From Methanothrix sp. (GTDB taxonomy: Archaea; Halobacteriota; Methanosarcinia; Methanotrichales; Methanotrichaceae): a DNA stretch of 43,917 nucleotides. A model generated the notes under the pieces. That model was not told where the DNA came from, made no database searches, and was given only the letters and a program-made list of their open reading frames with translations. The DNA lies in NCBI RefSeq assembly GCF_026419855.1, contig NZ_JAOAKP010000010.1, positions 1-43,917 on the forward strand, in the 5' to 3' direction. Position 1 is the stretch's first letter. Each line of letters starts with the position of its first letter. The translations under genes were made by a program, and so were the position numbers. This document shows, piece after piece, positions 1 to 43,917 of this stretch.

Positions 1-124
1 GCGCTGTAAGGCGTCGGACAGGTATTCACAGGTCTCGGATGTCGATTTCCATGTCGGCAGCGTTCAAAAAAACACATCTCAAGGAGCTGGCCCATCAAGA
101 TCAACTCAACGAAGGTAGATTACC
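1..124. mobile_element. MITE-B, partial copy cut by the window start
   Basis: This stretch is strongly similar to the right two thirds of the complete element at 20975-21166. Both share the run beginning GCGCTGTAAGGCGTCGGA and both end in AGGTAGAYTACC. The left third, with its terminal repeat, lies outside the window. It has no convincing coding capacity. The bases after it (CGGTGTTG) would be one copy of an 8-bp target duplication if the other flank could be seen. Confidence 0.7.
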
Positions 125-152
125 CGGTGTTGGCTGGCATGCAAAACAAGCA

Positions 153-276
153 CGCTCTTATCCATTTGATGACTTGCTTTGAGGGGCACTGTTCCCACTA
201 TGTGCTCCCGGCGAATGAATGAGTGCATCCAGCAACCAGTATGCTTGACATCTAAGTTGCTGAACACACAAGAGCG
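153..276 (+). mobile_element. MITE-A copy 1 (124 bp, perfect 8-bp target duplication)
   Basis: The element has terminal inverted repeats CGCTCTT (153-159) and AAGAGCG (270-276). It is flanked by identical 8-bp direct repeats AACAAGCA at 145-152 and 277-284. The interior matches copies at 6726-6849 and 35002-35126. It is too short to encode a transposase, so it is a non-autonomous element. A further AACAAGCAATA copy follows on the right, so the target was itself a short tandem repeat. Confidence 0.9.
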
Positions 277-372
277 AACAAGCAATAAACAAGCAATAAG
301 TTCCTGCCTGCGATCCGAGCGGTTACGATCTGCACATGTATTTGAGTCGCCATGGATGCGAGCGTTATAACT

Positions 373-398
373 TCACTGGTGACAGTCACTGGTGACAG
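373..398. repeat. Tandem pair of 13-bp repeats with dyad core
   Basis: TCACTGGTGACAG occurs twice head to tail (373-385 and 386-398). Each unit contains the near-palindrome TCAC-TG-GTGA. The repeats lie about 220 bp upstream of the thrC TATA box. They may be a chance tandem duplication or a distant regulatory site. Apart from this and the mobile repeats, 277-617 shows no gene that can be supported. Confidence 0.5.
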
Positions 399-617
399 AT
401 AGACGCCTTCCGATCATGCTCGCTGTTCAGAGCTGTGCACCAGATTTGAATCCACAGCATGCAGCGCGACTGCGCATAGTCAGCAGCAGGCGCCTGTAAC
501 AGGCCCCATGCGGTCGATATCTTCGTGAGGTCGTGCTGCAGGATGCTGATAGTGACACAACCTTCAGCGGTTCGTTGGGGGTCATGGCTGGTTCGGATCG
601 CCCTGTGACCGCACAGA

Positions 618-625
618 TTTTAATA
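618..625 (+). promoter_or_regulatory. TATA box of thrC
   Basis: TTTTAATA is centred about 28 bp upstream of the ATG at 650. This is the spacing expected for an archaeal promoter whose transcript starts at or very near the start codon (leaderless). Confidence 0.5.
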
Positions 626-649
626 GATCACGTTCCAACTCTCAGCAGC

Positions 650-2011
650 ATGACCAACCTTATGTTCTACAGCACAAACGGCTCGCCGGAGCGTGTCGAC
701 TTCAGGCAGGCCCTGCTATCAGGCCAGGCTCCAGATATGGGTCTTTACATGCCAGAGCACATCCCGAGGATCAGCGCAGATGTGATCTCGCGTTTCCCCG
801 AAATGAATTATCCTGAGATTGCGTACAGGGTTTTGAGCCCGTATATCGGCGATCTCATCCCAAAAGAGGATCTCATTTCCATATTAGAGGATGCATACAA
901 CTTCGATGTACCTATCGAGAAGGTCTTCGATCGGGCCCATATCATGCGCCTGGATCGGGGGCCAACCTGCTCCTTCAAGGATTTTGCTGCCAGGCTGATG
1001 GGCAGGCTCGTCCAGTACTTCCTGGAAAGGGAGGGCAGGAGCATAATCGTACTGACAGCAACATCAGGGGACACAGGCAGCGCTGTGGCCCATGCATTCT
1101 ACGGCCTGAGCAACGTTCGGGTTGTCGTTCTCTACCCGAGGGAGGAGGTCACCGAGCGGCAGAGAAAGCAGATGACGACGCTCGGCGGAAACGTGCACGC
1201 TCTGGCAGTGGACGGCAAGTTCGATGACTGCCAGGCTCTCGTCAAGAGAGCATTTGCAGATCCTGAGCTGAGAGCCCTCAACCTCTCGTCAGCGAACTCT
1301 ATAAATGTCGGAAGGCTCCTGCCTCAGGCGGTCTACTACTTCTACGCATACTCCAGGATCTCTGAGGGCGAAAAGATTGTCGTATCAGTGCCAAGCGGCA
1401 ATTTCGGCAACCTGATGGGCGGACTCATCGCTATGCGGATGGGGCTGCCTGTGAGGCGTTTCGTCGTAGCGACAAACGAGAATGATGAATTCCCTGTGTT
1501 CATGCGCACAGGCGTTTACAGACCGATTCGGCCCAGCAGGAACTGCATCTCAAATGCTATGAACGTGGGCCATCCGAGCAACCTCGCCAGGGTGTTCGCA
1601 CTTTACGGTGGCTGGATGGATGAGAGGGGTGATGTGAGGAAGCAGCCGGATCTCGATGCGATGCGAAGGGACATGTTCGCGGTCTCGGTGAGCGATGATG
1701 AGACTAGAAAGACGATAAAGGATGCATACGAGCGCCATGGAGTGCTCTTAGAGCCGCATGGCGCCGTCGGATGGGCGGGGCTCATGAGATATTTCGACGA
1801 GGTCGAGCGCTGGGAGCCGTCCGTCTCGCTGGAGACCGCGGATCCAGCGAAGTTCCCGGAGGAGATCGTTCGTGTGATTGGAGTGACGCCTCCGCTCCCG
1901 AGAGCGATGGCAGAGCTCGACAGCCTGGAGGAGCATATCGAGCACATCAGCGGATCCTATGAGTCCCTCAAAAAATACCTCAGATGTCTTCGGTCGAATA
2001 CTCCGGCCTGA
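650..2011 (+). CDS. thrC: Threonine synthase (long, E. coli/yeast type)
   Basis: A 453-residue PLP enzyme that converts O-phosphohomoserine to threonine in the cytoplasm. The N-terminus FYSTNGSPERVDFRQALLSG, the lysine motif GPTCSFKDFAARLM (the SFKD lysine forms the PLP Schiff base) and the phosphate-binding loop TATSGDTGSAV are clear family signatures. The GPTxxFKDFA form points to the longer bacterial/fungal type. The frame is open upstream to about 533, but ATG 650 fits the family N-terminus and lies 28 bp after a TATA box; ATG 662 is the alternative. The next gene is a methionine synthase, so both branches from homoserine are neighbours, but the 340-bp gap argues against one simple operon. 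The stop codon lies in the loop of a 7-bp hairpin. Confidence 0.93.
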   Translation: MTNLMFYSTNGSPERVDFRQALLSGQAPDMGLYMPEHIPRISADVISRFPEMNYPEIAYRVLSPYIGDLIPKEDLISILEDAYNFDVPIEKVFDRAHIMRLDRGPTCSFKDFAARLMGRLVQYFLEREGRSIIVLTATSGDTGSAVAHAFYGLSNVRVVVLYPREEVTERQRKQMTTLGGNVHALAVDGKFDDCQALVKRAFADPELRALNLSSANSINVGRLLPQAVYYFYAYSRISEGEKIVVSVPSGNFGNLMGGLIAMRMGLPVRRFVVATNENDEFPVFMRTGVYRPIRPSRNCISNAMNVGHPSNLARVFALYGGWMDERGDVRKQPDLDAMRRDMFAVSVSDDETRKTIKDAYERHGVLLEPHGAVGWAGLMRYFDEVERWEPSVSLETADPAKFPEEIVRVIGVTPPLPRAMAELDSLEEHIEHISGSYESLKKYLRCLRSNTPA

Positions 2012-2020
2012 ATGCCGGAG
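2001..2020 (+). terminator. Hairpin straddling the thrC stop codon
   Basis: CTCCGGC (2001-2007) pairs perfectly with GCCGGAG (2014-2020) across the six-base loop CTGAAT, which holds the TGA stop. No T-run follows, so intrinsic termination is uncertain. The loop is identical to that of the hairpin at 2304-2319. It could be a 3' mRNA stabiliser or one end of a decayed palindromic mobile element. Confidence 0.45.
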
Positions 2021-2288
2021 CTAGTTCCTGGCGCCATGCGGAGAATCCGACATGTCCGAGACAGTAAGCCGGTTGAGATCTGTTTGCAGGACAGAGCTCT
2101 GGAGAGCAGCGGCCCTGGAGCAGCTCATCAAATGGAGGTTTCAGCTTCTGCATCGCTGCGGATTCGGGTGCTCCGATAGGCATGTCGTCATTCCGAATTT
2201 CAACCGCTTCTCCCCAGGAGAGAGTCTTCGCAGTCTGAATGCATCTCAGGAGTGGATATTCTGTACAGAAGGATAAGTATCACTTGGT

Positions 2289-2341
2289 GGGGTGTGCTTC
2301 TCACCGCCCTGAATGGCGGGGTTTCCGCTACCCTACACCCC
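2289..2341 (+). promoter_or_regulatory. Nested stem structure in the leader of metE
   Basis: An outer stem pairs GGGGTGT (2289-2295) with ACACCCC (2335-2341). An inner stem pairs CCGCC (2304-2308) with GGCGG (2315-2319) around CTGAAT. The outer 3' arm abuts the GGAG ribosome binding site at 2344-2347, so the structure could influence translation of the methionine synthase. The inner hairpin also resembles the subterminal hairpins of IS200/IS605-type elements, so it may be a mobile-element relic. No gene is seen in the rest of the 2012-2352 gap. Confidence 0.45.
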
Positions 2342-2352
2342 CAGGAGATTCT

Positions 2353-3321
2353 ATGAGATTTGATGACATAGGGAGCTTTCCGCATGCCAGAATTGACAGT
2401 ATGAGCGGAGAGGAGTACCTCTCTCTTGTGAGAAGGATAATGGAGATGAAGATCTCCGCTGGCGTCCAGGTACCGACGTATCCGCAGCTCAGGGATATGA
2501 TAGGCATGTTCATGGACCCCATGAGATCCCCTGAGACCACAGAGGGGCCGTATCTGATCCGCAGGGATGCTGCAGATATAAAAGAGCTTGATGCCCTCAA
2601 ATCTATCGGACGAAACATTCGTGTCTGTGTCACAGGACCTCTTGAGCTTTACATATCCGAATTCGGATCGACAGGCTACGAGGATCTGCTCCTCAACATG
2701 GCGGAGAGTGTCTCGCGCTTCGTGGAAAGCGCCATCGATAAAGCACGGCGACTTGGCATCGATGTGACTGTTATCTCGATCGACGAGCCGAGCCTGGGGA
2801 TCAGCTCCAGCATAGTCTTCTCAGAGGATGTGATCATCAAAGCGCTCGAGATTGCGAGCAGGGGATGCGCTGGGAGGGTCGATGTTCAGGTGCATCTGCA
2901 CTCTCCGGTTCACGCAGAGCTCTGCGCTCGGGTTCCAGGCATAAATGTCATCGGCGTTGAGTCAGCGTCGCATCCTGACTATCTTGATATCATCGATCGC
3001 AAGGTGCTTGTGGAGAACGATACGTTCATCAGAGCAGGGATAGCAAGGACAGACATCCTCTCGATGGTCGCGAGGCTCAACGAGAGGCTCGGCACAAACC
3101 TCTGGGAGCAGCCGGAGAGGCTCGAGGCGGAGATACTCAGGATGGAGTCCCCGGAGGTCATCAGGAAGAGGCTCGAGCGGGCTGTGCGGATGTTTGGTGA
3201 TCTAGTAAGATATGCAGGTCCTGACTGCGGTCTGGGATCCTGGCCGTCGCAGCACCTCGCAGCAGAGCTTCTTAGGAATTGTGCGAGGGCGATCGAGACG
3301 TTCAAAGGAGAGCTGGGTTGA
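2353..3321 (+). CDS. Core-MetE type methionine synthase (C-terminal domain only)
   Basis: A 322-residue protein matching the C-terminal catalytic half of cobalamin-independent methionine synthase. Members of this archaeal core-MetE group methylate homocysteine, probably from a corrinoid rather than from folate. Visible family parts are the start MRFDDIGSFPHARIDS, the SIDEPSLG segment, the glutamate in NVIGVESASHPDYL and the cysteine in AGPDCGLGSWPSQ. The usual zinc-binding H-x-C appears as H-L-H in VQVHLHSPVH, so the ligand set would be H/H/E/C. ATG 2353 has GGAG five bases upstream; the open frame before it is the leader. The N-terminal half of bacterial MetE is absent, as expected for the archaeal form. 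Confidence 0.85.
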   Translation: MRFDDIGSFPHARIDSMSGEEYLSLVRRIMEMKISAGVQVPTYPQLRDMIGMFMDPMRSPETTEGPYLIRRDAADIKELDALKSIGRNIRVCVTGPLELYISEFGSTGYEDLLLNMAESVSRFVESAIDKARRLGIDVTVISIDEPSLGISSSIVFSEDVIIKALEIASRGCAGRVDVQVHLHSPVHAELCARVPGINVIGVESASHPDYLDIIDRKVLVENDTFIRAGIARTDILSMVARLNERLGTNLWEQPERLEAEILRMESPEVIRKRLERAVRMFGDLVRYAGPDCGLGSWPSQHLAAELLRNCARAIETFKGELG

Positions 3322-3423
3322 GCTTCACAGGCGCTATTAACTCTTCACGAGATCTCCTCTCCGTGCACCATATATAAAACACACAGCCGGATTTACTGAA
3401 TGACGTGGAATAGGTATGGGATC

Positions 3424-3987
3424 TCAGATCACCCCCTTCGTGCTCAGAACCCCGGGCGATCCCGGCTCCACGGCGCTGCGGATCGCGAGCCCTAGCGCCT
3501 TGAATATGCTCTCTGCGATGTGGTGGTCGTTCTCCCCCTCGAACCTTACGTGTAGCGTCAGCCTTCCGCAGTCAGTGATGCCTTTAAGCATCGCTTTTAT
3601 CTCGAAGGCGTTCAGGTCCCCGATGATCTCCCCGTGAAACGATCCTTTCATCACCAGGTACGCCCTTCCGCCGAGATCCAGGGCCACCTCCGCAAGCGCA
3701 TCGTCCATTGGAATGGCTGCAAACCCGTATCTTCTTATCCCGCTCCTCTCGCCCAGCGCCTGATCGAGCGAAGCCCCAATCACCGATCCCAGGAGCGAGT
3801 ACCTGTAAAGGGAGTTTCCGCCAGCGGATGCGCTGATGTCGATCGACCCCAGCTTTGCCATCGAATGGAGCATGTGGTCCATGAATCCTGAGCCTGTGGA
3901 GGCGTTCGCGGCTCCGCTGCCATCGAGGTTCACCTCAGCGGTCGCAAACGCGCCCATCTTGCAGATCTCAGATCTGCCTGTGCGCAT
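3424..3987 (-). CDS. hisB: HisB-like imidazoleglycerol-phosphate dehydratase, first metal motif missing
   Basis: A 187-residue homologue of imidazoleglycerol-phosphate dehydratase, the sixth step of histidine synthesis. The fold markers are present: STGSGFMDHML, GIRRYGFAAIPMDDALAEVALDL, the GEIIGDL segment and the C-terminal metal motif ENDHHIAES. The equivalent first motif, normally DHHTxEDxGIxLG, reads LYRYSLLGSVIGASL, so the first pair of histidines and the acid are gone although the length is normal. Catalysis is therefore doubtful. The start at 3987 (MRTG...) matches the family. A GTG at 4023 overlaps the stop of the upstream gene (GTGA) and would add 12 residues. A second, intact hisB may exist elsewhere. 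Confidence 0.8.
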   Translation of the reverse strand: MRTGRSEICKMGAFATAEVNLDGSGAANASTGSGFMDHMLHSMAKLGSIDISASAGGNSLYRYSLLGSVIGASLDQALGERSGIRRYGFAAIPMDDALAEVALDLGGRAYLVMKGSFHGEIIGDLNAFEIKAMLKGITDCGRLTLHVRFEGENDHHIAESIFKALGLAIRSAVEPGSPGVLSTKGVI

Positions 3988-4019
3988 GATAGCCCCGGAG
4001 GGTTTCGTCTCGTGCAAGT

Positions 4020-4682
4020 TCACAGCCAGCCCTTGCTCTTCCAGTACTCATACTCGTGCGTCCAGGCGTCCCTGTTCATGCTCACGAGAGCTTTAAACCT
4101 GGATTTCATCTCATCGTGAACCCTGTCCTGCTCAGGGTAACGTCTCCTCTCTGTGATCGCATGCACCAGATCCACTCCGAGCTCGCGAGCCCTCTTCTCA
4201 GCATCTTCCATCGATCCCGGGATGGCCGGCGCCCCTCCTGCGCCGCCAACATATGATGCCCCGAATCCAACTATTATCCTGCCCAGATAATCGAGGACCT
4301 CATCGTATGCCTGACCGCCGGCAGTGGCCACAGCGCATCCGTACTTGCCAAGGAGAAGCTGGCAGTGTACCGCATCCGCCATCCTGTCTATGAGCGTCTT
4401 GAGCTGGGCAGTCACACTCCTGAAGTAGTTAGGAGAGCCGATGACAAAGCCATCGCATTCGAGGATCTTTTTGTATATCTGATTGAAGTCATCCTTATGC
4501 GTGCACTCGCCCTTTGCATAGCAGACTCCGCATGCGTTGCAGTACTCTATTCTCAGCTTACACACATCCACCATCTCGACCTCAGCTCCCTCTGATCTGG
4601 CGCCATCAAGCGCCGCCCTGACGAGCCTCAGGGTCTGGCTCCTCTCCCCTCTGGGGCTGGAGTTTATGCCAAGTACCTTCAT
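4020..4682 (-). CDS. Iron-sulfur flavoprotein (Isf family, NADPH-dependent FMN reductase fold)
   Basis: A 220-residue flavodoxin-like protein. It starts with the FMN phosphate-binding stretch MKVLGINSSPRGERSQT and carries the compact cluster motif CNACGVCYAKGEC near residue 48. This spacing (CX2CX2CX5C) is typical of the archaeal iron-sulfur flavoproteins that hold FMN and a [4Fe-4S] cluster and pass electrons from ferredoxin, with suggested roles in oxygen or peroxide defence. GSPNYFRSVTAQLKTLIDR is the conserved flavin-side loop. The frame is open further upstream, but ATG 4682 begins the conserved fold and follows GGTGGTGA. The gene ends overlapping a possible GTG start of hisB. Confidence 0.85.
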   Translation of the reverse strand: MKVLGINSSPRGERSQTLRLVRAALDGARSEGAEVEMVDVCKLRIEYCNACGVCYAKGECTHKDDFNQIYKKILECDGFVIGSPNYFRSVTAQLKTLIDRMADAVHCQLLLGKYGCAVATAGGQAYDEVLDYLGRIIVGFGASYVGGAGGAPAIPGSMEDAEKRARELGVDLVHAITERRRYPEQDRVHDEMKSRFKALVSMNRDAWTHEYEYWKSKGWL

Positions 4683-4898
4683 TCTCACCACCTGGAGATA
4701 CAGGCAGAGATCTGTATCGTAGACGGATGTAACCGACAGGCATATCAACTTTTGGCGCGATCTGCAGAGCTGGAACATCTGCGCCATCTTGGGCGCAGCC
4801 CCCTCTATGGGCAGAACCTCCGGTAGAATTCGCATCCCGAGGGATGAAGATCAAAATTGCCGGTATGCTTTGCACACACCGGCGCTGGTTGGCCTGAT

Positions 4899-5612
4899 AT
4901 GTTCACACTCCTGCTGCTCTGGATCGCGCTCGTGAGCTCATTCACCATCCTGGGGTCATGGTATGCCCGCCGGTTCGGCCGCTCTGACATGCTCATCGGC
5001 ATCTATGTGGCATTCGGCATATTCTCGAACATAGCTGCAGCCAAGACCGCAGCGTTCGATCTCGTTGTGGGAACATTCTACGCCCCTGCTGTGGTGATAG
5101 TATTCAGCGTGACGTTTCTCCTAACAGATGTGGTGAACGAGATGTTCGGGCTCCACGAGACCAGAAGGATGATCAGCATAGCGTTTCTATCCCAGATAAT
5201 GATCTCCCTCTTCTCCTGGATTGTTGTGGTGCTTCCGCCAGCGCCGTTCTTTCATCAGCAGGATGCGATCGAGATGCTGCTCGGGCAGGTGCCCAGGATC
5301 GTCCTGGCCTCCTGGGTCGCCTTCATGGTGAGCGAGAACCTCGATGCAGTGGTTTTTGCATGGTTCAAGTCCAAGACGAAGGGTCGCCATCTCTGGGCAA
5401 GGAACGCGTTGAGTTCGATACCTGCAATGCTGATCGACTCAACGCTCTTCATAACAATCGCATTCTATGGGGTCATGCCTGTGATTCCTCTCATCATAGG
5501 AATCACCATAACCAAATGGCTAGTGGCCCTGATCGATGTACCTTTCATGTACCTGAACAGATGGATTCTTTACAGGGGCCGGTCCACAGACGCCTTCATC
5601 ACATCCTCCTAA
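4899..5612 (+). CDS. YhhQ/VUT-family membrane transporter (queuosine-precursor type)
   Basis: A 237-residue integral membrane protein with about six hydrophobic segments, of the vitamin-uptake-like YhhQ (DUF165) family. Family marks include GIYVAFGIFSNIAAAKTAAFD, FSVTFLLTDVVNEMFG and the charged motif SENLDAVVFAWFKSKTKGRHLWARN. Bacterial members import queuosine precursors. An archaeal member could supply preQ0 or a related 7-deazaguanine for archaeosine in tRNA; that is inference. ATG 4899 starts directly at the first membrane segment; an upstream ATG at 4857 would add 14 residues not typical of the family. It is divergent from the Isf gene. Confidence 0.85.
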   Translation: MFTLLLLWIALVSSFTILGSWYARRFGRSDMLIGIYVAFGIFSNIAAAKTAAFDLVVGTFYAPAVVIVFSVTFLLTDVVNEMFGLHETRRMISIAFLSQIMISLFSWIVVVLPPAPFFHQQDAIEMLLGQVPRIVLASWVAFMVSENLDAVVFAWFKSKTKGRHLWARNALSSIPAMLIDSTLFITIAFYGVMPVIPLIIGITITKWLVALIDVPFMYLNRWILYRGRSTDAFITSS

Positions 5613-5632
5613 AATAAACATCATCGATCTGC

Positions 5633-6532
5633 ATGTCTGGAAAAACTGATGGGTGCGCAGGCACCAGGAGCCTCAGGGAGACAATACAGTTTTACATGAT
5701 AGACTTCCAGACGCCACTGGGCAGGGCCATAGACATAGCCATCATCGCTCTGAACATCCTGGTTGTGGCGCTTTTCGTCATCGAGACGTATCCGCTCTCG
5801 CCCCGCATATCGTTAATGCTCTGGAGGGTTGAGGTTGCGATCATATTCATATTCGTGATCGAGTACCTTCTCAGGTTTTATGGTGCACCAGATCGCTGGA
5901 GTTACGTTAAGGATGTCTACAGCCTGATAGACCTTGTCGCCATAATGCCAACTCTCATATTGCTGGTGCTTCCGCTCTCCGGTTTTTATGTAGATCTGCG
6001 CTTCATCCAGACCATAAGAATCATGGCCGTCTTCAGGATATTCAGGTTCCTCAGGTTCATAGCCGAGGATCATCTCCTCTTTGGAATAATCAGCCTGAAG
6101 ATGCTGAATGTCGCACGGCTTGTCTTCATTGTAATAATAATATTTTTTATATACTCCGGTCTCTTCTACTTTGCCGAGAGCCCTGTTAATTCTAAGGTCA
6201 ATAACTTCGGCGATGCGTTCTACTTCACAGTGGTCGCAGTCGCGACTGTCGGCTTCGGTGATATCGTCCCCGTCTCAGGAGCCGGTCGTCTTGTCACGCT
6301 GATGATGATCATTTCCGGCATAATTCTGATACCCATACAGGTGAGCAGGATCTTCAGAGAGTGGATCTCTGCTCCCCGAAAGAAGTATACCTGCATTGGA
6401 TGCGGTCAGGAGTGGCATGAGGAGGATGCGAGATACTGCAGGATATGCGGTACCTTTCTTGAGCCGGCTGCAGCAAACAGCGGGGATGATGCTCTTAGTC
6501 ATCCCAAAAGCTCCACAGGCGATCGATTGTAA
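5633..6532 (+). CDS. Voltage-gated potassium channel with C-terminal zinc ribbon
   Basis: A 299-residue six-transmembrane ion channel subunit, presumably working as a tetramer. Hydrophobic segments span about residues 33-245. The S4 voltage sensor has regularly spaced arginines (R123, R129, R135, R138, R141). The pore helix ends in the selectivity filter TVGFGD at 205-210, where most K+ channels have TVGYGD. After the last membrane helix, residues 251-275 form a zinc ribbon with C254/C257 and C269/C272, an unusual cytoplasmic tail that could sense metal or redox state or act as a tetramerisation tag. The start at 5633 follows an AT-rich TAAAATAA about 20 bp upstream; ATG 5696 is an alternative. 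Confidence 0.88.
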   Translation: MSGKTDGCAGTRSLRETIQFYMIDFQTPLGRAIDIAIIALNILVVALFVIETYPLSPRISLMLWRVEVAIIFIFVIEYLLRFYGAPDRWSYVKDVYSLIDLVAIMPTLILLVLPLSGFYVDLRFIQTIRIMAVFRIFRFLRFIAEDHLLFGIISLKMLNVARLVFIVIIIFFIYSGLFYFAESPVNSKVNNFGDAFYFTVVAVATVGFGDIVPVSGAGRLVTLMMIISGIILIPIQVSRIFREWISAPRKKYTCIGCGQEWHEEDARYCRICGTFLEPAAANSGDDALSHPKSSTGDRL

Positions 6533-6725
6533 ATATGGGCGCTCTACGTGTCTCGCAGCTTATGGTCCTGCAAGGTGTTTGCTGGAAGCGCTCATTCTTT
6601 CACCAGGAGCGCACAGCAGGATCAGTGCCTATCCGAACTGAGATCCTAATCTTTAGGCAAGGTGAGACGAAAATGTGGCGAATGATGCTGCTTTTCTTGG
6701 AAGATAGCTGTGCCATTACACACAA
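6533..6725. other. Non-coding spacer before MITE-A copy 2
   Basis: No credible gene is seen between the channel gene and the mobile repeat. Short open frames here run through repeat sequence and match no family I recognise. Confidence 0.5.
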
Positions 6726-6849
6726 AGCTCTTATCCATTTGATGACTTGCTTTGAGAGGCACTGTTCCTGCTATGTGCTCCTGGCGATTGAATTAGTGCA
6801 TCCAGCAACCAGTATGCGTGCCCTCTAAGTTGCTGAACACACAAGAGTG
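6726..6849 (+). mobile_element. MITE-A copy 2 (older, decayed ends)
   Basis: Its 124 bp align end to end with copy 1. The termini have decayed to AGCTCTT and AAGAGTG. The flanking octamers ACACACAA (6718-6725) and ACCTACAA (6850-6857) agree at six of eight positions, as expected of an aged target duplication. It lies between the convergent channel and tlyA genes. Confidence 0.8.
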
Positions 6850-6916
6850 ACCTACAAATAATCAGTATTCCACGGATCCATATGCCTAAATTATGGGAAC
6901 TTAGGCACCGAGCAGG

Positions 6917-7642
6917 TCACGTCCGGTTCTCATCCTGCCTGGGCCTCAGCAGATAAAGGTACTCGACCGTGCCCCTGTTCTTCGGTCCTCCCCGTATTGG
7001 CGAGGGGCATGCATGAATCACCTCGAACTCAGGCTCGAGCCACCGCTCGAAGCTGTCCCTTGCCCTCTCGATGTTCTCCTCTCTGTGACCGCCCTCGATC
7101 TCATACGGCGGCTTGAAGAGCGCCACGATCCTTCCTTTGCTTCTCAGAAATCCCTTCAGGTTCGGGAGCACATCTCTAAGAGAGACATTGCTCACATCCA
7201 CTGAGATGATATCGAACCGCTCATCTCCTAAATGCTTTAAAAGCTCCTCGGAATATCTCGCATCGACCCCGCCGATGAACCTGAATCTGGGATCGCCTAG
7301 TATCGCAGGGTCCACGCAATCCTCTGCAATATCGATCCCCACAACCCTGGCCGCGCCATGCTGAAGAAAGAAGTCAGAGAAGCCACCTGCGGAGCAGCCA
7401 ACATCCAGGACGCTCAGGCCCCGGATCTCATCAGATCTATCGTGGAGCACGGCCTCTATCTTGTAGCCGCCTCTGCTGACATACCTGAAGCACTCAACGA
7501 TCTCAACCCTGTCAGCAGGCTTGACCCTGTAGGATTGCTTCCTGCACACTGTGCCGTTCACCGTGACCTTCCCACTCTTGATAAGGTGCACGGCCTTCGA
7601 TCTGGATCCGGCGATCTCCACAAGATAGATATCGAGCCGCAT
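6917..7642 (-). CDS. tlyA: TlyA-family rRNA 2'-O-methyltransferase (S4 plus FtsJ domains)
   Basis: A 241-residue protein. Residues 1-60 are an S4 RNA-binding domain (MRLDIYLVE...RSKAVHLIKSGKVTVNG). The rest is an FtsJ-type Rossmann methyltransferase with the SAM loop VLDVGCSAGGFSDFFLQHGA and the acidic ISVDVSNVSLRDV segment. TlyA proteins 2'-O-methylate cytidines in rRNA. Three consecutive ATG codons lie at 7648, 7645 and 7642. GGAGG at 7651-7655 is best spaced (8 nt) for 7642, which also gives the conserved N-terminus. It is divergent from rdgB with a 52-bp gap. Confidence 0.88.
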   Translation of the reverse strand: MRLDIYLVEIAGSRSKAVHLIKSGKVTVNGTVCRKQSYRVKPADRVEIVECFRYVSRGGYKIEAVLHDRSDEIRGLSVLDVGCSAGGFSDFFLQHGAARVVGIDIAEDCVDPAILGDPRFRFIGGVDARYSEELLKHLGDERFDIISVDVSNVSLRDVLPNLKGFLRSKGRIVALFKPPYEIEGGHREENIERARDSFERWLEPEFEVIHACPSPIRGGPKNRGTVEYLYLLRPRQDENRT

Positions 7643-7665
7643 CATCATTGCCTCCACTTGTGAGA

Positions 7666-7672
7666 TTAAATA
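7666..7672 (+). promoter_or_regulatory. TATA box of the XTP pyrophosphatase gene
   Basis: TTAAATA is centred 26 bp before the ATG at 7695. The transcript is probably leaderless, which argues for 7695 rather than the in-frame ATG at 7680. Confidence 0.55.
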
Positions 7673-7694
7673 CTCATGGATGGTGCATCGCATC

Positions 7695-8228
7695 ATGATT
7701 CTCTTTATTACAAGCAACAGGGGAAAGTTCGTTGAGGCGCAGAGGATACTGGGGGGCATTGTTCAGGCAGATCTGGGTTACACTGAGATCCAGGCTGACA
7801 CGCTGGAGGAGGTTGTGCTTTTTGGGCTGAAGGAGCTATCCTCCAGGCTTGATTCGCCGTTCATCATAGAGGATGCCGGACTCTTCATCGAGGCTCTGAA
7901 TGGGTTCCCTGGAGTCTATTCCGCTTACGTCCAGAGGACAATAGGGAACAGCGGCATACTCAGGCTCATGGATGGGGTTGAGCATCGCGCTGCATCCTTC
8001 AGATCTGTCGTGGGGTACTCGGCCCCGGGGATGGAGCCGGTTCTGTTTAAAGGTGAGCTCCACGGAAGGATCGGGTTCGAGGCGCGTGGCTCCGGCGGGT
8101 TTGGCTACGATCCGATATTCGAGGTCGGTGGCAGGACCCTTGCGGAGATGGACCTCGAGGAGAAGAACATGATCTCGCACAGGGGGAGGTCCATGAAAGC
8201 GCTGAAGAGCTGGCTTGAGAGCCGATGA
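7695..8228 (+). CDS. rdgB: XTP/dITP diphosphatase (RdgB/HAM1 family)
   Basis: A 177-residue house-cleaning pyrophosphatase that hydrolyses non-canonical purine triphosphates (XTP, dITP, ITP) to monophosphates before they enter DNA or RNA. It begins with the substrate loop ILFITSNRGKFVEAQ. It continues with the acidic motif FIIEDAGLFIEALNGFPGVYS and ends with the base-recognition segments SGGFGYDPIFEV and SHRGRSMKAL. Length and order are typical. The TATA box spacing supports a leaderless start at ATG 7695. Confidence 0.95.
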   Translation: MILFITSNRGKFVEAQRILGGIVQADLGYTEIQADTLEEVVLFGLKELSSRLDSPFIIEDAGLFIEALNGFPGVYSAYVQRTIGNSGILRLMDGVEHRAASFRSVVGYSAPGMEPVLFKGELHGRIGFEARGSGGFGYDPIFEVGGRTLAEMDLEEKNMISHRGRSMKALKSWLESR

Positions 8229-8269
8229 TCCTGATCTCTGAGCATAACGATGTAATCGAGAGCTCTCTG

Positions 8270-8518
8270 CTATCTTCTTTCGAGAGCGCAGCGGGGGAGC
8301 ATCCTACTGTCTATTGATTTTATCAGCGGTGCCTGGACAGCTGAGATGTAGATCTTCTTCCCCTCAACCTCCATGTAGAAATCCGTCTCCTTCGGAGGGC
8401 TTGTTTTTATGGAGAATATCAGAGGACCCTCGCAGGTAGTTGCTATCCTCAGATCCGTTTTTTTTGATTTTATATACTCCAGCATCTCGGGCTCTATACG
8501 CACATTGACTCTCTTCAT
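8270..8518 (-). CDS. Small conserved-looking protein, possibly IscA/HesB-like fold
   Basis: An 82-residue protein I cannot name with confidence. It starts MKRVNVRIEPEMLEYIKSKK, has a single early cysteine (TTCEGPLI) and then a stretch EVEGKKIYISAVQAPLI. This layout recalls the small archaeal HesB/IscA-like proteins with one C-x-G region, but the usual paired cysteines are absent. It shares one TATA element with the divergent RNase P gene, which supports it being expressed. It is convergent with rdgB, 41 bp apart. Confidence 0.6.
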   Translation of the reverse strand: MKRVNVRIEPEMLEYIKSKKTDLRIATTCEGPLIFSIKTSPPKETDFYMEVEGKKIYISAVQAPLIKSIDSRMLPRCALERR

Positions 8519-8539
8519 CCAGGATCCACTGGAAATAGC

Positions 8540-8547
8540 TTTTATAT
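8540..8547. promoter_or_regulatory. Shared bidirectional TATA element
   Basis: TTTTATAT reads as ATATAAAA on the other strand. Its centre is about 25 bp from the GTG start of rnp4 (8569) and about 26 bp from the ATG of the divergent small gene (8518). One AT-rich element therefore seems to serve two leaderless transcripts in opposite directions within a 50-bp intergenic space. Confidence 0.55.
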
Positions 8548-8568
8548 CAAATCATCCCCTGGTCAGAT

Positions 8569-8868
8569 GTGAAGAGGCGGCAGGCACATCTACTGAAGGA
8601 TATCGCAAGGCAGCGAATGGAGAGGCTCTTCGAGCTGGCCAGAGCCAGTGCAGAGGCGCATCCGGAGAGAAGCGACAGGTACGTTGAGCTGGCTCTGAGA
8701 ATCGGGATGCGCCTCAGGGTCAGACCGACAAGAGAGATGAAGCGCCTGTTCTGCAAGAGCTGCATGGGGTATCTGTCGCCTGCGCAGCGGATGGTCAGGC
8801 TTAGAGATGGCATTCTTGTGATAAGATGCATGCGATGCGGTCATATCTCAAGAATGAGATACAGATAG
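8569..8868 (+). CDS. rnp4: RNase P protein component 4 (Rpr2/Rpp21)
   Basis: A 99-residue zinc-ribbon subunit of archaeal RNase P, which trims the 5' leader of tRNA. The N-terminal helical part (RRQAHLLKDIARQRMERLFELA) packs on Rnp1. The zinc ribbon uses FCKSC and IRCMRC, with a basic tail GHISRMRYR. The start is GTG 8569, placed by homology and the TATA spacing. Expected partners (rnp1, rnp2, rnp3) are not in this window. Confidence 0.93.
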   Translation: MKRRQAHLLKDIARQRMERLFELARASAEAHPERSDRYVELALRIGMRLRVRPTREMKRLFCKSCMGYLSPAQRMVRLRDGILVIRCMRCGHISRMRYR

Positions 8869-9052
8869 GGTCAGCGAGATTTATGGCACATGTGATCTGC
8901 GGAGATGGGCGGAGATCGCGGTCTCTGAGTATATGGTTCTCAGGAGACTACCTATCCTGCAGGCTCACATCCGGTCTTAATGCAACAGCTCTGGAAGCAA
9001 TAAGCTATCCGCTCGGGATGCAGATCTGAATGGCTTCAAGAGGGTCCAGATT

Positions 9053-9553
9053 ATGCTCAGGGCCGGCGATCAGTTCATATCCGGCGTATCCGGAGGTGTG
9101 GTCTCAGCATTCTACCCCTACAGAGGGGGTTACCTGGGTGTGGTCCCAGCGCACATATTTCGATACTCGGGAACGGATGTGCTGAGGATAGGACCTCACC
9201 GCTCCAGGGTCATTCACTACTGCAGCGATGCGGATCTGGCATTCTTTCTCGTTCTCGGCCCATGCGAGCCCACGAAGTTGGCCAGACCCAAGCTGGGGGA
9301 TGCGGAGCTGATCAACAGCGCCAGGCATATGGGCTGCAGGATAACTGATGCATCCTGGAGCATAGCATATGTCGTGCTCCAGCCTGGGAACCTGCCGGGC
9401 CCCGGAGACAGCGGCACCCCAGTATTTCAGGATGGTGCTGTTGTGGGGATGCTGATCGCAATAAATCTCGGCACGTGCAGGGGGACTGTGATAACAGGCG
9501 AGTTCATACAATCTAAGCTCATCGAGTACGCACGGTCTGGTCAAAGGACGTGA
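9053..9553 (+). CDS. Minimal trypsin-fold serine protease, probably cytoplasmic
   Basis: A 166-residue protein with the S1-type triad in the right order: His34 in VVPAHIF, Asp61 in DADLAFFLV, and Ser120 in GPGDSGTPVFQDG. No signal peptide or membrane segment is visible and there is no PDZ domain, so it is far smaller than HtrA/DegP proteins. The start ATG 9053 is the first ATG in the frame; the frame stays open about 70 bp upstream, so a non-ATG start is possible. The preceding 184 bp hold no gene. Substrate and role are unknown; the neighbours (RNase P subunit, hdr operon) give no clear hint. Confidence 0.7.
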   Translation: MLRAGDQFISGVSGGVVSAFYPYRGGYLGVVPAHIFRYSGTDVLRIGPHRSRVIHYCSDADLAFFLVLGPCEPTKLARPKLGDAELINSARHMGCRITDASWSIAYVVLQPGNLPGPGDSGTPVFQDGAVVGMLIAINLGTCRGTVITGEFIQSKLIEYARSGQRT

Positions 9554-9599
9554 GCGGGAGTTCGTATGCCCAACGCAGTTGTGTGCAACTGCACCGCCA

Positions 9600-9608
9600 G
9601 ATATATGT
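9600..9608 (+). promoter_or_regulatory. TATA box of the hdr operon
   Basis: GATATATGT is centred about 29 bp before ATG 9633, consistent with a leaderless or nearly leaderless start of the hdrA transcript. Confidence 0.5.
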
Positions 9609-9632
9609 TAGATCAGGTGAACTCAGTGATGG

Positions 9633-12014
9633 ATGGATTCCTCTGAGAGGCCGATGCGCATCGGGGTTTACATCTGCCACTGCGGGCTCAATATAGCGGC
9701 CACCCTCGATGTCGAGGAGCTCAGGCGCTTTGCTGAGACGCTTCCGAATGTTGTTGTGGCCCGTGACATACAGTTCACATGCTCTGATGCCGGCCAGAAC
9801 ACCATAAAGAGCGATATAGCAGAGCTCAAGCTCGATGCAGTAGTGGTTGCAGCATGCTCCCCCCGCCTTCATGAGCCTACGTTCCGCAGGACCATAACCG
9901 AGGCTGGTCTCAACCAGTACATGCTGGAGATGGCGAACATCAGGGAGCAGTGCTCCTGGGTCCACATGGAATCGCCAGCTCTGGCGACTCAGAAGGCGAA
10001 GGACCTCATATCTATGGCCGTCGCCAAGGCATCTCTGCTTCGCCCACTTGAGACTGAGAGCATACCCGTGAGCAGGGACGTGCTTGTGATAGGCGGGGGC
10101 GTGGCAGGAATCTCTGCTGCGCTCGATCTTGCGAATGCGGGCCTGAGGGTGTACCTGGTTGAGCGACGGCCCACCATCGGCGGCTACATGGCTCTTCTCA
10201 CAGATGTATTCCCGACAAACGACTGTTCGATCTGTGTACTTGCGCCAAAGATGGCCGAGGTCTACGCAAACCCCATGATAAGGCTCATGACATACTCTGA
10301 GATACTCGCGATCGAGGGGACTGTGGGCCACTTCAGGGTGACTGGGGTCACGAAGCCGCGGTACGTGGATCCGACGCTCTGCAAGGGCTGCATAAATGAG
10401 TGCTCTGGCGCATGCCCTGTAGAGGTCCCTAACGAGTACGATTTTGGTCTGGGGAAGCGGAAGGCGATTTACATGGCGATCCCGCAGTCTGTGCCGCTTG
10501 TGGCATGTATAGACACAAATGCATGCATAGGCTGCGGGCTCTGCGCAGAGGCCTGCCCAGCGGACGCGGTGAAGTACGATCAGCAACCTGAGGAGTTCAA
10601 GCTGGACGTTGGGGCGATAATAGTCGCCACCGGATGGCAGCCGTTCGATGCATCCAGGAAGGAGGAGTACGGCTTCGGGAGGTACAGGGATGTTGTGACC
10701 ACGCTCCAGATTGAGAGAATGCTGAACGCGGCTGGCCCCACAAGAGGTGAGATCGTAAGACCCTCAACAGGGGAGATCGCAAGATCCGTTGCATTCATAC
10801 AGTGCGTGGGATCGAGAGACCATACCGTGGGGAACCCGTACTGCTCCAGGATCTGCTGCATGGCATCCCTGAAGAACGCACAGCTCATCAAGGAAAGATA
10901 TCCTGATGCGGATGTCTCGATACACTACATAGACATAAGGGCCGGGGGCGAGGGGTACGAGGAGTTCTACCTCCGGGCGCAGAGGCTCGGCATAAACTTC
11001 ATCCGCGGACGCGTCTCCTCTGTGGAGGAGGGCGATGATGGTCTCTACATCCACTACGAGGACACTTTTCTTGGAAAGACCATCATGAAAAGATACGATC
11101 TCGTTGTGCTCTCCATCGGGCTTGAGGCGAACAGGGATGCTGAGGTAGTGGGCAATCTACTGGGGCTATCAAGAAGGCCTGACAGGTTCTTCGAGATCGC
11201 CCACCCGAAGATGCGACCTGTGGAGGCTCACATAGATGGGGTTTTCATAGCAGGATGCGCGTCTGGGCCGAAGGAGATACAGGTCTCGATAGCCCAGGGG
11301 AGCGCTGCAGCATCGAAGGCGATGCAGCTGCTCTTCAAGGGCGAGATCGAACTGGATCCAACAGTCGCATTCGTGGACAGGGAGAAATGCATAGGCTGCA
11401 AGCTCTGCGTCGACACATGCCCGAGCAGGGCGATAAGCGTGAAGGATACAGCTTTCGTCGATGAAGCTAGATGCAAGGGATGCGGCACATGTGCTGCAGC
11501 ATGCCCGGTTGATGCGATAGAGATGCGTCTCTTCTCGGACGAGCAGATCCTGGCCCAGATCAGGGCCGCCACCGCTGTAAAGGGCGAGTATCCATTCATA
11601 GTTGGGTTTCTGTGCAACTGGTGCAGCTATGCAGGAGCGGATCTCGCAGGCACCTCCAGGATACAGTACCCGACGAACATCCGCATAATAAGAGTGATGT
11701 GCGCAGGCAGGGTCGATCCCAGCTTTGTGCTCGAGGCGCTCAGGCGCGGCGCTGATGGTGTTCTCATAGCAGGATGCCGCATAGGGGAATGCCACTACGT
11801 GAAAGGAAACCTGCACGCCCTCCAGCGGGTGGAGGTCCTCAGGGGTCTTCTCAGGGAGATAGGGATCGATCCGAGACGGCTCAAGATAGCATGGTGCGCG
11901 GCGAGCGAGGGGGATGTACTTGCGAGGAAGATAGAGGAGTTCGTCGAGGAGCTCAGGGATCTCGGTCCGGTCGGGACAGAGCTTGCGGCCGCGCTGCCCT
12001 CAGGGAAGGTCTGA
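9633..12014 (+). CDS. hdrA: Heterodisulfide reductase subunit A fused to MvhD (HdrA2-like)
   Basis: A 793-residue flavo-iron-sulfur protein, the bifurcation centre of soluble heterodisulfide reductase. In order it has the HdrA N-terminal domain (VYICHCGLNI), the FAD site VLVIGGGVAGISAALDLANA, an inserted cluster region (LCKGCINECSGACPVEVPNE and CIGCGLCAEACP), the HdrA motif FIQCVGSRD, and a ferredoxin domain (CIGCKLCVDTCP, CKGCGTCAAACP). From about residue 652 follows an MvhD domain with FLCNWCSYAGADLAG, MCAGRVDP and GCRIGECHY. Such HdrA-MvhD fusions are known from Methanosarcina HdrA2. No hydrogenase gene is nearby. It heads an overlapping operon with a polyferredoxin, hdrC and hdrB. ATG 9633 fits the TATA box; MRIG at 9654 is an alternative. 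Confidence 0.95.
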   Translation: MDSSERPMRIGVYICHCGLNIAATLDVEELRRFAETLPNVVVARDIQFTCSDAGQNTIKSDIAELKLDAVVVAACSPRLHEPTFRRTITEAGLNQYMLEMANIREQCSWVHMESPALATQKAKDLISMAVAKASLLRPLETESIPVSRDVLVIGGGVAGISAALDLANAGLRVYLVERRPTIGGYMALLTDVFPTNDCSICVLAPKMAEVYANPMIRLMTYSEILAIEGTVGHFRVTGVTKPRYVDPTLCKGCINECSGACPVEVPNEYDFGLGKRKAIYMAIPQSVPLVACIDTNACIGCGLCAEACPADAVKYDQQPEEFKLDVGAIIVATGWQPFDASRKEEYGFGRYRDVVTTLQIERMLNAAGPTRGEIVRPSTGEIARSVAFIQCVGSRDHTVGNPYCSRICCMASLKNAQLIKERYPDADVSIHYIDIRAGGEGYEEFYLRAQRLGINFIRGRVSSVEEGDDGLYIHYEDTFLGKTIMKRYDLVVLSIGLEANRDAEVVGNLLGLSRRPDRFFEIAHPKMRPVEAHIDGVFIAGCASGPKEIQVSIAQGSAAASKAMQLLFKGEIELDPTVAFVDREKCIGCKLCVDTCPSRAISVKDTAFVDEARCKGCGTCAAACPVDAIEMRLFSDEQILAQIRAATAVKGEYPFIVGFLCNWCSYAGADLAGTSRIQYPTNIRIIRVMCAGRVDPSFVLEALRRGADGVLIAGCRIGECHYVKGNLHALQRVEVLRGLLREIGIDPRRLKIAWCAASEGDVLARKIEEFVEELRDLGPVGTELAAALPSGKV

Positions 12015-12016
12015 GC

Positions 12017-13309
12017 ATGCTGGAGATACAGAAGGATATGGATGTTGAGGGCTCTCATGTAATATGCAGGCAGAGGAGCGGGGAGATCACCAAGATCCTT
12101 GACTACGATTACAAGATCTGCAACGGGTGCGGCATCTGCATCTCCCTCTGCCCGACAAAGGCCCTTCAGCCGGGGCCCCTCCTTGAGATTGCAACCGGCC
12201 TTGATGCGCCGCCCGTGCTCATAGATCTTGATGCATGCGTCTTCTGCGGGATGTGCGCGAACTTCTGTCCGGTGAATGCGTACAGGTTCACGGTAAACGA
12301 TGTCGATATCAAGACTGATGATCGGTATCCAAGACTTCTCAGAAAAGCGGAGCCGAACGAGAGGTGTCTGCCGTGCACATTATGCGAGCCTGTGTGCCCG
12401 ACAGAGGCGATAACCGTTGTGTTCAACAGAACCAGGGAGGACTTCGGGCCGCTCAGAGAGGGCATCGAGGGGGAGATATCTGTCGACAGGGAGAAGTGCA
12501 ACCTCTGCGGGATATGCGCCAGGTTCTGCAAGGCGTTTGTGCTTCTCGAAAAGAAGCCCGATCCGAGGGATCTCAGGCCGTATGAGCAGCTCCTGGTCGA
12601 TGAGGATCTATGCGACTACTGCGGGCTTTGCGTGGGCATATGCCCTGAGGAGGCGATATCTGTAAAGGGGGAGCCTCTCGATGCGACACTCGACCTCAAA
12701 GGTAGCATAGATGTGGACCAGGAAAAATGCATCGGATGCAGCAGGTGCGCGATAGTATGCCCGTATGACGCGATGGATGTTGTCAAGCCGTTCGAGGGCG
12801 AGATAAAACTAGTCAGTGATCGCCTTGTGAAATGCGATCCGATCGGATGCCACGGCTGCTTTAACGTCTGCCCCACCGACTGCTGGTACGTCGATGATCA
12901 GGGCAGGATTGGAGTTGTTGAGGCTCAGTGCATACTCTGCGGCGCATGCTCGAGAGCGTGTCATCTCTTCGGCATAGATGTGACAAGGACAAAGGTATCT
13001 CACACGCCGATAAAGGAGACACCTTGGGCCTCAGAGTGGAGGGATGCGATAAATGCGATACTCACAGGCGAGAAGAGGCGGTATGATGTCTCAGGAACGC
13101 TGATGCCTCCGGCCATCGAGAGGCCCCCACCGCCGAAGATCGAAGCTCCAGAGCGCGACCCCGAGCTTCTCAGGCGGATCGATGAGGCTCTCGCGAGAAT
13201 AGATGTGGCGATGAGGAAGCCGAAGGTGAGGTACCTATGGGAGAGAGCGCCTGTCGAGGAGGCGAGGAGGAAGATAGCAGCCAGGATTGCTCAGGAGGAG
13301 TCTGGATGA
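12017..13309 (+). CDS. Eight-cluster polyferredoxin, FwdF-like
   Basis: A 430-residue soluble electron-wire protein. Eight [4Fe-4S] motifs can be counted: CNGCGICISLCP, CVFCGMCANFCP, CLPCTLCEPVCP, CNLCGICARFCK, CDYCGLCVGICP, CIGCSRCAIVCP, CDPIGCHGCFNVCP and CILCGACSRACH. The number and the flanking text (ITKILDYDYKICNGCG, ATGLDAPPVLIDLDACVFCG) are like FwdF, the polyferredoxin of formylmethanofuran dehydrogenase, rather than the longer MvhB. It starts two bases after the hdrA stop and its own stop overlaps the hdrC start (ATGA), so it should be made with the Hdr subunits. It probably carries electrons between HdrA and an outside partner such as formylmethanofuran dehydrogenase or ferredoxin (inference). 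Confidence 0.88.
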   Translation: MLEIQKDMDVEGSHVICRQRSGEITKILDYDYKICNGCGICISLCPTKALQPGPLLEIATGLDAPPVLIDLDACVFCGMCANFCPVNAYRFTVNDVDIKTDDRYPRLLRKAEPNERCLPCTLCEPVCPTEAITVVFNRTREDFGPLREGIEGEISVDREKCNLCGICARFCKAFVLLEKKPDPRDLRPYEQLLVDEDLCDYCGLCVGICPEEAISVKGEPLDATLDLKGSIDVDQEKCIGCSRCAIVCPYDAMDVVKPFEGEIKLVSDRLVKCDPIGCHGCFNVCPTDCWYVDDQGRIGVVEAQCILCGACSRACHLFGIDVTRTKVSHTPIKETPWASEWRDAINAILTGEKRRYDVSGTLMPPAIERPPPPKIEAPERDPELLRRIDEALARIDVAMRKPKVRYLWERAPVEEARRKIAARIAQEESG

Positions 13310-13830
13310 GTGAGGTCGCATTCACAGAGGAGGTCATCAGGCTCGCGGGAGATGAGATCAGGACATGCATCCAGTGCGGCACGTGCTCCTCCAGCTGCTC
13401 CACAGCTCATCTGATGGACAACAGCATAAGAAAGCTGGTCCATCTGGTTCTTGAGGGCAGAAAGAGTGAGGCGCTTGCCAGCGAATCCATCTGGCTCTGC
13501 ACATCGTGTCTCTTATGCACGGTAAGATGTCCCAGGGGGATAAGGCCGAAGGCGGTGATCTCAGCGCTCAGGCAGATCTGCGAGCGTGAGGGTAGTGTGA
13601 GCAGAGATGCATCCTTTGAGAAAATCTTCATGGATCAGATCAGGAGCAGAGGCAGGATATCCGAGGTCTTGCTCTCAGCTGCATACGCTCTCAGAAATCC
13701 AGATGCTGCAGTTCCGATAATGGAGATGGGTATAGAGCTTCTCTCCCGAGGCAAGGTATCACTGAATGCGGGCGTGGTGAAGGGCATGGATGAGATCGAG
13801 CGCATCTTCAGGGAGCTTGGAAATGACTGA
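13306..13830 (+). CDS. hdrC: Heterodisulfide reductase subunit C
   Basis: A 174-residue subunit with two [4Fe-4S] clusters that pass electrons from HdrA to HdrB. The motifs are CIQCGTCSSSCSTAHLMD and CTSCLLCTVRCPRGIRPK. ATG 13306 overlaps the stop of the polyferredoxin gene by four bases (ATGA), and its own end overlaps hdrB. The C-terminal third is helical with no further cysteines, as in the family. Confidence 0.94.
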   Translation: MSEVAFTEEVIRLAGDEIRTCIQCGTCSSSCSTAHLMDNSIRKLVHLVLEGRKSEALASESIWLCTSCLLCTVRCPRGIRPKAVISALRQICEREGSVSRDASFEKIFMDQIRSRGRISEVLLSAAYALRNPDAAVPIMEMGIELLSRGKVSLNAGVVKGMDEIERIFRELGND

Positions 13831-14668
13831 GATCGCATACTATCCTGGCTGTGTATCGAAGGCGACAGGGCGCGAGTATGATATCTCCACGAGATCTGTC
13901 GCAAGGGTTCTCGGAATAGAGCTGATCGAGCTGGATGACTGGAGCTGCTGCGGAGCAACCCATGTGCCAAACGAGACGCTCGCCGTTGGCCTCGCAGCCA
14001 GAAACCTGACACAGAGCGAGCTGCCGGTGATGACGACGTGCTCCATATGCTACAGCAACCTGCGCAATGCGATTCGCCGCCTTGAGGATAACGGCCTGCG
14101 CGCACGCGTGAATTCTCTTCTGGAGAGGAGATACAAAAGCACGCGGGTCATGCATGTTGTTGAGATGCTTTCAGAGTCTCTTGCGAACAGAGAGCTCCCC
14201 ATAAAGCTCAGCTGCCTAAAGGTCTCGCCCTACTACGGCTGTCTCCTCACCAGACCCGGTAACGGTATCGACAGCCCGGAGCACCCGAGGGTGCTTGAGG
14301 ATATGGTGAAAATGCTGGGCGCTGAGCCTCTCGAGTCGCCGCTCAAGATGCTCTGCTGTGGCGGCCCGATATTCATGCCCAGAGAGGATGCAGCGCTCGA
14401 GAGCACGTATCACATACTGCTGAGCGCGAAGCGGGCGGGCGCTGATGCGATCATGGTGGTGTGCCCCCTCTGCCATCTCATGCTGGATGCGAAGCAGGGC
14501 GCGATAGAGCGGCGATACGGCGTTGATCTCGGGATGCCTGTGCTCTACATCACACAGCTTGCCGGCATCGCCCTCGGTCTGGGCCCTGAGGAGCTGGCCC
14601 TGGAGATGAACAGCATCTCTCCCCTCCCGCTTCTGGAACGTGTGTACCAGAGCATGACACGAGATTGA
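13823..14668 (+). CDS. hdrB: Heterodisulfide reductase subunit B (catalytic)
   Basis: A 281-residue subunit with two CCG domains, which hold the two non-cubane [4Fe-4S] clusters that cleave the CoM-S-S-CoB disulfide. Domain 1 has YYPGCVSKATGREYD, DDWSCCGATHV and CSICYSNL. Domain 2 has SPYYGCLL, MLCCGGPIFM and VVCPLCHLMLD. All the cluster cysteines of the family appear present. ATG 13823 overlaps the end of hdrC by eight bases, so the two are translationally coupled. No membrane HdrE is adjacent, placing this in the soluble HdrABC class. Confidence 0.94.
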   Translation: MTEIAYYPGCVSKATGREYDISTRSVARVLGIELIELDDWSCCGATHVPNETLAVGLAARNLTQSELPVMTTCSICYSNLRNAIRRLEDNGLRARVNSLLERRYKSTRVMHVVEMLSESLANRELPIKLSCLKVSPYYGCLLTRPGNGIDSPEHPRVLEDMVKMLGAEPLESPLKMLCCGGPIFMPREDAALESTYHILLSAKRAGADAIMVVCPLCHLMLDAKQGAIERRYGVDLGMPVLYITQLAGIALGLGPEELALEMNSISPLPLLERVYQSMTRD

Positions 14669-14856
14669 AGTTTCAGCTCATAAGAGCGGCATGCAGTCCG
14701 TCTGGCGATCGTCTTTGCTCGCAGCACGGTTGCGTCAGCTGCTCCTCCCTGATTCGCTAACCGTGCATCCCGGAGGGTCCACAAACCCGGGCTGAATTGC
14801 TCTATTGATATCATATCGCAACATCTGGAGATGCCCAGCTGCCTACGGAAAAAGCA

Positions 14857-14862
14857 TTTATA
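14857..14862 (+). promoter_or_regulatory. TATA box of the S19e-FtsY operon
   Basis: GCATTTATAC lies after the hdrB terminator region. A transcript from about 14886 would have a ~35-nt leader carrying GGAGG at 14906-14910, so unlike many genes here this operon seems to use a real ribosome binding site. The 14669-14850 stretch holds no gene. Confidence 0.45.
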
Positions 14863-14920
14863 CTTGTTTTGTTTTTAAGTTTCCTGGTCCGTTCCTTATC
14901 ATCGTGGAGGATTGAAGGAT

Positions 14921-15370
14921 TTGACAACTGTTTATGATGTGCCTCCAGCAGATCTGATAAACGCGGTTGCTGAGGAGCTGAAGGCGAGCGGCAAGATCAC
15001 GCCGCCTGCATGGGCCGCGTACGTGAAGACTGGAGTGCATACGGAGATGCCACCCAGCAATGCTGACTGGTGGTACGTGAGATGTGCATCGATACTCCGC
15101 CATGTCTATGTCGACGGGCCAGTGGGCGTGTCCAGGCTCAGGACGCATTACGGTGGGAAGACCAAGAACCGGGTGGCCACAGGCAGATCGGTCAAGGGAA
15201 GCGGCTCTGTTATAAGAGAGGCGCTTCAGCAGCTCGAAAAGGCCGGATACGTCAAGAAGCAGAAGGACGGGAGACATATCACACCTGAGGGCCAGGCCTT
15301 TCTGGACGATATCGCCCACAGGGTCAAGATGAGACTGGTGGAGAAGATTCCCGAACTGGCGAGGTATTGA
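14921..15370 (+). CDS. rps19e: 30S ribosomal protein S19e
   Basis: A 149-residue winged-helix ribosomal protein found in archaea and eukaryotes. WWYVRCASILRHVYVDGPVG, the GSVIREALQQLEKAGYV segment and KKQKDGRHITPEGQ are diagnostic. The start is TTG 14921 (TTVYDVPPADLI), ten bases after GGAGG. An in-frame TTG at 14912 sits almost on top of the Shine-Dalgarno and is less likely. First gene of a nine-gene translation cluster. Confidence 0.94.
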   Translation: MTTVYDVPPADLINAVAEELKASGKITPPAWAAYVKTGVHTEMPPSNADWWYVRCASILRHVYVDGPVGVSRLRTHYGGKTKNRVATGRSVKGSGSVIREALQQLEKAGYVKKQKDGRHITPEGQAFLDDIAHRVKMRLVEKIPELARY

Positions 15371-15373
15371 GAT

Positions 15374-15712
15374 ATGGACGATGAGCTGGCAGATCTGAGA
15401 CGCAAGAGGCTTGAGGAGCTGCAGAGACGGCAGCTCGAGTCCCAGCTGTATGCAGCGCAGCAGGAGCAGATGCAGCAGGAGCTCGAGGCCAAGAAGCAGG
15501 CGATACTCAGGGCCATACTGACGCCCGAGGCCAGAGAGCGGCTGAGCAGCATCCGCATGACAAGGCCTGAGTTTGTAGCTCAGATAGAGGCCCAGCTTAT
15601 CATGCTCGCACAGAGCGGACGCATAAGGTCAGCGATAACAGATGAGCAGCTGAAGGCCATACTGAGACAGGCCCAGCCTAAGAAGAGAGATATCAACATC
15701 CGGCGGATCTGA
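15374..15712 (+). CDS. PDCD5-family DNA-binding protein
   Basis: A 112-residue, highly helical and charged protein of the archaeal PDCD5/TFAR19 family, long annotated as DNA-binding. It has an N-terminal glutamine-rich helix ([20 protein letters not shown]) and the core helices [19 protein letters not shown] and [12 protein letters not shown], ending in a basic tail. It follows S19e by three bases, the position it holds in most euryarchaea. Confidence 0.92.
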
Positions 15713-15714
15713 GG

Positions 15715-16314
15715 ATGAAGGTCACCACTCTGTTCAGCGGCGGGAAGGATAGCGGGCTGACTGCGATACTGCTTGAGCCGTTCTTCGACGAGATCGAGCT
15801 TGTGACGTTCAGCTTCGGGCATGACAGAGCATGGGAAGTGGCTGCAAGGGCAGCCAAGGCCATAGGCCATCCCCATCGGGTCGAGATCCTAGACGCGGAG
15901 GTCCTGGAGACGGGTCTTGAGATGCTCCGGAGGGATGGGTACCCGAACAATGCCCTGAACTACGTCCACATGTGCGCTGTCGAGATCCTGGCGGAGAGCT
16001 GCGAGTATGTCGCAGACGGCACACGCAGGGATGATAGAGCCCCGGTCATGACCGCGAGCTCCATAAGGAGCCTGGAGGACAGGCACAAAATGCACTATCT
16101 GAGACCGCTTGCAGGCTGGGGCTGGAGGGCGATAAATGAGATGGCCAGCAAATACCTCGAGTTCGAGGTGCTGCCTAGCGACAGGTATCCGGCCTCTGAT
16201 TTCGAGGTCGGCTTGAGATATGCGCTTGCAGAGCGGTATGGCCAGAGCGAGGTCGACAGGATATTCCCTGCAAATCACACGCATTCCAGAGTTGTTCGGA
16301 GGAAGTTGTTTTGA
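15715..16314 (+). CDS. PP-loop ATP pyrophosphatase (adenine nucleotide alpha-hydrolase fold)
   Basis: A 199-residue N-type ATP pyrophosphatase. The PP-loop [12 protein letters not shown] is at residues 6-17. Further family features are [28 protein letters not shown] and a C-terminal [10 protein letters not shown]. Such enzymes adenylate a substrate before thiolation or amidation, often of tRNA or a translation factor. It sits inside a ribosomal operon, two bases after the PDCD5 gene and overlapping L39e by four bases, so a target in translation is likely. The actual substrate is unknown. Confidence 0.8.
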
Positions 16315-16460
16315 GCAAGAAGATGAAGCCGAAGAAGATACGGCTTGCCAAGGCTCTTAGGCAGAACCAGAGGGTGCCTCTCTGGGTCATAATGAAGACG
16401 AAGCGCAGGGTTGTATCACACCCGAAGAGGCGCCACTGGAGAAGGAGCTCGTTGGAGTGA
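16311..16460 (+). CDS. rpl39e: 50S ribosomal protein L39e
   Basis: A 49-residue, very basic protein lining the exit tunnel of the large subunit. [19 protein letters not shown] and the ending [10 protein letters not shown] identify it. The start is TTG 16311, overlapping the stop of the PP-loop gene (TTGA). L31e begins six bases later. Confidence 0.95.
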
Positions 16461-16466
16461 GCATTT

Positions 16467-16730
16467 ATGGAGGTTGAGCAGGTATACACAGTTCCACTCA
16501 GGCATGTCAAGCGAGTGCCGAGGTGGAGAAGGGCGAAAAGGGCGGTTTCAGAGCTGAAGAGCTATCTCTCCAGGCACATGAAGGCCCCGCTGAATAAGAT
16601 CAGCATAGACAACGCCCTGAATGAGATGATCTGGGCCAGGAGCAATGAGAAGCCCCCCTGCAGGATCAGGGTGAAGGCGGTAAAGTTCGACGATGGCAGA
16701 GTTGAGGCGGAGCTTGCAGGTGGCAGATAG
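16467..16730 (+). CDS. rpl31e: 50S ribosomal protein L31e
   Basis: An 87-residue large-subunit protein near the tunnel exit. YTVPLRHVKRVPRWRRAKRA and the NALNEMIWARSNEKPP segment are typical. It overlaps the aIF6 start by 11 bases. Confidence 0.95.
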   Translation: MEVEQVYTVPLRHVKRVPRWRRAKRAVSELKSYLSRHMKAPLNKISIDNALNEMIWARSNEKPPCRIRVKAVKFDDGRVEAELAGGR

Positions 16731-17385
16731 ACGCACACAGGTCGCTGGAAGCTCCCTCCTGGGGGTATTTGCAAGATGCACCGAGTCGCTCGTGCTGGTG
16801 CCACCGGAGGCGAGTGAGCGGAGCGTGGAGATGCTCAGCGCCGGCCTGGATGTGGAGCCAGTGGTCACCGTCATCGGCTGCAGCTCTGTGCTCGGCTCAC
16901 TGATATGTGCGAACTCCGAGGGATTCGTGGTGACCAGGTACGCCACAGACGACGAGATCAGGGTGCTTGAGGAGCACGGCAGGGTTGCAAGGCTGCCCGG
17001 GAAGATAACAGCTGCAGGGAATGTCATACTGGCAAATGACAATGCAGCGCTCGTTCATCCAGGCCTCAGCGACAGCGCATGTGAGGTCATCTCTGATACG
17101 CTGGGTGTCGTCGTGCGCAGGGGCACCATAGGCGGGCTGAAGACCGTCGGGATGACGGCTGTGGCGACAAACAAGGGCATACTTGCACATCCCAGGATAT
17201 CTGCAGAGGAGATAGGCGTGCTTGAGGATCTCTTCGGGCTTCCGGTCGATGTCGGCACGGTAAACTTCGGGTCTCCGCTCGTCGGCTCCGGGCTGCTGGC
17301 GAACAGCCGGGGGTATATGGCAGGTCTGGAGACCACGGGCCCCGAGCTTGGCAGAATTGAGGATGCTCTTGGATTTCTGGAGTGA
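16720..17385 (+). CDS. eif6: Translation initiation factor aIF6
   Basis: A 221-residue anti-association factor that binds the large ribosomal subunit and keeps it from joining the small one too early. The fivefold pentein repeat is visible in recurring units such as LGVFARCTESLVLVP, ICANSEGFVV, LANDNAALVHPGLS, ATNKGILAHPRIS and LLANSRGYMAG. GTG 16720 gives the normal N-terminus and has GGCGGAG seven bases before it, inside the end of L31e. Confidence 0.94.
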   Translation: MADRRTQVAGSSLLGVFARCTESLVLVPPEASERSVEMLSAGLDVEPVVTVIGCSSVLGSLICANSEGFVVTRYATDDEIRVLEEHGRVARLPGKITAAGNVILANDNAALVHPGLSDSACEVISDTLGVVVRRGTIGGLKTVGMTAVATNKGILAHPRISAEEIGVLEDLFGLPVDVGTVNFGSPLVGSGLLANSRGYMAGLETTGPELGRIEDALGFLE

Positions 17386-17390
17386 TGGAT

Positions 17391-17582
17391 ATGGGTAAGT
17401 ATATTGTAACAGGGCGTTACAAGGCCAGCTTCATCGGCAATGTCTGGCAGAAGTTCACCAAGGTTCTGGAGTGCCCCAATGAGAGGGTAGCCATCGAATG
17501 GGCCTACTCTCTGATGGGAAGCAAGCATGGCCTGAAGCGCGGCCTGATAAAAATCGATGAGGTGAGGGCTGGTGAGTGGTAA
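17391..17582 (+). CDS. rplX: 50S ribosomal protein L18Ae (LX)
   Basis: A 63-residue small archaeal ribosomal protein. GKYIVTGRYKA, WQKFTKVLECPNERVA and YSLMGSKHGLKRGLI match the LX family. ATG 17391 has GGAG nine bases upstream; an earlier ATG at 17382 overlaps the aIF6 stop (ATGA) but sits directly on that GGAG. It overlaps prefoldin alpha by 11 bases. Confidence 0.9.
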   Translation: MGKYIVTGRYKASFIGNVWQKFTKVLECPNERVAIEWAYSLMGSKHGLKRGLIKIDEVRAGEW

Positions 17583-18033
17583 GCCACAGTCGCCTGAGAA
17601 CCAGGCGCGCCAGCTCATAGTCGCATACCAGCAGTACCAGGCGGAGGCCGAATCCCTCGTGAGGGAGCTGGGCCTCATACAGATGACCGCAGAGGGTCTG
17701 GACAAGGCCATAAGCGCCATAGGAGCCCTCTCAAAGGCAGCTGAAGGGCAGGAGATGCTCGTTCCGATCGGCTCTGGATCGTTCGCCTATGCGAAGCTCT
17801 CCTCTAAAGATAAAGTTGTGGTGAATGTGGGCGGGGGCGTCTCCATAGAGAAGCCCGCTGGCGAGGCGATGGAGATGCTCAGGGCTAGAAGGAACGCCAT
17901 CTCTGAGAGCTCGAAGAAGATAAACGAGGCGCTGGCGAAGATCGAGCAGGAGATGGCCAGAATCCAGGTTGCTCTTGAGCGCCTGGAGAGAGAGCTGCAG
18001 AAGCAGGGTGGGAGCGAAGGGTTTGTTCAATAA
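17572..18033 (+). CDS. pfdA: Prefoldin subunit alpha
   Basis: A 153-residue co-chaperone subunit of the archaeal alpha2beta4 prefoldin, which hands unfolded proteins to the thermosome. Two coiled-coil helices (residues ~12-50 and ~105-145) flank the beta-hairpin region MLVPIGSGSFAYAKL and VVVNVGGGVSIEK. It starts at GTG 17572 inside the LX gene and overlaps ftsY at the 3' end. Prefoldin beta is not in this window. Confidence 0.93.
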   Translation: MSGKPQSPENQARQLIVAYQQYQAEAESLVRELGLIQMTAEGLDKAISAIGALSKAAEGQEMLVPIGSGSFAYAKLSSKDKVVVNVGGGVSIEKPAGEAMEMLRARRNAISESSKKINEALAKIEQEMARIQVALERLERELQKQGGSEGFVQ

Positions 18034-19129
18034 GCTCAAGGAGAAGCTCTCGGGCTTCAAGGAATCCATAACAACCAAGATCCTGGAGAAGGCTGCGGGA
18101 AGCATACCGATAATAGGCAACAAATCAGAGCCCGCGGCAGCTCAGCAGGATATGAGACCTGCGCCTGAGACCCCCGTGAAAACCGCTGAGAGCAGATCAG
18201 CAGCCCCAAATCCACAGGTTGAGGCAGTTCCACCTCCAAAGATATCCATTGTGGATAAGGCCAGGTCCCTGATCTTCGAGAGAGAGGTCATTCTCGACGA
18301 GAAGGATCTCGAGGAGCCTCTGTGGGGCCTGGAGATGGCTCTCCTCGAGAGCGATGTGGCTCTGCCTGTTGCAGAGGAGATCGTGAGTTCCGTGAAGAGC
18401 TCTCTCGTAGGAAGCAGGAAGAAGATCGGATCAGACACAGGCGATCTGGTTGAGAGCGCGCTCCGGGCGGCACTTCTCAAGGTCTTATCAAAGAACGTCT
18501 TCGACTTTGATGAGTTCATAAAAAACGCTCCAAAGCCCGTGAAGATACTCTTCGTCGGAGTCAACGGCACAGGCAAGACCACCAGCATAGCGAAGGTCGC
18601 CAGGTACCTCAGGGATCGTGGCTACTCTGTGGTTCTAGCGGCTGGCGATACATTCAGGGCAGGGGCAATAGAGCAGCTCGAGACCCACGGGCAGCGTCTG
18701 GATCTCAAGGTCATAAAGCACAAGACCGGCGGGGATCCGGCTGCTGTCATATTCGATGCCATCGAGTATGCGAAGGCACATAAGAAGGATGTTGTGCTTG
18801 CTGATACAGCAGGCAGGCTTCACACGAACATAAACCTCATGGACCAGATGAAGAAGATCGTGAGGGTGACAAAGCCTGACATGCTCATATTCGTGGACGA
18901 GGCGATCGCTGGAAATGACGCGGTTGAGAGGGCCAGGCTCTTCAATGAGTCCGTCCCGATCACGGGCACGATACTGACGAAGACGGATGCTGATGCAAAG
19001 GGCGGATCCGCGATATCGATCGCATATGTCACAGGAAAGCCCATCCTGTTCCTGGGCGTGGGCCAGGATTACCCGGACCTCGTGAAGTTCGACCCGCAGT
19101 GGCTCGTGGACCGGCTGCTGGGCGATTGA
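18023..19129 (+). CDS. ftsY: Signal recognition particle receptor FtsY
   Basis: A 368-residue SRP GTPase that docks ribosome-SRP complexes at the membrane. A short basic N-terminus (FNKLKEKLSGFKESI) precedes a low-complexity acidic linker, then the N domain and the G domain. The G motifs are GVNGTGKTTSIAK, DTAGRLHTN and TKTDADAKGG. The start is TTG 18023 with GGAG eight bases upstream, inside prefoldin; GTG 18008 is an alternative. Last gene of the translation/secretion operon. Confidence 0.94.
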   Translation: MFNKLKEKLSGFKESITTKILEKAAGSIPIIGNKSEPAAAQQDMRPAPETPVKTAESRSAAPNPQVEAVPPPKISIVDKARSLIFEREVILDEKDLEEPLWGLEMALLESDVALPVAEEIVSSVKSSLVGSRKKIGSDTGDLVESALRAALLKVLSKNVFDFDEFIKNAPKPVKILFVGVNGTGKTTSIAKVARYLRDRGYSVVLAAGDTFRAGAIEQLETHGQRLDLKVIKHKTGGDPAAVIFDAIEYAKAHKKDVVLADTAGRLHTNINLMDQMKKIVRVTKPDMLIFVDEAIAGNDAVERARLFNESVPITGTILTKTDADAKGGSAISIAYVTGKPILFLGVGQDYPDLVKFDPQWLVDRLLGD

Positions 19130-19143
19130 TGAGAAGGGTTCCC

Positions 19144-19162
19144 ACATCCAGCAGCTGGATGT
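19144..19162. promoter_or_regulatory. Perfect 9-bp inverted repeat (terminator or operator)
   Basis: ACATCCAGC (19144-19152) and GCTGGATGT (19154-19162) are perfect inverted repeats separated by one base. The repeat lies between the ftsY stop and the TATA box of the next gene, and a T-rich stretch follows. It could end the long ftsY operon or be an operator for the SWIM gene. A one-base loop is poor for an RNA hairpin, which favours a DNA-binding site. Confidence 0.5.
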
Positions 19163-19180
19163 ATCACTTCTGTCATTTTC

Positions 19181-19187
19181 TTTAAAT
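19181..19187 (+). promoter_or_regulatory. TATA box of the SWIM-domain gene
   Basis: TTTAAAT lies about 27 bp before ATG 19212, a textbook spacing for a leaderless archaeal transcript. Confidence 0.6.
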
Positions 19188-19211
19188 ACCTCCATCTCAT
19201 GAAGCGATATC

Positions 19212-20945
19212 ATGCTTCCTGATCTGAGCGAGGATGATGTTCGTGCGCTGGTGGGACCCAGGAGCTTCGAGCGCGGCTATCGCTATTTTCTTGATGGCGC
19301 TGTCTTTGATGCACGTCTTCAGGAAATGAGGCTCAAGGCATACTGCGAGGGCTCGCAGCCCCAGCCATACAGGGTTCAAGTCACATTCGATTCCAAGGGG
19401 ATCATAGAATCGCACTGCTCCTGTCCGGTGGGCGAGGATGGCGACTGCAAGCACATCGCCGCGTTGCTTCTGACATGGATCCATCGCAGGGACGAATTCA
19501 GAGAGATCGAGGATCCGGATGCGGTCCTGGGGAGAATGAGCAGAGACGAGCTCATCGCGCTCGTCAGGCGCATGCTGGCCCAGCGGCCGGAGCTGGAGGC
19601 GCTGCTGGTATCCCCACTAAAGGGCAGGCGCCACATGCCTGTGAAGCCTGATGTTTATCGCAGCCGCGCAGCAGCGATATTCCGGCGCGCGGATTACGGC
19701 TGGGATGTCGAGGAAGCAATCGCGAATGATCTGAAGGATATCCTGGATGCCGGATCCGGGTTCCTTGCTCAGGAGGACCCCGCCAGTGCGGCAGCTGTTT
19801 ACATTGGCGTGGTCCTTGAGGTCCTCTCCAGGTACGAGGAGTTCCAGGATGCCGAGGGGCTGCTCTGCGAGGTGGTGCAGAAGTGCGCGGAGGGGCTGGG
19901 GCTCTGCCTGGAGGGCTCTGACGATCCAGCACTCAGGAAGGAGATGCTGCGGGCGCTCTTCGATATAATAAGATATGATACGGACCTCGGCGGGGTTGGG
20001 CTGAGCGATGATGTGGTCGAGATCATCTTAAAGCATGCATCCCCTGAGGAGCGGCGCATCTTCGCATCCTGGATTCAGGATGTATCCGCTGGCGATGCGC
20101 TGGATGACTGGCAGCACCGCAGATATGGAGAGCTTCTGCTTGAGCTGGAGGGCGAGGATCTGGATGACGAGATGTTTCTGGAGCTGTGCCGGAAGATGGG
20201 TCTCCTGGAGCAGCTGGTGGATCGGCTGCTCTCCATCGGTCGGCTGGATGAGGCTGTAGCCGAGACGAAATGGGTGGATGACAAGAGGCTGCTCAGGCTC
20301 GCAGATATCTTCTTGGCCCACGGACACAGGGACATCGCGGAGCGGCTTGTTGCGAGGCAAATTGAGAACACCGGCAGCTGGTTCATGATGGACTGGCTCA
20401 AAGATCGGTACCTGGAGAGAGGCGAGCTCTCTGGCGCTATGGAGTTGAGCAGGCAGCTCTTTCAGATTCATCCGACATTTTCAAGGTATCAGGATCTGCG
20501 AGGCATCGCCAGGGAGCTCGGCACATGGGAGCATCTGAGATCTCAGCTGCACGATTCTCTGATAGCTGGAGGCAGGCATGATCTGCTCCTGAAGATCTAC
20601 TCGGACGAGGGGGAGATTGATCGGGCGATCGAATCGGCGAAGATGATTTTAGAGAGACGTATCCTCAACACCGGGGATGCAGACCTCATCGAGAGCGCGG
20701 CGCGGGCCGCGGAGGATGAGTGCCCTGATGCTGCTCTGGAGATCTACCGCGCCCTTGCGGAGAAGCTGATCGGCGCACGCGGGCGGGATAACTACCAGCG
20801 GGCCTGCAGATACTTCATCCGCATGCGTGATCTTTACCGGCATTCGGGGAGGGGTGAGGAATGGGAGAGATACATACTCGATCTCCGCGAGCGCAACCGG
20901 AGACTTCCCGCGCTGAGGGAGGAGCTGAAGAAAGCCGGGCTATAG
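19212..20945 (+). CDS. SWIM zinc-finger protein with long helical repeat region
   Basis: A 577-residue protein. Residues 1-90 contain a SWIM domain with CSC (69-71) and CKH (79-81) ligands, in SHCSCPVGEDGDCKHIAALL. SWIM domains bind DNA or proteins. The remaining ~480 residues are acidic and helical with TPR-like repeats, for example LLEQLVDRLLSIGRLDEAVA and LKDRYLERGELSGAMELS. No catalytic domain (such as a Swi2/Snf2 helicase) is fused to it. Exact role unknown; it may be a scaffold. It is a single-gene unit with its own promoter. Confidence 0.75.
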   Translation: MLPDLSEDDVRALVGPRSFERGYRYFLDGAVFDARLQEMRLKAYCEGSQPQPYRVQVTFDSKGIIESHCSCPVGEDGDCKHIAALLLTWIHRRDEFREIEDPDAVLGRMSRDELIALVRRMLAQRPELEALLVSPLKGRRHMPVKPDVYRSRAAAIFRRADYGWDVEEAIANDLKDILDAGSGFLAQEDPASAAAVYIGVVLEVLSRYEEFQDAEGLLCEVVQKCAEGLGLCLEGSDDPALRKEMLRALFDIIRYDTDLGGVGLSDDVVEIILKHASPEERRIFASWIQDVSAGDALDDWQHRRYGELLLELEGEDLDDEMFLELCRKMGLLEQLVDRLLSIGRLDEAVAETKWVDDKRLLRLADIFLAHGHRDIAERLVARQIENTGSWFMMDWLKDRYLERGELSGAMELSRQLFQIHPTFSRYQDLRGIARELGTWEHLRSQLHDSLIAGGRHDLLLKIYSDEGEIDRAIESAKMILERRILNTGDADLIESAARAAEDECPDAALEIYRALAEKLIGARGRDNYQRACRYFIRMRDLYRHSGRGEEWERYILDLRERNRRLPALREELKKAGL

Positions 20946-20974
20946 CGTTTCGATATTCGCTCTTGTTGAGCTTG

Positions 20975-21166
20975 GGTAGTCTACCTACGACGTGTGGATA
21001 AATGCAAAAGCAATAGCTACAGGAGATTCATAGCCATCAACAGCGCTGTAAGGCGTCGGAAAGTATTAACAGGTCATGGATGTCGATTTTCATGCCGACG
21101 GCGTTCGAAATAAACACATCTCAGGGAGCCGGCCCATCAAGATCAACTCAAAGAAGGTAGACTACC
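20975..21166. mobile_element. MITE-B, complete copy (192 bp)
   Basis: The ends are inverted repeats GGTAGTCTACCT (20975-20986) and AGGTAGACTACC (21155-21166), each itself nearly palindromic. The flanks TGAGCTTG (20967-20974) and TGAGCTCG (21167-21174) match at seven of eight bases, a likely target duplication. The right two thirds matches 1-124 of this window. No transposase is encoded, so it is non-autonomous. Confidence 0.8.
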
Positions 21167-21228
21167 TGAGCTCGAGCATGCGAAGAACTTCATCCTTCCA
21201 GAGAATAATGAAAGATGTGCGGCTGCAC

Positions 21229-21588
21229 TCAGGCGGCCGCCCTGCTGCTCCGCTGGTCTTCTGGGGGATGCGATCTCAGCGCCAGTATTCCGCCGGCGAT
21301 CAGTATGAGACCCGCAATTATCCAGAAAGCGGATGTCGTCACGAAGCCGAGTATGCCGCTGAGAAGCATCAGCGCTCCCCCTGCTCTGTGGTTGTGTGTC
21401 ACGAGCGCGCCGCCCACGATGCCAGTTATGCCGAAGAGTATGGCGCCGAAGCCCAGCACTGTCACAGTCTCAGCACCCTCTGCGCCGACCGCACCGCCGA
21501 TACCTCCTATGAACATGACGATTATTCCGGTCAGTATTCCGAACAGCCCTCCCACTATACCCAAAGCAAGCTCAGCATTTCTGCTCAT
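21229..21588 (-). CDS. Small four-helix membrane protein, DUF4064-like
   Basis: A 119-residue hydrophobic, glycine-rich protein with about four membrane segments (LGIVGGLFGILTGIIVMFIG, VLGFGAILFGITGIVGGAL, ALMLLSGILGFVTTSAF, FWIIAGLILIAGGILAL). The pattern resembles the DUF4064 group of small membrane proteins; function is unknown. AGGTGGTGG precedes ATG 21588. It follows cas6 in the same direction with a ~170-bp gap, so a shared transcript is possible but not shown. Confidence 0.65.
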   Translation of the reverse strand: MSRNAELALGIVGGLFGILTGIIVMFIGGIGGAVGAEGAETVTVLGFGAILFGITGIVGGALVTHNHRAGGALMLLSGILGFVTTSAFWIIAGLILIAGGILALRSHPPEDQRSSRAAA

Positions 21589-21761
21589 GTATCCACCACC
21601 TCATTTAGGCCCTGATCTATCGGTCAGGACTATCTAAAAAGGTGCAGAACCTGAACAGCGAGTGCTTCAAAAACCGCCCATGCAGATCACAGCTCGACGA
21701 AAGCGAGCGATATACTGCAGACGGTTGAATGATGCGATCCCTTTCGGGTTTTCCAAAAGAG

Positions 21762-22622
21762 CTATCTATCCGCCTGTGGCGATATTTCCGATCTGCAGAT
21801 GCGCACCTCGACAGCACCGCATCCCCGTGCAACCGCGCTTCCGATGCCGCTGTACTCAGCGAATCTCGAGAGCGCAACTATTCCATTTCTCACGTCTCTG
21901 GGTGCATCATCAGTGAATGTGTAGATGCATCTGCCTGTGAACCCTGGCCTGAGGATCGGTCTGTGATGGCCCTTCCTCTGATCAAATACTGTGTTCACCA
22001 TTGCGCTGTGCGTCTCATATGATACCGGCCGCTCGATGATGAACCTGGCCATCTCATCCCTCTCGATATCCATCCTGAATCCATCCGGACAGGATGAATT
22101 CCATTTGGACAGAAGGGAGGAGAAGACGGCCTCACGGTGCGGGAACATCTCGTAGACACCGCTGTTCCTGTACTTTATGCATGTTGGCGAGATGAACCTG
22201 ATATCTACATGCATATCCTCGCGATCAGATGAACGCAGAAGCTCCTCAAAGCTTGAAGCCGATGTGCTGACCCTCTCGACCTGCAGCTCGCCCCTCTCAA
22301 GCATGATGCTCCTCTCACGTAGGACCAGCTGTCTCACTATTGACGAGAAGAGCTCGCCTTCCCTGGAATCAGCTATGCCGATCTTCATGCAGTAGCTGCG
22401 CGCTGGATCGAGCTTCTTGTGCCTCGGGCGATCTCCCGGCATGAAGACGCCGCGCAACGGGCTCAGCGACATGCTGAGATGGGAGTCGTGCACGTGCGCA
22501 GAGATGTCCTCATCCACCTCTCTTATTATGTTGAGAAGCGCTGAATAGAGCTGATATCCCTCACTTGATGGTACCTCAAATGACTCTACAGGCCTTGCTA
22601 TCAGCGTTATCTTCTGAGGCAT
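21762..22622 (-). CDS. cas6: CRISPR endoribonuclease Cas6
   Basis: A 286-residue RAMP protein that cuts CRISPR precursor RNA in the repeat. The N-terminus KITLIARPVESFEVPSSEGY followed by LYSALLNII and DISAHVHDSHLSMSLSPLRG is the Cas6 ferredoxin-fold start, with candidate catalytic histidines H43, H45 and H48. Near the C-terminus is the glycine-rich loop SGIGSAVARGCGAVEVR. ATG 22622 is about 27 bp downstream of TTTAAA (22647-22652 on this strand), so it is probably leaderless; an in-frame ATG at 22643 would lie too close to the TATA box. No effector or adaptation genes and no array are visible next to it; only the divergent csa3 accompanies it. Confidence 0.88.
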   Translation of the reverse strand: MPQKITLIARPVESFEVPSSEGYQLYSALLNIIREVDEDISAHVHDSHLSMSLSPLRGVFMPGDRPRHKKLDPARSYCMKIGIADSREGELFSSIVRQLVLRERSIMLERGELQVERVSTSASSFEELLRSSDREDMHVDIRFISPTCIKYRNSGVYEMFPHREAVFSSLLSKWNSSCPDGFRMDIERDEMARFIIERPVSYETHSAMVNTVFDQRKGHHRPILRPGFTGRCIYTFTDDAPRDVRNGIVALSRFAEYSGIGSAVARGCGAVEVRICRSEISPQADR

Positions 22623-22665
22623 TGATAGGGGGTAGTTGTGCAAGGATTTAAACCTGTCGATAATT

Positions 22666-22740
22666 GCATTTATGTCGTAAATTTGAAAACAAAACTAGTC
22701 AATGTCCAAAAAATGCAACAAAAAAGCATTTATGCATAAA
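22666..22740. promoter_or_regulatory. Two palindromic sites in the cas6/csa3 divergent promoter
   Basis: GCATTTATG occurs twice, at 22666-22674 and 22726-22734. The first begins the dyad ATTTA-tgtcg-TAAAT (22668-22682). The second is part of the perfect palindrome TTTATGCATAAA (22729-22740), which overlaps the likely csa3 TATA region 17-27 bp before its start. The first lies just behind the cas6 TATA box. Csa3 is a dimeric CARF-wHTH regulator, so these are good candidate sites for it. Confidence 0.55.
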
Positions 22741-22756
22741 ATTCCAGCTGGATTCG

Positions 22757-23386
22757 ATGAAGACATACATATCCCCCATAGGTTTCGATTCCTCCCAGCT
22801 GATCTCCCTGATAGTGAAGTACGGCATAGAAGGGGGTGACAGGATCGTCCTGGTGCGTCCTGAGGACGAGAGGGATAAGCGCGGCGAGCTTGCGGTTCAG
22901 GCGATCAGGGATCTCTCTCTGCAGATCGACAGTTCCATCGATCTTCAGATTCACAGGGTTGATCACAGGGATTTCGAGGGCATGGTTCTCTCCCTCAGAG
23001 ACCTGCTTCGGAACTCGGAGGGCAGGCTCATAGTGAACCTATCCGGCGGACCGAGGGAGATTTTTCTGGCCTTCACGATCGCCTGCCTCTCTGTCTGCGA
23101 CAGGATCTACAAGGCGACGAACTTCAGTGACATAGACAGATCGCTCAAGGAGATCGAGCTTCCAAATATCAAAGCATCTCTTGATGAGAGGTTTCTCAGG
23201 ATTCTGAGAGACGTGGAGGAGCACCAGCCAACTAGCATAATGGATATAGCAAAACGCCTTAACATATCTGAAAGCTCTGTATCCAGACAGGTTGCGACTC
23301 TGGCAGAGCTCAAAGCGGTGGATGTGACACAGAGGGGCAAGACGAAGGAGGTCAGGATAACAATCACCGGCAGGCTCTTTCTGTGA
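22757..23386 (+). CDS. csa3: Csa3-type CARF-HTH transcriptional regulator
   Basis: A 209-residue regulator of CRISPR-associated loci. Residues 1-130 form a CARF domain (start MKTYISPIGFDSSQLISLI, ligand-side motif NLSGGPREIFLAFTIA), which in this family binds cyclic oligoadenylate or a related ligand. Residues ~155-209 are a winged helix (SIMDIAKRLNISESSVSRQV). ATG 22757 begins the domain; the upstream open frame has no family match. It faces away from cas6 and shares with it a promoter region holding two palindromes, suggesting control of both. Confidence 0.88.
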   Translation: MKTYISPIGFDSSQLISLIVKYGIEGGDRIVLVRPEDERDKRGELAVQAIRDLSLQIDSSIDLQIHRVDHRDFEGMVLSLRDLLRNSEGRLIVNLSGGPREIFLAFTIACLSVCDRIYKATNFSDIDRSLKEIELPNIKASLDERFLRILRDVEEHQPTSIMDIAKRLNISESSVSRQVATLAELKAVDVTQRGKTKEVRITITGRLFL

Positions 23387-23949
23387 GGGGTTCAATGCGG
23401 TGGTACCATGGCGCTGCTGAAATAGATGCTTCAATCCTCACTATTGCATTCTTGTGCATCCATGTTTAGGCTTATCGCACACTGCAACGACCCGGGTCAT
23501 TTCACTGCGAGTGTCTCCAGTGAGTTTCCACACCGATCTTCTCCCTGCAAGTAAGTATGCCTCAGCTGCGCTGGCATGCAGGAATCAGCAGGGGATGCTG
23601 TACCAGGCAGGTGATCCAGGGGAAAAGCTGAAAGGCGTGCGCCTCATGGAGTTCATGCAGCATTATGCCGGTGGATGCTGGTTCCTGATAGCCTGTTCAG
23701 CTATTCGTGAGGATTCCTATTAACCTCCTGTTTAATGACCTACTAATGTCGATGCACGCTTTTATCAAAGTAGTTTTATATCAAAAAGCCGGGTTTTTAG
23801 GAATCCTCTCGTGTACGCGACCCAAAAAGGGATGCGCCATATAGCAAAGCGAATAAGCTATTGATGTCCGGGCAGCTCCTGTACAGACGCATACCTCCCA
23901 TCTCCATCAGTTTAATATACTGCTTTGTTATTGGTAGATAGTCCACCTG
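23387..23949. other. 563-bp gap with inverted repeats, no credible gene
   Basis: One open frame of 89 codons (23454-23723) has no recognisable domain and no ribosome binding site or TATA box, so it is not called. The gap holds an 11-bp inverted repeat pair (23709-23719, 23798-23808) and the leuD promoter. Confidence 0.5.
23709..23808. repeat. 100-bp segment bounded by 11-bp inverted repeats
   Basis: GAGGATTCCTA (23709-23719) and TAGGAATCCTC (23798-23808) are exact inverted repeats. The interior contains the TATA-like TTTTATATC. No flanking target duplication is seen, so it is either another miniature element, or the ends of a small structured RNA, or chance. Confidence 0.4.
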
Positions 23950-23960
23950 TTGGAGATGGG
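23897..23960. promoter_or_regulatory. leuD promoter flanked by inverted 10-mers
   Basis: TTTAATATA (23911-23919) is the likely TATA box. It lies between CCCATCTCCA (23897-23906) and its exact inverse TGGAGATGGG (23951-23960). The left arm is just upstream of the TATA box and the right arm covers the GGAG and the first codons. Paired operator half-sites for regulation by amino-acid supply are possible. Because the right arm is also a ribosome-binding sequence, the pairing may be accidental. Confidence 0.4.
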
Positions 23961-24450
23961 TATTTTGGCACGAGCCTGGAAGTTCGGAAACGATATCGAC
24001 ACGGATGTGATCATCCCTGGGCGGTATCTTGTGATAAATGATCCAGAGGAGCTGGCCAAGCACCTCTTTGAGGGGATCAGGCCGGAGTTCGCGGGGAGCG
24101 TTCAACCTGGAGATGTCATAGTCGCTGGAACCAACTTCGGGTGCGGTTCATCCAGAGAGCATGCTCCGCTCGCCATCAAGGCAGCTGGGGTGGAGGCGGT
24201 CGTTGCAAGATCCTTCGCCAGGATATTCTTCAGGAACTCGATAAACATAGGGCTGCCGCTGCTCATCTGCGCGGATGCTGAGAAGATAGACGATGGCGAC
24301 TCTGTTGTGGTGGATATCTCGAACGGCGTTGTTAACAACATCTCCAAGAAGGAGTCTTATCCGACAACACCGCTGCCCCCGTTCCTACAGGAGATAGTGA
24401 GATCGGGAGGCCTGTTGAACTACACGAAGAGACAGGTGGTGAGAGCATGA
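23956..24450 (+). CDS. leuD: 3-isopropylmalate/homoaconitate-type dehydratase small subunit
   Basis: A 164-residue swivel-domain subunit of an isopropylmalate isomerase-type hydro-lyase. [36 protein letters not shown] and [18 protein letters not shown] are diagnostic. It pairs with a large [4Fe-4S] subunit (LeuC-like) not present in this window. The same family includes homoaconitase small subunits of coenzyme B synthesis, which sequence alone cannot exclude. ATG 23956 is given; TTG 23965, nine bases after GGAG, would give MARAWKFG and fits the family equally well. It overlaps leuB by four bases. Confidence 0.88.
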
Positions 24451-25571
24451 TTTACAAGGTACCTGTAATACCGGGCGACGGCATAGGGCCGGAGATCATA
24501 GCAGAGGGCAAGAAGGTGCTGGAGGCTGCTGCGGACAAGCACGGCTTCGGCATCGAGTGGATCGAGTATCCACTGGGCGCGGATCACTACCTCAGGACAG
24601 GGGAGCTCGTGAGCGAGGATACGCTTAAGGAGCTCGGGCGTTACAGAGCGATATACCTCGGGGCTATAGGTGATCCGAGAGTGAAGCCAGGGGTTCTCGA
24701 GAAGGGCATCCTCCTGGCGATGAGGTTCTACTTCGATCAGTACATAAACCTCAGGCCCGTAAAGCTCCTGGAGGGAGTATGGACGCCGCTCAAGGACAAG
24801 GGTCCGAAGGACATAGACTTTGTGGTGGTGAGGGAGAACACAGAGGACTTCTACATAGGCCAGGGCGGTAGGGCCAGATCCGGCAAGAGCCATGCTGATC
24901 TCGAGGTGAAGAGAGCCCTCTACAACGTGAAGTTTGGCCTCGATATAGATTCTGACAGCGATGAAATCGCATATCAGATAGGCATGGTCTCGAGGGAAGG
25001 ATGCACCAGGGTGATAAAGTACGCATTCGACCTTGCGATGCAGAGAAGAAAGCATGTCTCAAGCGTGGACAAGGCGAACGTTCTGAGCGATATCTACGGA
25101 TTCTGGCGCGAGATCTTCGAAGATATCGGAAAGGGATACCCTGAGGTCACCACAGACTTCAACTTCGTCGATGCGATAACGATGTGGTTTGTAAAAAATC
25201 CAGAGTGGTTCGATGTTGTTGTCGCGCCAAACATGTTCGGGGATATCATCACAGACCTCGGAGCGATGATACAGGGCGGCCTCGGACTTGCGCCCGGAGC
25301 AAACCTGAACCCGGATGGGACGAGCATGTTCGAGCCGATCCACGGGAGCGCTCCGAAGTACAGGGGCATGAACAAGATCAACCCGATCGCAACGATATGG
25401 GCTGGTGCGATGCTCCTTGAGCACCTTGGCGAGAAGCAGGCGGCCAGAGACGTAGTAAAAGCCATAGAGCTCAACCTGCGTGAGGGGAGGGTGAGAACCT
25501 ACGACCTCGGCGGCAGCTCCACCACATCTGATGTCGGGGATGAGATAGCCAGGCTTGTCAGGATCGTATAA
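24447..25571 (+). CDS. leuB: 3-isopropylmalate dehydrogenase family protein
   Basis: A 374-residue NAD-dependent decarboxylating dehydrogenase. It begins [17 protein letters not shown] and has the substrate and metal motifs [26 protein letters not shown] and the aspartates of [37 protein letters not shown] is the NAD-side loop. Overlap with leuD (ATGA) points to the leucine pathway; homoisocitrate dehydrogenase is the main alternative. Confidence 0.9.
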
Positions 25572-25656
25572 AAGGGAAAAAGCTTTATGCATGTTTCTTT
25601 AAACAGGGAAGCAGTGCAGCTCAACATTCGCGGTTCGTGGGCTCGTATGCTCATGG

Positions 25657-25744
25657 GGGCTCGTAGCTCAGTTAGGCAGAGCGCCTGGCTTTTAAATTTT
25701 ATGAAGACACCAGGTGGCCGAGGGTTCAAATCCCCCCGAGCCCG
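25657..25744 (+). tRNA. tRNA-Lys (anticodon UUU) with a 14-nt intron
   Basis: The acceptor stem GGGCTCG pairs with CGAGCCC, the D stem is GCTC/GAGC, the anticodon stem is CCTGG/CCAGG and the T loop is TTCAAAT. The loop reads C-T-TTT-A, then an intron at 25695-25708, then A38. The anticodon TTT is at 25691-25693. Removing the 14 bases leaves a 74-nt tRNA with discriminator G and no encoded CCA. CTTT (25689-25692) can pair with GAAG (25703-25706) next to a three-base bulge ACA, the splice-site geometry of the archaeal endonuclease. The T stem contains one A-C mismatch (GAGGG/CCCCC). Confidence 0.93.
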
Positions 25745-25771
25745 TATGTAGTTTTTCTGGGAGGAGATCGG

Positions 25772-26008
25772 ATGAAGCGGTTTGCCGTACAGGATCATGA
25801 GCTGGTACCGGAACACATCCTCCTCACTCCAGAGGAGGCACAGCAGGTCCTGATGCAGTACGGTGTTGAGGCGCGCCACCTGCCGAAGATCCACGTCACG
25901 GATCCAGTGGCTAAGGAGATAGGCGCCAAGGTAGGGGATATAATAAAGATAAAGCGCAAGAGCCCCACGGCAAAGGAGTCGATATTTTACAGGCTCGTTA
26001 TCGATTGA
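25772..26008 (+). CDS. rpoH: RNA polymerase subunit H (Rpo5)
   Basis: A 78-residue subunit, homologous to the C-terminal domain of eukaryotic Rpb5, placed at the jaw of the polymerase. HELVPEHILLTPEEAQQVL and PKIHVTDPVAKEIGAKVGD are typical. GGGAGGAG lies before ATG 25772. It begins the standard archaeal polymerase operon. Confidence 0.95.
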   Translation: MKRFAVQDHELVPEHILLTPEEAQQVLMQYGVEARHLPKIHVTDPVAKEIGAKVGDIIKIKRKSPTAKESIFYRLVID

Positions 26009-26025
26009 AGAGGGTGATTTAAGAT

Positions 26026-27516
26026 TTGCTGGACAGAAGCGTTCTTTACAGGGCCTATTTTACCAAGGACAAACTGGTACACCACCACATAAACTCATTC
26101 AATGAATTTATAGACAGAGGTCTGCAGAAGGTGATAGATGAGGTCAGGATAATAGAGACGAACATCGAGAACACCTACGTCAAGCTCGGCAAAATCAGGG
26201 TGGAGCGGCCTGTGGTCATGGAGGCAGATGGATCTATCGAGAGGCTCTACCCGAACGATGCCCGTCTCAGAAACCTGACATACGCATCGCCCATCAAGCT
26301 AGAGATGTCAATCGTCGACAAGGGCGATGAAAAGGAGCCGGTCGAGGCGATGATCGGCATGCTCCCGATAATGGTGATGTCCAAGGTCTGCAACCTCTGC
26401 GGAATGAGCGAGGAGGAGATGATCTCCTACGGAGAGGACCCACTCGATCCCGGAGGATACTTCATCGTGAACGGATCCGAGCGCGTTATAATGACGCTCG
26501 AGGATCTGGCGCCGAATAAGATACTCGTCGAGTACAACCAGAGATACGACGAGTTCATAGAGGTGGCGAAGGTCTTCAGCCAGAGGCAGGGCTACAGGTC
26601 TCTTGTCATAGTGGAGCGGGGCAAGCGATCGATACTTGAGGTCTCCTTCCCATCTGTCGCTGGAAGAATAAACTTCGTGACCCTCGTCAGAGCGCTCGGA
26701 CTCGAGACTGATATGGATATAGTGAAGGCCGTATCCGATAACCCGGAGATCATGAAGTTCATGCTTGAGAACCTCGAGGAGGCTGAGGTATCTACAACAG
26801 AGGAGGCTCTGGAGAAGATAGGCCACAGGGTCGCGGCCGGCCAGGCGAAGGAGTACCAGAAGAAGCGCGCTGCGTATGTCCTGGACAGATACCTGCTTCC
26901 ACACATAGGCGTCGAGGAGAAGGACAGATACGCGAAGGCACTCTTCCTCTCGAGGATGGCTGAGGCGTGCTTTGAGCTCGCGCTCGGGAAGAGAGGGGAG
27001 GACGACAAGGATCACTATGCAAACAAGAGGCTTAAGCTCTCAGGAGATTTGATGGAGGATCTCTTCCGGGTAGCATTCAACAGGCTCACCAGGGATATCA
27101 AGTACCAGCTCGAGCGCGCCAGCATGCGGAACCGGGAGCTGAATGTCATTACCACAGTGAGAGCTGATGTTCTTACGGAGAGAATGATACATCCTCTTGC
27201 AACAGGCAACTGGGTTGGTGGCAGGACCGGCGTGTCACAGCTTTTGGATAGGACTGATTACATGGCAACACTGAGCCATCTCAGGAGGGTCATATCGCCG
27301 CTCTCGAGATCGCAGCCGCACTTCGAGGCCAGGGATCTCCACGCGACTCAGTGGGGCAGGATATGCCCGAGCGAGACCCCGGAGGGCCCGAACTGCGGTC
27401 TGGTCAAGAACTTCGCCCAGGGTGTGGAGCTATCAAAGGGCGTTGAGGATTATGAGGAGGTCAAGACCATGCTGATCAATCTCGGTGTGAGGCCGGTAGG
27501 TGGTTATGGTGGCTGA
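26026..27516 (+). CDS. rpoB2: RNA polymerase subunit B'' (N-terminal half of Rpo2)
   Basis: A 496-residue half of the second-largest subunit, which is split in many methanogens. [32 protein letters not shown] and the ending [14 protein letters not shown] are the conserved blocks. The start is TTG 26026 with AGGGTGAT upstream. It overlaps rpoB' by 11 bases. Confidence 0.96.
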
Positions 27517-29323
27517 GGCCAGGGTTTTCATAAACGGGGAGATCGTCGGGCATCATCCTGATCCCGAGAAGCTCGTGGCCGAGATAAGGCGCCTGAGAAG
27601 ATCCGGCGTTATAAGCAACCAGATCAATGTCGCATACTACGACAGAACAAACGAGATTGTGATCAATACAGACTCCGGAAGGGCGAGGAGGCCTCTGATC
27701 ATCGTGGAGAACGGAAGGCCACTCGTCACCGAGGAGGATATTCGAAGGCTTGAGAGCGGAGAGGCGACCTTCGATGATCTGGTTCGGGAGGGGAAAATCG
27801 AGTATCTCGATGCCGAGGAGGAGGAGAATGCCTACATAGCGATCTGGGAGAAGGACCTAACAGAGGAGCACACGCATCTCGAGGTTGATCCATCTCTGAT
27901 CCTGGGGATATGCACAGCCCTCGTTCCATATCCGGAGCACAATGCTAGCCCGAGGAACACGATGGGCGCTGGCATGATCAAACAGTGTCTCGGTCTTCCG
28001 ATGGCGAACTTCCGCCTGAGGCCTGATACGAGGGGCCACTACCTCCATTACCCGCAGCAGCCAATTGTGAGCACACGAACCGCCAGGGCTATCGGCTTCG
28101 ATAAGAGGCCCGCGGGCCAGAACTTCGTTGTGGCTGTTCTCGCATACGAGGGGTACAACATAGAGGACGCTCTGGTGATGAACAGGAGCGCTGTCGAGCG
28201 CGGGCTTGCCAGATCGCACTTCTTCAGGGTATCAGAGGCAGAGGAGAGGAAATACCCCGGCGGTCAGGAGGACAAGTTTGAAATTCCGGATCTCGAGGTC
28301 AGGGGAGCCAGGGGCTCCGAGACATACGGCCAGCTCGATGCCGATGGTCTGGTGAATCCCAATGCAGACGTCGGTCCCAACGATGTGCTCATAGGCAAGA
28401 CAAGTCCGCCGAGGTTCCTGGAGGAACCGACTGAGTTCGGGATAAGCCCGCAGCAGAGGCGCGAGACATCTGTCACGATGAGGTCAAACGAGAAGGGCGT
28501 TGTCGATCTGGTCATCCTGACTGAGTCGCAGAATGGCAACAGGCTCGCCAAGGTCAAGACCCGCGACCAGAGGGTACCCGAGCTGGGAGACAAGTTCGCA
28601 TCACGCCACGGCCAGAAGGGGGTTGTCGGTCTTCTTCTCCCACAGGAGGATATGCCATTCAGCGAGAGCGGGATGGTTCCGGATCTTCTCCTCAACCCCC
28701 ATGCGATCCCGTCAAGAATGACGGTTGGCCACGTCCTCGAGATGATCGGCGGAAAGGTGGGTTCGCTCGAGGGAAGGTTCATAGATGCGACCGCGTTCCT
28801 GGGAGAGAAGGAGGATGATCTCAGGAGCGCTCTGACAAGGCTCGGATTCGCCCACACCGGCAAAGAGGTTCTGTACGATGGAGCGACAGGCGAGAGGATT
28901 CAGGCCGACATATTCGTGGGGGTGATCCTGTACCAGAAGCTGTACCACATGGTCACCGGAAAGATGCACGCGAGATCTCGCGGCCCCGTGCAGGTGCTCA
29001 CCAGGCAGCCAACAGAGGGCAGGGCGAGAGAGGGCGGCCTCAGGTTCGGAGAGATGGAGCGCGATGTGCTCATTGCTCACGGCGCCGCTCTCGCGCTGAA
29101 GGAGAGGCTCGTCGAGGAATCGGATAAAGTAACGGAGCTCGTGTGCAGCAAGTGCGGAGTCATAGCGATTCATGACCGAAGAAGAAACATCGATCTCTGC
29201 CCCGTGTGCGGCACGGACTCTGACATATACCCTGTGGAGATGAGCTACGCTTTCAAGCTTCTGCTTGACGAGATAAAGTCGCTGGGCGTGGCACCGCGCC
29301 TCATGCTAGAGGATGCAGTTTAG
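27506..29323 (+). CDS. rpoB1: RNA polymerase subunit B' (C-terminal half of Rpo2)
   Basis: A 605-residue half with the hybrid-binding and clamp parts. Conserved blocks include [39 protein letters not shown] and [17 protein letters not shown]. Near the C-terminus is a zinc site (CSKCG...CPVCG). ATG 27506 lies within the end of rpoB''; GTG 27500 and 27509 are alternatives. Confidence 0.96.
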
Positions 29324-29331
29324 GTGATGAA

Positions 29332-33413
<4,082 letters not shown>

Positions 33414-33421
<8 letters not shown>

Positions 33422-33845
33422 GTTCAAGCTCACCACAGAGGGGATAAGATACATAGCGCTCTTTGAGAGCCTCACGGGCGGTATGGCAAGGGACTGCATC
33501 GTCGACGAGGAGAACGACAGGATAATCTTCGTCATACAGAAGGGAGACATGGGAGCAGCGATCGGAAGAAAGGGGAGCAATATAAACCGCGTCAAGAAGT
33601 CCATTGGAAAACAGATAGAAATAGTCGAGTACAGCGATGATGTCAAGGAGTTCCTGCAGAACATATTCCAGCCGGCGGATGTCAAGAACATCATGGTGGT
33701 CAACAAGAACAACAAGCGATTGGCTTATGTAGAGGTAGCCAACAAGGACAAGGGTATTGCCATAGGGCGGGATGGCCGAAACATACTTAAAGCCAAGATG
33801 CTGGCACAGAGGCATCATGGCGTTGACGATATAATCATACAGTGA
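33414..33845 (+). CDS. nusA: Archaeal NusA (two KH domains)
   Basis: A 143-residue transcription factor limited to two KH RNA-binding domains. The GxxG loops are AIGRKGSNINRVK and AIGRDGRNILKAK. Unlike bacterial NusA it lacks the S1 and N-terminal polymerase-binding domains, as normal in archaea. ATG 33414 lies inside the end of L30e. Confidence 0.94.
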
Positions 33846-33899
33846 GCGGCACAACGCCCTGAAGAGCGCCATCATAAATTCACGATCAACGGTGATGAA

Positions 33900-34328
33900 A
33901 TGGGAATGGGAATCAATGCGGCCAGAAAGATGGAAAATGACTGGAAGAAGCTGAGGTGGAGCGATCCTCATTACTGCAGGCGGGCTCTAGGCCTCAAGGT
34001 CAAGGCTGATCCTCTTGGTGGAGCCCCCAGGGCCAGGGGCATCGTTCTGGAGAAGGTGGGCGTCGAGGCGAAGCAGCCGAACTCAGCCATACGCAAGTGT
34101 GTGAGAATACAGCTGATAAAGAACGGAAGGCAGGTCACGGCATTCTGCCCCGGCGATGGTGCCATAGGGTTCATAGATGAGCACGATGAGGTCATTGTCG
34201 AGAGAATTGGCGGAAGAATGGGCAGGTCGATGGGCGACATACCTGGCGTGAGGTTCAAGGTCGTCGCGGTGAACAACGTCTCTCTCGAGGAGATGGTCTC
34301 GGGCCGCAAGGAGAAGCCGGTAAGGTGA
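33900..34328 (+). CDS. rps12: 30S ribosomal protein S12
   Basis: A 142-residue decoding-centre protein. [37 protein letters not shown] and TAFCPGDGA are conserved. GGTGATGA lies just before the start; ATG 33900 is used, 33906 being an alternative. Confidence 0.96.
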
Positions 34329-34332
34329 TCTT

Positions 34333-34890
34333 GTGAAGGTATTTGGCAAGTGGGATGCATCCGAGGTGGAGATTCCGGATCTGAGCGTGAAGAGCTACAT
34401 CAACCTGAAGCCGAGGGCTGTGATGCACACCGGCGGCAGGCATGCGAAGCAGCAGTTCAAGAAGTCTGAGCTTCATGTGGTCGAGCGTCTGATCAACAAG
34501 ATGATGAGGAAGGAGAAGAACACCGGCCAGAAGCAGACCGCCTACAGGATAGTCGAGGAGGCCTTCGATATAATCCATTCGCGGACGAAGGAGAATCCTC
34601 TGTCTGTTCTGGTCAGGGCGATCTCAAATGCAGGACCGCGTGAGGAGGTCGTCAGGCTCAAGTATGGCGGCATCACTGTTCCAAAGGCCGTGGATACCGC
34701 ACCTCAGAGGCGCGTCGATACTGCGCTGATGCTCATAGCAAAGGGCGCATGGCAGGCATCGTTCAAGAGCAGGCGCTCGATACAGAACTGCCTGGCGGAT
34801 GAGATAATAGCGGCTGCAAACTACGATGTGAAGAGCTTTGCTGTCAGCAGAAAGGACAGCATAGAGCGTGTGGCAAAGGCCGCCAGGTAA
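34333..34890 (+). CDS. rps7: 30S ribosomal protein S7
   Basis: A 185-residue head protein of the small subunit. [38 protein letters not shown] and [17 protein letters not shown] are typical. The start is GTG 34333. The operon ends here: the usual next genes (EF-2, EF-1alpha, S10) are not found and mobile repeats follow. Confidence 0.96.
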
Positions 34891-35001
34891 TATCTGGCTG
34901 CCACCCTCACGCCATCAGCCGCACGCCTGTCTCGGAGCAGATCGATAGGCATCTGGCAGTCTCCAGTGCAGCATAACAATCGGAAAAGACTCATCCTGGT
35001 A

Positions 35002-35126
35002 CGCTATTATCCATTTGATGACTTGCTTGGAGAGGCACTGTTCCCGCTATGTGCTCCTGGCGAATGAATGAGTGCATCCAGCAACCAGTACGCTTGCCCC
35101 CCTAAGTTGCTGAACACACAAGAGCG
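35002..35126 (+). mobile_element. MITE-A copy 3 (125 bp, perfect target duplication)
   Basis: It begins CGCTATT and ends AAGAGCG, with TCCTGGTA repeated exactly at 34994-35001 and 35127-35134. The interior belongs to the same subtype as copies 1 and 2. Confidence 0.9.
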
Positions 35127-35168
35127 TCCTGGTATTCGGCAGATCGGTAATCTCGCAGAAAAGAAGCA

Positions 35169-35289
35169 GTCTCTTGTGTTCAGCAACTTAGAGGTCTAGC
35201 AAGCAGGTTGCTGGAATCGCACATTTATTTTCAAGAATGCATCGGAGGGCCCGTGCTTCTTCTGGCAAGTCATCATATGGATAAGAGCG
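35169..35289 (-). mobile_element. MITE-A copy 4 (121 bp, inverted, second subtype)
   Basis: It is in the opposite orientation to copy 3, 42 bp away. AAGAAGCA is repeated exactly at 35161-35168 and 35290-35297. The outer ~25 bp at each end match copies 1-3, but the middle differs and matches copy 5, so there are two internal subtypes with common ends. Confidence 0.9.
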
Positions 35290-35397
35290 AAGAAGCATAT
35301 TGCTGCTGATTGGAGTTATAGAGATCGCCTCTCTGACGATTTGACCGCATGAGCCTCGCGGGATCTCCTTGAATGATCGGGGTAGACGGTATCATAA

Positions 35398-36129
35398 TCA
35401 TTTTGATGTACCGGTGAGCGCCAGATCCGCTATTCTTTCCTCATGCGTGTAGATGTTCATCCTCTCCCCGCGGACAAATCCTATGAGTGTGATACCCGCA
35501 TCATCTGCGATATCAACAGCAAGGCTTGTCGGCGCGCCTCTGGATGCGAGGATAGGGATACCGGCGCGTGAGCACTTCAGAGCAAGTCCGGAGGATACGC
35601 GGCTTGTCATGATGACAAACACCTTCGACAGATCGATGTGCTCGAGCAGGCAGTGGCCTATGGCCTTGTCCATCGCGTTATGCCTTCCTATGTCATCGGC
35701 CATCCATGCCGTGCCATCCTCACAGAAGACGCCTGCGCGGTGGAAGCCGCCTGTGATCCTGTGAGCATCTGAGTCGAGAAGCATGCGCATCGCGCGGAAT
35801 ACATCATCAGTGCGCACAGCAAGCCTACCGGTCTTTTCAGAATGCTCTGTATGTTTCTCTGCACGTTTCTGACCGCATGCCGGGCGAAGGGTCACGTTTG
35901 CGAGATGCACATCAATATGCAACGCAGCGATATCCTCCAGCGCTTCTATGTATCCTTCGGAGAAGAGGTGGCCGGCGACGAACTCTCTGATATGGCATGG
36001 GCTCAGTGATGCTCTGCGTAGCAGAGATCCATTGATGTGCAGCTCGAGCTGGGTCTCCTCCGCAACTGAATCCCAGACCACTGAGTGACTCCCGCCATCG
36101 ACTCTTATGCACACACGCCTCTCTATCAT
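35398..36129 (-). CDS. fdhD: FdhD-family sulfurtransferase for molybdenum/tungsten enzymes
   Basis: A 243-residue protein that in bacteria passes sulfur to the molybdopterin cofactor of formate dehydrogenase; in a methanogen the target may be formylmethanofuran dehydrogenase. HNAMDKAIGHCLL, VIMTSRVSSGLALKCSRAGI and GAPTSLAVDIAD are family blocks. The sulfur-carrying CxxC loop appears as ACGQKRAEK, with only one cysteine. ATG 36129 follows a TATA box at 36160-36167 with a short leader. Confidence 0.9.
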   Translation of the reverse strand: MIERRVCIRVDGGSHSVVWDSVAEETQLELHINGSLLRRASLSPCHIREFVAGHLFSEGYIEALEDIAALHIDVHLANVTLRPACGQKRAEKHTEHSEKTGRLAVRTDDVFRAMRMLLDSDAHRITGGFHRAGVFCEDGTAWMADDIGRHNAMDKAIGHCLLEHIDLSKVFVIMTSRVSSGLALKCSRAGIPILASRGAPTSLAVDIADDAGITLIGFVRGERMNIYTHEERIADLALTGTSK

Positions 36130-36159
36130 ATTCTCATCAATCTGGCGTAACCTTCAGCT

Positions 36160-36167
36160 CATATATA
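36160..36167 (-). promoter_or_regulatory. TATA box of fdhD
   Basis: GATATATA read on the minus strand lies about 35 bp before the fdhD ATG, predicting a leader of roughly nine bases. Confidence 0.5.
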
Positions 36168-36307
36168 TCCACGGTACAGCCACACATAACTGCATGAACT
36201 GAGTGTGTGAATGGAATCATCAACCTGAGGAGCAACTTCTTAAAACATGCCGCACACTGGTTGAAAGAGGTGATGACGGCGCAGTGCTGGAGAGTGCGCC
36301 TTGTTCA

Positions 36308-37288
36308 ATGGAGCATGCAATAGAGACCAGAGGACTCGTCAAGAGATTTGATGGTCTGGTGGCTGTTGATGATGTGAATCTCTCCGTGAAAAGGGGAGAG
36401 ATCTTCGGCCTGCTTGGCCCGAACGGAGCGGGAAAGAGCACGATAATCAAGATGCTGACCACGATGCTCAGGCCGTCTGCTGGAGAGGCTTACGTCTGGG
36501 GTCACCACATCGTGCGCGAGAGGGATGCGGTGAGGAGCTGCATCGGCGTGGTCTTCCAGGATCCGAGCGTCGATGGTAAGCTCACAGCAAGGGAGAACTT
36601 GGATTTCCATGGCAGGATGTATGGAATGCCAGGAGCTGAGAGGAAGAGAAGGATCGCGGAGGTTCTTGAGCTTGTGGAGCTCTCAGACAAGGCGGATGTG
36701 CTTCTAGAGGATTTCTCGGGTGGCATGCGGAGAAGGCTCGAGATAGCCAGGGGGCTGATGCACAGGCCGCATGTTCTCTTCCTCGATGAGCCGACGCTTG
36801 GCCTGGACACCCAGACCCGGCGGTATATCTGGGATTACATCAGAGCCATGAACAGGGAGGAGGATGTCACTGTTGTGATAACAACGCACTACATGGAGGA
36901 GGCAGACAATCTCTGCAATCGGGTTGCAATAATCGACCACGGCAGGATCGTGGCCCTTGACAGCCCTACGGCTCTGAAGAGCATGATCGGCACCGATACC
37001 CTGACCCTGGAGGTAAAAGATGGCATGGAGCGGCTCCGCGATGTTCTGCTGGGGTTCGAGTGGGTGCGCTCATTCGATGCTAGCAACGGGTACGTGAACC
37101 TGAGTGTGGACTCCGCTCAGTCGAGGATCCCGGAGGTGGTACTGGCCGCGTGCCGTGCTGGCGTGCGGATAAGATCCGTGAGCGTCCACGAGCCGACCCT
37201 GGAGGATGTTTTCCTCAGGTACACAGGCAGGAGCATGAGGGACGAGACCGTAAAGGGTGATCTGGTCAGAGCCCTGATGAGGAGGTAG
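36308..37288 (+). CDS. ABC transporter ATP-binding protein (DrrA type)
   Basis: A 326-residue ATPase. Walker A GLLGPNGAGKSTIIK, signature EDFSGGMRRRLEIARGLM, Walker B HVLFLDEPTLGLD and the switch histidine in TTHYMEEADNLC are all present. After the ATPase core comes a ~90-residue C-terminal domain of the DrrA/NodI type. ATG 36308 begins the conserved part; the open frame upstream (from 36203) lacks homology. It forms an operon with the permease one base downstream, so it drives export. The substrate (lipid, drug or polymer) cannot be told. Confidence 0.9.
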   Translation: MEHAIETRGLVKRFDGLVAVDDVNLSVKRGEIFGLLGPNGAGKSTIIKMLTTMLRPSAGEAYVWGHHIVRERDAVRSCIGVVFQDPSVDGKLTARENLDFHGRMYGMPGAERKRRIAEVLELVELSDKADVLLEDFSGGMRRRLEIARGLMHRPHVLFLDEPTLGLDTQTRRYIWDYIRAMNREEDVTVVITTHYMEEADNLCNRVAIIDHGRIVALDSPTALKSMIGTDTLTLEVKDGMERLRDVLLGFEWVRSFDASNGYVNLSVDSAQSRIPEVVLAACRAGVRIRSVSVHEPTLEDVFLRYTGRSMRDETVKGDLVRALMRR

Positions 37289-37289
37289 T

Positions 37290-38057
37290 ATGATAGCGTT
37301 CGATCCATATGCGATATACAGCCTCTGGCTGAGGGAGATGATCCGGTTCTTCAGGCTCAAATCCAGGGTTGTGGGATCGATAGCCCCGCCGTTCTTCTTC
37401 CTGGCATTCCTCGGCACAGGCTTCAGCGGCATGGCGTCCAGGGTTCCTGCCGGAGTGGACTACATAAACTATCTCGCCCCAGGGATTATAGGCATGACGC
37501 TGCTATTCAGCTCAACGTTCGCAGGGATGTCGGTTCTCTGGGACAGGGAATTCGGCTTTCTTCGGGAGATAATGGTCGCGCCGGTGACGAGGCTGTCGAT
37601 AGTGCTGGGTAGGACTGCAGGAGGCGTGACCCAGGCCGTGATTCAGGGCATAATAATACTCATACCCGGGATAGCGATGGGCGTTAAAATAAAAGGGCTG
37701 ACAGGACTGCTTCTATCGCTGGCGCTCATGGTCCTCATATCCGCGACGTTCATAGGAGTCGGTCTGGCATTCGCATCCAGGATGAAGGACATGTCCGGAT
37801 TCAGCCTGATAATGAACTTCATGATATTCCCTGTGTTCCTGCTATCAGGAGCGCTATTCCCGGTGCAGAACCTGCCGGAGGTGGTCAGGGTCCTCTCCTA
37901 CATCGATCCCCTGACGTATGGAGTCGATGCGCTGAGAGGCTGCCTTGTCGGCGCGAACTCGCTTCCCTTAATGCTGGACGCCATGGTGCTCACAGGATGC
38001 TGCGCAGCGACCATGGCTATAGGGGCGTACCTCTTCGAGACCAGCGATGTCGATTAG
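37290..38057 (+). CDS. ABC-2 type transporter permease (DrrB type)
   Basis: A 255-residue membrane protein with about six helices, partner of the upstream ATPase. The ABC-2 pattern is visible in YINYLAPGIIGMTLLFSSTF, WDREFGFLREIMVAPVTRL and the C-terminal LSGALFPVQNLPEVVRVLSY with IDPLTYGVDALRG. Its stop overlaps the stop of the convergent crystallin-like gene by two bases. Confidence 0.9.
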   Translation: MIAFDPYAIYSLWLREMIRFFRLKSRVVGSIAPPFFFLAFLGTGFSGMASRVPAGVDYINYLAPGIIGMTLLFSSTFAGMSVLWDREFGFLREIMVAPVTRLSIVLGRTAGGVTQAVIQGIIILIPGIAMGVKIKGLTGLLLSLALMVLISATFIGVGLAFASRMKDMSGFSLIMNFMIFPVFLLSGALFPVQNLPEVVRVLSYIDPLTYGVDALRGCLVGANSLPLMLDAMVLTGCCAATMAIGAYLFETSDVD

Positions 38058-38464
38058 CGGAGCCTCTTCATGGAGCTGATCTCGTTTATGCCGTAGTCCG
38101 AGATCGAGGGGTAGATCCCGGGCCCGAATTCCATGTCATACGGGCTCTGAAAGTTCGGCTCTCTGTAAAGACGCCAGACGCCGCTCAGGACGACAATTGA
38201 TCTAGGCGTGACATTGAATGCGCCATCCGCTCTCACATCAGCGTCAGACTCGAATACGTGCTTGTGCACACCTCTCTGGTTCGCGTCCGCGAAGAGCACA
38301 GCCTCCGACGGACCTCCTGTAGTAGCGGCGCCTGTCACCACGCTCTGAAGGTCGGATACACCAGGACCAAAGCCGCCAGGCATCATTATGTTCCGCTGCG
38401 CGCTGACGCACAAAAGTCCGATCAGGACTGCCACGCAGAAAGCAAGCAATATTTTGTTTCTCAT
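38054..38464 (-). CDS. Secreted beta/gamma-crystallin-like protein
   Basis: A 136-residue protein with a signal peptide (basic start MRNK, hydrophobic core to about residue 20, then SAQ). The C-terminal ~45 residues form a Greek-key motif: GVWRLYREPNFQSPYDMEFG followed by PGIYPSISDYGINEISSMKR. The aromatic-G-Y pattern and the SS near the end match beta/gamma-crystallins, which often bind Ca2+. The usual [ND][ND]xxSS site reads INEISS, so one ligand is changed. The middle is low-similarity. A surface or periplasm-like location is expected. Confidence 0.72.
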   Translation of the reverse strand: MRNKILLAFCVAVLIGLLCVSAQRNIMMPGGFGPGVSDLQSVVTGAATTGGPSEAVLFADANQRGVHKHVFESDADVRADGAFNVTPRSIVVLSGVWRLYREPNFQSPYDMEFGPGIYPSISDYGINEISSMKRLR

Positions 38465-38682
38465 ATTATTATCACCTCTCTCTTAAAGAATTTCTTTTTT
38501 TATTCCGTCATACATTATCCGGAAAGATATTTCGATGGAAGATATATTAATATCGTTTAAGTGTTTTGCAGGAGATTTCTGGAGGGTCTCGTTATGAATA
38601 TGGCACATCCTGGGGATTCGGCGGACCGGTAATCTTGGAGAAGGAGACAGAGTCTACTGCGATTGATCGAGGTTACCAGAGT

Positions 38683-38805
38683 CGCTCTTGTGTGTTTAGC
38701 AACTTAGAGGTCTAGCAAGCAGGTTACTGGAATCGCACATTTATTTTCAAGAACGCATCGGAGGCCCCGTGCTTCATCTGGCAAGTCATCATATGGATAA
38801 GAGCG
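38683..38805 (-). mobile_element. MITE-A copy 5 (123 bp, perfect target duplication)
   Basis: ACCAGAGT is exactly repeated at 38675-38682 and 38806-38813. The termini are CGCTCTT and AAGAGCG. The interior matches copy 4. It sits inside the older repeat shared with the 35-kb locus but at a different point in it, so the two insertions were independent. Confidence 0.92.
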
Positions 38806-39278
38806 ACCAGAGTTTACCTATCCGGCGATTCGATCGCATGAGCCATGAATATAAGCTCCATGCGCGCTTCATCAGATCCTACGACCTCAGATGAACATCC
38901 GATCTTCATGCGTTCAGAGGCTGCGCATAGTCAAAACCCATCGAGGCACTCAGGAGCATTTGAAGCCATCAGATGATGCCAAAACTGTTTGATCTCTTCG
39001 CTGACCCATTTGCGCCATTCACTCCAATCGAATACCATATGGATGTGGGTCGCGAGATCTTTAAGGAATCAGCATGTCCGGCATCATGCTCCAAAGATCC
39101 CACAAGGCTGCATGAGGCTTATCTGAATGATATTAGTAAACGACCAGGATGGCGAGTTATACCACCCTTAAGATCTAACTTCACTTATTCTGGTCAAGCC
39201 AAAAATACGCGCGATATATGCAGATTCAGTTTCTACTTATAGAATATCAGTTTCTTGACTACTACAATTACCATTATC

Positions 39279-39286
39279 TATATATA
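39279..39286 (+). promoter_or_regulatory. TATA box of the DUF1699 gene
   Basis: TATATATA lies 27 bp (centre to ATG) before 39310, indicating a leaderless transcript and fixing the start. Confidence 0.6.
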
Positions 39287-39309
39287 TTTTAACATCATTG
39301 TTTCTAATC

Positions 39310-39717
39310 ATGAGATTAAGGGTTGTGAGCTCTAAGAAGGAGATATCCGACCTGAACAGGAACGAGCAGGTCGTCCATCTCGCATTCAGGGCCTCCAACA
39401 TGGACGTCATGAACCTGGTCAGGACGTGCCCGCGGCTCAAGGCAGTTCAGATTCCTCCATCTTACTATCAGACGATGTCGAAGGCGGCGCAGCAGTTCCT
39501 CGAGCTTCAGGGGATAGAGATCATCAAGGGAGACGTCTGGGGCCATCGCAAGGACATAGACGAGTACTACTCCGTGAGCGAGAAGGTCATAGATCGAATA
39601 GCCTCGCTCATGGCCGAAGGCTACAGCATCGATGAGACCGTGAAAAAGGTGCATCGCGAGACGAAGCTCTCAGAGGACCTCATACGCTATCTCCTGAAGG
39701 AGCAGGTGATGGCCTGA
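39310..39717 (+). CDS. DUF1699-family protein
   Basis: A 135-residue protein of a family known mainly from methanogens of the Methanosarcinales group. MRLRVVSSKKEISDLNRNEQ and VVHLAFRASNMDVMNLVRTC are family blocks. The C-terminal third (YSIDETVKKVHRETKLSEDL) looks like a small helix-turn-helix-like domain. No catalytic motif is visible; function unknown. Start chosen by the TATA box and the family N-terminus. Confidence 0.8.
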   Translation: MRLRVVSSKKEISDLNRNEQVVHLAFRASNMDVMNLVRTCPRLKAVQIPPSYYQTMSKAAQQFLELQGIEIIKGDVWGHRKDIDEYYSVSEKVIDRIASLMAEGYSIDETVKKVHRETKLSEDLIRYLLKEQVMA

Positions 39718-39733
39718 GGGGCCACCACCATAG

Positions 39734-39740
39734 TTTTATT
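39734..39740 (+). promoter_or_regulatory. TATA box of the thioredoxin-fold gene
   Basis: TTTTATT is centred 26 bp before ATG 39763. This favours 39763 over the in-frame GTG at 39748. Confidence 0.5.
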
Positions 39741-39762
39741 TCTTGAAGTGAAATCCCCGCTC

Positions 39763-40254
39763 ATGGAGCTGGAGCGCCTGATCAGGGACTTTCTGGTGCG
39801 ATCCCGGCGCGACCTCAGAGCGCAGCTCGAGGCCAAATATGGTCTGGATCCAGATGAGATTGATGAGATACTTGATCGCATGATTCACAGGGTCTACGGG
39901 CCTGCACTCAGCCTCGCAGAGAGCCTAATGCAAGGCCATGTCGCACTCTTCATTGAGCGAGATGGGTGCCCAATCTGCAGAGCTGCCGCGCCAGATCTGG
40001 AGCGTTTCCTGGAAGATCACCCGGATTTCAGCTGTGTCAGGCTCGAGTACTCCAAGCCAGAGGGTCTCATCTACCACATCCTGCACCAGGAGGAGAGCGG
40101 CAGACTTCCGCTTGTCGCTCTGATATCAGATGGCACTGTGATGATGCTCGAGACAGGCGGCACCAGAGCGTTCGAGGAGTACGAGCGCTCAGAAAAATGC
40201 GAGGGCCTGTGTGAGGTAAGAGCGCCAGGCAAATCAGGAGATCACAGAGTTTAG
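39763..40254 (+). CDS. Thioredoxin-fold protein with N-terminal helical domain
   Basis: A 163-residue protein. Residues 1-55 are helical and charged (LIRDFLVRSRRDLRAQLEAK). Then follows a thioredoxin fold: strand HVALFIERDG, active-site motif CPIC, and the cis-proline region ESGRLPLVALISDG. The dithiol motif suggests disulfide exchange or a peroxiredoxin-like partner. The helical extension is unusual for thioredoxins and may bind a client. Five bases separate it from tpiA, so it probably heads the tpiA-acyP-fdx-ggr operon. Confidence 0.75.
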   Translation: MELERLIRDFLVRSRRDLRAQLEAKYGLDPDEIDEILDRMIHRVYGPALSLAESLMQGHVALFIERDGCPICRAAAPDLERFLEDHPDFSCVRLEYSKPEGLIYHILHQEESGRLPLVALISDGTVMMLETGGTRAFEEYERSEKCEGLCEVRAPGKSGDHRV

Positions 40255-40259
40255 GTGGG

Positions 40260-40928
40260 ATGGCTTTGACGCTGATAGTTATTAACTTCAAGACCTACAG
40301 GGAGGCGACAGGAGATTCGGCTGTCGCCCTATCGAAGATATGCGAGAGCATAGCCTCTGAGTACGGCGTTGATATCGTGGTTGCGCCGCAGGCCGCTGAT
40401 ATAAGAGCGGTCGCATCCGCTGTGAGCATACCGGTTTATGCGCAGCACGTCGACGGTGTCGGCTTTGGCAGCTTCACAGGGCACATCACTGCCGCCTCCG
40501 TGAAGGCGGCAGGGGCATCAGGATCTCTTATAAATCACTCGGAGCGCCGGCTCAGGCTTGCAGACATCGAGGCATCTCTCAGGGCGTGCAGGTCAGAGGG
40601 GCTGAGGTCGATAATATGCACGAACAACGTCGCAACAACAAGAGCAGCTGCGGCCCTGCGGCCGGACTATGTTGCTGTGGAGCCGCCGGAGCTCATAGGC
40701 TCTGGAATACCTGTCTCCAAGGCAGATCCTGAGGTTGTCAGGGGCTCGGTCGAGGCGGTCAGGGCCATAGAGCGGGATGTTGGCGTGCTCTGCGGCGCAG
40801 GGATCACGCACGGCGATGATCTCAGAGCTGCCCTTGAGCTCGGCGCTGTGGGTGTGCTTCTCGCCTCAGGGATCGTGAAGGCGAAGGACCAGAGGAAGGC
40901 GCTCGAGGATCTGGTGACAGGAGTTTGA
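40260..40928 (+). CDS. tpiA: Triosephosphate isomerase (archaeal type)
   Basis: A 222-residue, short archaeal TIM. LIVINFKTYREATG holds the substrate lysine, SLINHSERRLRL the catalytic histidine region, AVEPPELIGSG the catalytic glutamate, and GAGITHGDDLRAALELGAVG the phosphate loop. It interconverts glyceraldehyde-3-phosphate and dihydroxyacetone phosphate, feeding glycerol-1-phosphate for lipids as well as gluconeogenesis. Confidence 0.96.
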   Translation: MALTLIVINFKTYREATGDSAVALSKICESIASEYGVDIVVAPQAADIRAVASAVSIPVYAQHVDGVGFGSFTGHITAASVKAAGASGSLINHSERRLRLADIEASLRACRSEGLRSIICTNNVATTRAAAALRPDYVAVEPPELIGSGIPVSKADPEVVRGSVEAVRAIERDVGVLCGAGITHGDDLRAALELGAVGVLLASGIVKAKDQRKALEDLVTGV

Positions 40929-40932
40929 GATC

Positions 40933-41205
40933 ATGACCATATGTGTTCGCGTCAGGGTCTCAGGAAGGGTTCAGGGGGTCGGCTACAGGTACTACACAAC
41001 CACACATGCCAGGGCGCTCGGTGTCAAGGGATGGATAAGAAACCTCCCTGGCGGGGGCGTTGAGGCGGTGCTTGAGGGGGAGAGGAAGAGCGTCGGTGAG
41101 CTTCTCGGCCTGATGAAATCAGGACCATCTGGCGCGATGGTCTCTGGAATGGAGATCGCGGAGCTAGAGTGCAAGGGCTACGATGATTTCAGGATTATCT
41201 ACTGA
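40933..41205 (+). CDS. acyP: Acylphosphatase
   Basis: A 90-residue enzyme that hydrolyses acyl phosphates such as acetyl phosphate. [20 protein letters not shown] contains the catalytic arginine and [17 protein letters not shown] the catalytic asparagine. Four bases after tpiA and directly followed by the ferredoxin gene. Confidence 0.95.
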
Positions 41206-41223
41206 ATGCAGGGGTGGAGACGA

Positions 41224-41403
41224 TTGATCACTGTCAACAGATACGTTTGTGGATACTGCGGCGCATGTGTTGGCGTCTGCCCTGTCTGCGCCCTGGAGCT
41301 CGTGGAGACCTGGATAGAGGTCTCCGATGGGTGCATAGAGTGCGGCAGATGCGTCAAGCTCTGCCCGACCGGAGCGCTCAGTCTCGAGGAGGCGCAGCGA
41401 TGA
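41224..41403 (+). CDS. 2[4Fe-4S] ferredoxin, likely partner of the lipid reductase
   Basis: A 59-residue bacterial-type ferredoxin with [14 protein letters not shown] and [12 protein letters not shown]. The start is uncertain: TTG 41224 has GGTGGAG five bases upstream and gives [14 protein letters not shown], while ATG 41206, directly after the acylphosphatase stop, would add six residues. Its stop overlaps the geranylgeranyl reductase start (ATGA), so it is a good candidate for that enzyme's electron donor. Confidence 0.88.
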
Positions 41404-42575
41404 GGTGTGATGTTGTTGTGGTCGGCGCCGGCCCGGGCGGATCGATGGCTGCCAAGACAGCTGCCGAGAAGGGCCTGAGGGTAGTTCTCATGGAGAAGCG
41501 GCAGGAGATCGGGGATCCGGTGAGGTGCGCTGAGGGGGTCAGCAAGGCGCGCCTGAGCAGCATGATCAAACCCGATCCGAAATGGATAGCCGCAGAGGTG
41601 AGGGGCGCGCGCCTCTACGCCCCAGACGGCTCGAGCATCGTCATGTCCGAGGATAAATCCGGAGATGAAGTGGGATACGTGCTGGAGCGCAAGATCTTCG
41701 ACCGAGCGCTGGCGATGGAGGCGGCCCGCGCAGGCGCGAAGGTGATGGTCAAGACGAGGGCTCTGGACCTGCTGAAGGTTGATGGCTCTGTGAGGGGCGT
41801 CAGGGCCATGCGTTATGGGGAGATCATCGATATAGAGGCCGATGTCGTCATAGGCGCAGATGGAGTCGAGTCTAAGGTGGGAAGGTGGGCCGGCATAGAC
41901 ACATCGCTTAAACCCGGAGACATAGAGGTCTGCGCGCAGTTTCTGCTCTATGATAAGAGCATCGACGACGAGTACTGCGAGTTCTTCCTGGGAAATGAGC
42001 TGGCACCCGGTGGCTATGTATGGTCGTTTCCAAAGGGAGAGAATCTGGCGAACGTGGGGCTCGGCGTCATTGGCTCGAGGTCAGAGCCCGGAGCGCCCGT
42101 GAAGCTCCTCAGGAGGTTCGTCGAGAGGAGAATGCCTGAGGCGAGGATCGTGGAAATGGTCGTCGGAGGCGTCCCGGTCTCAGGTCCGATCGAGAGGACC
42201 ATCGCCGATGGTGTGCTGCTGGTCGGGGACGCTGCGCGCCAGTCGGATCCGATAACAGGTGGGGGCATACTCAACGCGATGCAGGCCGGGATAATGGCTG
42301 GCGAGGTTGTAGCAGATGCTGTATCCAGCGGTGACACCAGCGTCGAGGGGCTCATGGTCTATGAGAAACGCTGGCGGGAGAGCATCGGAAAGCAGATATC
42401 AAGACATCTCGATCTCAAGGAGTTTTTTATAAAACTGAGCGATGAGGACTTGAACAACCTCATGCACTCGATCCAGTCAGAGGACGTCTCCAAGATGGAT
42501 CTGCGGGGAATGCTCAGGGTGCTTATCCGCCTGAACCCGAAGATGCTGTGGGAGCTGAGGCATCTCGTGATGTAG
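41400..42575 (+). CDS. Digeranylgeranylglycerophospholipid reductase
   Basis: A 391-residue flavoprotein that saturates the double bonds of archaeal isoprenoid lipids. The FAD site is [20 protein letters not shown], followed by [24 protein letters not shown] and the second FAD motif [21 protein letters not shown] 41400 overlaps the ferredoxin stop; the open frame further upstream belongs to another frame of the ferredoxin gene. The reduction needs a strong low-potential donor, which the adjacent ferredoxin could supply. Confidence 0.94.
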
Positions 42576-42703
42576 CTCTGGCGCAGCTCACCCTTCCGTG
42601 GAGAGAGATCGCATACGTCTTGGTAATGCGAGCAATCCTCAGCTTTACTGCTGGAGCTGCTCCACAGATCGCGATCCCTCCACCGGACGCTGCAGAGAGC
42701 TAT

Positions 42704-43168
42704 TCAGCTCAGCGCTCTTGCGGATATTATCACCACGTCCTCAAGGGGCCTGTCCTCGGCGTCGGTCCTCACGTTTCCTATTTTATCAACTACATCCATT
42801 CCCTCGACGACCTTACCGAAGACTGGATGCATTCTGTCCAGGTAGTTGTTGTTCACAAGGTTGATGAAGAACTGGCTGCCTCCTGTGTTCGGTCCTGCGT
42901 TCGCCATGGCCACTGTCCCCCGGTCGTTCCTGTTGTGCCTCGAGAACTCATCGGGGATGGTGTAGCCAGGACCGCCATAGCCCGTGCCTGTCGGGTCTCC
43001 TGTCTGGATCATGAATCCGGCAATAACCCTGTGGAAAATCACGCCATCGTAGAAGCCGCTTTCAACAAGCTTCATAAAGTTCCCCGCAGTTATGGGCATG
43101 TTATCGTAAAGCTCAACCACCACATCCCCCATGGATGTCTTTAAAAGCACCCTGCGATTACCGGCCAT
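42704..43168 (-). CDS. ppiB: Peptidyl-prolyl cis-trans isomerase, cyclophilin type
   Basis: A 154-residue cytoplasmic cyclophilin. GVIFHRVIAGFMIQTGDPTG, the GGSQFFINLVNNNYLDRMHP block and PVFGKVVEGMDVVDKI contain the active-site residues (R, F, M, Q). The TATA box at 43191-43197 lies about 26 bp upstream on this strand, so the gene is probably leaderless. It is convergent with the lipid reductase; the 128-bp gap shows nothing notable. Confidence 0.96.
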   Translation of the reverse strand: MAGNRRVLLKTSMGDVVVELYDNMPITAGNFMKLVESGFYDGVIFHRVIAGFMIQTGDPTGTGYGGPGYTIPDEFSRHNRNDRGTVAMANAGPNTGGSQFFINLVNNNYLDRMHPVFGKVVEGMDVVDKIGNVRTDAEDRPLEDVVIISARALS

Positions 43169-43190
43169 GGATTTTGGTAGGAGTAGGTAA

Positions 43191-43197
43191 AATATAA
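43191..43197 (-). promoter_or_regulatory. TATA box of ppiB
   Basis: Read on the minus strand the sequence is TTATATT, 26 bp before the ppiB ATG at 43168. Confidence 0.55.
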
Positions 43198-43226
43198 AAG
43201 TGATGCATGGAGTGCAGCCGATTCAG

Positions 43227-43272
43227 TGCGGCTGCCGGGATTCGAACCCGGGTTACGAGCTTGGGAAGCTCA
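43227..43272 (-). pseudogene. 3' half of tRNA-Gly(CCC), probable integration (att) remnant
   Basis: On the minus strand there is a clean anticodon arm (TGAGC-TTCCCAA-GCTCG, anticodon CCC), a T arm (CCGGG-TTCGAAT-CCCGG), the 3' acceptor strand CAGCCGC and discriminator A. Upstream, where a D arm and the matching 5' acceptor GCGGCTG should be, the sequence does not fit and GCGGCTG is absent. Archaeal integrases usually recombine within the anticodon-to-3'-end half of a tRNA gene, and a recombinase relic starts 96 bp away. The intact tRNA is expected at the other end of the element, outside the window. Confidence 0.75.
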
Positions 43273-43302
43273 CGCGTGCTCGCTCTTCGAGCTGCGCGCG
43301 CG
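43273..43302. repeat. GC-rich imperfect inverted repeat beside the tRNA half
   Basis: GCTCG and CGAGC around CTCTT, flanked by CGCG-rich arms, lie exactly where the 5' half of the tRNA is missing. It could be the arm-type binding region of the attachment site or the scar of the junction. Confidence 0.35.
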
Positions 43303-43367
43303 GTGCATGCTGATTTTTGATATGACTTCCTAAATATGTGACAAATCATCGAATAAAGTGATAAAAT

Positions 43368-43800
43368 ATGATGAAAAAAATTTATGTAAGATGGACAAAA
43401 CCAGCTAATATAACTCAGATAGATCAATCTATAAAGACATATAAAAGGTACTTGAAGGGGCTGGGATTCAGCGATCAGACTGTTGAGATGTACGGTCACC
43501 GGGTAAAAGCGTACTTGGTCTCTATTGGCACCACAAGGCCATCTGAAGTGGATTATAGCAACTACCGCCAGAACATGATAGAGCGGAAGCTATCACGAAG
43601 CACAATAAACAGCACCACATCAGCAATTCGGCGTTATCATGATATGATAGGCATACCAGTCGAAGCTACATATCTGACACCGAGGAACATCATTCCATAC
43701 TATACATCATTCCATACTATTTTACTGAGACCGAGACCTCCAGTATATTCTCAGTAATAAATAATATAAAGCATTATGCAATGTTGACGACGATGTTTTA
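43368..43800 (+). pseudogene. Tyrosine recombinase (integrase), frameshifted and interrupted
   Basis: The first ~110 codons encode a SAM-like core-binding domain (TYKRYLKGLGFSDQTVEMYG, RKLSRSTINSTTSAIRRYHD). A 17-bp tandem duplication (43687-43703 and 43704-43720) then shifts the frame. If one copy is removed, the frame continues PRNIIPYYFTETETSSIF, SVINNIKHYAMLTTMFY, which is the start of a tyrosine-recombinase catalytic domain. It stops there, where an IS end begins. The R-H-R-Y catalytic residues are not in the window. It is the likely enzyme that once integrated into the neighbouring tRNA-Gly. Confidence 0.8.
43687..43720. repeat. Exact 17-bp tandem duplication in the integrase
   Basis: ACATCATTCCATACTAT occurs twice in a row. 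Since 17 is not a multiple of three it breaks the reading frame; both flanks read as one integrase when one copy is ignored. Confidence 0.9.
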
Positions 43801-43805
43801 TCAAT

Positions 43806-43917
43806 GAAGTCGTCTCAAAATTCACAGTCTCCTCCAGATGATGAGAAATGCAGCCAGCTGCAGGAATCCCAGGAAGCAAAGGTCGAGTCGTTCATGTCGT
43901 GTTGAGATCCTTCTGAA
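43806..43917 (-). mobile_element. End of an insertion sequence with transposase C-terminus
   Basis: The last 96 bases, read on the minus strand from the window edge to TGA at 43822-43824, encode 31 residues including RRISTRHERLDLCFLGFLQL and ending FLIIWRRL. This matches the C-terminal tail of IS5-type DDE transposases. The probable IS end is near 43806 (GAAGTCGTCTC), 16 bp past the stop, where the integrase frame is lost. The rest of the IS lies outside the window, so its length and target duplication cannot be seen. Confidence 0.7.

Follow-up and report, generated by a model that had tools for sequence, protein, structure and literature searches.

Can a HisB homologue that has lost its first metal-binding motif still act in histidine synthesis, and if so, in what form? 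The question is raised by an open reading frame in the window, by which we mean the whole stretch of 43,917 nucleotides that was analysed, from a Methanothrix sp. of the family Methanotrichaceae (GCF_026419855.1, NZ_JAOAKP010000010.1). This family consists of methanogenic archaea that live on acetate. The window lies within contig C11; the genome has 1.9 Mb in 147 contigs and is 99.9% complete. HisB, the imidazoleglycerol-phosphate dehydratase (IGPD), is a textbook enzyme and a herbicide target, and its pathway is thought to have been conserved since the last common ancestor. Known IGPDs are homo-24-mers with both HHxxE motifs in every chain, whereas here one motif is found in each of two proteins. 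According to the survey passage of PMC7284861, HHXXE is present in all 535 IGPDs covered, 81 of them archaeal. The analysis below indicates that the protein encoded in the window most likely still acts in histidine synthesis, as half of a two-subunit enzyme.

The window gene lacks more than one motif

The window gene, for which we coin the name HisB-alpha (hereafter alpha), has an open frame and translates into a full-length IGPD homologue (Table 1). It aligns to all 144 positions of the Pfam IGPD family (PF00475; E 3e-41, 141 bits, cut-off 27) and stays below every NCBIfam HisB equivalog cut-off, the best model giving 161 bits where 231 are required. A longer reading from a GTG at 4023 is a possible alternative start; at the aligned 3987 position, ATG, GTG or TTG is present in 44/47 alpha relatives.

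In alpha, LYRYSLLGSVIG occupies the site of the DxHHTxED of IGPDs, and ENDHHIAES is found near the C-terminus. A sequence-only reading of this DNA had noticed that the first HHxxED cluster is absent and ENDHHIAES present, and both the translation and the 47 alpha relatives bear this out. The loss exceeds that description, since alpha is additionally without the histidine equivalent to H138 of 6FWH and without the N-terminal TxET. The motif-1 segment measures 18-20 residues in the 47 alpha proteins vs 23 in 40/40 standard HisBs, a shortening by 3-5 residues, and in the 47-sequence alignment no conserved replacement cluster of His or Glu was found in the shortened loop.

The same reading had held that there is no frameshift and no sequencing error. 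In fact, the loss is in-frame and common to 47/47 alpha proteins, and chance or sequencing error are excluded because all alpha-type relatives have it. A compensated frameshift that would account for the lost motif was also considered and rejected; the other two frames, inspected by eye, hold no DHHTxED, and the 47 relatives are in-frame. A decaying or a repurposed enzyme had been suggested instead. The lost metal motif is what a decaying HisB might show, but the loss is fixed in 47/47 relatives and dN/dS within the genus averages 0.13, which refutes recent decay; we give this explanation practically no credence. Repurposing holds in a limited sense at most, as most of the substrate and metal residues are kept and hisA is adjoined in 37/47 loci.

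Table 1. Location of the two HisB homologues, of neighbouring genes and of active-site positions of alpha. Positions are those of the window unless another locus is named; residue numbers and roles are those of 6FWH as given in the active-site passages of PMC6029752, except E21.
Feature	Position	Strand	Observation
HisB-alpha, IGPD homologue without motif 1	3424..3987	minus	187 aa, ATG at 3987
Beta, HisB homologue	contig C67 of the window genome (G000), L033:1784-2329	minus	181 aa, Pfam IGPD match
E21 (A. thaliana catalytic Glu, TxET), aligned position	3952..3954	minus	Gly, by alignment
DHML, kept; H40, Mn1 ligand, chain A	3868..3879	minus	H40 in 47/47 alpha, 0/47 beta
LYRYSLLGSVIG, replaces motif 1; H66, H67, E70, chain A' ligands	3775..3810	minus	Loop shortened
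Arg, kept; R92, phosphate, chain C	3730..3732	minus	47/47 alpha, 0/47 beta
Asp, kept; D101, water on Mn2, chain A	3703..3705	minus	47/47 alpha, 0/47 beta
Arg, kept; R114, phosphate, chain C	3664..3666	minus	47/47 alpha, 2/47 beta
Ala at H138 (Mn2 ligand, chain A'), lost	3595..3597	minus	His in 0/47 alpha, 47/47 beta, 39/40 standard
ENDHHIAES, motif 2, kept; H162, H163, E166, chain A	3508..3534	minus	47/47 alpha
Lys, kept; K170, phosphate, chain A	3499..3501	minus	47/47 alpha, 5/47 beta
STKG of C-terminal loop, kept; S191, K193, chain C	3433..3444	minus	46/47 alpha, 0/47 beta
Flavodoxin-type FMN reductase look-alike	4020-4835	minus	By eye
150-aa ORF beside beta	contig C67 of the window genome, L033:2326-2778	minus	Overlaps beta start

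A second homologue with the complementary loss

The sequence-only reading had proposed looking for a second hisB in the genome and for the altered motif in relatives. The Pfam IGPD search returned exactly two matches in the window genome, alpha and a second homologue on contig C67, which we call beta (a name likewise coined here). No third, standard HisB was found there, either by this search or by one with the alpha alignment. As for the relatives, the altered motif is conserved in 47/47 alpha proteins and none has the motif intact.

Beta scores 97 bits against Pfam IGPD (cut-off 27) and is also below the NCBIfam HisB equivalog cut-off. It keeps motif 1 as GDHHLVEDVGI, with LDDIL in place of DHML and GGDDREKIVSSM in place of motif 2, and its STKG tail is absent. 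In its losses beta is the mirror image of alpha, with DHM, the C-terminal STKG loop, the second HHxxE and the arginines that bind phosphate all gone. In addition, the loop of R92 has 15-16 residues in 46/47 beta proteins vs 21 in standard HisBs.

The pair was found in one family only

A Pfam IGPD search of 50 Methanotrichaceae genomes gave at least one match in 50/50 and two in most of them. Both genes are present in 44/50; three genomes have alpha only (G002, G018 and G039) and three beta only (G004, G023 and G034). No standard HisB was found among the Pfam IGPD matches inspected across the 50 genomes. Of the 11 genera in the family, 10 are represented among the alpha genes read, and the loss is fixed in all of these genes; the eleventh genus is represented by G004, which has beta only. 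HisD was found in 50/50 genomes, in 49 of them over the cut-off, and the histidine pathway is therefore present in the family; the window genome also has HisA and HisF-type genes.

Of the six genomes with a single type, G002, G039, G023 and G034 are the less complete ones, and G018 (alpha) and G004 (beta) are near-complete. G004 is without a hisA orthologue as well as alpha, and a contig is therefore probably missing. The absence of beta from G018 is unexplained and counts against an obligate pair.

Outside the family, a search of the class covered 237 genomes, the 50 above and 187 others, 176 of which have a match and 11 none. Besides the reference HisBs described below, the standard residues are present in eight more genes of full or nearly full length, which come from two additional families, and in all gene fragments that were checked. 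Three genomes (G077, G140 and G161) have two matches each, which are complementary pieces of a single standard gene. The phylum was sampled evenly with 392 genomes, and the beta alignment found a match in 372 of them; two matches occur in family genomes only (13 of the 14 sampled), and the 358 matching genomes outside the family have one. Thus, neither the class search nor the 392-genome phylum sample yielded a split HisB pair outside the family. A search with beta of contigs from 84,980 species found 105 relatives, and the best 80 of these 105 comprise 41 of beta type and 39 standard ones. All but one of these 41 beta-type loci carry the titles Methanothrix, Methanosaeta, Methanocrinis, Methanotrichaceae, Methanosarcinales or Euryarchaeota. 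The remaining one (L155), titled bacterium UBP9_UBA1432, has a Methanotrichaceae-type beta with a PurP neighbour and is probably mislabelled.

Active-site ligands are divided between alpha and beta

The active-site passages of PMC6029752 place the site of the A. castellanii enzyme (6FWH) at a two-fold axis, where chains A, A' and C meet. Mn1 is bound by H67 of A' and by H40, H162 and E166 of A; Mn2 is bound by H66, E70 and H138 of A' and by H163 of A; and D101 of A holds the metal-bound water. The phosphate is bound by K170 of A, by R92, R114, S191 and K193 of C, and through water by H48 of A. We compared these positions, by alignment to 6FWH, in 47 alpha and 47 beta proteins from the 50 family genomes, with two duplicate loci and a 74-aa fragment (L111) excluded. 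As the standard reference we used 40 HisBs, fetched from among the 176 matching genomes of the class that lie outside the family.

One HHxxE motif per chain was counted in 47/47 alpha and in 47/47 beta proteins, and two in 40/40 standard HisBs. Alpha has H40, R92, D101, R114, H162, H163, E166 and K170 in 47/47 proteins, and S191 and K193 in 46/47, the exception (L009) ending at a contig edge; H66, H67 and H138 are found in 0/47, and alpha is without four of the eight Mn ligands. In beta, H66, H67, E70 and H138 are present in 47/47 and D71 in 46/47, with H40, R92, D101, H163, S191 and K193 in 0/47 and only occasional occurrences of H162 (1/47), R114 (2/47) and K170 (5/47). The 40 standard HisBs have all these residues in 40/40, save H138 (39). 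The short motifs follow the same lines: DHM/DHL and STKG are each present in 46/47 alpha and 0/47 beta, and TxET in 0/47 alpha, 47/47 beta and 40/40 standard proteins, the single aligned Glu column of the last being Glu in 8/47 alpha.

Across the two sets of 47 sequences the partition is almost perfect, and some positions depart from it. H48 was lost in both types (0/47 alpha, 0/47 beta) and is the sole tested ligand of chains A and C, as assigned in the passages cited above, that alpha misses. The Glu column of motif 2 (E166) is still Glu in 31/47 beta proteins. The aligned E70 column is Glu in 16/47 alpha proteins, which is probably a coincidence of the alignment. In standard HisBs, 73 alignment columns reach a conservation of ≥95%; both types retain 12 of them, alpha alone 18, beta alone 10 and neither type 7, the other 26 being mixed.

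From these residue sets, and with the chain assignments of the 6FWH passages, alpha can therefore serve as chains A and C and beta as A', and neither can serve as both. As read from the sequences, the split follows chain role and not gene half, with H40, in the first half, going with alpha and H138, in the second half, with beta. The idea that the gene was simply divided, one part coding for the N-terminal and one for the C-terminal half, was accordingly rejected, since each protein has the full length and the distribution of H40 and H138 contradicts it.

The catalytic glutamate needs separate consideration. In the passages of PMC4509728 on the A. thaliana enzyme, E21 is the acid-base catalyst, its change to Gln abolishes activity, and a figure legend labels Glu21 as chain A. 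If this label is taken literally, alpha should carry TxET, yet it is beta that does, which counts against the split model. Judging by the two-fold pseudosymmetry within the monomer, we infer that E21 comes from A', hence from beta, which agrees with the sequences; in the 6FWH passages, D101 of A sits with motif 2 of its own chain, and E21 should by analogy accompany motif 1 of the chain to which it belongs, A'. The placement of chain C relative to chain A was not found in the passages of the IGPD literature that were searched.

Gene neighbourhood

Alpha lies 89-186 bases downstream of a hisA match, on the same strand, in 37/47 loci, and the window genus is one of the exceptions. The position upstream of alpha, taken by hisA in most other genera, is occupied in the window by a flavodoxin-type FMN reductase look-alike, 32 bases upstream on the same strand.

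Beta adjoins a PurP-like gene in 27/41 contig loci, some of the others ending at a contig edge; one representative of this gene was tested and passes the NCBIfam cut-off for formate-phosphoribosylaminoimidazolecarboxamide ligase. Beta and the PurP-like gene are divergent (L141, L142, L144-L146, L148, L149, L151, L154 and others among the 27). PurP acts on AICAR, a by-product released by the histidine pathway. At the beta locus of the window genome, CobZ and CobS genes are located downstream, and a 150-aa ORF, without a match to any Pfam or NCBIfam family, overlaps the beta start by four bases (ATGA).

Such neighbours invite the explanation that alpha works as an IGPD by itself, through a rearranged metal site, and that beta is a repurposed paralogue with an unrelated role, for example in cobalamin or purine metabolism. 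Alpha does keep nearly all substrate-binding residues and mostly adjoins hisA, and in the window genome CobS and CobZ-like genes are found close to beta. However, alpha is without TxET and without four of the eight Mn ligands, with no conserved His/Glu cluster replacing them, and beta retains precisely the ligands that alpha misses, for which a repurposed paralogue has no reason. Moreover, the CobS/CobZ setting is not general, the PurP-like neighbour being found in 27/41 beta loci. We regard this explanation as quite improbable.

Fold, selection and phylogeny

AlphaFold models of single chains have a mean pLDDT of 93.1 for alpha and 93.5 for beta. Against solved IGPDs, VIA-align gave Z 29.9 and an rmsd of 1.2 over 178-179 residues for the alpha model, and Z 28.6 and an rmsd of 2.6 over 176 residues for the beta model. 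For alpha and beta alike, the top 21 PDB entries are IGPDs and the following row has a Z below 9. Both proteins are under purifying selection, with a mean dN/dS within the genus of 0.13 for alpha and 0.18 for beta (Nei-Gojobori, 15 pairs each). Perhaps neither protein is still an IGPD, and an unrelated enzyme does the step or histidine is taken up; in line with this, no NCBIfam HisB equivalog cut-off is reached by alpha or beta. Nonetheless, HisD occurs throughout the family, HisA and HisF-type genes accompany it in the window genome, both proteins are under the selection just described, and the residues retained are those that bind IGP and Mn. This makes the loss of the IGPD function very improbable in our estimate.

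The pairwise distances of alpha and beta are correlated (r 0.89 over 44 genomes). In a quick tree, alpha forms one clade and beta another, each with a support of 100 and on a long stem (0.72 and 0.79), a pattern that fits a single duplication before the family radiated. The same tree places beta weakly beside L178/L241 (support 86) and warns of long branches meeting; transfer is a possible alternative origin of beta.

The proposed two-subunit enzyme

Taking these observations together, the best explanation, and in our judgement a very probable one, is that alpha and beta form an obligate hetero-oligomeric imidazoleglycerol-phosphate dehydratase. From the sequences we infer that the two proteins associate physically, that they are active together and that they probably build an alpha12-beta12 particle.

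The proposed route begins with a homomeric IGPD, in which two identical chains at each two-fold would make two sites, each with half of its ligands from either chain. In the ancestor of Methanotrichaceae, duplication of a single gene would have given two copies, each of which would then have shed the half that it did not need at one of the two sites. With the chain roles of the 6FWH passages, alpha would act as chain A at the alpha-beta two-fold (H40, D101, H162, H163, E166, K170) and beta as chain A' (H66, H67, E70, H138 and presumably the TxET glutamate that serves as acid-base catalyst). The role of chain C (R92, R114, S191, K193) would fall to a neighbouring alpha. Both halves would be gone from the mirror-image site on that axis, and of the two sites at each two-fold one would be live and the other dead. 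In the alpha12-beta12 particle, alpha3 and beta3 trimers would take alternate corners of the octahedral cage, with tetrahedral symmetry and 12 live sites. A cube of eight trimers is two-colourable, and therefore every two-fold can join alpha with beta. This alternating arrangement is the predicted exact architecture.

The assembly may be real and still differ from this picture, with random mixing within trimers, a ratio other than 1:1, or beta being mainly regulatory or structural. In favour of this, beta is without the C loop and the arginines. On the other hand, the full set of metal ligands exists only at an alpha-beta two-fold, and the four metal ligands assigned to chain A' in the 6FWH passages are strict in beta, where regulation alone needs none. 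We consider such departures unlikely. It is rather likely, in our view, that the whole family swapped the homo-24-meric HisB, universal elsewhere, for a two-gene alpha12-beta12 tetrahedral cage with 12 live and 12 dead sites, through complementary loss of the shared di-manganese halves.

Relation to known systems

Alpha and beta share the full-length fold of the homomeric IGPD (HisB/HISN5, PF00475; 6FWH, 4MU0-4MU4, 2F1D, 5DNL), and jointly they hold nearly the whole conserved set of the active site, with alpha mostly adjoining hisA. An active site shared by a catalytic protein and a degenerate paralogue is known from the trypanosomatid S-adenosylmethionine decarboxylase with its prozyme and from PRPP synthetase with its associated proteins. 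These systems have in common with the present case a duplication, the degeneration of one copy and a hetero-oligomer that is important or obligatory. They differ in that here each subunit would give a different half of a di-metal site and neither would be solely catalytic or regulatory. In the open-licence full-text literature, no description of a split, heteromeric or pseudoenzyme HisB was found, Methanosaeta/Methanothrix included.

If the two-gene cage is real, it would be the first heteromeric form of HisB and would give, from nature, a clean example of an obligate heteromer that arose by complementary loss inside a symmetric metalloenzyme. A lineage without any single protein carrying the whole set would mean that the two half-sites are divisible between genes. 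With close outgroups that have the ancestral homomer, the pair would offer a simple system for testing how homomers turn into obligate heteromers by complementary loss. In practice, automatic annotation would give Methanothrix two 'HisB' genes, neither of which should work alone.

Standard hisB genes of other families

Two observations concern standard hisB genes met in the searches. In two genomes of another family of the class (G050 and G051; loci L274 and L273), the single standard hisB carries an in-frame TAG at the same codon and is otherwise intact; this TAG is possibly recoded, perhaps as pyrrolysine. In another family, a four-contig genome (G161) has a standard hisB that is broken up over two frames (contig C2, about 1469226-1469653; L277, L281).
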